Shown here: one piece after another, positions 1-40,455 of the stretch
How the letters are laid out: the number at the start of each line of letters is the position of its first letter
Numbering within the stretch: position 1 is the stretch's first letter
From: Flavicella sp.
Lineage (GTDB): Bacteria; Bacteroidota; Bacteroidia; Flavobacteriales; Flavobacteriaceae
DNA: 40,455 bases
Assembly: GCF_029238425.1 (NCBI RefSeq)
Contig: NZ_JAQWGB010000156.1
Coordinates: forward strand, 1 to 40,455
Direction of reading: 5' to 3'
The notes under the pieces: generated by a model
Databases searched by the model: none
Seen by the model: only the letters and a program-made list of their open reading frames with translations
Told to the model about the DNA's origin: nothing
Translations under genes and position numbers: made by a program

Positions 1-761
1 TTCTTTCTTATCTTCATATTCAATGCCTCTACACCTAAAGAGAAAGCAATTGCAAAATATAAATATCCTTTAGGGATGGCTCCGATTTCTTGGTCGAAGA
101 CGGTAGTATGAGCAAGATGGGCACCTTCTGTGATTAACATAAAACCGATCAAAATTAAAAATGACAAAGCCAGCATTTGAATTGTGGGATGTGCGTTTAC
201 AAATTTACCAACTGGGTTTGCAAAAAGCATCATGATGGCCATAGATACTAATACCGCGGTAATCATAATATACAAAGCACCATTAGTTCCGTTAGTCATT
301 CCTACGGCTGTTAAAACAGAATCGAAAGAAAATACGATGTCAATCAAAACAATTTGAAGTATGGTTTTGGACATGGTAGAGGTTGGTTTGTGTTCTTTGT
401 CATGAGTCTCTTCGGCACCTTCAACCTTATTTCTAATTTCGCTAGTACTTTTGTATAATAAAAATAGACCTCCTAGAAATAAAATAATACTTTGTCCAGA
501 GACATGAGTATCTAACCATGAAGTTTCAATTGTGAAAATTGGGTCTTTCATTGCAATTAGGTAAGAAACTCCTAATAATAGAATAACTCTAAAAACCATT
601 GCTAGTAGTAACCCTATATTGGTCGCTTTTTTCTGTTGGTGTTTTGGTAATTTTCCTGTGGCAATTGAAATAAAAATAATATTATCAATTCCTAAAACTA
701 TTTCTAAAAATGTTAAGGTTAGCAATGCTACCCAGGTATCGACTTGTGTGAAAATTTCCAT
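1..761 (-). CDS. TerC family integral membrane protein, C-terminus cut by window edge
   Basis: 253 codons are visible, reading leftward from an ATG at 761, with no stop before base 1, so the C-terminal end is missing. The translation begins MEIFTQVDTWVALLTLTFLE and is strongly hydrophobic, with several membrane segments. Two TerC-family signatures are present: EIVLGIDNIIF at about residues 20-30, and DIVFSFDSVLTAVG in the middle of the protein. These acidic membrane motifs are typical of TerC/Alx proteins, which are linked to tellurite resistance and to manganese or other metal efflux. The central loop (roughly residues 105-125) is charged and probably cytoplasmic. The gene lies 39 bp downstream of the lipoprotein gene on the same strand. 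Family assignment is secure; the transported substrate is not visible from sequence. Confidence 0.9.
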   Translation of the reverse strand, partial: MEIFTQVDTWVALLTLTFLEIVLGIDNIIFISIATGKLPKHQQKKATNIGLLLAMVFRVILLLGVSYLIAMKDPIFTIETSWLDTHVSGQSIILFLGGLFLLYKSTSEIRNKVEGAEETHDKEHKPTSTMSKTILQIVLIDIVFSFDSVLTAVGMTNGTNGALYIMITAVLVSMAIMMLFANPVGKFVNAHPTIQMLALSFLILIGFMLITEGAHLAHTTVFDQEIGAIPKGYLYFAIAFSLGVEALNMKIRK

Positions 762-800
762 GCGTTTTTTTAGTTTTTTGAGGTAATATTAGGTTTTTGC

Positions 801-1175
801 TTAGTTGGATGTTTTAATTGTACTTCCTTTCTGTTTAAAGTTGTTGTTCTCATAACCTGCTTCAAAGTCATAAGCATTGTTTTTTATCTTGGTGATTTTA
901 ACCACAAAATTAGTGCTGTCCAATTTTGATTTTGGGTTGACCTTTTTCAAATGGAATTCAAACTTGTTTTTCCATGTGATATTGAAAGTGTCAATTTTGT
1001 TTTTGTAGGTCTCAATTTGAAGGTTGTTTACTCTGTAAAAGCTAGAGCTGTCTCGCTTATTTTCTAAGTAAGATTTAAAGTGACCCGATTCAAAAGAATA
1101 AGAGTTTTTATTTTGTTTGCTGCAGCTGATGATCAAACTGATAATCGCGATACCAATGGCAATTTTTTGTAACAT
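801..1175 (-). CDS. small lipoprotein of unknown function
   Basis: A 124-residue protein with a lipoprotein signal: a hydrophobic stretch at residues 4-16 ending in a lipobox (LIISC, Cys18), so it is probably lipidated and exported. The mature part is about 106 residues, lysine-rich and predicted to be mostly beta. I recognise its layout from small flavobacterial lipoproteins that some databases label 'DNA topoisomerase IV'. That label looks like a propagated error, because nothing in this protein resembles a topoisomerase. The shared pattern is F-x-[ST]-G-x-F near the start, an [IT]-W segment in the middle, then KKVNPKS and a Lys-rich end. It sits between terC and purB on the same strand and is separated from purB by a terminator hairpin. 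Function unknown. Confidence 0.8.
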   Translation of the reverse strand: MLQKIAIGIAIISLIISCSKQNKNSYSFESGHFKSYLENKRDSSSFYRVNNLQIETYKNKIDTFNITWKNKFEFHLKKVNPKSKLDSTNFVVKITKIKNNAYDFEAGYENNNFKQKGSTIKTSN

Positions 1176-1191
1176 GTGTTAAAATTAAATA

Positions 1192-1228
1192 AAAAAAGTA
1201 CCCGTCAGCTAGTTCAGGGTACTTTTTT
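1192..1228 (-). terminator. Rho-independent terminator of purB
   Basis: Twelve-base arms AAAAAAGTACCC (1192-1203) and GGGTACTTTTTT (1217-1228) are perfectly complementary across a 13-base loop. Read on the minus strand, the hairpin follows the purB stop codon by about 58 bases and ends in a run of T. The A/T tails are symmetrical, so it could also work in the other direction, but no plus-strand gene ends here. Confidence 0.8.
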
Positions 1229-1285
1229 AAATGATATTATTTTTATTTCTGTATAAATTTCGTGATTCACGAAAAATAATAGGGA

Positions 1286-2629
1286 CTAAATTCCTGTATA
1301 GTTACTTGGAGTGATTACTTTTAGTTCATCTTTTATAGCATCAGAAACTTCTAAAGTATCAATAAAGTCAGCGATTGATTTTTGATTGATCACAGAATTT
1401 GTTCTAGTCAATCCTTTCAAAGCTTCGTATGGATTTGGATATGCTTCTCTTCTCAAAATAGTTTGGATTGCTTCTGCTACAACGGCCCAATTGTTTTCTA
1501 AATCTTGCTCAAAAGCTTCTTTGTTTAGTAATAATTTATTCAAACCTTTTAATGTAGAAGCGAAAGCGATCAAAGTATGTCCAAAAGGAACACCAACGTT
1601 TCTTAATACAGTAGAATCTGTTAAGTCACGTTGTAAACGAGAAACAGGAAGTTTTGCTGCTAAATGCTCAAACAATGCATTTGCAATTCCAATATTACCC
1701 TCTGAGTTTTCAAAATCAATCGGGTTTACTTTATGTGGCATTGCAGAAGAACCAACTTCTCCTTTTTTAATTTTTTGTTTGAAGTAGTTACTAGAAATGT
1801 AAGTCCAGATATCTCTGTCTAAATCCATAATAACATTATTGATGCGTTTCATAGCATCAAAAACTCCAGCCATATGATCGTAATGTTCAATTTGAGTTGT
1901 AGGGAAGGAATGGTGCAATCCTAAAATATTTTCAACGAAATGCGTACCAAAAGCTTTCCAATCGATGCTAGGGTAAGCTACTTTGTGTGCGTTATAGTTT
2001 CCTGTGGCACCTCCAAATTTAGCGGCATGAGGTGTGTTTTGCAAATGCAATACTTGCTGGTTTACACGCTCAACAAACACAAACAATTCTTTTCCTAATC
2101 TTGTAGGAGAAGCAGGTTGTCCATGTGTACGAGCTAACATCGGAATGTCGTCCCATTCTTCTGATAAATCAGCCAACTTAGCTGTCAATTCGTCTAAAGT
2201 AGGATAGTAAACCTCTTCCAAAGAATCTTTTATAGATAATGGAATTGCTGTATTGTTTATGTCTTGAGAGGTCAATCCAAAATGGATGAACTCTTTAAAA
2301 GCTTGAAGGTTCAAAGCATCGAATTTTTCTTTAATGAAATATTCAACTGCTTTTACATCATGATTGGTAACACTTTCAATTTCTTTAATTTTCAAGGCAT
2401 CTTCACAGCTAAAAGAAGTATAGATTTCTCTCAAAGCAGGGAAAACAGAAGCATCAAAGTTTTCCAATTGAGGCAAAGGAATTTCGCAAAGAGCAATAAA
2501 ATATTCAATTTCAACTTTTACTCTGTATTTGATCAAAGCTTCCTCTGAATAATATCCTGCTAATGATTCTACTTTTCCTCTATATCTACCGTCAATTGGT
2601 GAAATAGCATTTAAACTTGATAACGACAT
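1286..2629 (-). CDS. purB: adenylosuccinate lyase
   Basis: A 447-residue member of the fumarase/aspartase superfamily. PurB acts twice in purine synthesis: it splits SAICAR to AICAR and adenylosuccinate to AMP, releasing fumarate each time. Visible landmarks are the N-terminal SPIDGRYR, the TSQD segment (about 120-123), THGQPASPT (168-176) and the signature loop GSSAMPHKVNP (293-303), which carries the catalytic serine. Length and motifs match the E. coli-type PurB. I chose the ATG at 2629 (MSLSSLNAISP) because homologues begin like this; an upstream in-frame ATG at 2656 would add nine unconserved residues. A TATTTTTG element on the minus strand (2654-2661) fits initiation close to this start. 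The gene is followed by a strong terminator, so it is probably monocistronic. Confidence 0.97.
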   Translation of the reverse strand: MSLSSLNAISPIDGRYRGKVESLAGYYSEEALIKYRVKVEIEYFIALCEIPLPQLENFDASVFPALREIYTSFSCEDALKIKEIESVTNHDVKAVEYFIKEKFDALNLQAFKEFIHFGLTSQDINNTAIPLSIKDSLEEVYYPTLDELTAKLADLSEEWDDIPMLARTHGQPASPTRLGKELFVFVERVNQQVLHLQNTPHAAKFGGATGNYNAHKVAYPSIDWKAFGTHFVENILGLHHSFPTTQIEHYDHMAGVFDAMKRINNVIMDLDRDIWTYISSNYFKQKIKKGEVGSSAMPHKVNPIDFENSEGNIGIANALFEHLAAKLPVSRLQRDLTDSTVLRNVGVPFGHTLIAFASTLKGLNKLLLNKEAFEQDLENNWAVVAEAIQTILRREAYPNPYEALKGLTRTNSVINQKSIADFIDTLEVSDAIKDELKVITPSNYTGI

Positions 2630-2653
2630 TTTTGTATATTGAAAATTAAGCGC

Positions 2654-2661
2654 CAAAAATA
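2654..2661 (-). promoter_or_regulatory. candidate -7 element for purB
   Basis: On the minus strand this reads TATTTTTG, an exact match to the Bacteroidota -7 consensus TAnnTTTG. It would place transcription start about 18 bases upstream of the purB ATG. I find no good TTG -33 element at the expected spacing, so this is moderate evidence only. It also supports the shorter purB start at 2629. Confidence 0.4.
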
Positions 2662-2855
2662 CACAATTTAAAAGAAATATAAGAAACTATATATGGAAAT
2701 TTAAAGCGGGTTTGGTGGTAGTTCTTGTGTTTGAATTAAAGTTTGAAAAATAATGAACATTCGCGAGTTTAAAATTCGGTATTTTCGAGAGCTGATTTTA
2801 ATTGTAAGCTATTTATACCTGAGCTTAAAATAAATTAATTTATAAAAATATCTAT

Positions 2856-3743
2856 ATGAAAACCATGCTCTCCAAAACAATATATTTGGTTCTTTTTTTA
2901 TTTTGTCTACAAACAATAAACTCTCAAAAACAAGGGATTGTTGATAAGCAAGACGGGCCTTCTAAAATGACAAAATCCAAAGATTGGGAATCGTTATTAG
3001 ACAAGGAATTAAGTCAATGGGAAATCTGGACAGGAGTTCCACATAAATCTGTTAAAAATTTGCCAGCGTCATATGAAATTCCTGAAAATGGCATTCCAGT
3101 TAAACCTATTGGGTTGGATAACTCATTGGAGGTATTTAAGGTTGTAGAAAATGAAAATGGAGCATTGGTGTTGCATGTTTCAGGCTTGGTGTATGCTGGA
3201 CTTACTTCAAAAAAAGAGTATGAAAATTATCATTTGACAATGCTTTTTAAGTGGGGTGAAAAAAAATATGCTCCCCGGTTAGAAAAAAAACGTGATAATG
3301 GATTGTTATATCATTGTTATGGCGAACATGGTGCTTTTTGGAATGTTTGGAAGCGCTGTTTAGAGTCTCAGATACAAGAAGGTGATTTTGGAGATTTGTA
3401 TACTTTGGCAGGAACAAAAGCAAAAGTGCCTGTAAATGAATTCAATCGTTGGGATTCTAGCTCTGAAAATGTGATTAGCGGAGGAAAAAGACTGTATGAC
3501 ACTGAGAGTGTCCATGGAGAATGGACTAGAATTGATTTGTATGTCATAGAAGATAGTGCTATTCATGTAACCAATGGAACAGTAACTTTTGCGCTCACAG
3601 ATGCAATGACGCATGATAATAAAAAGTTAGATAAGGGACAGCTACAAATACAATCGGAAGGGGCAGAAGCTTTTGTGAAAGATATTCAAATCAGACCGAT
3701 TAAGAAATTTCCTAAAAAGATTAAAAAAGCTGCTGGGTTTTAA
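2856..3743 (+). CDS. secreted DUF1080 (3-keto-disaccharide hydrolase fold) protein
   Basis: A 295-residue protein with a signal peptide (residues 1 to about 23, ending INSQ). The rest is a DUF1080 domain, a concanavalin-like beta-sandwich now often named the 3-keto-disaccharide hydrolase domain. Recognisable segments are ENYHLTMLFKWGEKKY (123-138), RDNGLLYHCYGEHGAFW (146-162) and CLESQIQEGDFGDLY (168-182). The ending, GQLQIQSEGAEAFVKDIQIRPI, is also typical of the family. The expected role is hydrolysis or binding of (keto-)glycosides outside the cytoplasm. The neighbours (purB divergent, parE downstream) give no pathway context, so the substrate is unknown. The C-terminus is very Lys-rich. 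Confidence 0.88.
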   Translation: MKTMLSKTIYLVLFLFCLQTINSQKQGIVDKQDGPSKMTKSKDWESLLDKELSQWEIWTGVPHKSVKNLPASYEIPENGIPVKPIGLDNSLEVFKVVENENGALVLHVSGLVYAGLTSKKEYENYHLTMLFKWGEKKYAPRLEKKRDNGLLYHCYGEHGAFWNVWKRCLESQIQEGDFGDLYTLAGTKAKVPVNEFNRWDSSSENVISGGKRLYDTESVHGEWTRIDLYVIEDSAIHVTNGTVTFALTDAMTHDNKKLDKGQLQIQSEGAEAFVKDIQIRPIKKFPKKIKKAAGF

Positions 3744-3971
3744 AGTTCTCATTTGCTAATTTCATTAAGGTTGATTTTGTTTTACTAAATATATCTTCGG
3801 CAATTTGTGAAATGTTATGTTCCGCCTGAATTCTTTTAAAAAGTTGTTCATAATTATTTTTTTTCTTCTTTTTATTTTTACTCTAAATCCCTATTTTAGC
3901 AAGATTCACAGTGTATCAATTGCTTTAAAATAGCGGTCTGGTACAATCAACTTAGTATCACAGAGATAAAT

Positions 3972-5822
3972 ATGGCAGAAACTACTTACACCGAAGACAA
4001 CATACGATCACTAGACTGGAAGGAACATATCAGAATGCGACCAGGGATGTATATCGGGAAATTGGGTGATGGTACTTCTCAAGATGACGGTATTTACATA
4101 TTAATCAAAGAAGTTTTAGATAACTCCATTGATGAATTTGTAATGAATGCAGGTAAAACAATTGAGATTTCGGTAAGAAATACCAATGTTATTGTGCGTG
4201 ATTTTGGACGTGGTATTCCGTTAGGGAAAGTAGTTGATGTAGTTTCTAAAATGAATACAGGAGGTAAATATGATTCTAAGGCCTTTAAAAAATCTGTAGG
4301 ACTGAACGGAGTGGGTACCAAGGCGGTAAATGCTTTGTCGTCAAATTTCAGGGTACAGTCCATTAGAGATGGAAAAACTGTATTTGCTGAGTTTGAAAAA
4401 GGTGAATTGATTACAAAAGGAGAACCTGAAAGCTCAAGTCAAAGAAAAGGAACTCGTGTTTCCTTTACACCAGATCCGAGTATTTTTGCCAATTATAAAT
4501 TCAGGAATGAATATGTGATTAAAATGATCAAAAACTATGTGTATCTAAATACCGGTTTGACGATCATTTTTAATGGGGAGAAATATTTTTCTGAAAATGG
4601 ATTGAAAGATTTATTGGAAGAAAATATGAACTCAGATGATATGGCGTATCCTGTTATTCATCTAAAAGGAGATGATATTGAGGTGGCGATGACCCATAGT
4701 AAAACGCAGTACTCTGAAGAGTATCATTCTTTTGTAAACGGACAACATACCACGCAAGGTGGAACACATCAAGTGGCATTTAGAGAAGCTCTGGTGAAAA
4801 CAGTTCGTGAATTTTTTGGAAAAAGTTTTGAAGCTTCTGATGTTAGAAAGTCTATCGTGTCAGGAATTAGCATCAAAGTAATGGAGCCTGTTTTTGAGAG
4901 TCAGACAAAAACGAAATTAGGATCAACGGAAATGGGAGGCGGCTTGCCAACGGTTAGAACGTTTATCAATGACTTTGTTAAAACACAACTCGATAATTAT
5001 TTACATAAAAACCCGGAAACTGCTGATCAAATTCAGCGTAAAATTCTTCAAGCGGAAAGAGAACGAAAAGAATTATCAGGGGTTCGAAAATTAGCTCGAG
5101 AAAGAGCGAAAAAAGCAAATCTTCACAACAAAAAATTAAGAGACTGTAGAGTTCATTTGGGAGACTTGAAAAAAGACAATAGGTTAGATACTACCTTGTT
5201 CATTACTGAGGGAGATTCGGCGAGTGGGTCTATTACGAAGTCGAGAAATGTAAACACTCAGGCAGTATTTAGTTTGAAAGGAAAGCCTTTGAACTCTTAT
5301 GGAATGAGTAAAAAAGTGGTATATGAGAATGAGGAGTTCAATTTATTGCAAGCCGCTTTGAATATTGAAGAAGGCTTGGATGATTTGAGATATAACAATA
5401 TTGTAATTGCAACCGATGCCGATGTGGATGGAATGCATATTCGTTTATTGTTGATTACTTTCTTTTTACAGTTTTTTCCAGAGGTGATTAGAGAAGGACA
5501 TTTGTTTATTTTAGAAACACCATTATTTAGGGTAAGAAATAAAAAAGAAACAATTTATTGTTACTCCGACGAGGAAAGAAGAAATGCTATTGCAAAATTG
5601 TCAGGTAAACCAGAGATAACTCGATTTAAAGGTTTGGGTGAGATTTCACCGAATGAATTTGTTCACTTTATCGGAGAAAATATCCGTTTAGATCCGGTAA
5701 TGTTAGACAAGGAAATGCCAATTGAAAAAATGTTGGAGTTTTACATGGGGAAAAATACTCCGGATAGACAAAAGTTTATCATTGAAAACTTAAAGGTTGA
5801 ATTGGATGTTGTTGAAGAGTAG
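3972..5822 (+). CDS. parE: DNA topoisomerase IV subunit B (ATPase subunit)
   Basis: A 616-residue type IIA topoisomerase ATPase subunit. The GHKL ATPase motifs are intact: [11 protein letters not shown] (22-32), DNSIDEF (50-56, the catalytic Glu region), DFGRGIP (77-83) and [11 protein letters not shown] (110-120). The transducer domain carries the QTKTKLG loop (311-317). The TOPRIM domain has TEGDSASG (412-419) and ATDADVDG (480-487), which bind the catalytic Mg2+. It pairs with ParC, encoded 87 bp downstream, to form the enzyme that unlinks daughter chromosomes. Assignment to topoisomerase IV rather than gyrase rests on length and on parE-parC adjacency, which is usual in Bacteroidota; gyrase genes would lie elsewhere. 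The 228 bases upstream hold no gene and no clear TAnnTTTG promoter. Confidence 0.93.
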
Positions 5823-5909
5823 CCTTTTTTAATGGGAAAAATAACTCAAAATTTTAAATAGGAAGAAAGACTTAACCGGTTGTTAAATAAGAGAATATAA
5901 GTTAAATAG

Positions 5910-8483
5910 ATGCAAGAAGAAAACGAAGAGCAATTAAACGAATCACAAGAAAATCAAAGTCAAGAAACGATTACTAAGGTAACCGGGATGTATAAGGAGT
6001 GGTTTTTAGATTATGCTTCTTATGTTATTTTGGAAAGAGCTGTTCCTGCTCTTGATGATGGTTTCAAACCAGTGCAGCGTCGTATCATGCAATCCATGAA
6101 AGATTTGGATGACGGGCGTTATAATAAAGTGGCTAATTTAGTTGGGCATACGATGCAGTATCATCCACATGGTGACGCTTCTATAGCAGATGCTATGGTG
6201 CAATTGGGGCAAAAAGAATTGTTGATTGATATGCAAGGGAACTGGGGGAATATCCTAACCGGTGATCGTGCTGCGGCCTCTAGGTATATTGAAGCTAGAT
6301 TGTCAAAGTTTGCATTGGAGGTTCTTTTCAATCCGAAAACTACACATTGGCAAGCTTCCTATGATGGGCGTAGAAAAGAGCCAATTCATCTTCCAGTAAA
6401 GTTTCCGCTTTTATTAGCTCAAGGAGCGGAAGGAATTGCTGTAGGTTTGTCTACAAAAGTATTGCCGCATAATTTCTTAGAGTTGATTGATGCCTCAATT
6501 AAATATTTAAAAGGAAGAAGTTTTAAAATAGTTCCTGATTTTTTGACAGGAGGTATTGCTGATTTTACAAATTATAATGATGGTAAAAGAGGGGGGAAAG
6601 TTAGGGTGAGAGCAAGAATAGCTCAAGTTGACAAAAAAACATTAGCAATTACCGAGATTCCGTTTGCAACAACTACTTCATCATTGATCGATTCTATTTT
6701 AAAAGCAAATGACAAGGGGAAAATAAAAATCAAACGTATTGAAGATAATACGGCAGCTGAAGTTGAGATTTTAATCCATTTGCCTCCGAATGTGTCACCT
6801 GATAAAACGATTGATGCCTTGTATGCTTTTACAAATTGTGAAAGTTCAATTTCTCCATTGAGTTGTATTATTGAGGATCATAAACCTTTATTCATCGGGG
6901 TGTCAGAACAGTTAAAACGTTCGACGGATAGAACGGTGGCATTGTTAAAAAGAGAACTTGAAATTCAATTAGGTGAATTAAATGAACAGTGGCATTTCGC
7001 TTCATTGGAAAGAATTTTTATTGAAAACAGAATCTATAGAGATATAGAAGAAGTGGATACTTGGGATGGTGTTATTGAAGCCATCGACTTAGGGTTGAAA
7101 CCACATACAACTCATTTAAAGAGAGCGGTAACAACGGATGATATTTTGAGGTTGACGGAGATTCGAATCAAAAAAATATCAAAATTTGATATAGATAAAG
7201 CAAAGCAGTTTATTGAAGCTTTAGAGGATAAAATTGCTGATATAAAAGATAAGTTGGCGAATTTAGTTGATTTTGCTATTGATTATTTTAAGAGACTTAA
7301 AGAGACCTATGGTAAAGGAAAAGAGCGTAAAACAGAGATTAGAATATTCGATGATATTGTAGCCTCAAAAGTTGCGTTGAGCAATACCAAAATTTATGTA
7401 AATAAAGAAGAAGGTTTTATAGGAACCTCGTTACGTAAAGATGAGTTTGTAGCGGAGTGTTCTGATATTGACGATATCATTATTTTTAGAAATAATGGAA
7501 CGATGATGATAACCAAAGTCGCATCGAAAACTTTTGTTGGGAAGGGGATTATCCATTTAGCAGTCTTTAAAAAAGGGGATAAAAGAACCGTATATAACTT
7601 GATGTACAGAGATGGTAAGTCGGGACCAAGTTATATGAAACGTTTTAATGTAACGAGTATTACTAGAGATAGGGAATATGACCTAACAAATGGCAATAAA
7701 GGTTCTTTACTGCATTATTTTTCCGCCAACCCAAATGGTGAAGCTGAGGTTGTTTCAGTAAATCTAAGAGCGGTAGGAAGTGTGAAGAGATTGAAATGGG
7801 ATATTGATTTTTCTGATTTGTTGATCAAAGGACGTTCTTCTAAAGGAAACCTGATAACAAAGCTTCCAATCAAAAAAATAGAATTCAAATCGGCAGGTAA
7901 ATCTACGTTAAAACCAAGAAAAATATGGTTTGATGATACTGTTCAGAGATTGAATGTAGATGATAGAGGAGAGTTGTTAGGGGAGTTTACTGCAGAAGAT
8001 AAATTACTAATTGTAACACAATCTGGAATTGCTAAAACAATTTCACCTGCATTGAATTATCATTTTGAAGATGATATGATCGTGTTAGAGAAATGGGAGC
8101 CTATTAAGCCTATTTCTGCCATTTATTTTGATGGGGAAAAAGAAAAGTACTTTGTGAAAAGGTTTATGATTGATCATCCAGAAAGAGAGGATAGGTTTAT
8201 TACAGATCATCCAAAATCTCAGTTAGAAATTGTTGCTACAGATCATAGACCGAATGCTGAAGTGGTTTTTTCTAAGCGTAGTTTAGATGCTATTATTGTA
8301 GATTTTGAAGAGTTTATTGCTGTAAAGGGAATCAAAGCGATAGGAAATCAATTGTCGACAGATAAGATTAAAACCGTGAATTTGCTAGATCCAAAGCCTT
8401 ATACACCTCCTGTTTTAGATGATATTGAGGTGAAAGAAGATGAGGTTACAGAAGATGGAGATGCGCAGCCAACTTTGTTTTAA
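5910..8483 (+). CDS. parC: DNA topoisomerase IV subunit A (breakage-reunion subunit)
   Basis: An 857-residue GyrA/ParC family protein. The winged-helix region contains HPHGDASIADAMVQLGQ (85-101) and the active site AASRYIEARLSKF, whose Tyr126 should form the covalent bond to DNA. A tower and coiled-coil region follows. The C-terminal third (from about residue 500) is a beta-rich pinwheel-like domain with repeats such as DDIIIFRNNGTMMITKV. The C-terminal tail is acidic. The position equivalent to the quinolone-contact Ser of E. coli GyrA (Ser83) is Ala90, while the nearby acidic residue is kept (Asp94). The gene forms an operon with parE; together they decatenate chromosomes after replication. 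Confidence 0.93.
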   Translation: MQEENEEQLNESQENQSQETITKVTGMYKEWFLDYASYVILERAVPALDDGFKPVQRRIMQSMKDLDDGRYNKVANLVGHTMQYHPHGDASIADAMVQLGQKELLIDMQGNWGNILTGDRAAASRYIEARLSKFALEVLFNPKTTHWQASYDGRRKEPIHLPVKFPLLLAQGAEGIAVGLSTKVLPHNFLELIDASIKYLKGRSFKIVPDFLTGGIADFTNYNDGKRGGKVRVRARIAQVDKKTLAITEIPFATTTSSLIDSILKANDKGKIKIKRIEDNTAAEVEILIHLPPNVSPDKTIDALYAFTNCESSISPLSCIIEDHKPLFIGVSEQLKRSTDRTVALLKRELEIQLGELNEQWHFASLERIFIENRIYRDIEEVDTWDGVIEAIDLGLKPHTTHLKRAVTTDDILRLTEIRIKKISKFDIDKAKQFIEALEDKIADIKDKLANLVDFAIDYFKRLKETYGKGKERKTEIRIFDDIVASKVALSNTKIYVNKEEGFIGTSLRKDEFVAECSDIDDIIIFRNNGTMMITKVASKTFVGKGIIHLAVFKKGDKRTVYNLMYRDGKSGPSYMKRFNVTSITRDREYDLTNGNKGSLLHYFSANPNGEAEVVSVNLRAVGSVKRLKWDIDFSDLLIKGRSSKGNLITKLPIKKIEFKSAGKSTLKPRKIWFDDTVQRLNVDDRGELLGEFTAEDKLLIVTQSGIAKTISPALNYHFEDDMIVLEKWEPIKPISAIYFDGEKEKYFVKRFMIDHPEREDRFITDHPKSQLEIVATDHRPNAEVVFSKRSLDAIIVDFEEFIAVKGIKAIGNQLSTDKIKTVNLLDPKPYTPPVLDDIEVKEDEVTEDGDAQPTLF

Positions 8484-8588
8484 ATCAAGATACCTGGCTT
8501 TCTTTTTTTGATTAATTTTTTTGTATTTAGAGTAGAAAGAAAGAAGTAATAAACCGCATTTTTTCAGATTTTAAAAAGAATTTGAAAC

Positions 8589-8604
8589 TCTATTTTGAAA
8601 TAGA
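8589..8604. repeat. short inverted repeat between parC and the MerR gene
   Basis: Perfect 7-base arms TCTATTT and AAATAGA are separated by two bases. It lies 106 bases after the parC stop and 77 before the regulator start. No T-tract follows, so it is not an obvious terminator; it could be an operator half-site pair or chance in AT-rich DNA. Confidence 0.3.
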
Positions 8605-8634
8605 ATTTTGGTTGTTTGTTAGGTGAAATTAAAA

Positions 8635-8664
8635 TATTGGTAAATTTTGTTTACTTTTGTTTAC
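8635..8664 (+). promoter_or_regulatory. tandem decamer direct repeats in the CarH-like gene promoter
   Basis: Two identical decamers TTTTGTTTAC lie back to back at 8645-8654 and 8655-8664, preceded by a degenerate third copy TATTGGTAAA (8635-8644, 6 of 10 matches). A TACTTTTG match to the -7 consensus TAnnTTTG (8652-8659) lies inside the repeats, 21 bases before the regulator's ATG. Head-to-tail repeats with about one helical turn of spacing are the kind of site bound by the CarH tetramer in Thermus. I infer that this is an autoregulatory operator; binding is not shown. Confidence 0.5.
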
Positions 8665-8680
8665 ATAAAACTAACTTTTG

Positions 8681-9577
8681 ATGAACAAAATTAAAGATTC
8701 TTTTTTGATCCAAGATTTGGAGACCCTAAGTGGTATCAAGGCACACACAATTCGTATTTGGGAAAAAAGGTATAATTTATTGAATCCCGAGAGACTCAAC
8801 AGAAACATAAGAAAATACAGTTTAACCGATCTACAAAAGCTTTTAAACGTAAGTATACTTTATAGTAATGGCTATAAGATTTCTAAACTTTCATTGCTGT
8901 CTGATGAAGAATTGCATGAGACTGCTAGAAAAATTAGTCTTGAGTCTGTAGCAAGTAACTATAACGTAAATACACTTATTCTTGCCATGTATGCCTTTGA
9001 TGGAGATCAATTTGATAAGGTTTACAATGAGCTATCTGAATCCATGGGCTTTGAAGAATTGTTTGTCAAAGTCTATATACCTTTATTAGATCATATAGGA
9101 GTGTTGTGGCAAACCGATGCTATCAAGCCTGCTCATGAGCATTTTATTTCAAATTTAATTATTGGAAAAATAGTTTTAAATACTGCTGAAATTTCTTCCG
9201 TGACTTCTGAAGATACTACTACATATGTTTTGTATCTTCCTGTAGGAGAGTTGCATAGTTTGGGATTGTTGTTTTTAAATTATTGTTTAAAAAAGCGAGG
9301 TAAAAAAACAGTATATTTAGGAGGAGGAATTCCTTTTTCTAATCTGCAGACCTTGAACACAAAATTTCCATCCATAAAATGGATTTGTTCCTTTGTTGTA
9401 GAAAGAACAAGGGAAGAGAAAGAAGCTTTTTTGTTTGAATATGTTGATTTTTTAAAAAAATCTGATAGTTCAAGTTTGATTGTGGGCAGAGTTATGGAGG
9501 AAGTTTCTGGAAAAGAGGAGTTTAAAGAAAGAATTACATTTTTTAATAGTTTTAAAGAATTGCCATTTTTTGAATAA
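8681..9577 (+). CDS. CarH/LitR-like MerR regulator with cobalamin-binding domain
   Basis: 298 residues. An N-terminal MerR winged helix (about 8-75, with GIKAHTIRIWEKRY at 18-31) is followed by a helical B12-capping domain and a Rossmann-like cobalamin-binding domain. The capping motif W-x9-EH is exact (Trp143, Glu153, His154). The B12 motif E-x-H-x-x-G is present (Glu190, His192, Gly195), followed by YLGGGIPFS (212-220). His192 should be the lower cobalt ligand. CarH proteins use adenosylcobalamin as a light sensor, repressing carotenoid genes in the dark and releasing DNA in light. The carotenoid operon starts 40 bp downstream. The residue after the Trp is Gln144, where Thermus CarH has the His that ligates cobalt after photolysis. 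I take the ATG at 8681; the TTG just before it is unnecessary. Confidence 0.85.
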   Translation: MNKIKDSFLIQDLETLSGIKAHTIRIWEKRYNLLNPERLNRNIRKYSLTDLQKLLNVSILYSNGYKISKLSLLSDEELHETARKISLESVASNYNVNTLILAMYAFDGDQFDKVYNELSESMGFEELFVKVYIPLLDHIGVLWQTDAIKPAHEHFISNLIIGKIVLNTAEISSVTSEDTTTYVLYLPVGELHSLGLLFLNYCLKKRGKKTVYLGGGIPFSNLQTLNTKFPSIKWICSFVVERTREEKEAFLFEYVDFLKKSDSSSLIVGRVMEEVSGKEEFKERITFFNSFKELPFFE

Positions 9578-9586
9578 ATATTTTTA

Positions 9587-9617
9587 TTTGTTTAATTAAT
9601 TTATATATTTGTTAAAC
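9587..9617 (+). promoter_or_regulatory. candidate crt operon promoter/operator
   Basis: In the 40 bases between the regulator and crtI lie TTTGTTTAA (9587-9595) and TTTGTTAAAC (9608-9617), spaced 21 bases apart. They resemble the decamers upstream of the regulator. A perfect -7 match TATATTTG (9604-9611) overlaps the second copy. This suggests crtI can be transcribed separately and controlled by the same regulator. The element is very close to the ATG (9618), so the transcript would be nearly leaderless. Inference only. Confidence 0.4.
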
Positions 9618-11087
9618 ATGAGAAAAAAAGTAAAAGTATTAGGTTCTGGGTTTTCATCATTATCGGCAGCATGCTATTTAGCAAAAGAAGGCTGTGATGT
9701 TGTTGTTTATGAAAAAAACAGTCAAATAGGAGGAAGAGCTAGACAGTTTAAAAAAGAGGGTTTCTTGTTTGATATGGGACCTACTTGGTATTGGATGCCA
9801 GATGTGTTTGAACGTTTTTTTAAAGATTTCAATCGTACTCCTGATGCATACTATAAACTGGAGAAATTAAACCCTGCTTATGAGGTCTATTTTGGTTTAG
9901 GTGACAGCGTAAAGATTGGAGATGATTTAGATAAAATTTATACTCTTTTCGAAAAAGAGGAAAAAGGGAGTTCTAAATATCTTAAAGATTTTTTGAAACT
10001 AGCAGAAAACAATTATAATGTTGCTGTGAAAGATTTAGTATATCGACCTGGGGTTTCACCTCTAGAATTGATTAGCCCAAAAACAGTGACCAAATTAAAT
10101 CAGTTGTTTTTTGATATCAGAAAGTTAATCCAAAAAAGATTTAACAATCCAAGATTGATAAAAATCTTAGAATTTCCTGTATTATTTTTAGGTGCAAAAC
10201 CTGGTAATACACCAGCGATGTATAACTTCATGAATTGGGCAGATTTCGGTTTAGGAACTTGGCATCCAAAAGGAGGGATGTTTGAAGTGGCAGATGGAAT
10301 GGCCTCTTTAGCAAAAGAACTTGGAGTTACGTTTGTTCTTGATGCAGCTGTGGACAAGATTGCTGTAAATGCAAATGGAGTTGCGGAAGGAATTGTTGTG
10401 AACGATGAATTTGTGGAAGCTGATATAGTATTAAGTGGTGCTGATTATCATCATACAGAAAAGTTATTGGCAGAAGAGTACAGACAATATTCTGAGAAAT
10501 ATTGGGATAAAAAAACGTTCGCACCTTCGTCGCTACTGTTTTATGTTGGGTTTGATAAGAAAATTGAAAATGTTTCTCATCACACGTTGTTTTTTGATGA
10601 GGAATTTGATTCTCATGCCGAATATATATATGACACACCGGCATGGCCAAAAGATCCATTGTTTTACGCTAGTTTTCCAAGTATTAGTGATGATGCCTTT
10701 GCCCCAAAAGGGAAAGAAGCAGCAACTTTTTTAATTCCTATCGCAGCTGGGTTAGAGGATACCGAAGCCTACAGAGAGCAATATTTTGATATTATCATTG
10801 ATAGATTAGAGAAATTGACTGGGCAAAAAGTAAAAAATTCTGTATTGTTCAAAGAGTCTTATTGTGTCAAGGATTTTATAAAAGATTACAATTCGTATAA
10901 AGGAAACGCTTATGGATTAGCGAACACTTTAACACAAACAGCATTTCTTAGACCAAAAATTAAGAGTAGTAAAGTAAATAATTTGTATTTTACTGGTCAG
11001 TTAACGGTGCCAGGACCAGGAGTACCACCAGCGTTGATCTCAGGTAAAATTGCAGCAGAACTAATTTTAAAAAAGGAAGGGAAATGA
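9618..11087 (+). CDS. crtI: phytoene desaturase
   Basis: A 489-residue FAD-dependent CrtI-type desaturase that converts colourless phytoene to lycopene by successive dehydrogenations, acting at the membrane. The N-terminus has the dinucleotide-binding motif VKVLGSGFSSLSAA (5-18), then VVVYEKNSQIGGRA, the acidic end of the FAD fold. The region around FDMGPTWYWMP and the C-terminal flavin motif LYFTGQLTVPGPGVPPAL are characteristic of CrtI. I start at the ATG at 9618 (MRKKVKVLGSG); a TTG three codons earlier gives no better alignment. The stop overlaps the crtB start by four bases (ATGA at 11084-11087), indicating translational coupling. First gene of the carotenoid operon. Confidence 0.95.
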   Translation: MRKKVKVLGSGFSSLSAACYLAKEGCDVVVYEKNSQIGGRARQFKKEGFLFDMGPTWYWMPDVFERFFKDFNRTPDAYYKLEKLNPAYEVYFGLGDSVKIGDDLDKIYTLFEKEEKGSSKYLKDFLKLAENNYNVAVKDLVYRPGVSPLELISPKTVTKLNQLFFDIRKLIQKRFNNPRLIKILEFPVLFLGAKPGNTPAMYNFMNWADFGLGTWHPKGGMFEVADGMASLAKELGVTFVLDAAVDKIAVNANGVAEGIVVNDEFVEADIVLSGADYHHTEKLLAEEYRQYSEKYWDKKTFAPSSLLFYVGFDKKIENVSHHTLFFDEEFDSHAEYIYDTPAWPKDPLFYASFPSISDDAFAPKGKEAATFLIPIAAGLEDTEAYREQYFDIIIDRLEKLTGQKVKNSVLFKESYCVKDFIKDYNSYKGNAYGLANTLTQTAFLRPKIKSSKVNNLYFTGQLTVPGPGVPPALISGKIAAELILKKEGK

Positions 11088-11923
11088 AAGAATTATTCGA
11101 CAAAGTATCCGATTCTACAGCAGTAATGATTACAAAAATTTACAGTACTTCTTTTTCAATCGCTGTTAGGTTATTGGCCCCAAGTATCCGACAGGCAGTA
11201 TATAATGTCTATGGGTTTGTTAGAGTGGCCGATGAAATTGTAGATAGTTTTGACGGTTTTGAACAAAAACAATTGTTGGATAGGTTTGAGGATGAATACA
11301 ATTATGCTCGAGTTTATGGTATAAGTTCTAATCCTGTTATCAATGCATTCCAAAGAACTGTAGAAGAGTATGATATTGACCGTGAATTAGTGGATGCCTT
11401 TTTAAGAAGTATGCGTGCCGATTTAACGAAACAGGTGTATGCTACGGAAAAAGAGATAAAGGATTACATTTATGGATCTGCCGATGTGGTAGGTTTGATG
11501 TGTTTGAAAATATTTGTTCAAGGGGATCAAGAAAAATATTTACAATTAGTAGAACCTGCAATGAAATTAGGCTCTGCTTTTCAAAAAGTCAATTTTTTAA
11601 GAGATTTTAAAGCAGATTATGACGGTTTGAGTAGAACCTACTTTCCTAACGTAGATCCGAACAAACTTACGAAGGAAGACAAAGAAAATATTATTAGAGA
11701 TATTCAAATTGAGTTCGACGAGGCCTTAGGTGGTATTAAAAAATTACCGAAAGAAGCTAGATTAGGAGTCTATGTTGCTTATAGATATTACCTAAGACTT
11801 TTGAAAAAAATAGACAATACTCCGGCTCCAGCTTTGTTGGAAAGTAGAATAAGAGTTTCTAATGGGTTGAAAACTTATTTATTGTTTAAATCTTATGTAA
11901 GGTATCAGTTTAATATAGTTTAA
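11084..11923 (+). CDS. crtB: phytoene synthase
   Basis: A 279-residue member of the squalene/phytoene synthase family, which condenses two geranylgeranyl diphosphates head-to-head to give phytoene. Both Asp-rich substrate/Mg2+ motifs are present: Asp50-x3-Asp54 within VADEIVDSFDG, and Asp174-x3-Asp178 within FLRDFKADYDG. YGFVRVADE is the usual signature around the first motif. The length is typical of bacterial CrtB. The start overlaps the crtI stop by four bases, and the next gene begins two bases after its stop. It supplies the substrate for the CrtI enzyme encoded just upstream. No GGPP synthase gene (crtE) is in the window. Confidence 0.95.
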   Translation: MKELFDKVSDSTAVMITKIYSTSFSIAVRLLAPSIRQAVYNVYGFVRVADEIVDSFDGFEQKQLLDRFEDEYNYARVYGISSNPVINAFQRTVEEYDIDRELVDAFLRSMRADLTKQVYATEKEIKDYIYGSADVVGLMCLKIFVQGDQEKYLQLVEPAMKLGSAFQKVNFLRDFKADYDGLSRTYFPNVDPNKLTKEDKENIIRDIQIEFDEALGGIKKLPKEARLGVYVAYRYYLRLLKKIDNTPAPALLESRIRVSNGLKTYLLFKSYVRYQFNIV

Positions 11924-11925
11924 GA

Positions 11926-12360
11926 ATGAAAGGATTTCTTATGTGTTTTTTATTGACAGTATTTTTTTCTGAAAGTCAGACGATAATGAATAATTTTCAT
12001 GAACTGCAATCGAAGCAAGATGAAGAAAATTTTTTAAAAGAATTCTCAGCTAATTCTGATGTTGCAGTACAAGCTTATGTTTGTGCAGTGGAAATGAAAC
12101 AAGCGGAATATGCAATCAATCCAATTTCAAAGCTGAAAATTTTTAACAAAACCAAAAAGAAATTAGCTTTGCTGATAAAGGATCATCCAAATAATATTCA
12201 TCTCCGGTATGTGCGTTTGTTGTTGCAAGAAAAAACACCTGCAATTCTTGGATACAAAGATAATATCGACGAGGATACCCGTTTCCTTAGAAATGAAATT
12301 AAAAATAACAATATCTCTAAAGAGTTTCAGACTTTTATAGAGAGCAATACATCTATATGA
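11926..12360 (+). CDS. unknown exported protein inside the carotenoid operon
   Basis: A 144-residue protein with a short N-terminal hydrophobic segment (residues 3-14) followed by SESQ, consistent with a signal peptide cleaved near residue 18. The mature part is mostly helical and charged, with no cysteine motif or known catalytic signature that I recognise. Segments such as YAINPISKLKIFNKTKKKLALLIK and HPNNIHLRYVRLLLQE suggest a helical-repeat-like fold. It starts two bases after crtB and its stop overlaps the crtZ start (ATGA at 12357-12360), so it is translated as part of the crt message. I believe similar small proteins lie between crtB and crtZ in other Flavobacteriia, but cannot check. 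A role in carotenoid handling or membrane placement would be a guess. Confidence 0.75.
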   Translation: MKGFLMCFLLTVFFSESQTIMNNFHELQSKQDEENFLKEFSANSDVAVQAYVCAVEMKQAEYAINPISKLKIFNKTKKKLALLIKDHPNNIHLRYVRLLLQEKTPAILGYKDNIDEDTRFLRNEIKNNNISKEFQTFIESNTSI

Positions 12361-12806
12361 CTTACTTAATTTATTTTGCAATTACTGTTTTTACATATTT
12401 AGCCATGGAGGTAGCAACTTGGTTGACTCATAAATATGTGATGCATGGTTTTTTGTGGGTATTGCATGAAGACCATCATCAGCCAAAATACCAGCATGCA
12501 TTTGAAAAAAATGATGCTTTTTTTGTAATAGGAGCCATTCCGAGTATTACATTGTTTTATTTTGGAGTTCACCCCGAGTTGAATTATAAATTTTTTATTG
12601 GATTAGGTGTTTTGTTTTATGGAATTACTTATTTCCTAGTACATGATGTTTTGATTCATCAAAGATTTAAATGGTTCAAAAAAACAAAAAACAAATACCT
12701 TATAGGTTTGAGAAAGGCACATAAAGTGCATCATAAGCATTTAGGAAAAGAGGACGGAGAGTGTTTTGGAATGCTAAATGTTCCTAATAAATATTTTAAA
12801 ATATAA
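12357..12806 (+). CDS. crtZ: beta-carotene hydroxylase
   Basis: A 149-residue membrane di-iron hydroxylase of the fatty-acid-hydroxylase superfamily. It adds hydroxyl groups at the 3 and 3' positions of the beta-rings, turning beta-carotene into zeaxanthin through cryptoxanthin. All four histidine clusters are intact: H25-x4-H30, H37-x2-HH41, H96-x4-H101 and H122-x2-HH126. Hydrophobic membrane segments lie between them (about 3-23 and 54-96). It is coupled to the preceding gene through a 4-base overlap. There is no crtW ketolase in the window, so the expected end product of this operon is zeaxanthin rather than astaxanthin. Confidence 0.95.
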   Translation: MTYLIYFAITVFTYLAMEVATWLTHKYVMHGFLWVLHEDHHQPKYQHAFEKNDAFFVIGAIPSITLFYFGVHPELNYKFFIGLGVLFYGITYFLVHDVLIHQRFKWFKKTKNKYLIGLRKAHKVHHKHLGKEDGECFGMLNVPNKYFKI

Positions 12807-12812
12807 AATTTG

Positions 12813-13496
12813 ATGACTCCGTTATATTTTTATTTGTTAGTGGGGTCCTTAAGCGTTCCTCTTTTGTTTTCTGTTTTTGTAATTGACTTTGTGAAAAAAT
12901 TGAAAAATTTTCTCATTTCAACTTCCATAGTTGCTTTGGTGTTTTTAGTATGGGATGTCATATTTACGGAAAATGGGGTTTGGGGCTTTGAAGAAAAATA
13001 TTGTTTAGGCATTCATATTCTAAAAATGCCGATTGAAGAATGGCTCTTCTTTTTTATTATTCCTTTTTGTAGTTTATTTACGCATTTTGCTTTTTTTTAT
13101 AAGTTCCCAAAAGTGAAATTGCCAAGAAACTTTACAAGACTTTTCACAGTGGGATTAAAACTTTTGTGTTTGTATTTAGTGTTTTCCAACGCTCATAAAG
13201 CATATACCTCTGTTAACTATTCTTTTTTATTCGTTGTCTTAGCTATAGGCTTGTTTTTTAATATTGAATTGTTGCAAAAATTTTATATTTCTTTTCTTAT
13301 CATTCTTGTGCCTTTTTTTCTTGTGAATGGAGCGCTTACCGGTATGTTTACAAACATTCCTGTTGTGTGGTATGACAATACAGAGAACTTGGGAATTCGA
13401 TTGATTAGTATTCCTATAGAGGATATTGGCTATGCCTTTTCCATGTTGTTTGGAAATTTATTTTTATTTGAAAAATTAAACGCTTTTAATAAATGA
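12813..13496 (+). CDS. lycopene beta-cyclase, fused CrtYcd type
   Basis: A 227-residue polytopic membrane protein with about six or seven hydrophobic segments. Two related halves each carry the acidic motif of the heterodimeric CrtYc/CrtYd cyclases: PIEEW (73-77) and PIEDIGY (201-207). In actinobacteria these halves are separate proteins; here, as in other Bacteroidota, they form one chain. The enzyme closes both ends of lycopene into beta-rings, giving beta-carotene for CrtZ. I use the ATG at 12813, six bases after the crtZ stop; the TTG at 12810 would add one residue. Its stop overlaps the next gene by four bases. It is unrelated in sequence to the flavin-dependent CrtY. Confidence 0.9.
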   Translation: MTPLYFYLLVGSLSVPLLFSVFVIDFVKKLKNFLISTSIVALVFLVWDVIFTENGVWGFEEKYCLGIHILKMPIEEWLFFFIIPFCSLFTHFAFFYKFPKVKLPRNFTRLFTVGLKLLCLYLVFSNAHKAYTSVNYSFLFVVLAIGLFFNIELLQKFYISFLIILVPFFLVNGALTGMFTNIPVVWYDNTENLGIRLISIPIEDIGYAFSMLFGNLFLFEKLNAFNK

Positions 13497-13975
13497 GTAT
13501 TACCTTCAAAAAACACTCTGGTATTTTTACATTGGAGTCAAAACAAAAGGCTCCTATTTCAGTGGAGCAAGCATGGGAGTTTTTTAGCTCGCCAGACAAT
13601 CTTGAAAAGTTGACACCGAAAGAAATGAATTTTCAAGTAACCTCGGGCAAACCCCAAAAGGCGTATCCGGGTCAGATTATTAGTTATAAAGTGAGTGTCA
13701 TTCCTGGAGTTAGGTTGAATTGGGTAACAGAAATCACACAAGTAAAAGAAAACCACTTTTTTATTGATGAACAGCGATTTGGTCCATACAAGATGTGGCA
13801 CCATGAACATTTTTTTGAAAAAATAGATGATAATTCTTGTTGGTTAGGGGATAAGGTGTCTTACAAATTACCTTTCGGAGTCCTAGGAAGTATCGCGCAG
13901 GTTTTATTTATTAAAAAACAACTAAGAGGAATTTTTGAATATAGATCAAAACAAATATTAGAGCTTTTCAAATAA
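13493..13975 (+). CDS. SRPBCC (START-like) family protein, last gene of crt operon
   Basis: A 160-residue soluble protein with the polyketide-cyclase/START-like fold. The motif PISVEQAWEFFSSPDNLEKLTP (residues 21-42) is the usual beginning of this superfamily, and FGPYKMWHHEHFFEKIDDNSCWLGDKVSYKLPFG is the typical second half. Such proteins have a hydrophobic cavity for a small or lipid-like ligand. It overlaps the cyclase gene by four bases (ATGA at 13493-13496), so it belongs to the carotenoid operon. A role in binding carotenoid or an intermediate is an inference from that position. No signal peptide. No clear terminator follows. Confidence 0.82.
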   Translation: MSITFKKHSGIFTLESKQKAPISVEQAWEFFSSPDNLEKLTPKEMNFQVTSGKPQKAYPGQIISYKVSVIPGVRLNWVTEITQVKENHFFIDEQRFGPYKMWHHEHFFEKIDDNSCWLGDKVSYKLPFGVLGSIAQVLFIKKQLRGIFEYRSKQILELFK

Positions 13976-14091
13976 CCTATTCTTCACCTCGTGCTTACAA
14001 TTTGTTAACTCTAAAGTAACTGTATTATCGTGCTATTGAAATAGTTTCGCGTTGCGCCTAAAGTAAGATAATTTTATGTGGGTTGTAAAAT

Positions 14092-15456
14092 ATGGCGAAG
14101 AAAGAAATAGATGTATTAGATTTTCCAGATGATTTTTTATGGGGTGTAGCCACAGCTGCCTATCAAATAGAAGGTGCTTTTGATACAGATGGTAAAGGTG
14201 CTTCCATTTGGGATACGTATACAAATGAAAAAAGTTTTAAAAATGGCAATGCTAACGAGGCAATTGATTTTTATAATAACTTTGAAGAGGATATTAAAAG
14301 AATTAAAGAATTGAATTTAGATTCTTTTCGTTTCTCTTTATCATGGTCTAGAATATTTCCAAAAGGTACTGGAGAGATAAATATGGCAGGAGTTGCTTTT
14401 TATCATAAAGTAATTGATACCTGTCTGGATCAAGGAATAACACCTTGGGTTACTTTGTACCATTGGGATTTGCCTCAGGAATTGGAGGATAAAGGAGGTT
14501 GGACCAACCGTTCTATTTTAGATTGGTTTTCTTTTTATGTAGATTTTTGTACCAAAGAATACGGATCCAAAGTGTCCAATTGGATGGTTATGAATGAGCC
14601 CATGAGTTTTATTGGATTGGGATATTTTACCGGGCAACATGCGCCTGGAAAAAAGGGATTGAAAAAGTTTTTACCTGCAGCCCATCATGCAACACTTTGT
14701 CAAGCCATTGGTGGTCGTATTGTAAGAGAAAATGTAGAAGGAGCTTATATTGGAACAACGTTTTCTTGTTCTCATGTAACTCCTAAAAATTATTTTTGGA
14801 GCAACATCAAAGCGGCGAAAAGGGTTGATGCTTTGCTAAATCGATTCTTTATAGAGCCCTTACTCGGAATGGGATATCCTTATAAAGAGTTTTTGGGCTT
14901 GAAAAAAATCAAAAAATATTTTAAATCAGGAGATGAAAAATTAATGCAGTTTGATTTTGATTTTATTGGCCTTCAATATTATTTTAGAATTGTAGCAAAG
15001 TATAATTTGTTGCCGCCCATTTTATTCGCGAAAGAAGTTTCTGCTTTGGAAAGAAACGTGAAAACGAATTCCATGGGGATGGAAATATATCATAAAGGCT
15101 TGTATAAAATGATTAAGAAGTTTAGCAAGTACGAAGGCATCAATGCAATTTATATTACAGAGGCAGGGGTGTGTCTTGACGATGAGTTGATTGATGGAAA
15201 AGTAAAAGACCCAAAACGCATCAAATACATGAAAAAAACATTTTCAAAAATACTCAAGGCTATAAGGAAAGGAAAGAATGTCAAAGGTGTGTTTTTATGG
15301 ACTTTGGTGGATAATTTTGAATGGGCAGAAGGTTACAAGCCTAGGTTTGGATTGATTTATAACGATTTTAAAACGCAAAAAAGAACGCTTAAAAAATCGG
15401 CGTTTTGGTTGCAATCTTTTCTGAAAAGAAAGGAAAAGATATACCCAGATTCTTAG
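14092..15456 (+). CDS. family 1 glycoside hydrolase (beta-glucosidase type)
   Basis: A 454-residue GH1 enzyme with a complete (beta/alpha)8 barrel layout. The N-terminal signature FPDDFLWGVATAAYQIEGA is at 11-29, followed by SWSRIFPKG (84-92) and LYHWDLPQ (122-129). The acid/base Glu169 is in the NEP motif (168-170). The nucleophile Glu357 is in ITEAG (355-359), where nearly all GH1 enzymes have ITENG, so Ala358 replaces the usual Asn. There is no signal peptide, so it should be cytoplasmic and cleave imported beta-glycosides. It begins 116 bp after the carotenoid operon on the same strand; a link to carotenoid glycosides is possible but unsupported. Confidence 0.93.
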   Translation: MAKKEIDVLDFPDDFLWGVATAAYQIEGAFDTDGKGASIWDTYTNEKSFKNGNANEAIDFYNNFEEDIKRIKELNLDSFRFSLSWSRIFPKGTGEINMAGVAFYHKVIDTCLDQGITPWVTLYHWDLPQELEDKGGWTNRSILDWFSFYVDFCTKEYGSKVSNWMVMNEPMSFIGLGYFTGQHAPGKKGLKKFLPAAHHATLCQAIGGRIVRENVEGAYIGTTFSCSHVTPKNYFWSNIKAAKRVDALLNRFFIEPLLGMGYPYKEFLGLKKIKKYFKSGDEKLMQFDFDFIGLQYYFRIVAKYNLLPPILFAKEVSALERNVKTNSMGMEIYHKGLYKMIKKFSKYEGINAIYITEAGVCLDDELIDGKVKDPKRIKYMKKTFSKILKAIRKGKNVKGVFLWTLVDNFEWAEGYKPRFGLIYNDFKTQKRTLKKSAFWLQSFLKRKEKIYPDS

Positions 15457-15511
15457 CTTATAATCCTTCAAAAGAAACAGGATAAAATAAAAAAAATAAC
15501 TACTTTCGAGT

Positions 15512-16510
15512 ATGAGAAAAATGATCTTCATATTCGGTCTTATGCTGCATGGGTGCAATACAATTGCAGGTCAAGAGGATTCGAAGTTCATAGATCTTTC
15601 TAAAACGACCAAATTTATAGATACTCTATTGATAGATAGGGATTTAAATAATTGGTCGATAAGAGCCTTAAGTAGTTTTAAACAACAACAATTTATTATT
15701 CGACCTAAGGATAATAGATATACCTATAGACCGAATAATCCTTATGGTATCGGTTTTGGTGTTGGGACAAAAAAGGTGATTTTAGATATTTCTTTTAATT
15801 TAAAAGCTTCTGAAGAGAATCCAACGGAGCGATATGACATTTTATGGTCTTTTTTTAAGAAAAATCATTTGGTTGATTTTTATTTTCAACGTTATAAAGG
15901 CTTTGAAGTTACAAATGCTGCAACAGGCGAAACTTTGTTTAGAGAGGATATACGGTCTTTGTCTACAGCCATCAGATATATGTATATGTTTCATGAGGCT
16001 GATTATTCCATTGCCTCAATGAAAACAGGTTTGGTTACAGCAGATAAAACTACTTTCTCCTTAGGGTTAGGAGGTTTTATACTGCATAATACTCAAAGTG
16101 CTGACGAATCAATTATTCCGATTCCTACCGATGGTTCTATTTTGACGGAGCCCGTTGAGAAATTTCAAGGAACGGGAGTTGGAGTAATGATGGGGTTTTC
16201 ATCGTTGATTGTATTGCCACATAACTTTTTTTTATCCTTAAATGCAGCACCGGGAATTGGATTGATGAGTAAGTATGTGACAACTGATGAGGCAGGATAT
16301 CAACCAAAACAACCCGTGATTCATCAATTGGGCTTGTCCATGATTTTAGGTTATAACGCAGAACAATATTATATCAACTTGGCAATTTCAAATGGATATT
16401 ATACAACGGATTATAATATTGGGGATGATGTTATCTTTGGTTATTTAAATGCTAAGCTAGCATTTGGCTACAAGCTAAAAGGAAAAGTAAAAAGAAATTG
16501 GAAAAAATAG
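15512..16510 (+). CDS. DUF4421 family outer-membrane-type protein
   Basis: A 332-residue exported protein. The N-terminus is hydrophobic (residues 3-13) and ends either at GQ (residue 21) as a normal signal peptide or at Cys15 as a lipoprotein. The body shows alternating hydrophobic beta-strands ending in aromatic residues, a Gly-rich GIGFGVGTKK segment, and a final LAFGYKLKGKVKR strand. This matches DUF4421, a Bacteroidota family that resembles a small outer-membrane beta-barrel. It lies 55 bp after the GH1 gene and 4 bp before the esterase gene, so the last two are surely cotranscribed. Function unknown. Confidence 0.82.
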   Translation: MRKMIFIFGLMLHGCNTIAGQEDSKFIDLSKTTKFIDTLLIDRDLNNWSIRALSSFKQQQFIIRPKDNRYTYRPNNPYGIGFGVGTKKVILDISFNLKASEENPTERYDILWSFFKKNHLVDFYFQRYKGFEVTNAATGETLFREDIRSLSTAIRYMYMFHEADYSIASMKTGLVTADKTTFSLGLGGFILHNTQSADESIIPIPTDGSILTEPVEKFQGTGVGVMMGFSSLIVLPHNFFLSLNAAPGIGLMSKYVTTDEAGYQPKQPVIHQLGLSMILGYNAEQYYINLAISNGYYTTDYNIGDDVIFGYLNAKLAFGYKLKGKVKRNWKK

Positions 16511-16514
16511 TAAA

Positions 16515-17447
16515 ATGATTCAATTGGATAAAAAGTGTTTATTAATTATTGTGTGTATGGTACAATTTGGTTTTTTATCAAGTCAAGAAAATTTAATTTC
16601 AATATGGGGAGATATCATTCCTAATTCCCAAAAATCAGATGAAAAAGAGATATACCCAAAGGCAAAATCTGGAATTTTTAAGATTGCCCAAATTCAAGTT
16701 CCTACACTTGAGGTTTTTGAACCATCGGAACCCAACAAAAATGGTAAATCGGTTATCATTTGCCCAGGTGGTGGCTATCATAGTGTCGCTTATGATTGGG
16801 AAGGCACAGATGTTGCCAAATGGTTTAATTCGATTGGGGTAACAGCTTTTGTTTTGAAATATAGAATGCCAAATTCTGCTTCCGTAAAAATTTCTCATGA
16901 GGCTCCCTTGCAAGATGCGCAAAGAGCGTTAAGGTACGTTCGCTCAAATGCTGAGGAGTTTGGAATTGAAAAAAATAAAATAGGAATTATGGGGTTTTCA
17001 GCGGGTGGACATTTGGCTTCAACCCTAGGTACTCAATTTGACAAACCAAATAATTTTAAAGAGTCGGATTTGGATTTAGTTTCTGCGAGACCTGATTTTA
17101 TGATTTTGTTATACCCTGTGGTTACCATGAAAGAGGATTTTACACATAAAGGATCTAAAAATTCTTTGTTGGGTCCAAAACCTAAAAATAAATTAATAAA
17201 TCAATTTTCTAATGAACTACAGGTAACGGAGAATACACCTCCAACATTTATTGTTCACGCTTCAGATGACAAAGCTGTACTAGTGGAAAATAGTTTGCAG
17301 TTATATAAAAGTATGAATGATCATAATATCAAAACTGAAATGCATATTTATCCTTATGGAGGGCACGGTTTTGGAATGGCAATTAATAGAGGAAGATTGC
17401 AAACCTGGACCAACCGATTAGAAGATTGGCTAGTGGATTTGGATTAA
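16515..17447 (+). CDS. secreted alpha/beta hydrolase (acetyl-esterase/BD-FAE-like)
   Basis: A 310-residue alpha/beta hydrolase with a signal peptide (about residues 1-23, ending LSSQ). Oxyanion-hole motif CPGGGYHSVA (83-92) and nucleophile elbow GFSAGG (160-165, Ser162) are intact. The remaining triad is probably Asp251 or Asp252 in HASDD and His284 in GGHGFG. The family deacetylates acetylated sugars, often xylan fragments, outside the cytoplasm. It begins 4 bp after the DUF4421 gene. Its TAA stop shares the bases TTAA with the stop of the convergent nth gene, so there is no room for a terminator between them. Confidence 0.9.
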   Translation: MIQLDKKCLLIIVCMVQFGFLSSQENLISIWGDIIPNSQKSDEKEIYPKAKSGIFKIAQIQVPTLEVFEPSEPNKNGKSVIICPGGGYHSVAYDWEGTDVAKWFNSIGVTAFVLKYRMPNSASVKISHEAPLQDAQRALRYVRSNAEEFGIEKNKIGIMGFSAGGHLASTLGTQFDKPNNFKESDLDLVSARPDFMILLYPVVTMKEDFTHKGSKNSLLGPKPKNKLINQFSNELQVTENTPPTFIVHASDDKAVLVENSLQLYKSMNDHNIKTEMHIYPYGGHGFGMAINRGRLQTWTNRLEDWLVDLD

Positions 17448-18103
17448 GATTTTTTATTTTTGTAATATTCGCCTAAAACAGTTTTTCTTCCAATTGTTTT
17501 GGTAATAATATCATTCTCTAGGTTCCAACCACGGGCAGGAGAGTAGTCTCTTCCATACCAAATAATTTGTAAATGCAGATCGTTCCAAATTTCTTTAGGA
17601 AATAGTCTTTTAGCATCCTTTTCGGTTTGTACCACATTTTTACCATTGCTTAGATTCCATCTAAACATCAAACGATGAATATGCGTGTCTACCGCAAAGG
17701 CCGGTATGTTAAAAGCCTGACTTAATACAACGCTTGCCGTTTTATGTCCAACTGCAGGTAATTCTTCTAAATCTTTAAAGTTAGCAGGTACTTCCCCGTT
17801 ATGTTTCTCTATCAGAATTTTGGACAATCCATAAATTCCTTTTGATTTCATTGGTGATAAGCCACAAGGTCTAATGATTTCCTTTATTTCCTCAACACTC
17901 ATTTTAACCATATCATACGGGTTGTCGGCTTTCGCAAAAAGGAGTGGTGTGATTTTGTTGACACGAACATCCGTGCATTGTGCAGAAAGTAAAACAGCTA
18001 CTAACAAAGTATAAGGATCTTTGTGGTCTAAAGGAATTGGGATTTCAGGATATAATTCTTCTAGTTTGTCAATTACAAATTGAACCTTTTCTTGCTTTGT
18101 CAT
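17444..18103 (-). CDS. nth: endonuclease III, iron-sulfur cysteines absent
   Basis: A 219-residue HhH-GPD DNA glycosylase that removes oxidised pyrimidines and nicks at the abasic site. The helix-hairpin-helix LPAVGHKTASVV (115-126) carries catalytic Lys121, and Asp139 sits in AVDTHIHR. The N-terminal LLSAQCTDVRVN (38-49) is also typical. In most Nth proteins the C-terminus has C-x6-C-x2-C-x5-C, holding a [4Fe-4S] cluster. Here the matching region (IIWYGRDYSPARGWNLEND) has no cysteine; the whole protein has only Cys43 and Cys80. So it should be a cluster-free glycosylase. It is divergent from bcp, and its stop overlaps the esterase stop. Confidence 0.92.
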   Translation of the reverse strand: MTKQEKVQFVIDKLEELYPEIPIPLDHKDPYTLLVAVLLSAQCTDVRVNKITPLLFAKADNPYDMVKMSVEEIKEIIRPCGLSPMKSKGIYGLSKILIEKHNGEVPANFKDLEELPAVGHKTASVVLSQAFNIPAFAVDTHIHRLMFRWNLSNGKNVVQTEKDAKRLFPKEIWNDLHLQIIWYGRDYSPARGWNLENDIITKTIGRKTVLGEYYKNKKS

Positions 18104-18254
18104 GTTGTATTATTTGTGCGATAAAAATACAAAACAAACTAGTATGATGGTTGTTTTGATGCAAGAGAATTTATGGTAAGTTTACTGGTTTTAGTTTTTA
18201 TTTGTGACGATTACTTTATAACTTCGATACTTGTAAATTTAGAAAAATAAGATT

Positions 18255-18710
18255 ATGACGACATTAAAAATTGGAGATAAAGCTCCTATGTTTGAAGCTT
18301 TAGATAATGCGGGAAATACAATAAAATTAACAGATTACGAAGGGAAAAAATTGGTGTTGTTTTTTTATCCAAAAGCAAGTACACCTGGATGTACTGCAGA
18401 GGCTTGTGATTTAAGAGATAATTACCAATCGTTTCTAGCAAAAGGGTATGATGTTTTGGGAGTAAGCGCAGATTCTGCTAAAAGACAACAAAATTGGATA
18501 AATAAGCATGAGCTACCATTTCCTTTGTTGGCTGATGAGGATAAAAAAGTTATTGAGGCATTTGGAGTTTGGGGACCTAAAAAATTTATGGGTCGTGAAT
18601 ATGATGGGATTCACCGAACAACATTTGTAATTGATGGAAAAGGAGTGATAGAAGATATCATCTTAAAAGTGAAAACAAAAGCTCACGCAGATCAAATCCT
18701 TTCAGAATAA
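18255..18710 (+). CDS. bcp: thiol peroxidase, Bcp/PrxQ family
   Basis: A 151-residue peroxiredoxin that reduces hydrogen peroxide and organic hydroperoxides using thioredoxin. The active site KASTPGCTAEACDLRD gives the peroxidatic Cys46 and, five residues later, the resolving Cys51, which is the 2-Cys PrxQ arrangement. The segment GVSADSAKRQQNWINKHELPFPLLADE is also family-typical. It is cytoplasmic and of normal length. The gene is divergent from nth across 151 bp, placing a DNA-oxidation repair gene next to a peroxide-scavenging gene. It ends two bases before the stop of the convergent TonB-dependent receptor gene. Confidence 0.95.
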   Translation: MTTLKIGDKAPMFEALDNAGNTIKLTDYEGKKLVLFFYPKASTPGCTAEACDLRDNYQSFLAKGYDVLGVSADSAKRQQNWINKHELPFPLLADEDKKVIEAFGVWGPKKFMGREYDGIHRTTFVIDGKGVIEDIILKVKTKAHADQILSE

Positions 18711-18712
18711 AT

Positions 18713-21175
18713 TTAGAATTTCATGGCCAGTCGAGCATTGATAACTCTGCTGGTCATGTAATTTGGAACACCATAGGCTTGCTTCGTATAAGCATCTCTT
18801 ACCCAGGTATTGGTGTTTGAGTTTTGTATGTCAAAAATATTAAAGATTTCAATTCCAACATTTAGATCTTGAAAACTACTTAAAAACCCTGTTTTATAGG
18901 TTTTCTTTTGATCTACAATTATATAAGAAAATCCTACATCCGCTCTTTTATAAGAGGGCAATCTAGATTGGTATTCATATGGATCACTGTAAGAAGGAGA
19001 TCCGCCCGGAAGCCCAGAATTGTAAACCATATTCAAATACACTTTTAAATCAGGAACACTAGGTACATAATCTTGAAACAATATTCCTAGTTTGAATCTT
19101 TGATCCGTAGGTCTTGCGATTTCACCTCTTCCATCAATATTTTCTTTGGTACTTAGCAGCCCCATGCTGATCCAGCTTTCATTTCCAGGAACAAATTCAC
19201 CATTCAATCTAAAGTCAATTCCAATCGCATTTGCTGTAGTTACGTTGTCTGCTCTATATCTAATTCTAACATTGTCAACAGAATAAGCATTTACATCACT
19301 CAGCTTTTTTGAATACGCTTCTGTTGTGAATTTAAAAGGCCGGTTCCACATTAGGAAACTATATTCGTTCCCGATTACAAAATGGATAGATTCTTGTGCT
19401 TTTACGTTCTTTACAATTTGACCTTCGTAATTCTTTAGCTCTTTGTACATAGGAGGTTGGTGATACCATCCGCCGGAAATCCTAAACAACATATCCTTCT
19501 CCCAGTTAGGTTTGATAGAAAATTGACCTCTAGGACTTATGGTGTATTGTGTTTCTGAAGTAAAATTGTCCGAAGTCACATTCCAGAATTGGGAACGAAC
19601 TCCGAAATTATACCATACTTGATGGTCTTTCCATTCCGATTGTTTACTCCATTGTGCATAGGCAAATAGTCTATTGATGGTAACATCATTTAATGCTCTA
19701 ATAGATCTGTAAGGTTCTATAGGACCCGTGTAAGGTTCAGCGGGTTGATTGTTGGGGACTTGATTTTCTAGAGGTCTTATTGAAAAACCTGTAGAGTCAA
19801 TAATCTCCCATTCATTGATACTTTCTCGAATATTTTCTTTTTGCAGTTTCATTCCCAATTCATAATAGTTTTCGTCTTCACGAGTGGAAAGTTTCAACTG
19901 TATGTTTTGAATTAAGGCGTCTAGTTCATTTCTAGAGTGGTTAATTTGACCACCTATTCCTTCACTGTATTCGGTATCTCCAAAATTTGGGGAGTCAATA
20001 TCTCCATTCGTTTGATTTAGAGAATAGGCTCCTATGATATCAAAATACTCTTCCTCTTGTGTATTATAGATAGAAGAAGTAATGGTTAATTTAAGATCAT
20101 CGGCATGTCGATATGTTGCATTTAAAGCACCGAAATAAGTTCGAAAGGTGTCGTTTTCATTTCCTTGATACACAACGACTAATTCTAAAGGATTGGTAAT
20201 AGTACCAAAAGTTGTTCTTCTTGTAAGCGGTTGGTAGTTGTATTTGTTGACTGAGATGTTTCCTAGAAAATCAACCGTCCATTTTTTTGAAAGTTCATAT
20301 GAAAGAAAAGTCTGTACATCGGCAAATTGGGGTTTGTAATTCGTCTCAGTGTCCTTCGTATTTACCAACAACGAATTATCTCTATAACGAACACTTGTTA
20401 TGGTTGATAGTTTGTCCTCTGCAAATCTCCCTTCAAAAGTGGCACTCCCACCCATCATATCTAGTTCAATAGTAGTTGCTGTTTCTGTAGGTTTTCTATA
20501 AGTGATATCTAATACAGAAGACAATCGATCTCCGTATTTAGCTTGAAACCCACCTGCGGAGAAATTGATATTTTGGATCATTTCGGTATTTACAAAACTC
20601 AAACCTTCTTGTTGGCCAGACCTAACTAAAAAGGGTCTGTAAATTTCAATTCCATTAACATAAACCAAGTTTTCATCAAAGTTTCCTCCTCGAACATTGT
20701 ACTGTGTACTCAATTCATTATTGTTACTCACTCCTGCAAAAGTCATCAATAGATTTTCAACTCCTGGATTAGCGCCTGGAAGTTTTTTTACTTTTTCCTT
20801 TTTAACGGTGGTAAATCCTTGAACGGCTTTTCTTTTATCTTGAATGGTTACTTCGTTTATTTCTTCTGTTTTTAAAGTTAGAAGAGGAGAGAAACGATAG
20901 GTTTTGTTTTTGGGGATCTTAACTCTTTTGTAAAAGGTATTGTAACTAACATGACTGAATTCTAATATGATTTCAGTTTTAGCAGGTATTGAGATAAAAT
21001 ACTCTCCTTTACTATTTGAGGTTGCTCCTCCAGCAGAGTTGGCGAAAGTAATATTTACCCCTTCAATCGGATTTCTTTTGGTGTCCCTAATATATCCCTT
21101 AACAACAGCCTTTTGGGCAAATATGGACATATTAAATAACAGAAATAAAAGTAAATATGTAAGTTTTTTATTCAA
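18713..21175 (-). CDS. TonB-dependent outer membrane receptor
   Basis: An 820-residue outer-membrane receptor. It has a signal peptide (1-20, ending FAQ), a carboxypeptidase-D regulatory-like beta domain (about 22-110, with GYIRDTKRNPIEGVNITF), a plug domain (about 120-230, including YNVRGGNFDENLVYVNGIEIY) and a long beta-barrel. The barrel ends in a strand with C-terminal Phe (INARLAMKF), as needed for Bam-dependent insertion. The substrate is unknown; no SusD partner follows, so it is not a SusCD pair. It lies 14 bp after the M23 peptidase gene and is probably cotranscribed with it. The barrel is shorter than in SusC-type receptors. Confidence 0.92.
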   Translation of the reverse strand: MNKKLTYLLLFLLFNMSIFAQKAVVKGYIRDTKRNPIEGVNITFANSAGGATSNSKGEYFISIPAKTEIILEFSHVSYNTFYKRVKIPKNKTYRFSPLLTLKTEEINEVTIQDKRKAVQGFTTVKKEKVKKLPGANPGVENLLMTFAGVSNNNELSTQYNVRGGNFDENLVYVNGIEIYRPFLVRSGQQEGLSFVNTEMIQNINFSAGGFQAKYGDRLSSVLDITYRKPTETATTIELDMMGGSATFEGRFAEDKLSTITSVRYRDNSLLVNTKDTETNYKPQFADVQTFLSYELSKKWTVDFLGNISVNKYNYQPLTRRTTFGTITNPLELVVVYQGNENDTFRTYFGALNATYRHADDLKLTITSSIYNTQEEEYFDIIGAYSLNQTNGDIDSPNFGDTEYSEGIGGQINHSRNELDALIQNIQLKLSTREDENYYELGMKLQKENIRESINEWEIIDSTGFSIRPLENQVPNNQPAEPYTGPIEPYRSIRALNDVTINRLFAYAQWSKQSEWKDHQVWYNFGVRSQFWNVTSDNFTSETQYTISPRGQFSIKPNWEKDMLFRISGGWYHQPPMYKELKNYEGQIVKNVKAQESIHFVIGNEYSFLMWNRPFKFTTEAYSKKLSDVNAYSVDNVRIRYRADNVTTANAIGIDFRLNGEFVPGNESWISMGLLSTKENIDGRGEIARPTDQRFKLGILFQDYVPSVPDLKVYLNMVYNSGLPGGSPSYSDPYEYQSRLPSYKRADVGFSYIIVDQKKTYKTGFLSSFQDLNVGIEIFNIFDIQNSNTNTWVRDAYTKQAYGVPNYMTSRVINARLAMKF

Positions 21176-21189
21176 CTAAATTGTCTAGG

Positions 21190-22887
21190 TTATTTTGTTT
21201 GAAATGTGGAGGTAAATGTACGAGTATTTCCAACGTTATCCATAGCGATTAAACTAAATGTATGGTTTCCCTTTACTAGTTCAATATCATCAAAGTCAAA
21301 AGTAAGTTTATTTGTCTTAACATTCAACTCCATGCGAATCCATTTATCGTCGATTTCACCTCTGTATTTTTTAAGCCCCGATTCTTTATCAGTGACCTTT
21401 ATACTAAAATAATGATAATTTGATAAATTTTGGTTTTCGTAGAAACTACATTTTTCTATAATAGGGGCATTCTTGTCAGAATGTAATTTAAAGTCACCTA
21501 GTGATCTTGTACTTGTACTAAATAAACTGTCGTTTTTTGTAGTACTGCAATAGTTGTAGTATTTATTTTTTACCACACTGGCAATATACATTTTATCTTT
21601 TTGCTCTTTAGAATAAGCACTGACATCAAATGTTATTGTATAGCTTTTATGTAAGGGAACAATAGGTTTATGAATGGAAATTATAGAATCCTTTTCTGTA
21701 ATATCCAAATACAGATTATTGTAGAAAACGTTTTTAGGGAATTTAATTTTTACCTTATTTATTTTAAATGAATTTTCCTGGTTTTTTTTGATGTAATAAT
21801 TCGTTTGTTTTTTCTCATCCATTATAACAGGAGTTTTCTTAACTCCTCGAACAGGAATGGTCAATTCACTTATATTGCCTACAAAATCAGAAACACGTAT
21901 TTGAATTTGATAAGCTTTTCCATCTTCAATTGATATTTCTCCTTTTCCAAGTTTTCTATTGTAGGTACTTAGTTTGTTTTCACGATGAATATATGTTTTT
22001 TGGTATTTTCTTTTGTGCTCTCCATAGTAGGGATAATCAATCAATAGATTGATATATTTAGATTCATCAAAAGAAAAAGTTTCTACCTTATGTTCAAATT
22101 GTTTTTTACCATTTACAAGCATTTCAAGTTTGTAGATACCATTTTTATTAAGGGCTCCATCTTGTTGATCATAGGTGTTTAACGAAAAACCAATTTTACC
22201 ATAAGCCTTAACTTCACTAGCAATATAGGTTCCACTCGCCATGTGCTTGAAGTTTATAGGGAGTGCTATATTACTTGTGTTTACAGAAGAAGAATCATTA
22301 AAAGCATATGCTCTTAAATGATTGATTCTAGGTTTTTTGGTATCCTTTGGGATCAAGCCGAAGTGCATCGGATTGATTATTTTTTCAGTTTTTGTACTTC
22401 TAATTTCAAAGTGAAGGTGAGGGGCAATAAAACCTCCTGTACTACCTGAATAGGCAATTATTTCATCTGTTTGGATAGGAAGAACCTCTTTTTTAGGAAA
22501 CAATTGAATTTCTTCTTTTTCTAGTCTGTATTGGTTTTTACGTATGTAAGCTTCTATATTTTTATTGAATTTTTTAAGATGAGCATAAACAGTAGTATAT
22601 CCATTAGGATGGGTGATATAGAGAGCTTTTCCATAACCCCAATTGGAAACTTTTATTCTAGAAACATAACCCTCAGCTGCAGTATGAACATTCAACCCTT
22701 CCTTTTGTTGTGTTTTGAGGTCCATTCCAGAATGAAAATGTGCGGTTCTCAATTCTCCGAAGGTTCCGGCCAATATTATTGGAATTTCTAAGGGGTTTCT
22801 AAAATAATTTTGTGGATATTCCGTTTGTGCGATTAATTTAGGAATGCTTATAATTAAAATAAAGGTAAAAATATATTTGTTTTTCAA
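21190..22887 (-). CDS. M23 family metallopeptidase (peptidoglycan hydrolase type)
   Basis: A 565-residue exported protein with a signal peptide (1-21). The LytM/M23 domain at about 35-170 keeps the zinc ligands: His52 and Asp56 in HFHSGMD, plus His157 and His159 in HLHFEIR. His103 in YAHL is the usual additional active-site residue. The GSTGGFIAPHLHFE stretch is typical. The remaining 390 residues look like beta-sandwich domains, including a final Ig-like segment (KVTDKESGLKKYRGEIDDKW... onward). It probably cuts peptide cross-links in murein. It is divergent from the zapB-like/zapA cell-division genes, a sensible context for a wall hydrolase. Confidence 0.92.
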   Translation of the reverse strand: MKNKYIFTFILIISIPKLIAQTEYPQNYFRNPLEIPIILAGTFGELRTAHFHSGMDLKTQQKEGLNVHTAAEGYVSRIKVSNWGYGKALYITHPNGYTTVYAHLKKFNKNIEAYIRKNQYRLEKEEIQLFPKKEVLPIQTDEIIAYSGSTGGFIAPHLHFEIRSTKTEKIINPMHFGLIPKDTKKPRINHLRAYAFNDSSSVNTSNIALPINFKHMASGTYIASEVKAYGKIGFSLNTYDQQDGALNKNGIYKLEMLVNGKKQFEHKVETFSFDESKYINLLIDYPYYGEHKRKYQKTYIHRENKLSTYNRKLGKGEISIEDGKAYQIQIRVSDFVGNISELTIPVRGVKKTPVIMDEKKQTNYYIKKNQENSFKINKVKIKFPKNVFYNNLYLDITEKDSIISIHKPIVPLHKSYTITFDVSAYSKEQKDKMYIASVVKNKYYNYCSTTKNDSLFSTSTRSLGDFKLHSDKNAPIIEKCSFYENQNLSNYHYFSIKVTDKESGLKKYRGEIDDKWIRMELNVKTNKLTFDFDDIELVKGNHTFSLIAMDNVGNTRTFTSTFQTK

Positions 22888-23062
22888 TGGTCTGTTTTTT
22901 TATAGCTAAAATACTTTTTTACCACAAAATAAGAGAATGAATTTTTATAAAAAAAACAAAAATAAAAGTAGATGAAACATTCATAAAAATAGTTTTTAAC
23001 TGTTGTTTATGAGTGTATTATATGTGGAATCTAAAATTATGGATGAAAATACGTAGAAATTG

Positions 23063-23092
23063 TTGCGTTTTAACTTTGGAATGTTAACTTTG
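23063..23092 (+). promoter_or_regulatory. promoter of the zapB-like/zapA operon
   Basis: TTG (23063-23065), a 19-base spacer and TAACTTTG (23085-23092) match the Bacteroidota consensus TTG-N17-23-TAnnTTTG. Transcription would start near 23099, about 20 bases before the ATG at 23120. A second TAACTTTG lies 14 bases upstream (23071-23078), possibly an alternative -7 element. Confidence 0.6.
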
Positions 23093-23119
23093 TAGAGATA
23101 GTTTTCGTAATACGCACTT

Positions 23120-23410
23120 ATGAGTATAAAATTGGAATCTGTTGATTTATTGGAAAGTAAGTTGACTACATTAGTAGAAAGATATACTTTTTTAAAAGAA
23201 GAAAATGATATTCTCATTTCCAATATTAACAAATTGCAAAATCTAGTTTCTCAATTAGAAGAGAAGTATAATGAGGAACAAGAAAAGTATAGGTTGCTAA
23301 AAATTGCAAAAACTATTGAAGGTAGTAGAACCGATAGCAAAGAAACAAAAAACAAAATAAATACTTTGATTCGTGAAATTGACAAGTGTATTGTTAAATT
23401 GAATCAATGA
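23120..23410 (+). CDS. small coiled-coil protein, ZapB-like
   Basis: A 96-residue protein almost entirely heptad-patterned coiled coil, for example LVERYTFLKEENDILISNINKLQNLVSQLEEKYNEEQEKY. It has no signal peptide, no membrane segment and no catalytic motif. It lies 10 bp upstream of zapA, the usual place for a small coiled-coil partner in Bacteroidota, and has a good promoter upstream. By position and shape it may be a ZapB analogue that bridges ZapA and the Z-ring at midcell. Sequence similarity to enterobacterial ZapB cannot be claimed because coiled coils resemble each other by composition. Confidence 0.75.
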   Translation: MSIKLESVDLLESKLTTLVERYTFLKEENDILISNINKLQNLVSQLEEKYNEEQEKYRLLKIAKTIEGSRTDSKETKNKINTLIREIDKCIVKLNQ

Positions 23411-23420
23411 GTTCATTCAA

Positions 23421-23714
23421 ATGGCGGAAAAAGTTAAAATCAATGTTGTGATTGGAGGGAGAACTTATCCTTTGCATGTAAATAGTGCAAAAGAGGAGGA
23501 GGGAACCAGAAAAGCGGCAGAAAAAATTAATAATTTGATTTTAAAGTTTGAAGAAAATTATGCCGTTAGTGATAAGCAGGATGTGTTGGCCATGTGTGCC
23601 TTGCAGTTTGCTTCTAAGCTTGAGATTACAAGTATTGTAGATCAAGAAAATGAACAAAAAGCTATAGAGAAAATAGAGAAAATGCATTCTATATTGGATG
23701 CAAATTTGAAATAA
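23421..23714 (+). CDS. zapA: cell division protein ZapA
   Basis: A 97-residue ZapA. The N-terminal half has the family pattern KVNVVIGGRTYPLHVNSAKEEEGTRKAAEKIN (here beginning KINVVIGGRTYPL), and the C-terminal half is a helix for dimer/tetramer formation (EKIEKMHSILDANLK). The middle segment DKQDVLAMCALQFASKLE is also characteristic. ZapA binds FtsZ and cross-links protofilaments in the Z-ring. It follows the coiled-coil gene by 10 bp and is followed by the probable 6S RNA, paralleling the zapA-ssrS neighbourhood of enterobacteria. Confidence 0.93.
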   Translation: MAEKVKINVVIGGRTYPLHVNSAKEEEGTRKAAEKINNLILKFEENYAVSDKQDVLAMCALQFASKLEITSIVDQENEQKAIEKIEKMHSILDANLK

Positions 23715-23735
23715 TCTCTAAAATAAGAGAATACT

Positions 23736-23895
23736 ACCTACATTAGTTAATGTTTGATAAACTCAACGCAATTCCATTAAAAAGGATGAGTCTTAGTTGT
23801 AAAAGCGTGTCGATTCGATCGAATACTTGAGCCTCTAGTTAGTCCTAAACTTGTTATTTGGGAGTTTATATAAACCAACTGATGTAGGTTTTTTA
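23736..23895 (+). ncRNA. probable 6S RNA (6S-Flavo type)
   Basis: The 200-base gap between zapA and rny folds into one long rod. The closing stem pairs ACCTACATTAGTT (23736-23748) with AACTGATGTAGGT (23877-23889): 13 pairs including one G-U. A second stem pairs GTTTGATAAACTC (23752-23764) with 23862-23875, leaving one bulged A. Inside is a largely unpaired region, roughly 23765-23861, containing an apical hairpin TCGAT-TCG-ATCGA (23810-23822). A T-tract (23889-23894) directly follows the closing stem, like an intrinsic terminator. A long closing stem, a central bubble and a terminal hairpin form the 6S layout that mimics an open promoter and traps housekeeping RNA polymerase. The position next to zapA matches 6S genes in gammaproteobacteria. 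Identity is inferred from shape and context, not alignment. Confidence 0.72.
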
Positions 23896-23913
23896 TATAT
23901 ATAATTAAACTAA

Positions 23914-25485
23914 ATGGAAACAACAACAATAGTAGTAGCAGCGATTGGCGCTGGTGTTGGTCTGGTAATTGGGCTTTTGATAAATAATATTTTGCAAAAG
24001 CGTAAAGGCTCATCGATTATAAAATCAGCTAAAAGAACTGCTTCAAACCGAGTTAAATCAGCACATAAAGAGGCTGAAGCTATTAAGAAAGATAAAATTC
24101 TTCAAGCAAAAGAACGATTTATTGAATTGAAAGCGGAACATGAAAAAGTAGTTCAGGCTAGAGAGAAAAAAGTAGTTGATGTAGAGAAAAGAATTAGAGA
24201 CAAAGAGTCTCAGTTAGCTTCTGAAATAGATAAAAACAGAAGATCTAATAAAGAATTAGATGCAAAACAAAAGGATTATGATTACAAACTTGATTTTTTA
24301 GATAAAAAGCAAGTAGAGGTTGAGAAAATTCACAAAAGACAAGTAGAGCAATTAGAGGTTATGTCTGGTTTATCTGCTGAAGATGCGAAGGCCGAACTTA
24401 TCAAGTCGTTAAAAGATGAGGCTAAGTCTGATGCAATGTCTTATGTTCAAGATATATTGGAAGAAGCGAAACTTACTGCAGAGCAGGATGCTAGGAAAAT
24501 TATTTTGAATACGATTCAAAGAGTGGGTGTAGAGCAGTCTATTGAAAACTGTGTATCCGTATTTAACCTAGAATCAGATGATGTAAAAGGTAGAATTATT
24601 GGTAGAGAAGGTAGAAATATTAGAGCCATTGAAGCTGCTACAGGTGTTGAGATTATAGTAGATGATACTCCGGAGGCAATTATTTTATCATGCTTTGACC
24701 CTGTAAGAAGAGAGGTAGCAAGATTGTCATTACACAATTTGGTTACTGATGGAAGAATTCATCCAGCAAGAATTGAAGAGGTGGTTAAGAAGACTGAAAA
24801 ACAAATTAACCAGGAAATTATTGAAGTAGGAAAGAGAACTGTGATAGACTTGGGAATTCACGGTTTACACCCAGAATTGATTAGGACTGTAGGTAGAATG
24901 AAGTTCCGTTCTTCTTATGGACAAAACTTATTACAACATTCGAGAGAAGTAGCTAATTTGTGTGCTTTAATGGCTACAGAATTAGGTTTAAATCCAAAAA
25001 TTGCGAAGCGAGCTGGTTTGCTGCATGATATTGGAAAAGTGCCAGATACGGAAACAGAATTGCCACATGCTTTGTTAGGAATGCAATGGGCTGAAAAATA
25101 CGGTGAAAAACCGGATGTTTGTAATGCTATTGGAGCTCACCATGATGAAATCGAAATGAAAACATTATACGCACCAATTGTTCAGGTATGTGATGCTATT
25201 TCTGGAGCTAGACCAGGTGCAAGAAGACAAGTATTGGATTCTTATATTCAAAGATTAAAAGATTTAGAAGATCTTGCTTTCGGATTTTCAGGAGTACAAA
25301 AAGCCTATGCTATTCAAGCAGGTAGAGAGTTACGTGTTCTTGTAGAAAGTTCTAAAGTGAACGATGAGAAGGCTGCAGAGTTATCTTTCGGAATTTCACA
25401 AAAAATTCAAAACGATATGACCTATCCAGGTCAAGTAAAAGTAACAGTTATTAGAGAAACGAGAGCTGTGAATGTTGCGAAGTAA
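23914..25485 (+). CDS. rny: ribonuclease Y
   Basis: A 523-residue membrane-anchored endoribonuclease that starts mRNA decay. The order is N-terminal membrane helix (5-27), long charged coiled coil (about 45-200), KH RNA-binding domain with [15 protein letters not shown] (226-240), and HD hydrolase domain (about 335-430) with His342 and the metal-binding His371-Asp372 in LLHDIGK. The C-terminal part ends in [21 protein letters not shown], standard for RNase Y. It begins 24 bases after the T-tract of the probable 6S RNA, so it may be read by leak-through from that transcript. It ends at a strong terminator. Confidence 0.96.
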
Positions 25486-25509
25486 AATATAGTTATACGC
25501 ATAAAAAAG

Positions 25510-25537
25510 CTCCTTAAGTTATTTAAGGAGTTTTTTT
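25510..25537 (+). terminator. Rho-independent terminator of rny
   Basis: Arms CTCCTTAA (25510-25517) and TTAAGGAG (25523-25530) are perfectly complementary around the loop GTTAT, followed by seven T (25531-25537) and preceded by six A. The A/T symmetry makes it able to stop transcription from both sides, serving rny and the convergent mini-gene at 25563. Confidence 0.88.
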
Positions 25538-25562
25538 ATGTCTTATAGTGAAATAATATTAT

Positions 25563-25760
25563 CTAGTTTTTCTTGATGTTTCTAACTCCATATACCAAAG
25601 CAGATGCAGCTAAGAATAATAGGCCTCCATCAATAGGCAAACCTGGAGGAGGAGGAGGAGGAGGAGGTCCTTGAGCAAACATCTCTCCTGTATTTATAAG
25701 CAATACACTTATAAATAATACGAATGGGGTATAATTTTTCAAGTTATTTAATTTAAACAA
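25563..25760 (-). CDS. mini-protein with poly-proline tract and PID-type C-terminal sorting signal
   Basis: A protein of at most 65 residues. It has a signal peptide (ending FAQ, about residue 30), then Gly, eight prolines, GLPIDGG, a hydrophobic helix and a basic tail (RNIKKN). PID-GG plus hydrophobic helix plus basic end is the pattern I know as the PID-CTERM sorting signal of Bacteroidota, thought to be processed by an exosortase-like enzyme. Almost nothing remains between the two signals, so the mature product would be a tiny Pro-rich peptide. No ATG is available: the frame is closed upstream by TAA at 25764-25766, and start is TTG at 25760 or 25742. Eight prolines in a row would need EF-P for translation. 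Its promoter is unclear. Confidence 0.75.
   Translation of the reverse strand: MFKLNNLKNYTPFVLFISVLLINTGEMFAQGPPPPPPPPGLPIDGGLLFLAASALVYGVRNIKKN
25645..25667. repeat. GGA trinucleotide repeat encoding poly-proline
   Basis: Seven full GGA units plus GG on the plus strand, read as CCT proline codons in the minus-strand gene. Slippage would change the number of prolines without shifting the frame. Confidence 0.8.
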
Positions 25761-25944
25761 AACTTATGCAATTTAGTATGAACTCTTTTTCTTAGTACAA
25801 AATTATTATATTTCCTTACGAAATACTATTATTAAGACTCAAATTACGAGGGAATACCTAAATACTTAACATTTGTATAGTGTAAATAACGCAATTTTAT
25901 TCGACATATTATAGTTTTCCTCAAAAAAAGTAATTTTAAAATGG

Positions 25945-25960
25945 ATCCTTGCTAAAGGAT
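25945..25960 (-). terminator. weak terminator-like hairpin after the sigma factor gene
   Basis: Arms ATCCTT and AAGGAT enclose GCTA, just beyond the sigma factor stop at 25967 on the minus strand. A T-rich stretch follows on the minus strand after a gap of about ten bases. The stem is short and the T-run is not adjacent, so efficiency is doubtful. The rest of 25761-25966 shows no gene. Confidence 0.35.
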
Positions 25961-25966
25961 TGGTAT

Positions 25967-26515
25967 TTACCTTTCTGCTATTATTTCAGCAAGAAGTTTT
26001 TTTGCTCTTAGTAATTTTACTTTAACATTATTTAATGGTTCATCGAGTTCCTTAGCGATTTCCTTGTAGGATAATTCTTGAAAGTACCGTAAGTTTATTA
26101 TTTGTTGATAATGAGGTTTTAGTTTTTTGATAAACCTTAGCAGTTCGGCTAAGTTTTGTTCAATGATCAATTGATCTTCTGGTGATGGGGTTTCGTCCGT
26201 AATATCATAAGACTCCTTTAAGTCGTTGTTCAAGGAAATAGTAGGAGTTTTGGCTTTCCTAAACTCGTCAATTTGTATATTTCGAGATATTGTTAAAATC
26301 CAAGATTTAAAATTATATTTTTCGTCAAATAAATCTATTTTGTCAAATGCTTTAGAAAATGTTTGTATGGTGATATCCTCTGCTTCGTTTTCATTATTTG
26401 TTTTAGCCATTTGAAATCTATAAATATCATTCCAATAATGATTTAAAAGTGCCTTGTATGCAGATTGTTCACCAAGTTTGGCATTTTTTATATGAGCTAA
26501 AATATCTTTTTCCAT
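25967..26515 (-). CDS. ECF-type RNA polymerase sigma factor
   Basis: 182 residues with sigma region 2 (about 25-95, including DIYRFQMAKTNNENEAEDITIQTFSKAF and the -10-reading helix FKSWILTISRNIQIDEFR) and region 4 (about 125-180, LRYFQELSYKEIAKELDEPLNNVKVKLLRAKKLL, a helix-turn-helix for the -35 element). Regions 1 and 3 are missing, as in extracytoplasmic-function sigma factors. No anti-sigma gene with a membrane segment is adjacent, so its control is not evident. It lies 10 bp after the glycosyltransferase gene and is the last gene of a three-gene unit. Confidence 0.92.
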   Translation of the reverse strand: MEKDILAHIKNAKLGEQSAYKALLNHYWNDIYRFQMAKTNNENEAEDITIQTFSKAFDKIDLFDEKYNFKSWILTISRNIQIDEFRKAKTPTISLNNDLKESYDITDETPSPEDQLIIEQNLAELLRFIKKLKPHYQQIINLRYFQELSYKEIAKELDEPLNNVKVKLLRAKKLLAEIIAER

Positions 26516-26525
26516 ATATTTTGTA

Positions 26526-27632
26526 TCATTTCCAATTCGTGGGAATAGAAATTCGGTTTATTAAATATAAATATAATTGAATAAAAATTAGAGATATTTC
26601 TAAAAAAGGAATCCATAGAATAAGATCCATTTCTTTCAGTTTTTTTGAGAATAATCCGAAGGATAAAAATAAAATAGCATATCGAATGAATAGAGGTATC
26701 AAAATAAACTTTACATCCGCAGTAAAAAACAACAAAACAAAAGGAGCGATAAGGGTAATTATTTGTGTAAGATAAAACGTGGCTAATAAAATTTTATGAT
26801 GCGCCTTGTAATGTGAAGCCGTTGAAATATGTCGTCTTTTTTGAAGGATCCAGTCTTTGAAGCTATTCTTAGGAATGGAAGTAGTGGTACTATCAAAGGA
26901 AAGATTTATTGAGGTATTTGAGCTATCCGCAATTTCGTTGATAAATAAATCATCGTCTCCTGATTTTATTTTAATATGCTTGATAAAACCATTGACTTTG
27001 AAAAATTCACTCTTGGTATAAGCTAAATTTCTTCCAACACCCATATATGGAATGCCTGCTTTGGAATATGAAAAGTATTGAAGAGCCGTTAATACTGTTT
27101 CGTAACGGATTAGTTTATTTAGAAAAGAGTTTTTAATTTTCTCATATCCTCCATATCCTAGAACAATTGATTTTTTTTTGGAAAAACAAGAAGCCATTTG
27201 TTCTATCCAATTCTCACTAGTTGGATAACAGTCTGCATCCGTAAATAATAAATGTTCGTATTGAGCTGCTTTAATACCTAGGGTCAAAGCATATTTTTTA
27301 TTGCCCCAAAAATTTTCACACTCTTCGACATTTACAATTTTTATGTTGCTATTGTTTTGTGCAAATTGAGAAATGATTTCACCGGTTTCATCAGTTGAAC
27401 GATCGTTGATTAGAACTATTTCGAATGGAGCTGAGTATTTTTGTTGTAGAAAATGAGGAATGAATTTTTTTAAATTTTGTGCTTCATTTTTAGCACAAAC
27501 AACAACAGAAATAGGGTTTCTATTTCTGTTGTTGTTTTGCTTAGCTCCCAAAAGAGGAGTTAAAAAAATAAGGTAATATAAACACTGTAAAAAAATGATC
27601 ACGTAAAATGTGATCCATAAATAATCAAGCAT
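26526..27632 (-). CDS. family 2 glycosyltransferase, membrane-bound
   Basis: A 368-residue GT-A fold glycosyltransferase. An N-terminal membrane helix (about 3-25) precedes the catalytic domain, which begins PISVVVCAKNEAQNLKKFI. The nucleotide-sugar and metal site shows INDRSTDET and FTDADCYP (DxD-type Asp-Ala-Asp). A later QKRRHIS segment is the Q-x-x-R-W-like acceptor region seen in processive GT2 enzymes, with RRH in place of RW. Three or so C-terminal membrane segments follow (about 270-360). It likely transfers a sugar to a lipid or polysaccharide at the inner membrane; the substrate is not visible. Two bases separate it from the gene upstream and 10 from the sigma factor downstream. Confidence 0.9.
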   Translation of the reverse strand: MLDYLWITFYVIIFLQCLYYLIFLTPLLGAKQNNNRNRNPISVVVCAKNEAQNLKKFIPHFLQQKYSAPFEIVLINDRSTDETGEIISQFAQNNSNIKIVNVEECENFWGNKKYALTLGIKAAQYEHLLFTDADCYPTSENWIEQMASCFSKKKSIVLGYGGYEKIKNSFLNKLIRYETVLTALQYFSYSKAGIPYMGVGRNLAYTKSEFFKVNGFIKHIKIKSGDDDLFINEIADSSNTSINLSFDSTTTSIPKNSFKDWILQKRRHISTASHYKAHHKILLATFYLTQIITLIAPFVLLFFTADVKFILIPLFIRYAILFLSFGLFSKKLKEMDLILWIPFLEISLIFIQLYLYLINRISIPTNWK

Positions 27633-27634
27633 AT

Positions 27635-27820
27635 TTATTTGTTTTCACAATCTTCAGGCATTTTACCACAAAAACCACAAGGCTCTCCTTTTTCATTAAA
27701 ATTGGAGTTCTGACTTGCGCACGTTCCAGCAAATTTTCCGTCTTTTTTAGCCCATATTTTAATTGCAATTCCTGCAAAAGCAAGCGCAAGTAAAATAAAT
27801 GTTATTATTGCTAATTTCAT
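27635..27820 (-). CDS. small Cys-rich single-pass membrane protein
   Basis: 61 residues: a membrane helix (about 3-20) followed at once by Lys-rich KIWAKKDGK, then a short domain with four cysteines, Cys34, Cys48, Cys51 and Cys58, arranged C-x13-C-x2-C-x6-C. Positive charge after the helix suggests the Cys domain faces the cytoplasm, where it could bind zinc or iron. I start at the ATG at 27820; an upstream in-frame ATG at 27865 falls before the promoter found at 27838-27865 and can be set aside. It begins the unit shared with the glycosyltransferase and sigma factor. I recall similar flavobacterial proteins (GTCAS...CGxCGK), always of unknown function. Confidence 0.75.
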   Translation of the reverse strand: MKLAIITFILLALAFAGIAIKIWAKKDGKFAGTCASQNSNFNEKGEPCGFCGKMPEDCENK

Positions 27821-27837
27821 ATAAAAAATATTTGATG

Positions 27838-27865
27838 CAAAGATAAATAATTCTTCTCTAATCAA
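27838..27865 (-). promoter_or_regulatory. promoter of the Cys-rich protein/GT2/sigma factor operon
   Basis: On the minus strand TTG (27865-27863), a 17-base spacer and TATCTTTG (27845-27838) match the Bacteroidota consensus exactly. It sits between the acyl-CoA dehydrogenase stop and the ATG at 27820, so it separates this unit from the beta-oxidation operon. Confidence 0.6.
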
Positions 27866-27876
27866 CTATTTTAGAA

Positions 27877-29670
27877 CTAAAAAGAGTACTGGTTTTCTTC
27901 GATAATTTTTGCTGCAATTGTTTTTCTTAAAGCAACAATATTTGGATAGTTTGCATATTTGGTGAATCGCTTTAATCCGATCAAAAGCATTTTTTGCTCG
28001 TCACCAGTAGTAAAAGAAATGATGGCTTCTTTTCCTTTGTTGTTTATGATTTCTACCGCATTGTAGAGGTTCAATTTCGCCATCGCTATTTGCGATTCAC
28101 ATGCTGATTCACTAGTTTTTGATACCAGTTTTTCCACTTTTAAAAGCGTAGATTCTGCCATATATATTTCAATCATAATATCCGAAGCTGCTGATATAAT
28201 TTGTTGTTGAGATTCTAGTTCCATTCCAAAAGTTTCTACTGCTTTACCGGCAATCATCAAAAATGTCTTTTTTAATTTCTCAATGATTTCATTTTCTTCA
28301 GAGAATAATTTAGAATAATCAGGAGTATCAAAAGAAGGAATTGCCATTAAGTCGTTGGCAACTGCCATTGCTGGAGTAATCAAATCTAATTCACCTTTAA
28401 AAGCCTTTTTTAACAACATTCCGACACTTAATAAACGATTTATTTCATTTGTCCCTTCATAGATTCTTCCAATACGTGCATCTCGCCATGCTGATTCCAT
28501 TGGAGTGTCTTGTGAGAATCCCATTCCACCAAAAACTTGTATTCCTTCATCTGTTACATATTGTGCTGCCTCGGAAGCATACACTTTTAGTAAGGCACAT
28601 TCAATAGCATATTCTTCTACACCTTTAAGTTCAGCTTCTTGATGTGTAGTACCGGCAGCTATATATTCATCTATTTTATTTTGAATGTCTTTGGCGGCTC
28701 TATAACTTCCTGATTCTGTTACAAATGTTTTTGTGGCCATTTCCGCCAGTTTATATTGAATAGCACCGAAACTTGAAATAGGAGTTTTAAATTGTTGTCT
28801 TTCGTTAGCGTATTTTACAGCTTCAGTCACTACTCTTCTACAAGCATCTAGACAGGCTGCCGCTAATTTTATTCTTCCAACATTTAAGGAGTTTAGGGCT
28901 ATCTTAAAACCCTTTCCTCTTTCAGAAAGCATGTTTTCGATAGGTACCTTTGTATCGTTGTAAAAAACTTGACGTGTGGAAGAGGCTTTGATTCCTAATT
29001 TATGTTCTTCTTCTCCCAAGGTTATTCCATTTGAATTTTCTGGGTCGTATTCCACAATAAAAGCGGTGATGTTTTTATCATCTTCAATACGGGCAAAAAC
29101 AATCATTAAACTACAGAAACCAGCATTGGAAATCCACATTTTCTGACCACTTATTAAATAGTGTTTTCCATCTTCTGATAAAACGGCCTTTGTTTTCCCG
29201 GAGTTGGCATCGCTACCAGCTCCTGGTTCCGTCAAACAGTAAGATCCAAACCACTCACCGCTTGCCAATTTTGGTACATATTTTTGTTTCTGTTCCTCAG
29301 TTCCGTATAAAAGGATTGGCATTGTTCCGATTCCTGTATGGGCTCCATAAGCAGTAGCTAAGGAACCACTAGAGCCAGAAATATAATCACAAACTAACAT
29401 TGTAGAAACAAAACCCATACCCATTCCACCGTATTGTTCAGGAACAGAGATGCTCAAAAGTCCCATTTCCGCAGCTTTGGTCATAATTTCTTCCGTAAAA
29501 GCATAATCTGATTTTTCAAACCTTTCCTTATGAGGCCAGACTTCTTTGTCGATAAATTCCTTTACAGACTCTTTCATCATTTGTTGCTCCTCAGTAAAAT
29601 CTTCGGTGATAAATACATCTGCTGCTTTTGTCGTTTTTAATAAAAACTCTCCTCCTTTTATAGTACCCAT
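27877..29670 (-). CDS. acyl-CoA dehydrogenase, VLCAD-like
   Basis: A 597-residue FAD flavoenzyme performing the first step of beta-oxidation (acyl-CoA to trans-2-enoyl-CoA). It has the N-terminal helical domain, the beta-domain motif YCLTEPGAGSDA (144-155), the FAD/substrate segment QKMWISNAG (176-184) and the C-terminal helical domain. The proposed catalytic Glu405 lies in GRIYEGTNEI (401-410). QVFGGMGFS (378-386) is the usual flavin-binding loop. At almost 600 residues it has the extra C-terminal domain of very-long-chain dehydrogenases, here probably used for dimer or membrane contact. It is the last gene of the marR-fadN-fadA operon, 31 bp after the thiolase. Confidence 0.95.
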   Translation of the reverse strand: MGTIKGGEFLLKTTKAADVFITEDFTEEQQMMKESVKEFIDKEVWPHKERFEKSDYAFTEEIMTKAAEMGLLSISVPEQYGGMGMGFVSTMLVCDYISGSSGSLATAYGAHTGIGTMPILLYGTEEQKQKYVPKLASGEWFGSYCLTEPGAGSDANSGKTKAVLSEDGKHYLISGQKMWISNAGFCSLMIVFARIEDDKNITAFIVEYDPENSNGITLGEEEHKLGIKASSTRQVFYNDTKVPIENMLSERGKGFKIALNSLNVGRIKLAAACLDACRRVVTEAVKYANERQQFKTPISSFGAIQYKLAEMATKTFVTESGSYRAAKDIQNKIDEYIAAGTTHQEAELKGVEEYAIECALLKVYASEAAQYVTDEGIQVFGGMGFSQDTPMESAWRDARIGRIYEGTNEINRLLSVGMLLKKAFKGELDLITPAMAVANDLMAIPSFDTPDYSKLFSEENEIIEKLKKTFLMIAGKAVETFGMELESQQQIISAASDIMIEIYMAESTLLKVEKLVSKTSESACESQIAMAKLNLYNAVEIINNKGKEAIISFTTGDEQKMLLIGLKRFTKYANYPNIVALRKTIAAKIIEENQYSF

Positions 29671-29701
29671 GATTTTGTTTTTGTTTAGTTTGTAGTTTGG
29701 T

Positions 29702-30886
29702 TTATTTTAAGAATTCGTACACTCCTGCTGCTCCTTGTCCAGTACCCACACACATTGTAACCATTCCATATTTGTTTTTTCTTCTGCGCATCTCATTAAA
29801 AAGTTGTACTGATAATTTTGCGCCGGTACACCCCAATGGATGCCCCAATGATATTGCACCACCATTAACGTTTACAATATCTTGATTTAGACCTAATTCT
29901 CTAATCACGGCCAAAGATTGAGAAGCAAATGCTTCGTTCAACTCTATAAGGTCTATATCGTTTAATGTCAATCCAGCTCTATCTAAAGCTTTCGGAATTG
30001 CTTTCACAGGTCCTATTCCCATAATTTTTGGCGGAACTCCAGCAACAGCAAAAGAAACCATTCTTGCGATGGGTTCTAAGTTCAACTCCTTAACCATTTC
30101 CTCACTCATTACCATCACAAAAGCGGCACCATCACTCATTTGTGAAGAGTTTCCTGCGGTCACACTTCCATCTGCAGCAAAAACGGGCCTTAATTTAGCC
30201 AAGGCTTCTTTGGAAGTACCTCTTCTCGGACCTTCATCGGTTTTTACCTCATAGCTTTTGGTTTGTTTTTTGCCTGAGTCATCAATAAATATTTCTTCAA
30301 TATTTATCGGAACGATATCGTCGTCAAAAGTATTATGATCCAAGGCATGCAAGGCTTTTTGATGTGAATTGAAAGCGAATTCATCTTGGTCTTCTCTAGA
30401 GACTTTAAACTGGTTTGCAACGGCTTCTGCTGTCAATCCCATTCCCCAATAATAGTCTTCATGTCCTTCGGCAGCAGCTTTGTAATTTGGAACGGGACGA
30501 TATCCTCCCATAGGAATATAACTCATACTTTCTACTCCTCCGGCAATAATACAGTCGGCCATTCCCGATTGTATTTTGGCTGCCGCAATACTAATCGTTT
30601 CTAAACCTGATGCACAATATCTATTTACCGTCATACCAGCAACGGTGTCAATTTTTAATCCCATTAAGGAAACCAAACGCCCCATATTAAGCCCTTGTTC
30701 AGCTTCCGGCATTGCGTTTCCTACAATGACATCATCAATTCTAGACTTGTCAAGTTCAGGGATGTTTTTTAATAAATGCTCAATAGTTTCTGCAGCCAGT
30801 TCATCAGGTCTTTTAAAACGAAAAAGTCCTTTAGGTGCTTTACCCACGGCTGTTCTATATCCTTGTACTATATATGCTGTTTTCAT
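29702..30886 (-). CDS. fadA: acetyl-CoA C-acyltransferase (3-ketoacyl-CoA thiolase)
   Basis: A 394-residue thiolase catalysing the last step of beta-oxidation: cleavage of 3-ketoacyl-CoA by CoA to acetyl-CoA and a shortened acyl-CoA. All catalytic residues are visible: nucleophile Cys91 in NRYCASGLETI, His349 in GHPLGCTGA, and the second acid/base Cys379 in MCVGTGQGA. NEAFASQSLAVIREL is also standard. It stands 38 bp after the fadN-like gene and 31 bp before the acyl-CoA dehydrogenase. Gene order dehydrogenase/hydratase, thiolase, acyl-CoA dehydrogenase resembles the fadNAE operon of Bacillus. Confidence 0.95.
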   Translation of the reverse strand: MKTAYIVQGYRTAVGKAPKGLFRFKRPDELAAETIEHLLKNIPELDKSRIDDVIVGNAMPEAEQGLNMGRLVSLMGLKIDTVAGMTVNRYCASGLETISIAAAKIQSGMADCIIAGGVESMSYIPMGGYRPVPNYKAAAEGHEDYYWGMGLTAEAVANQFKVSREDQDEFAFNSHQKALHALDHNTFDDDIVPINIEEIFIDDSGKKQTKSYEVKTDEGPRRGTSKEALAKLRPVFAADGSVTAGNSSQMSDGAAFVMVMSEEMVKELNLEPIARMVSFAVAGVPPKIMGIGPVKAIPKALDRAGLTLNDIDLIELNEAFASQSLAVIRELGLNQDIVNVNGGAISLGHPLGCTGAKLSVQLFNEMRRRKNKYGMVTMCVGTGQGAAGVYEFLK

Positions 30887-30924
30887 GTTTTCTGTTTTTT
30901 TTATTGGTTAGAAAGTTGCGTGAA

Positions 30925-33327
30925 TTAGTTTCTTAAAGGTTTTCCTGTCTTTAGGGTATGTTGGATTCTCTCCAAGGTTTTCCTTTCTCCTAATAAAGAT
31001 AAGATGGCTTCTCTTTCTAAATCTAATAAATACTGTTCGCTTACATAGCTTGGTTCAGATAAATCTCCACCCGCCATGATATATCCAAGTTTGTTGGCAA
31101 TTTTTTTATCGTGCTCTGAAGCATAATGCCCTTTTTCCAAACTATCGGTTCCAACTCTAAACATTCCTAATACTTGTTGTCCTAAAACTTTCACTTTTTT
31201 CGGAGTCGGTTGTGTATATCCATCCTCTAGCATTTGCAAGGCATATCTTTTCGCAGTTGCAATTTGTCTATGTTCATTGACAACTACCATGTCTTTTCCT
31301 TTTTGATAAAATCCAAGGTCAAAAGCTTCATGGGCCGAAGTAGCAACTTTAGCCATGGCAATATTGATAAAACTATCTCTTAAGCGATTAAGTTTTACAT
31401 CATCTTTTAAGAACTCTTCTGAAGCCCTTAAAGTCATTTCTTTTGTTCCGGCCCCGGCAGGAATAATCCCTACACCGAATTCTACAAGCCCGGTATAAGT
31501 TTCAGCAGCGGCCACAACTTTATCCACATGCATACTCATTTCACAGGCTCCGCCAAAAGTCATTCCTCTTGGAGTCAACAAAGTAGGAACAGAGGAATAG
31601 CGCAGTCTCATAACCGTATCTTGAAATAATTTTGTAGCCATATTCAATTCGTCGTATTCCTGTTCAATGGCTAGTAAAAATGCCATAGCAAGATTGGCTC
31701 CAACAGAAAAATTAGCAGCTTGATTCCCTAGTATTACGGCTTCATATTCTTGCTCTGCAAGGTCAATTCCTTTATTGATCGCTTGTAAAACACCACCACC
31801 AATAGTATTCATTTTAGACTGAAATTCTACATTTAGAATTCCATCTCCTAAATGTTGTATGGATGCTTCTTTGTTGGACCAAATGGTACTGTTTTCTCTA
31901 ATGTTATTTAAGATAATAAAAGAATCTTGTCCAGGCTTTTTCTTGTTTTGTTTTGAAGGAATATCATAGTAGTCTTCAACTCCTTCAGCAACAGTGTAAA
32001 ATGAACCTTGTCCCGAAGCTAACATTTCTTGAACCCAGGCGTTCAGTTGAAGCCCTTCGTTTTTTATCAACTCTATCCCTTTTTCAACACCAATAGCATC
32101 CCATATTTGGAAAGGTCCATGTTCCCAACCAAATCCAGCTTTCATGGCATCATCAATTCTAAAAAGTTCATCTGAAATTTCAGGAATTCTATTCGCACTA
32201 TAGGCAAATAGTGCAGCAAAAGTTTTTCGGTAAAAATCTCCAGCCTTATCTTTTCCTTTTATCAGGATAGGAAATCTATCTACTACATTAGAAACCGTTT
32301 TAGTGTTTTCTAAAGTGCTGAATTTTATTTTTTTAGCAAGTGAATATTCATAAGTATCTAGGTTTAGCGCATGAATTTCTTTTTTGCCTTTTTCAGAAAC
32401 TACTTTTTTGTAAAATCCTTGTTTACTTTTGTTACCAAGCCATTTGTTTTCCATTAGCTTACTCACAAAAGTTGGTAATTCGAATAGGTCATGTACTTCG
32501 TCATTCGGACAGTTTTTATGCAATCCTTCTGCTACATGAACAAGAGTATCTAAACCAACCACATCTACAGTTCTAAAAGTCGCAGATTTAGGACGACCAA
32601 TAACAGGTCCGGTTAACTTATCTACTTCTTCCACAGTAAGTCCAAGTTCTTTAACGATATGAAAAAGACTCATAATCCCAAAAATACCAATTCGATTTCC
32701 GATAAAGGCTGGAGTGTCTTTGGCTAGAACTGAAGTTTTTCCTAAAAATTTCTCTCCATGAGCCATGAGGAAATCAACAATTTCTGGTTTACAGGAAGGT
32801 CCTGGCACCACTTCAAACAGTTTTAAGTATCTAGGAGGATTGAAGAAATGAGTGACTGCAAAATTATTTTGAAAATCTTCGCTACGTCCTTCATTCATGA
32901 AATTGATGGGAATCCCAGAAGTGTTTGAACTTATAATAGTACCAGGTGTTCTGTGTTTTTCAATTAATTCAAATACCTTTTGCTTTATATCTAAGCGTTC
33001 TACAACTACTTCAATAATCCAATCTACCGAAGCAATTTTAGCAATATCGTCCTCTAAATTTCCCGTTTCTATTCTAGAGGCAAATTCTTTCTTATAAATA
33101 GGAGAGGGCTTCGATTTTAAGGAACCAGTAAGGCTGTTATTGACAATTCTATTTCTTACAGCTTTGGATTCAAGAGTAAGTCCTTGTGACTTTTCTTTTT
33201 CGTTCAATTCTTTAGGAACAATGTCTAATAAAAGTACTTCCACTCCTATATTAGCAAAGTGACATGCGATTCCTGATCCCATGATCCCTGAGCCAATAAC
33301 GGCAATCTTTTTAATGTGCTTTTTCAT
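30925..33327 (-). CDS. fadN: 3-hydroxyacyl-CoA dehydrogenase / enoyl-CoA hydratase fusion (FadN type)
   Basis: An 800-residue bifunctional enzyme for the two middle steps of beta-oxidation. The NAD-binding dehydrogenase half comes first, with KKIAVIGSGIMGSGIACHFA (6-25), then NTSGIPI and the TGPVIGRPKSATFRTVDVVGLD dimerisation segment. The hydratase/crotonase half follows (about 470-690), including GNQAANFSVGANL and EFGVGIIPAGAGTKEM. This order is the reverse of E. coli FadB and matches Bacillus FadN. The oxyanion-type segment RGMTFGGACEMSMH is present. It starts 18 bp after marR and is cotranscribed with the thiolase and acyl-CoA dehydrogenase genes. Confidence 0.93.
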   Translation of the reverse strand: MKKHIKKIAVIGSGIMGSGIACHFANIGVEVLLLDIVPKELNEKEKSQGLTLESKAVRNRIVNNSLTGSLKSKPSPIYKKEFASRIETGNLEDDIAKIASVDWIIEVVVERLDIKQKVFELIEKHRTPGTIISSNTSGIPINFMNEGRSEDFQNNFAVTHFFNPPRYLKLFEVVPGPSCKPEIVDFLMAHGEKFLGKTSVLAKDTPAFIGNRIGIFGIMSLFHIVKELGLTVEEVDKLTGPVIGRPKSATFRTVDVVGLDTLVHVAEGLHKNCPNDEVHDLFELPTFVSKLMENKWLGNKSKQGFYKKVVSEKGKKEIHALNLDTYEYSLAKKIKFSTLENTKTVSNVVDRFPILIKGKDKAGDFYRKTFAALFAYSANRIPEISDELFRIDDAMKAGFGWEHGPFQIWDAIGVEKGIELIKNEGLQLNAWVQEMLASGQGSFYTVAEGVEDYYDIPSKQNKKKPGQDSFIILNNIRENSTIWSNKEASIQHLGDGILNVEFQSKMNTIGGGVLQAINKGIDLAEQEYEAVILGNQAANFSVGANLAMAFLLAIEQEYDELNMATKLFQDTVMRLRYSSVPTLLTPRGMTFGGACEMSMHVDKVVAAAETYTGLVEFGVGIIPAGAGTKEMTLRASEEFLKDDVKLNRLRDSFINIAMAKVATSAHEAFDLGFYQKGKDMVVVNEHRQIATAKRYALQMLEDGYTQPTPKKVKVLGQQVLGMFRVGTDSLEKGHYASEHDKKIANKLGYIMAGGDLSEPSYVSEQYLLDLEREAILSLLGERKTLERIQHTLKTGKPLRN

Positions 33328-33345
33328 TTGGTTGAATTTACTTGC

Positions 33346-33795
33346 TTATTGTTTAGTATTGAATATTAATTTTTTTGAAACTAATTCTTGAATGGTTTCC
33401 GTAACCTCAAAAAAGTGTTGAAGTTTGGTGTCCGAAACATTATCCTTGACCATGTCATTGAATTGAAGAACACTTTGCTTAGATGTTTCTCTTTTTTCAA
33501 TGCCAAAATCCGTAAGTTTTATCAATACACCTCTTCCGTCATCCGGATTTTTTTCTCGGTATATCAATCCTTTTTCTTCCATTTTTTTTATAAGTCGAGA
33601 TAAACTCGTGGGTTCCATTCCCATTTTTGGCCCAAGAGCAGTAGAAGGGGTTCCTTTTTCAAAATCTATATTAAGTAATAGAAATCCTGTAGCCATGGTG
33701 CTTCCATATGTGGCAGCTTCTTCATTATACATCTTAGCAACCGCTTGCCAAGTGGCTCTTAAATGATGGTCTATGGATTTGTTTTTTGTTGGCAT
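33346..33795 (-). CDS. MarR family regulator of the beta-oxidation operon
   Basis: A 149-residue MarR-type winged-helix protein. The recognition helix region is MGMEPTSLSRLIKKMEEKGLIYREKNPDDGRGVLIKLTDFG, with the wing DDGRG typical of the family. Terminal helices form the dimer interface. It is the first gene of the fad operon, 18 bp before fadN, so it most likely represses this operon and responds to an acyl-CoA or fatty acid. A TGCATGCA palindrome upstream (33822-33829) is a candidate operator. No cysteine sensor or other ligand-specific residue stands out. Confidence 0.9.
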   Translation of the reverse strand: MPTKNKSIDHHLRATWQAVAKMYNEEAATYGSTMATGFLLLNIDFEKGTPSTALGPKMGMEPTSLSRLIKKMEEKGLIYREKNPDDGRGVLIKLTDFGIEKRETSKQSVLQFNDMVKDNVSDTKLQHFFEVTETIQELVSKKLIFNTKQ

Positions 33796-33798
33796 TTA

Positions 33799-33829
33799 CA
33801 AAGATGAATTAAATTATGTTATGCATGCA
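33799..33829 (-). promoter_or_regulatory. candidate marR/fad promoter and operator
   Basis: On the minus strand CATCTTTG (33806-33799) matches the -7 consensus in 7 of 8 positions, and the perfect palindrome TGCATGCA (33822-33829) lies about where a -33 element would be. A MarR dimer bound there would block transcription of its own operon. Both elements are short, so the evidence is weak. Confidence 0.3.
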
Positions 33830-33901
33830 CAGTAAATATATGAATTTAATTTGATAGAAAACAAAATTATCTGTTAAATAAAAAGAGGGTTTAATTTTTG
33901 A

Positions 33902-33909
33902 TATATTTG
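33902..33909 (+). promoter_or_regulatory. candidate -7 element for the ABC exporter operon
   Basis: TATATTTG matches TAnnTTTG exactly and lies 26 bases before the proposed TTG start of the ATPase gene. No TTG element occurs at the normal -33 distance. Confidence 0.35.
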
Positions 33910-33935
33910 GATTCCAATCTTTAAATTACAAAAAA

Positions 33936-34865
33936 TTGTTGCAAATAAATAATGTGAGTAAATTCTATGGTGATTATATCGCTTTAGATGACATTTCTTT
34001 TTCAATTCCTAAAGGAGCTGTTTTCGGACTATTGGGACCAAATGGAGCTGGGAAAACATCATTGATCAGAATACTGAATCAAATTGTTTTAGCGGATAAA
34101 GGAAAGGTTCTCTTGGATGGTGAAGAGTTGAATGAAAGTCATATTTCACAAATAGGTTATTTGCCAGAAGAAAGAGGTTTGTATAAATCTATGAAAGTAG
34201 GGGAACAGGCCATGTATTTAGCGCGACTGAAAGGAATGTCTAAAGAGGATGCGAAAGAAAAACTTTTGGTTTGGTTTGAAAAATTTGGAATAACGGATTG
34301 GTGGGATAAAAAAATTCAAGAACTATCTAAAGGAATGGCACAAAAAGTACAGTTTATTGTAACTGTATTACACGAACCAAAACTTTTGATTTTTGATGAA
34401 CCTTTTAGTGGATTTGATCCAGTGAATGCAGAATTAATCGCGAATGAAATATTAGAGTTAAAAGAGAAGGGAGCCACTATCATTTTTTCTACTCATAGAA
34501 TGGAATCTGTTGAAAAAATGTGTGATTATATTGTTTTGATCCATAAATCAAAAAAGATATTAGAAGGAAACCTTGTAGAGCTTCAAAAAAAGTATCGTAC
34601 TTATTTGTTTGAAATAGGGATAAAAACAGAGTATGGAGACAAACTTAAAAAGGAATTATCGCTAGACTATCAAATAAAAGATGCCAATTTTCAAACGCTG
34701 CATAATGATGTGCGCCTTATGGTACAGTTAAAAGAAGCTCAATCAAGTGAAGCTCTTTTAGAAAAAATAAAGACTTTAGGTTCTGTAACTCACTTTTTGG
34801 AACAAATTCCAACCATGAATTCTATATTTATGAATGCTGTTTCTAATCAATTTGTAAATAATTAA
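33936..34865 (+). CDS. ABC transporter ATP-binding protein (NatA-like)
   Basis: A 309-residue ATPase. Motifs are Walker A GPNGAGKT (34-41), signature LSKGMAQKV (130-138), Walker B LLIFDEP (150-156) and the switch His in STHRMES. A C-terminal extension of about 90 residues is usual in exporters of the NatA/CcmA type. YLPEERGLYKSMKVGEQ marks the NatA-like subgroup. There is no ATG: the frame is closed by TAA at 33879-33881, and the first possible start is TTG at 33936, which gives (M)LQINNVSKFYGDY, exactly where homologues begin. A second TTG follows at 33939. It partners with the permease encoded 5 bp downstream; together they export an unknown substrate such as sodium or a drug. Confidence 0.92.
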   Translation: MLQINNVSKFYGDYIALDDISFSIPKGAVFGLLGPNGAGKTSLIRILNQIVLADKGKVLLDGEELNESHISQIGYLPEERGLYKSMKVGEQAMYLARLKGMSKEDAKEKLLVWFEKFGITDWWDKKIQELSKGMAQKVQFIVTVLHEPKLLIFDEPFSGFDPVNAELIANEILELKEKGATIIFSTHRMESVEKMCDYIVLIHKSKKILEGNLVELQKKYRTYLFEIGIKTEYGDKLKKELSLDYQIKDANFQTLHNDVRLMVQLKEAQSSEALLEKIKTLGSVTHFLEQIPTMNSIFMNAVSNQFVNN

Positions 34866-34870
34866 GAATT

Positions 34871-36187
34871 ATGGAAAAATTAAAACTAATTATAAAGAGA
34901 GAGTTTCTGACAAAAGTGAGAAATAAATCTTTTATAATTCTTACTTTTTTAAGTCCGTTTTTAGTAATTGGTATGGGGTTGTTGATTGCGTATCTAACTA
35001 AGGTAAATGAATCAAGCGTTAAGCAGATAGTAATCGTTGACAATTCTCAATTAGCGATTAGCAAAGACTTTATTAGTTCAGAAACGGTTCAATACATTAA
35101 TTTGACTCAAGTTGGGCTAGAACAATGTAAGGTTTTGGTTGAAGAAGATAAATATGACGGGTTATTGTTTTTGCCTTCTGGATATAAAAATTTGAGAGAA
35201 CTATCGGAAAGCATCGAATTTTATTCTGTTGATGCTCCTAATTTGATGCTTGTTAAAAGTATTGAAAGCAAAATAGCGAATAGACTTAAGTTTTCACATT
35301 TGGAGGCTATTGGTATTCAACAACAGATAATTAAAATTGCAAGTTACCAAGTATCCATACATCAAATTAATTTTTCTGGTGGAGAATCTTCAAAATTAGG
35401 GAGCGGGATCAAGATTGGTCTTGGAATGGTCGCTGGCTATCTAATCATGATGTTTATCGTTGTGTATGGAAATTCGGTTATGAGATCTGTAATTGAAGAG
35501 AAAACAAGTAGAATTATTGAAGTAATTATTTCATCTGTAAAACCATTTCAACTGTTGATGGGGAAAATAATTGGTAATGCATTAGCAGGCTTGTTACAGT
35601 TTTTTATCTGGGGAGTTTTAATATTGGTTTTTAGCTATGCAGCTTCTTTTTTCTTGGGCATTGATTTTATGACTATACAGTCTAATCAAATTGTAGATGC
35701 AAAGGTTTCTGTATCGGCAGATAACTTAAATGAAATTATAATGGTCGTGAGAGAAATCTTAGATCTTCCGCTAATCACTATGTTTTTTCTGTTTATTTTT
35801 TATTTTATCTCAGGTTTCTTTTTGTACAGTTCTATTTATGCTGCAATTGGTGCTGCTGTGGATAGTGAGACGGATACCCAGCAGTTTATGTTGCCGGTTG
35901 TCATTCCTTTGATATTAGGTGTGTATGTTGGCTTTGCTGCTGTAATTAGTGACCCACATGGACCTGTTGCTACAACTTTTTCTATTATACCTTTTACTTC
36001 TCCCATTGTGATGATGATGCGAATTCCATTTGGAGTCTCCTGGTATGAAATAGTGATATCAATGTTTGTTTTGGTTGCTACCTTTATTGGAATTGTATAT
36101 GTTGCAGCGAAAATTTATAAAATAGGTATCTTAATGTATGGTAAAAAACCTAGCTATAAAGATTTATACAAATGGCTTAAATATTAA
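34871..36187 (+). CDS. ABC transporter permease (NatB-like, ABC-2 type)
   Basis: A 438-residue permease. The first membrane helix (about 22-45) is followed by a large extracytoplasmic domain of roughly 140 residues. Five or six helices fill the rest: about 180-200, 235-265, 305-335, 345-365 and 395-420. The segment VMRSVIEEKTSRIIEVIISSVKPFQLLMGKIIG is the cytoplasmic coupling element typical of NatB and related ABC-2 permeases. It starts 5 bp after the ATPase gene, so the two form one transporter. The substrate cannot be read from sequence. The next gene, 60 bp downstream, is a sigma-54-type response regulator on the same strand. Confidence 0.9.
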   Translation: MEKLKLIIKREFLTKVRNKSFIILTFLSPFLVIGMGLLIAYLTKVNESSVKQIVIVDNSQLAISKDFISSETVQYINLTQVGLEQCKVLVEEDKYDGLLFLPSGYKNLRELSESIEFYSVDAPNLMLVKSIESKIANRLKFSHLEAIGIQQQIIKIASYQVSIHQINFSGGESSKLGSGIKIGLGMVAGYLIMMFIVVYGNSVMRSVIEEKTSRIIEVIISSVKPFQLLMGKIIGNALAGLLQFFIWGVLILVFSYAASFFLGIDFMTIQSNQIVDAKVSVSADNLNEIIMVVREILDLPLITMFFLFIFYFISGFFLYSSIYAAIGAAVDSETDTQQFMLPVVIPLILGVYVGFAAVISDPHGPVATTFSIIPFTSPIVMMMRIPFGVSWYEIVISMFVLVATFIGIVYVAAKIYKIGILMYGKKPSYKDLYKWLKY

Positions 36188-36247
36188 GATAATTGAGAAA
36201 GTTTTGTTAGGTTTGATATTGAAAACTATTAAAGGAAATCCATTTAG

Positions 36248-37411
36248 ATGAGTAATATATTAATAATTGAAGACGAAGCGGCAATACGTAGGGTATTGAC
36301 TAAAATTATCAGCGAAGAAAATGATGCCTACCATGTAGAAGAGGCTGAGAATGGGTTGATTGGTCTTGAGAAAGTAATGGAGAAAGAGTATGATCTGATT
36401 CTTTGCGATATCAAAATGCCAAAAATGGATGGAGTGGAAGTCCTAGAAAAATTAAAGAAAATTGAGTCTCAAGTTCCGATTATAATGATTTCTGGTCATG
36501 GTGATCTTGATACTGCCGTGGAAACTATGAGGTTGGGAGCATTTGATTATATCTCAAAACCGCCAGATTTGAATCGTTTGCTAACCACTGTGAGAAATGC
36601 TTTGATGAGCAATAATCTTATCGTTGAAAATACTCGTTTAAAGAAAAAGGTGAGTAAAAAGTATGAGATGATCGGTGAAAGCGATGCTATTTTACATATC
36701 AAAACGATGATAGAAAAAGTTGCCTCTACAGATGCTAGGGTGCTTGTGACTGGACCTAATGGAACTGGTAAGGAGTTAGTGGCTCACTGGTTGCATGAGA
36801 AAAGTGATAGAGCCAAAGCACCAATGATTGAAGTAAATTGTGCCGCAATTCCTTCTGAGTTGATAGAAAGTGAACTTTTTGGTCATGTGAAAGGTTCTTT
36901 TACTGGAGCGAATAAGGATAGAGCGGGGAAATTTGAAGCTGCGAATAATGGAACAATATTTCTTGATGAAATAGGGGATATGAGTTTGTCTGCCCAAGCA
37001 AAAGTGTTGAGAGCTTTGCAAGAAAGTAGAATTAGCAGAGTAGGTAGTGATAAAGATATTAAAGTAAATGTTCGTGTGGTTGCAGCAACGAATAAAGACT
37101 TGAAAAAAGAAATTGCTGAAGGAAGATTTCGAGAAGATCTATACCATAGGTTAGCGGTTATTCTTATCAAAGTTCCGGCGCTTAACGATAGGAGGGGCGA
37201 TATTCCATTATTGGTAAATTATTTTGCAAAATTGTTGGCAGGAGAACAAGGCTTGCCTGTCAAAGGTTTTTCTCAAAAGGCAATTGACTTGCTGAAGCAT
37301 TATGATTGGACTGGGAATATTAGAGAGTTGAGAAATGTTGTGGAACGCTTAATGATTCTTGGAGATGCCGAAGTTTCCGAGGAAGATGTGAAGTTGTTTG
37401 CAAGTAAATAA
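36248..37411 (+). CDS. NtrC-type response regulator lacking a DNA-binding domain
   Basis: 387 residues: receiver domain (1-120) with phosphoacceptor Asp54 in LCDIKMPKMDG and Lys104, then a sigma-54-interacting AAA+ domain. AAA+ motifs are Walker A GPNGTGKE (169-176), the sigma-54-contact loop GSFTGA (216-221, a GAFTGA variant), Walker B GTIFLDE (235-241) and the arginine-finger region GRFREDLYHR (292-301). The chain stops at NVVERLMILGDAEVSEEDVKLFASK, just after the AAA+ lid, where most NtrC proteins have a Fis-type helix-turn-helix. The stop is natural, not a frameshift. It would activate sigma-54 promoters from solution. No cognate kinase is adjacent; the ABC exporter is upstream. Confidence 0.93.
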   Translation: MSNILIIEDEAAIRRVLTKIISEENDAYHVEEAENGLIGLEKVMEKEYDLILCDIKMPKMDGVEVLEKLKKIESQVPIIMISGHGDLDTAVETMRLGAFDYISKPPDLNRLLTTVRNALMSNNLIVENTRLKKKVSKKYEMIGESDAILHIKTMIEKVASTDARVLVTGPNGTGKELVAHWLHEKSDRAKAPMIEVNCAAIPSELIESELFGHVKGSFTGANKDRAGKFEAANNGTIFLDEIGDMSLSAQAKVLRALQESRISRVGSDKDIKVNVRVVAATNKDLKKEIAEGRFREDLYHRLAVILIKVPALNDRRGDIPLLVNYFAKLLAGEQGLPVKGFSQKAIDLLKHYDWTGNIRELRNVVERLMILGDAEVSEEDVKLFASK

Positions 37412-37416
37412 AACAA

Positions 37417-37452
37417 AAACCCCATTTCAAATTTGAAATGGGGTTTGCTTTT
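37417..37452. terminator. bidirectional terminator from a perfect 30-base palindrome
   Basis: AAACCCCATTTCAAA (37417-37431) is followed at once by its exact reverse complement (37432-37446), then GCTTTTT. It fills the 40 bases between the convergent regulator and rluF genes and should end both transcripts. Arms this long with no spacer are unusual; about four central bases would form the loop. Confidence 0.88.
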
Positions 37453-38177
37453 TAAGAGGCTTCTTCTGTTTTACTGGAATTACCAACTAATTTATTAATC
37501 GTAAGTAATTCGGCTCGTGTAAAAGACCTGTACTTACCAGGTTTGATATTGTTCAAACGAATATTCATAATTCTTACTCGTTTCAGTTTTTTAACTTCGT
37601 ATCCTAAGTACTCACACATTCGTCGAATCTGACGATTCAAACCCTGCATTAAAATAATCTTAAAAGTATAATCATTAATTTTTTCTACAAAGCACTTATC
37701 AGTGATCGTATCTAAAATAGGAATACCATTCCCCATTTTTTTTATGAAACTCTCTGTGATTTTTTTATCCAAAGTAACAATATATTCCTTTTCATGATTG
37801 TTTTTAGAGCGTAAAATTTTATTTACAATATCTCCATCATTCGTCATAAAAATCAAACCTTCACTAGGCTTATCCAAACGACCTATAGGAAATATTCTTT
37901 CCGGATAATTCATGTAGGTGATGATGTTGCCTCTAATTTTTGTATCTGTAGTACAAGTAATACCAACAGGTTTGTTAAATGCTAAATAAATATTTTCAAC
38001 TTCTTTGGTAATCAATTGGCCATGGACCATGATTGTATCCTTTGAAGTTACTTTAACACCAAGACCAACAGTTTCTCCATTAACTTTTACATGTCCATCT
38101 TCAATTAATTTATCAGCGGCACGTCTAGAACAATATCCGGTTTCTGAAATAGCTTTGTTAAGTCTTTTGGTCTCCAT
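37452..38177 (-). CDS. rluF: 23S rRNA pseudouridine synthase, RluF type
   Basis: A 241-residue RsuA/RluB/RluF-family enzyme. An S4 RNA-binding domain (about 3-60, LNKAISETGYCSRRAADKLI) precedes the catalytic domain, whose nucleophile Asp102 lies in GRLDKPSEGL (99-108). The ending QGLNRQIRRMCEYLGYEVKKLKRVRIMNI and even the C-terminal LVGNSS closely resemble RluF, which modifies U2604 of 23S rRNA next to the peptidyl-transferase centre. RluB is the alternative, but the VNKILR-x3-HEKEY segment favours RluF. It lies 5 bp after the flavoprotein gene on the same strand and ends at the shared palindromic terminator. Confidence 0.9.
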   Translation of the reverse strand: METKRLNKAISETGYCSRRAADKLIEDGHVKVNGETVGLGVKVTSKDTIMVHGQLITKEVENIYLAFNKPVGITCTTDTKIRGNIITYMNYPERIFPIGRLDKPSEGLIFMTNDGDIVNKILRSKNNHEKEYIVTLDKKITESFIKKMGNGIPILDTITDKCFVEKINDYTFKIILMQGLNRQIRRMCEYLGYEVKKLKRVRIMNIRLNNIKPGKYRSFTRAELLTINKLVGNSSKTEEAS

Positions 38178-38182
38178 TAACT

Positions 38183-39334
38183 TTAAATCTTAAATTTATC
38201 GAAAATAGCACCTTTAATTTTTTCTCCAATTCTAGATTTAATATCAGTTGGATAAGATCTCTCTCCCATGAAAACATCTGTCATTGCTTCACAAAAACGA
38301 GGTCCATACATTTTCATTAGAAAGTGACGAGCCTTTTCATTTTCATAGAATAATTTTGCTAGGTAAACCCCTGTTTTAAGCTCAGGAAGTAATACTTTAC
38401 TCAATTTAGTGTCAAACAATGCTTCAGTTTCCTTGCTGTCTAGTTTCGCTTCAATTATAGATTCTGCTGCCATGACACCCGTTAAAATTGCGTTTGAAAT
38501 TCCTTCGGCAGTTACAGGATCTGCAAAACCTGCAGCATCACCGACTAACAATACATTTTTTCTAAAATATCCATCTTCTCTAGGAGTAACCGGAATTTGA
38601 AATCCATGAAATTGCTCGTTAACGATGTTTTTAATCCCTAAAGTTTTTAAGTACTCTTGGTAGTGCTTTTTAAGATCAATTTTTGTTCTACGAGCCGAGG
38701 CGACTCCAATAGATAAATGATTCTTTTTAGGGAAAGACCAACCATATCCTAAAGGAACTGCATCAAAATCGAAACGTACTTCTTTAGAAAGTCGCTCAAA
38801 ATCTTCAGGTGATACTTCTACTTCATATTCTAAAGCTGGAATTAAATATCTAGTTTCTTCCCAACCAGTTAATTTTGCTGTTGGACTCAAAGCTCCGTCG
38901 GCAGCAATAACAAATTTAGATTGAATATCTCCCTTAGAAGTGTGCAATGCGATAGAATCACCAAAAGTCATGTCTTTTAACTTATGATCTTCTAGCAAAG
39001 TGATTCCTGCTTTTTTTGCTTTTTCAACAATTAAATTGTCAAAATCATCTCGCATGATCATACTAATAATCGGTTCTTCTCTTTCAGACGTTAAATGAAT
39101 ACCAGCTTTATCAAAATAGATATCAATTTTATTAAACTCTCTTTCAACTACTGAACTTACATCAAAAGGCATATGTCTTCTTCCTCTATAGACAAAGCCT
39201 CCTCCACATGTTTTATATCTTGGAAGTGTTTCTTTTTCAATAAGTACTACAGAAATTCCATTTTCTGCTAATTTTAATGCAGCTGAAGCACCTGAAGGTC
39301 CGCTTCCAATAACTGCAACATCGTATGTTTTCAT
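38183..39334 (-). CDS. geranylgeranyl-reductase-family FAD oxidoreductase
   Basis: A 383-residue flavoprotein. The N-terminal FAD-binding motif GSGPSGASAA (10-19) and VVLIEKETLPRYKTCGGGF (29-47) are typical of the geranylgeranyl reductase family, as is the second FAD motif LLVGDAAGFADPVTAEGI. These enzymes saturate double bonds in geranylgeranyl chains of lipids or quinones. In a non-photosynthetic bacterium it may act on menaquinone side chains or another isoprenoid; the carotenoid operon is 25 kb away and no direct link is visible. It precedes rluF by 5 bp, so they share a transcript. Confidence 0.85.
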   Translation of the reverse strand: MKTYDVAVIGSGPSGASAALKLAENGISVVLIEKETLPRYKTCGGGFVYRGRRHMPFDVSSVVEREFNKIDIYFDKAGIHLTSEREEPIISMIMRDDFDNLIVEKAKKAGITLLEDHKLKDMTFGDSIALHTSKGDIQSKFVIAADGALSPTAKLTGWEETRYLIPALEYEVEVSPEDFERLSKEVRFDFDAVPLGYGWSFPKKNHLSIGVASARRTKIDLKKHYQEYLKTLGIKNIVNEQFHGFQIPVTPREDGYFRKNVLLVGDAAGFADPVTAEGISNAILTGVMAAESIIEAKLDSKETEALFDTKLSKVLLPELKTGVYLAKLFYENEKARHFLMKMYGPRFCEAMTDVFMGERSYPTDIKSRIGEKIKGAIFDKFKI

Positions 39335-39347
39335 AATTTGGTTTTTG

Positions 39348-39355
39348 CAAATGTA
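39348..39355 (-). promoter_or_regulatory. candidate -7 element for the flavoprotein/rluF unit
   Basis: On the minus strand TACATTTG matches TAnnTTTG and lies 14 bases before the ATG at 39334. No -33 TTG is found at normal spacing, and so short a distance would give a nearly leaderless transcript. Confidence 0.3.
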
Positions 39356-39361
39356 TTAATT

Positions 39362-40372
39362 TCAAAGAGTTATTCTGGTCATTATTGGGTAATGATCAGA
39401 ATAATTAACTTTGTAGGTGTGAAATTCTTGTATTTTAATATTTGTATCGGTTAGGATAAAATCAATCCGAAATGGAAATATATAGTCGAATGATTTCCCA
39501 AACCCTGAACCTGCCTCAATAAAAGTATCCTTTTTATCTTTACTTAGTTGGTTGTATACCCAAGAGAAAGCAGTGTTGTTAAAATCCCCCATAAAAATTG
39601 TTTTGTATGGCGTGTTTTTGGCATGGTTTATTATTTTTTCTACTTGTGTTTGTTGTTTTATAAATCTACTTGTAAATTTATGAAATAGTTTTTCCGAATC
39701 TTTTTCTCCAAAATTATTTTTGTTTTTATCGATACTAAAAGATTGCAAGTGTAAGTTATAAATTCTTATGGTGTCATTTTTAGTTTTTATATCTGCATAT
39801 ATACAATTGTTCCCTGATTTTTTGAAATCTAGAGAACCTTTGTTTACTATTTTGTGTTTGGAATAAATAGCTTGTCTGGCACTTGATTTTTTAGTTTTTA
39901 CAATATACGTATATGGATACCTCAACTGAATGTCTTTTTTAGGATAGTATTCTTGAAATGAGATTATGTCTGGTGATTTAACGTTGATAAATTCATAAAT
40001 ATTTTTATCCAAGTCATTTTTTTTCGACCATTTATAGGCATTAAACAAACGAACATTGTATGACATTATTTTGATAGAGTCATCCTTGTTAATTGATTCA
40101 TTGTTTCCGAATTGTACAAAAGCATTGATATGCTGGTAACCGATGGCCAAAATTAAAAGCGACAAGAAAAATTGTTTTTTTACTCTAACGATCCAAAATA
40201 TAAAAAACAGAATATTAACAATGATAAGTACTGGCATTCCCAGACTCAATACCGAAACGGTTGCCGTAACTTTTGGAGGGACAAATGGGATGATATATGA
40301 AGCAAGTAAAAAAAATGCTGCAAGTGAATTGAAAAAGAAAATTACTTTATCTATGAAGGAAAGGTTTTTCAT
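39362..40372 (-). CDS. membrane-anchored endonuclease/exonuclease/phosphatase family protein
   Basis: 336 residues. Three N-terminal hydrophobic helices (about 10-32, 38-60, 67-85) are followed by an EEP-fold domain. Motifs are IKIMSYNVRLFNA (about 103-115, the Asn of the active site), SFQEYY (the metal-binding Glu), FMGDFNNTAFSW (Asp and Asn) and the C-terminal SDHYPIM (the catalytic Asp-His). The fold cuts phosphodiester or phosphomonoester bonds in nucleic acids or inositol phosphates. The membrane anchor and likely external position of the domain argue for an extracellular or lipid-related substrate, but nothing identifies it. It overlaps the stop of the preceding rhomboid-type gene by three bases (ATGA at 40372-40369). 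Confidence 0.88.
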   Translation of the reverse strand: MKNLSFIDKVIFFFNSLAAFFLLASYIIPFVPPKVTATVSVLSLGMPVLIIVNILFFIFWIVRVKKQFFLSLLILAIGYQHINAFVQFGNNESINKDDSIKIMSYNVRLFNAYKWSKKNDLDKNIYEFINVKSPDIISFQEYYPKKDIQLRYPYTYIVKTKKSSARQAIYSKHKIVNKGSLDFKKSGNNCIYADIKTKNDTIRIYNLHLQSFSIDKNKNNFGEKDSEKLFHKFTSRFIKQQTQVEKIINHAKNTPYKTIFMGDFNNTAFSWVYNQLSKDKKDTFIEAGSGFGKSFDYIFPFRIDFILTDTNIKIQEFHTYKVNYSDHYPIMTRITL

Positions 40373-40455
40373 GAATTCTTTTTTCCTTGTTTGAATAAAA
40401 GGTTTTTTTCCTCTTGGTTTAATGAATCGTAACCGGATTTGCTGATTTTATCTAA
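40369..40455 (-). CDS. C-terminal end of a rhomboid-type intramembrane protease (partial)
   Basis: The last 28 codons of a gene that continues beyond the right edge, reading leftward to TGA at 40371-40369. The visible tail LDKISKSGYDSLNQEEKNLLF followed by KQG matches the short C-terminal tail I know from flavobacterial rhomboid proteases, a region also seen as a small stand-alone domain. The membrane core with the Ser/His pair lies outside the window, so the call rests on the tail and on the usual pairing with a downstream EEP-family gene. The stop overlaps the next start, indicating an operon. Confidence 0.6.
   Translation of the reverse strand, partial: LDKISKSGYDSLNQEEKNLLFKQGKKNS

Follow-up and report, generated by a model that had tools for sequence, protein, structure and literature searches.

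The gene at the head of the carotenoid operon of Flavicella sp. encodes a divergent CarH-like regulator, and the balance of the evidence favors, with some reserve, the view that it is a repressor of carH and the crt genes of the CarH kind, which depends on adenosylcobalamin (AdoCbl), is released by light, and ends in an aquo- or hydroxo-cobalamin state. We infer AdoCbl binding, oligomer formation, repression, the light response, and the product state from what is directly in hand, namely the sequence, the predicted fold, the conservation of motifs, the gene order, repeats upstream of carH and crtI, and the co-occurrence with the adenosyltransferase PduO. At the site of His132 of Thermus thermophilus CarH (TtCarH) the protein has a glutamine, Gln144, which is the rule among the sampled Flavobacteriaceae proteins encoded next to crtI. 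This kind of system is already known; the clade, the glutamine, the operator-like repeats, and the tie to PduO make up a variant that we did not find described, and a literature search, which covered papers outside subscription journals, found no study of a flavobacterial CarH.

The Carotenoid Locus

The regulator gene lies at positions 8681..9577 (plus strand) of the window, i.e., the whole analyzed stretch of 40,455 nucleotides, and encodes 298 amino acids from its ATG, as defined by its open reading frame (ORF), Pfam, the alignment, and the predicted fold. The genes upstream of it encode gyrase/topoisomerase IV subunits. Downstream follows the gene for a crtI-type phytoene desaturase (9618..11087, plus strand), which scores 723.4 bits with the NCBIfam model NF058655 (CrtID; cut-off 640), and its ATG at 9618 is separated from the carH stop by 40 bp, which confirms the preliminary description of a regulator that directly precedes crtI. 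The next genes in order are crtB, encoding a phytoene/squalene synthase-like protein (11084..11923, plus strand; PF00494), a 144-aa ORF inside the operon (11926-12360) without a Pfam or NCBIfam match, a 149-aa ORF (12357..12806, plus strand), the gene for a lycopene cyclase (12810..13496, plus strand; PF18916, TIGR03462), and the gene for a Polyketide_cyc-like protein with a score just below the Pfam cut-off. The 149-aa protein has no significant match in Pfam or NCBIfam, and from its His-rich motifs, seen by eye, it is a probable CrtZ-like carotene hydroxylase. The genome assembly (215 contigs, 92.7% complete) contains a single copy of the carH-like gene, and the nearest named relative, Flavicella marina, has a homolog with 60% identity that is its sister row in the tree.

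Two sets of relatives were compared. The first is an alignment of 153 distinct full-length homologs, TtCarH and an Azoarcus homolog included, from which three short rows and three duplicates had been dropped. The second is a Flavobacteriaceae set of 64, consisting of 60 stretches from the match list of the regulator and four from PduO-less genomes. The crtI gene directly follows the CarH-like gene in 117/217 rows (66/153 and 51/64), a count in which some loci end early; rows were called crtI-adjacent when crtI lay no more than 120 bp away in the same orientation (66 of the 153 rows).

Other arrangements were also observed. An ORF of 159-203 aa is present between carH and crtI in loci L067, L068, L072, L075, L079, L084, and L103, all from other families of the same class, and is absent from the Flavicella sp. 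operon; the three that were scanned (L067, L072, L075) encode ECF-type sigma factors. In two loci of uncultured Flavobacteriaceae (L005, L006), this place is taken by a longer ORF (562 or 587 aa), which is internally repetitive and looks secreted by eye. A half-length homolog, 50% identical over residues 28-166, is encoded on a contig that was binned as Methylophilaceae (L010).

Cobalamin Motifs and Predicted Fold

The Pfam scan identified a MerR_1 domain (PF13411) at residues 10-71 (8.9e-12) and a four-helix B12-binding_2 domain (PF02607) at residues 98-160 (1.2e-8), both over the cut-off, and gave no match to PF02310 in the C-terminal part. All motif residues named in the preliminary description of the MerR-type protein were found in place: Trp143, which is followed by Gln144 (codons 9107..9112, with that of Gln144 at 9110-9112), Glu153 and His154 of the adenosine-capping motif W-x9-EH (9137..9142), and Glu190, His192, and Gly195 of ExHxxG (9248..9265), all on the plus strand, with His192 as the predicted lower cobalt ligand. 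Beyond these motifs, the regulator contains GxxW (G140) and GxxxP (G214, P218), so that the signature of light-responsive cobalamin domains, GxxW, EH, GxxH, and GxxxP (SignatureFinder, PMC11796333), is complete (G140-W143, E153-H154, G189-H192, G214-P218). Among the 153 homologs in the MAFFT alignment, W143 is kept in 150, E153 in 152, and H154 and H192 in 145 each, while W143, E153, and H192 are each present in 64/64 added rows; over all rows, the Trp is found in 214/217 and the lower-ligand His in 209/217. The signature is less uniform elsewhere, as the position of Gly189 is Asn in 58/64 added rows and Pro218 is lost in 8/64, six of which stem from PduO-positive genomes without methylmalonyl-CoA mutase.

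An AlphaFold2 model, computed from an alignment of 66 window and locus sequences of 115 non-redundant picks, reached a pLDDT of 90.2 and a pTM of 0.73, and its best Foldseek match was TtCarH (5c8e). With VIA, the match to the B12 domain of TtCarH had a Z of 18.5 (2.6 A over 192 residues), tied within 1 with CtMerR of Chloracidobacterium (Z 18.0) and the photocobilin SasPcob (Z 17.9); these rows mostly span residues 90-298 and barely test the MerR part. The model aligns to both TtCarH B12 domains over residues 91-297, and strands and helices alternate over residues 180-288, which differs from the four-helix bundle alone that defines class II LitR. The oligomer interface of TtCarH, which we take to comprise the Arg176-Asp201 salt bridge, Gly160, and Gly192, is mostly replaced in the regulator: the Arg-Asp pair corresponds to Leu191/Gly216 and Gly160 to Thr175, and Gly192 is the sole residue kept, as G207. 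Therefore, the oligomer of the regulator may differ. Trp143 and Gln144 end a helix (residues 124-144) that resembles the TtCarH helix 113-134, by which Trp131 is carried (PMC10442372).

A review defines CarH homologs by W-x9-EH together with ExHx2Gx41SxV/Tx22-27GG (PMC8156234). The regulator has the W-x9-EH typical of CarH and class I LitR, the retained W143 separates it from CarA, which lacks this Trp, and ExHx2G is followed after 41 residues by S237-F-V239; in place of a GG within the next 22-27 residues, it has Val268-Gly269 after 28 residues. Across all rows, the most common residue is Tyr at position 237 (106/217) and Thr at 239 (151/217), and Gly269 is found in 212/217. The score with the NCBIfam CarH equivalog NF052513 is 64.6 bits, compared to a cut-off of 400. 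Because of the VG, the low equivalog score, and the absent salt bridge, the protein is described here not as a strict member of the family but as one of a divergent CarH-like clade, which should work like CarH.

Residue 144

Both phmmer and MAFFT align Gln144 with His132 of TtCarH, and thus the glutamine was rightly placed in the preliminary description; it had also been presented as an altered photochemistry residue, and in the alignments Gln is not unusual. Site 144 is occupied by Gln in 75 of the 153 homologs, by Gly in 20, Leu in 11, Thr in 7, and His in 6, with other residues in the rest. In the 66 crtI-adjacent rows the distribution is 59 Gln, 3 His, 3 Ser, and 1 Ala, and in the second Flavobacteriaceae set Gln is found in 64/64. 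As the majority of the rows rank high among the matches to the regulator, the share of Gln over all Flavobacteriaceae is less certain than these counts would imply. The tree clade that includes the regulator has 64 Gln and 3 His among 67 rows, and over the whole tree Gln requires 8 changes, both figures having been obtained with a quick method that flagged long branches. Elsewhere in the Bacteroidota the site is Gly, Leu, Thr, Arg, Met, Lys, or others. Therefore, Gln is no single clean marker, and the suggestion that it might define a Bacteroidota clade did not hold up.

Variation at this site has been described for characterized proteins. CtMerR has an Arg, SasPcob a Gln, and AbDPcob a Tyr, all three respond to light in spectra, and the site has been called variable (PMC11796333). 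CtMerR turns from a tetramer into a monomer in the light (PMC11796333), and both CtMerR and SasPcob form aquo/hydroxo-cobalamin upon illumination (PMC11796333, PMC10979010); in SasPcob, AdoCbl is photolyzed to a water/hydroxide-bound product, and the light structure is a monomer with water or hydroxide on the cobalt (PMC10979010). For the TtCarH variant H132A, one study found that it stays mostly tetrameric after light, and the same study refers to previous work in which disassembly was reported (PMC10442372). The idea that Gln144 is a unique or disabling change is in conflict with the alignments and with the published light-responsive proteins that have Gln or Arg, and it was rejected. Of the two possibilities raised in the preliminary description, the first, a different product state, is more probable, with CtMerR (Arg) and SasPcob (Gln) as precedents, while the use of B12 as a plain ligand is disfavored by the intact adenosine-capping motif and the retention of PduO. 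As His and Gln replace each other naturally among the crtI-adjacent rows (59 Gln, 3 His, 66 rows in all), the role of this residue is testable in homologs.

Operator-Like Repeats

Upstream of carH an operator-like pair, TTTGTTTACTTTTGTTTA, was found at 8646..8663 (plus strand), which consists of two TTTGTTTA with a spacing of 10 bp and overlaps the -7-like box TACTTTTG of carH (8652-8659). Upstream of crtI, the pair TTTGTTTA / TTTGTTAA, with a spacing of 21 bp (9587..9615, plus strand), overlaps the -7-like box TATATTTG of crtI (9604-9611). Both boxes were read by comparison with what we take to be the Bacteroidota -7 box. In 100-bp regions upstream of carH from 66 rows (two short ones were dropped from 68), TTTGTTTA was present in 55/66, compared to a mean of 2.2 and a maximum of 7 in dinucleotide shuffles; it starts exactly 25 bp before the carH ATG in 41 of the 66 regions, and the form TAnnTTTGTTTA occurs in 50/66. 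The second set gave a similar picture, with TTTGTTTA in 51/64 regions, 42 of them at 25 bp. This fixed distance and the form TAnnTTTGTTTA imply an overlap with the -7 box. Where carH and crtI are separated by 30 bp or more, the gap contains two TTGTTWA with a 21-bp spacing in 16/41 cases (shuffle mean 0.03) and the palindrome TTGTTNAACAA in 17/41 (shuffle mean 0.12).

Published CarH operators consist of 11-bp repeats with a TnnACA core (PMC9304148). The reverse complement of the repeat, TAAACA, fits this core and resembles TGTACAAAAG, TTGACAAAAC, and TATACATTG in the Thermus carH-crtB gap. Taken together, the TTTGTTWA repeats seem to be operator-like sites, and their placement on the -7 box suggests repression. 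Within the Flavicella sp. assembly, no other exact pairs with a spacing of 10-21 bp exist beyond 8646-8663 and 9587-9615. The genome-wide count of motif pairs was 2 forward and 0 reverse, and the reversed control gave 3 in either direction; because the pattern was drawn from the same two sites and is not above this control, the count proves nothing alone, and a wider regulon based on motif pairs was discarded.

Supply of Adenosylcobalamin

The regulator, PduO (PF01923), and methylmalonyl-CoA mutase (PF01642) were searched for in the same sample of 397 Flavobacteriaceae genomes. A CarH-like homolog (E <= 1e-10, paralogs included) was found in 321/397, PduO in 367/397, and the mutase in 349/397 genomes. 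CarH is present in 315/367 PduO-positive versus 6/30 PduO-negative genomes. Among the 48 mutase-less genomes, CarH occurs in 23/29 with PduO versus 2/19 without it (Fisher p 3.7e-6). The difference persists with one genome per genus (12/17 versus 1/10, p 0.004), without the two genomes with the ribonucleotide reductase NrdJ (11/15 versus 1/10, p 0.004), and at a completeness of at least 90% (11/15 versus 2/10, p 0.015). Genome reduction and gaps in the assemblies act as confounders of this association. The four sampled Flavicella genomes all contain PduO and CarH (4/4), and neither the mutase nor NrdJ over the cut-off was found in them.

Exceptions occur in both directions: six mutase-less genomes have PduO without CarH (G180, G228, G249, G251, G333, G383), two genomes of the genus g64 have CarH without a match to PduO, CobA, or the mutase (G064, G280), and four have CarH and the mutase without a match to PduO or CobA (G008, G048, G062, G375). 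In the small genomes of genus g64 (L173, L174), the CarH-like gene adjoins crtI, and the W, the EH, and the lower His are intact, while the Pro of GxxxP is lost. This Pro is also lost in the CarH of six of the seven mutase-less, PduO-positive small genomes among the added rows (Thr or Gln in L199, L218, L233, L244, L245, and L247; L246 keeps it), and for these six loci no crtI match was present in the few hundred bases read downstream. The Flavicella CarH proteins in the 153-row alignment keep the Pro.

The search for other AdoCbl users comprised the mutase, NrdJ, and, in the Flavicella sp. genome, PF02310. NrdJ was rejected as the reason for the presence of PduO, since only 2/48 mutase-less genomes score over the cut-off, one with CarH (G202) and one without (G251); a further 43 match below the cut-off and are presumably class I reductases. 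In the Flavicella sp. genome, PF02310 was found only in methionine synthase, with a radical-SAM protein below the cut-off. Methionine synthase uses methylcobalamin. A CobA-type adenosyltransferase was not found in the seven genomes searched, nor a cobalamin riboswitch (RF00174, E <= 0.001) in the Flavicella sp. genome. In published experiments on the CarH of Myxococcus xanthus, the synthesis of AdoCbl required PduO. As PduO is kept without the mutase and tracks CarH, the most economical reading is that mutase-less genomes keep AdoCbl for the CarH-like regulator. This suggests why some bacteria have kept the adenosyltransferase after the loss of the mutase. It is a more tentative thought, possible yet rather doubtful, that Flavicella and about ten other Flavobacteriaceae genera, in which neither the mutase nor a class II reductase over the cut-off was found, make AdoCbl solely, or almost solely, for a Gln-type light sensor; scavenged B12 would then be adenosylated by the retained PduO for a CarH in which Gln occupies the site of the bis-His ligand, and the perception of light would be the only purpose for which the vitamin is converted to its coenzyme.

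Proposed Mechanism and Alternatives

The motifs, the predicted fold, the operator-like repeats, and the B12 gene content all support the initial proposal of a CarH-type B12 sensor beside the crt genes. In the dark, AdoCbl would be bound base-off via His192, and Trp143 and Glu153 would cap its adenosine. The loaded regulator would oligomerize and occupy the TTTGTTWA repeats, thereby covering the -7-like boxes of carH and crtI and silencing the crt operon. Light in the visible to near-UV range would split the Co-C bond, adenosine would leave, and the regulator would drop off the DNA. Since Gln144 replaces the His, a bis-His end state is not expected, and the end state would be His192-Co(III)-water/hydroxide. 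The binding of AdoCbl is very likely, the repression of carH and crtI is judged highly probable, and release by light is likely; as these three steps are linked, it is still probable that they hold jointly, and somewhat less so once the aquo/hydroxo end state is included. Several points speak against this mechanism: the missing PF02310 match, the VG for GG, the absence of the TtCarH interface, the PduO exceptions, and the loss of Pro218 in the very mutase-less group on which the PduO argument is built.

Some of these points would suit a regulator for which AdoCbl or another cobalamin is a plain co-repressor, and which reports the B12 supply and does not usefully respond to light. A bis-His state is impossible with Gln, the Arg176-Asp201 pair is not conserved, many relatives have an incomplete GxxH or GxxxP, and the H132A variant of TtCarH was largely tetrameric in the light in one study (PMC10442372). 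However, an almost invariant adenosine-capping motif, the light response of proteins with Arg or Gln at this site, and neighbor genes for the synthesis of carotenoids, which are photoprotective, make this explanation unlikely. A bis-His end state could still arise if another His filled the upper cobalt position after photolysis. The best candidate is His152, which adjoins Glu153 of the adenosine cap and is present in 62/75 Gln144 rows and 62/64 added rows, but rows in which site 144 is His, Lys, Arg, Met, or Glu contain it as well, and 13/75 Gln144 rows have Gln or Asn in its place. Its presence is thus not tied to the absence of His132, co-variation lends it no support, and we regard this ligand as highly improbable. 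Equally little probability is given to a crt repressor that, like CarA, works without B12 and whose B12 domain is vestigial, or to a regulator of another signal: CarA has lost the Trp of W-x9-EH, which is kept here almost throughout together with the lower-ligand His, and the co-occurrence with PduO also argues against it, although the VG, the missing PF02310 match, and the genus g64, which keeps the gene without an adenosyltransferase match and with the Pro of GxxxP lost, would be in agreement with such a protein.

Comparison With Known Systems

With TtCarH/LitR (PDB 5c8d, 5c8e, 5c8f, 8c31) the regulator shares the MerR domain, the four-helix bundle, the Rossmann-type B12 domain, W-x9-EH, ExHxxG, x41-SxV, a TnnACA-type operator core, and the proximity to a carotenoid gene, which is crtB in Thermus. 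However, the identity is only about 20%, the regulator has Gln for His132 and VG for GG, it is devoid of the Arg176-Asp201 pair, and the repeats have spacings of 10 and 21 bp, compared to 11 bp in Thermus; with Gln144 right after the Trp, it falls outside the bis-His subtype of TtCarH. CtMerR (PDB 8jbs, 8jbt) is also of the MerR type, with a non-His residue at the 132 site and the light-responsive signature, but this residue is Arg instead of Gln and the protein is from another phylum. SasPcob of Saccharothrix (PDB 8j2w, 8j2x) shares the Gln (PMC11796333), but contains a bilin-binding domain, has no DNA-binding domain, and is a dimer only with biliverdin bound. The myxobacterial CarH and CarA are likewise repressors of a crt operon, and CarH requires AdoCbl, which is made by PduO in M. 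xanthus, but many of these CarH homologs have a His after the Trp, and CarA is without the Trp. Closer in phylogeny, the crt clusters of Nonlabens, also Flavobacteriaceae, start with a "MerR family" gene (PMC11855829), which is likened to carH here by its description and not by its sequence; the accessible text of that report names it only MerR (MarR in one legend) and contains no B12 or light reading (PMC11855829).

Should the flavobacterial proteins be repressors that light releases, the control of carotenoid synthesis by a B12-based light sensor would be widespread in the Flavobacteriaceae, and it would do without the His to which the Thermus structure gave a central role. A separate paralog clade, mainly from Flavobacteriaceae (L093, L105, L135-L140, L142-L157; L096 and L104 are from another family), has Gly or Thr, and in one case Val, at the His132 site. 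In the loci read, its members were never found directly upstream of crtI, and crtI was nearby in several of them.
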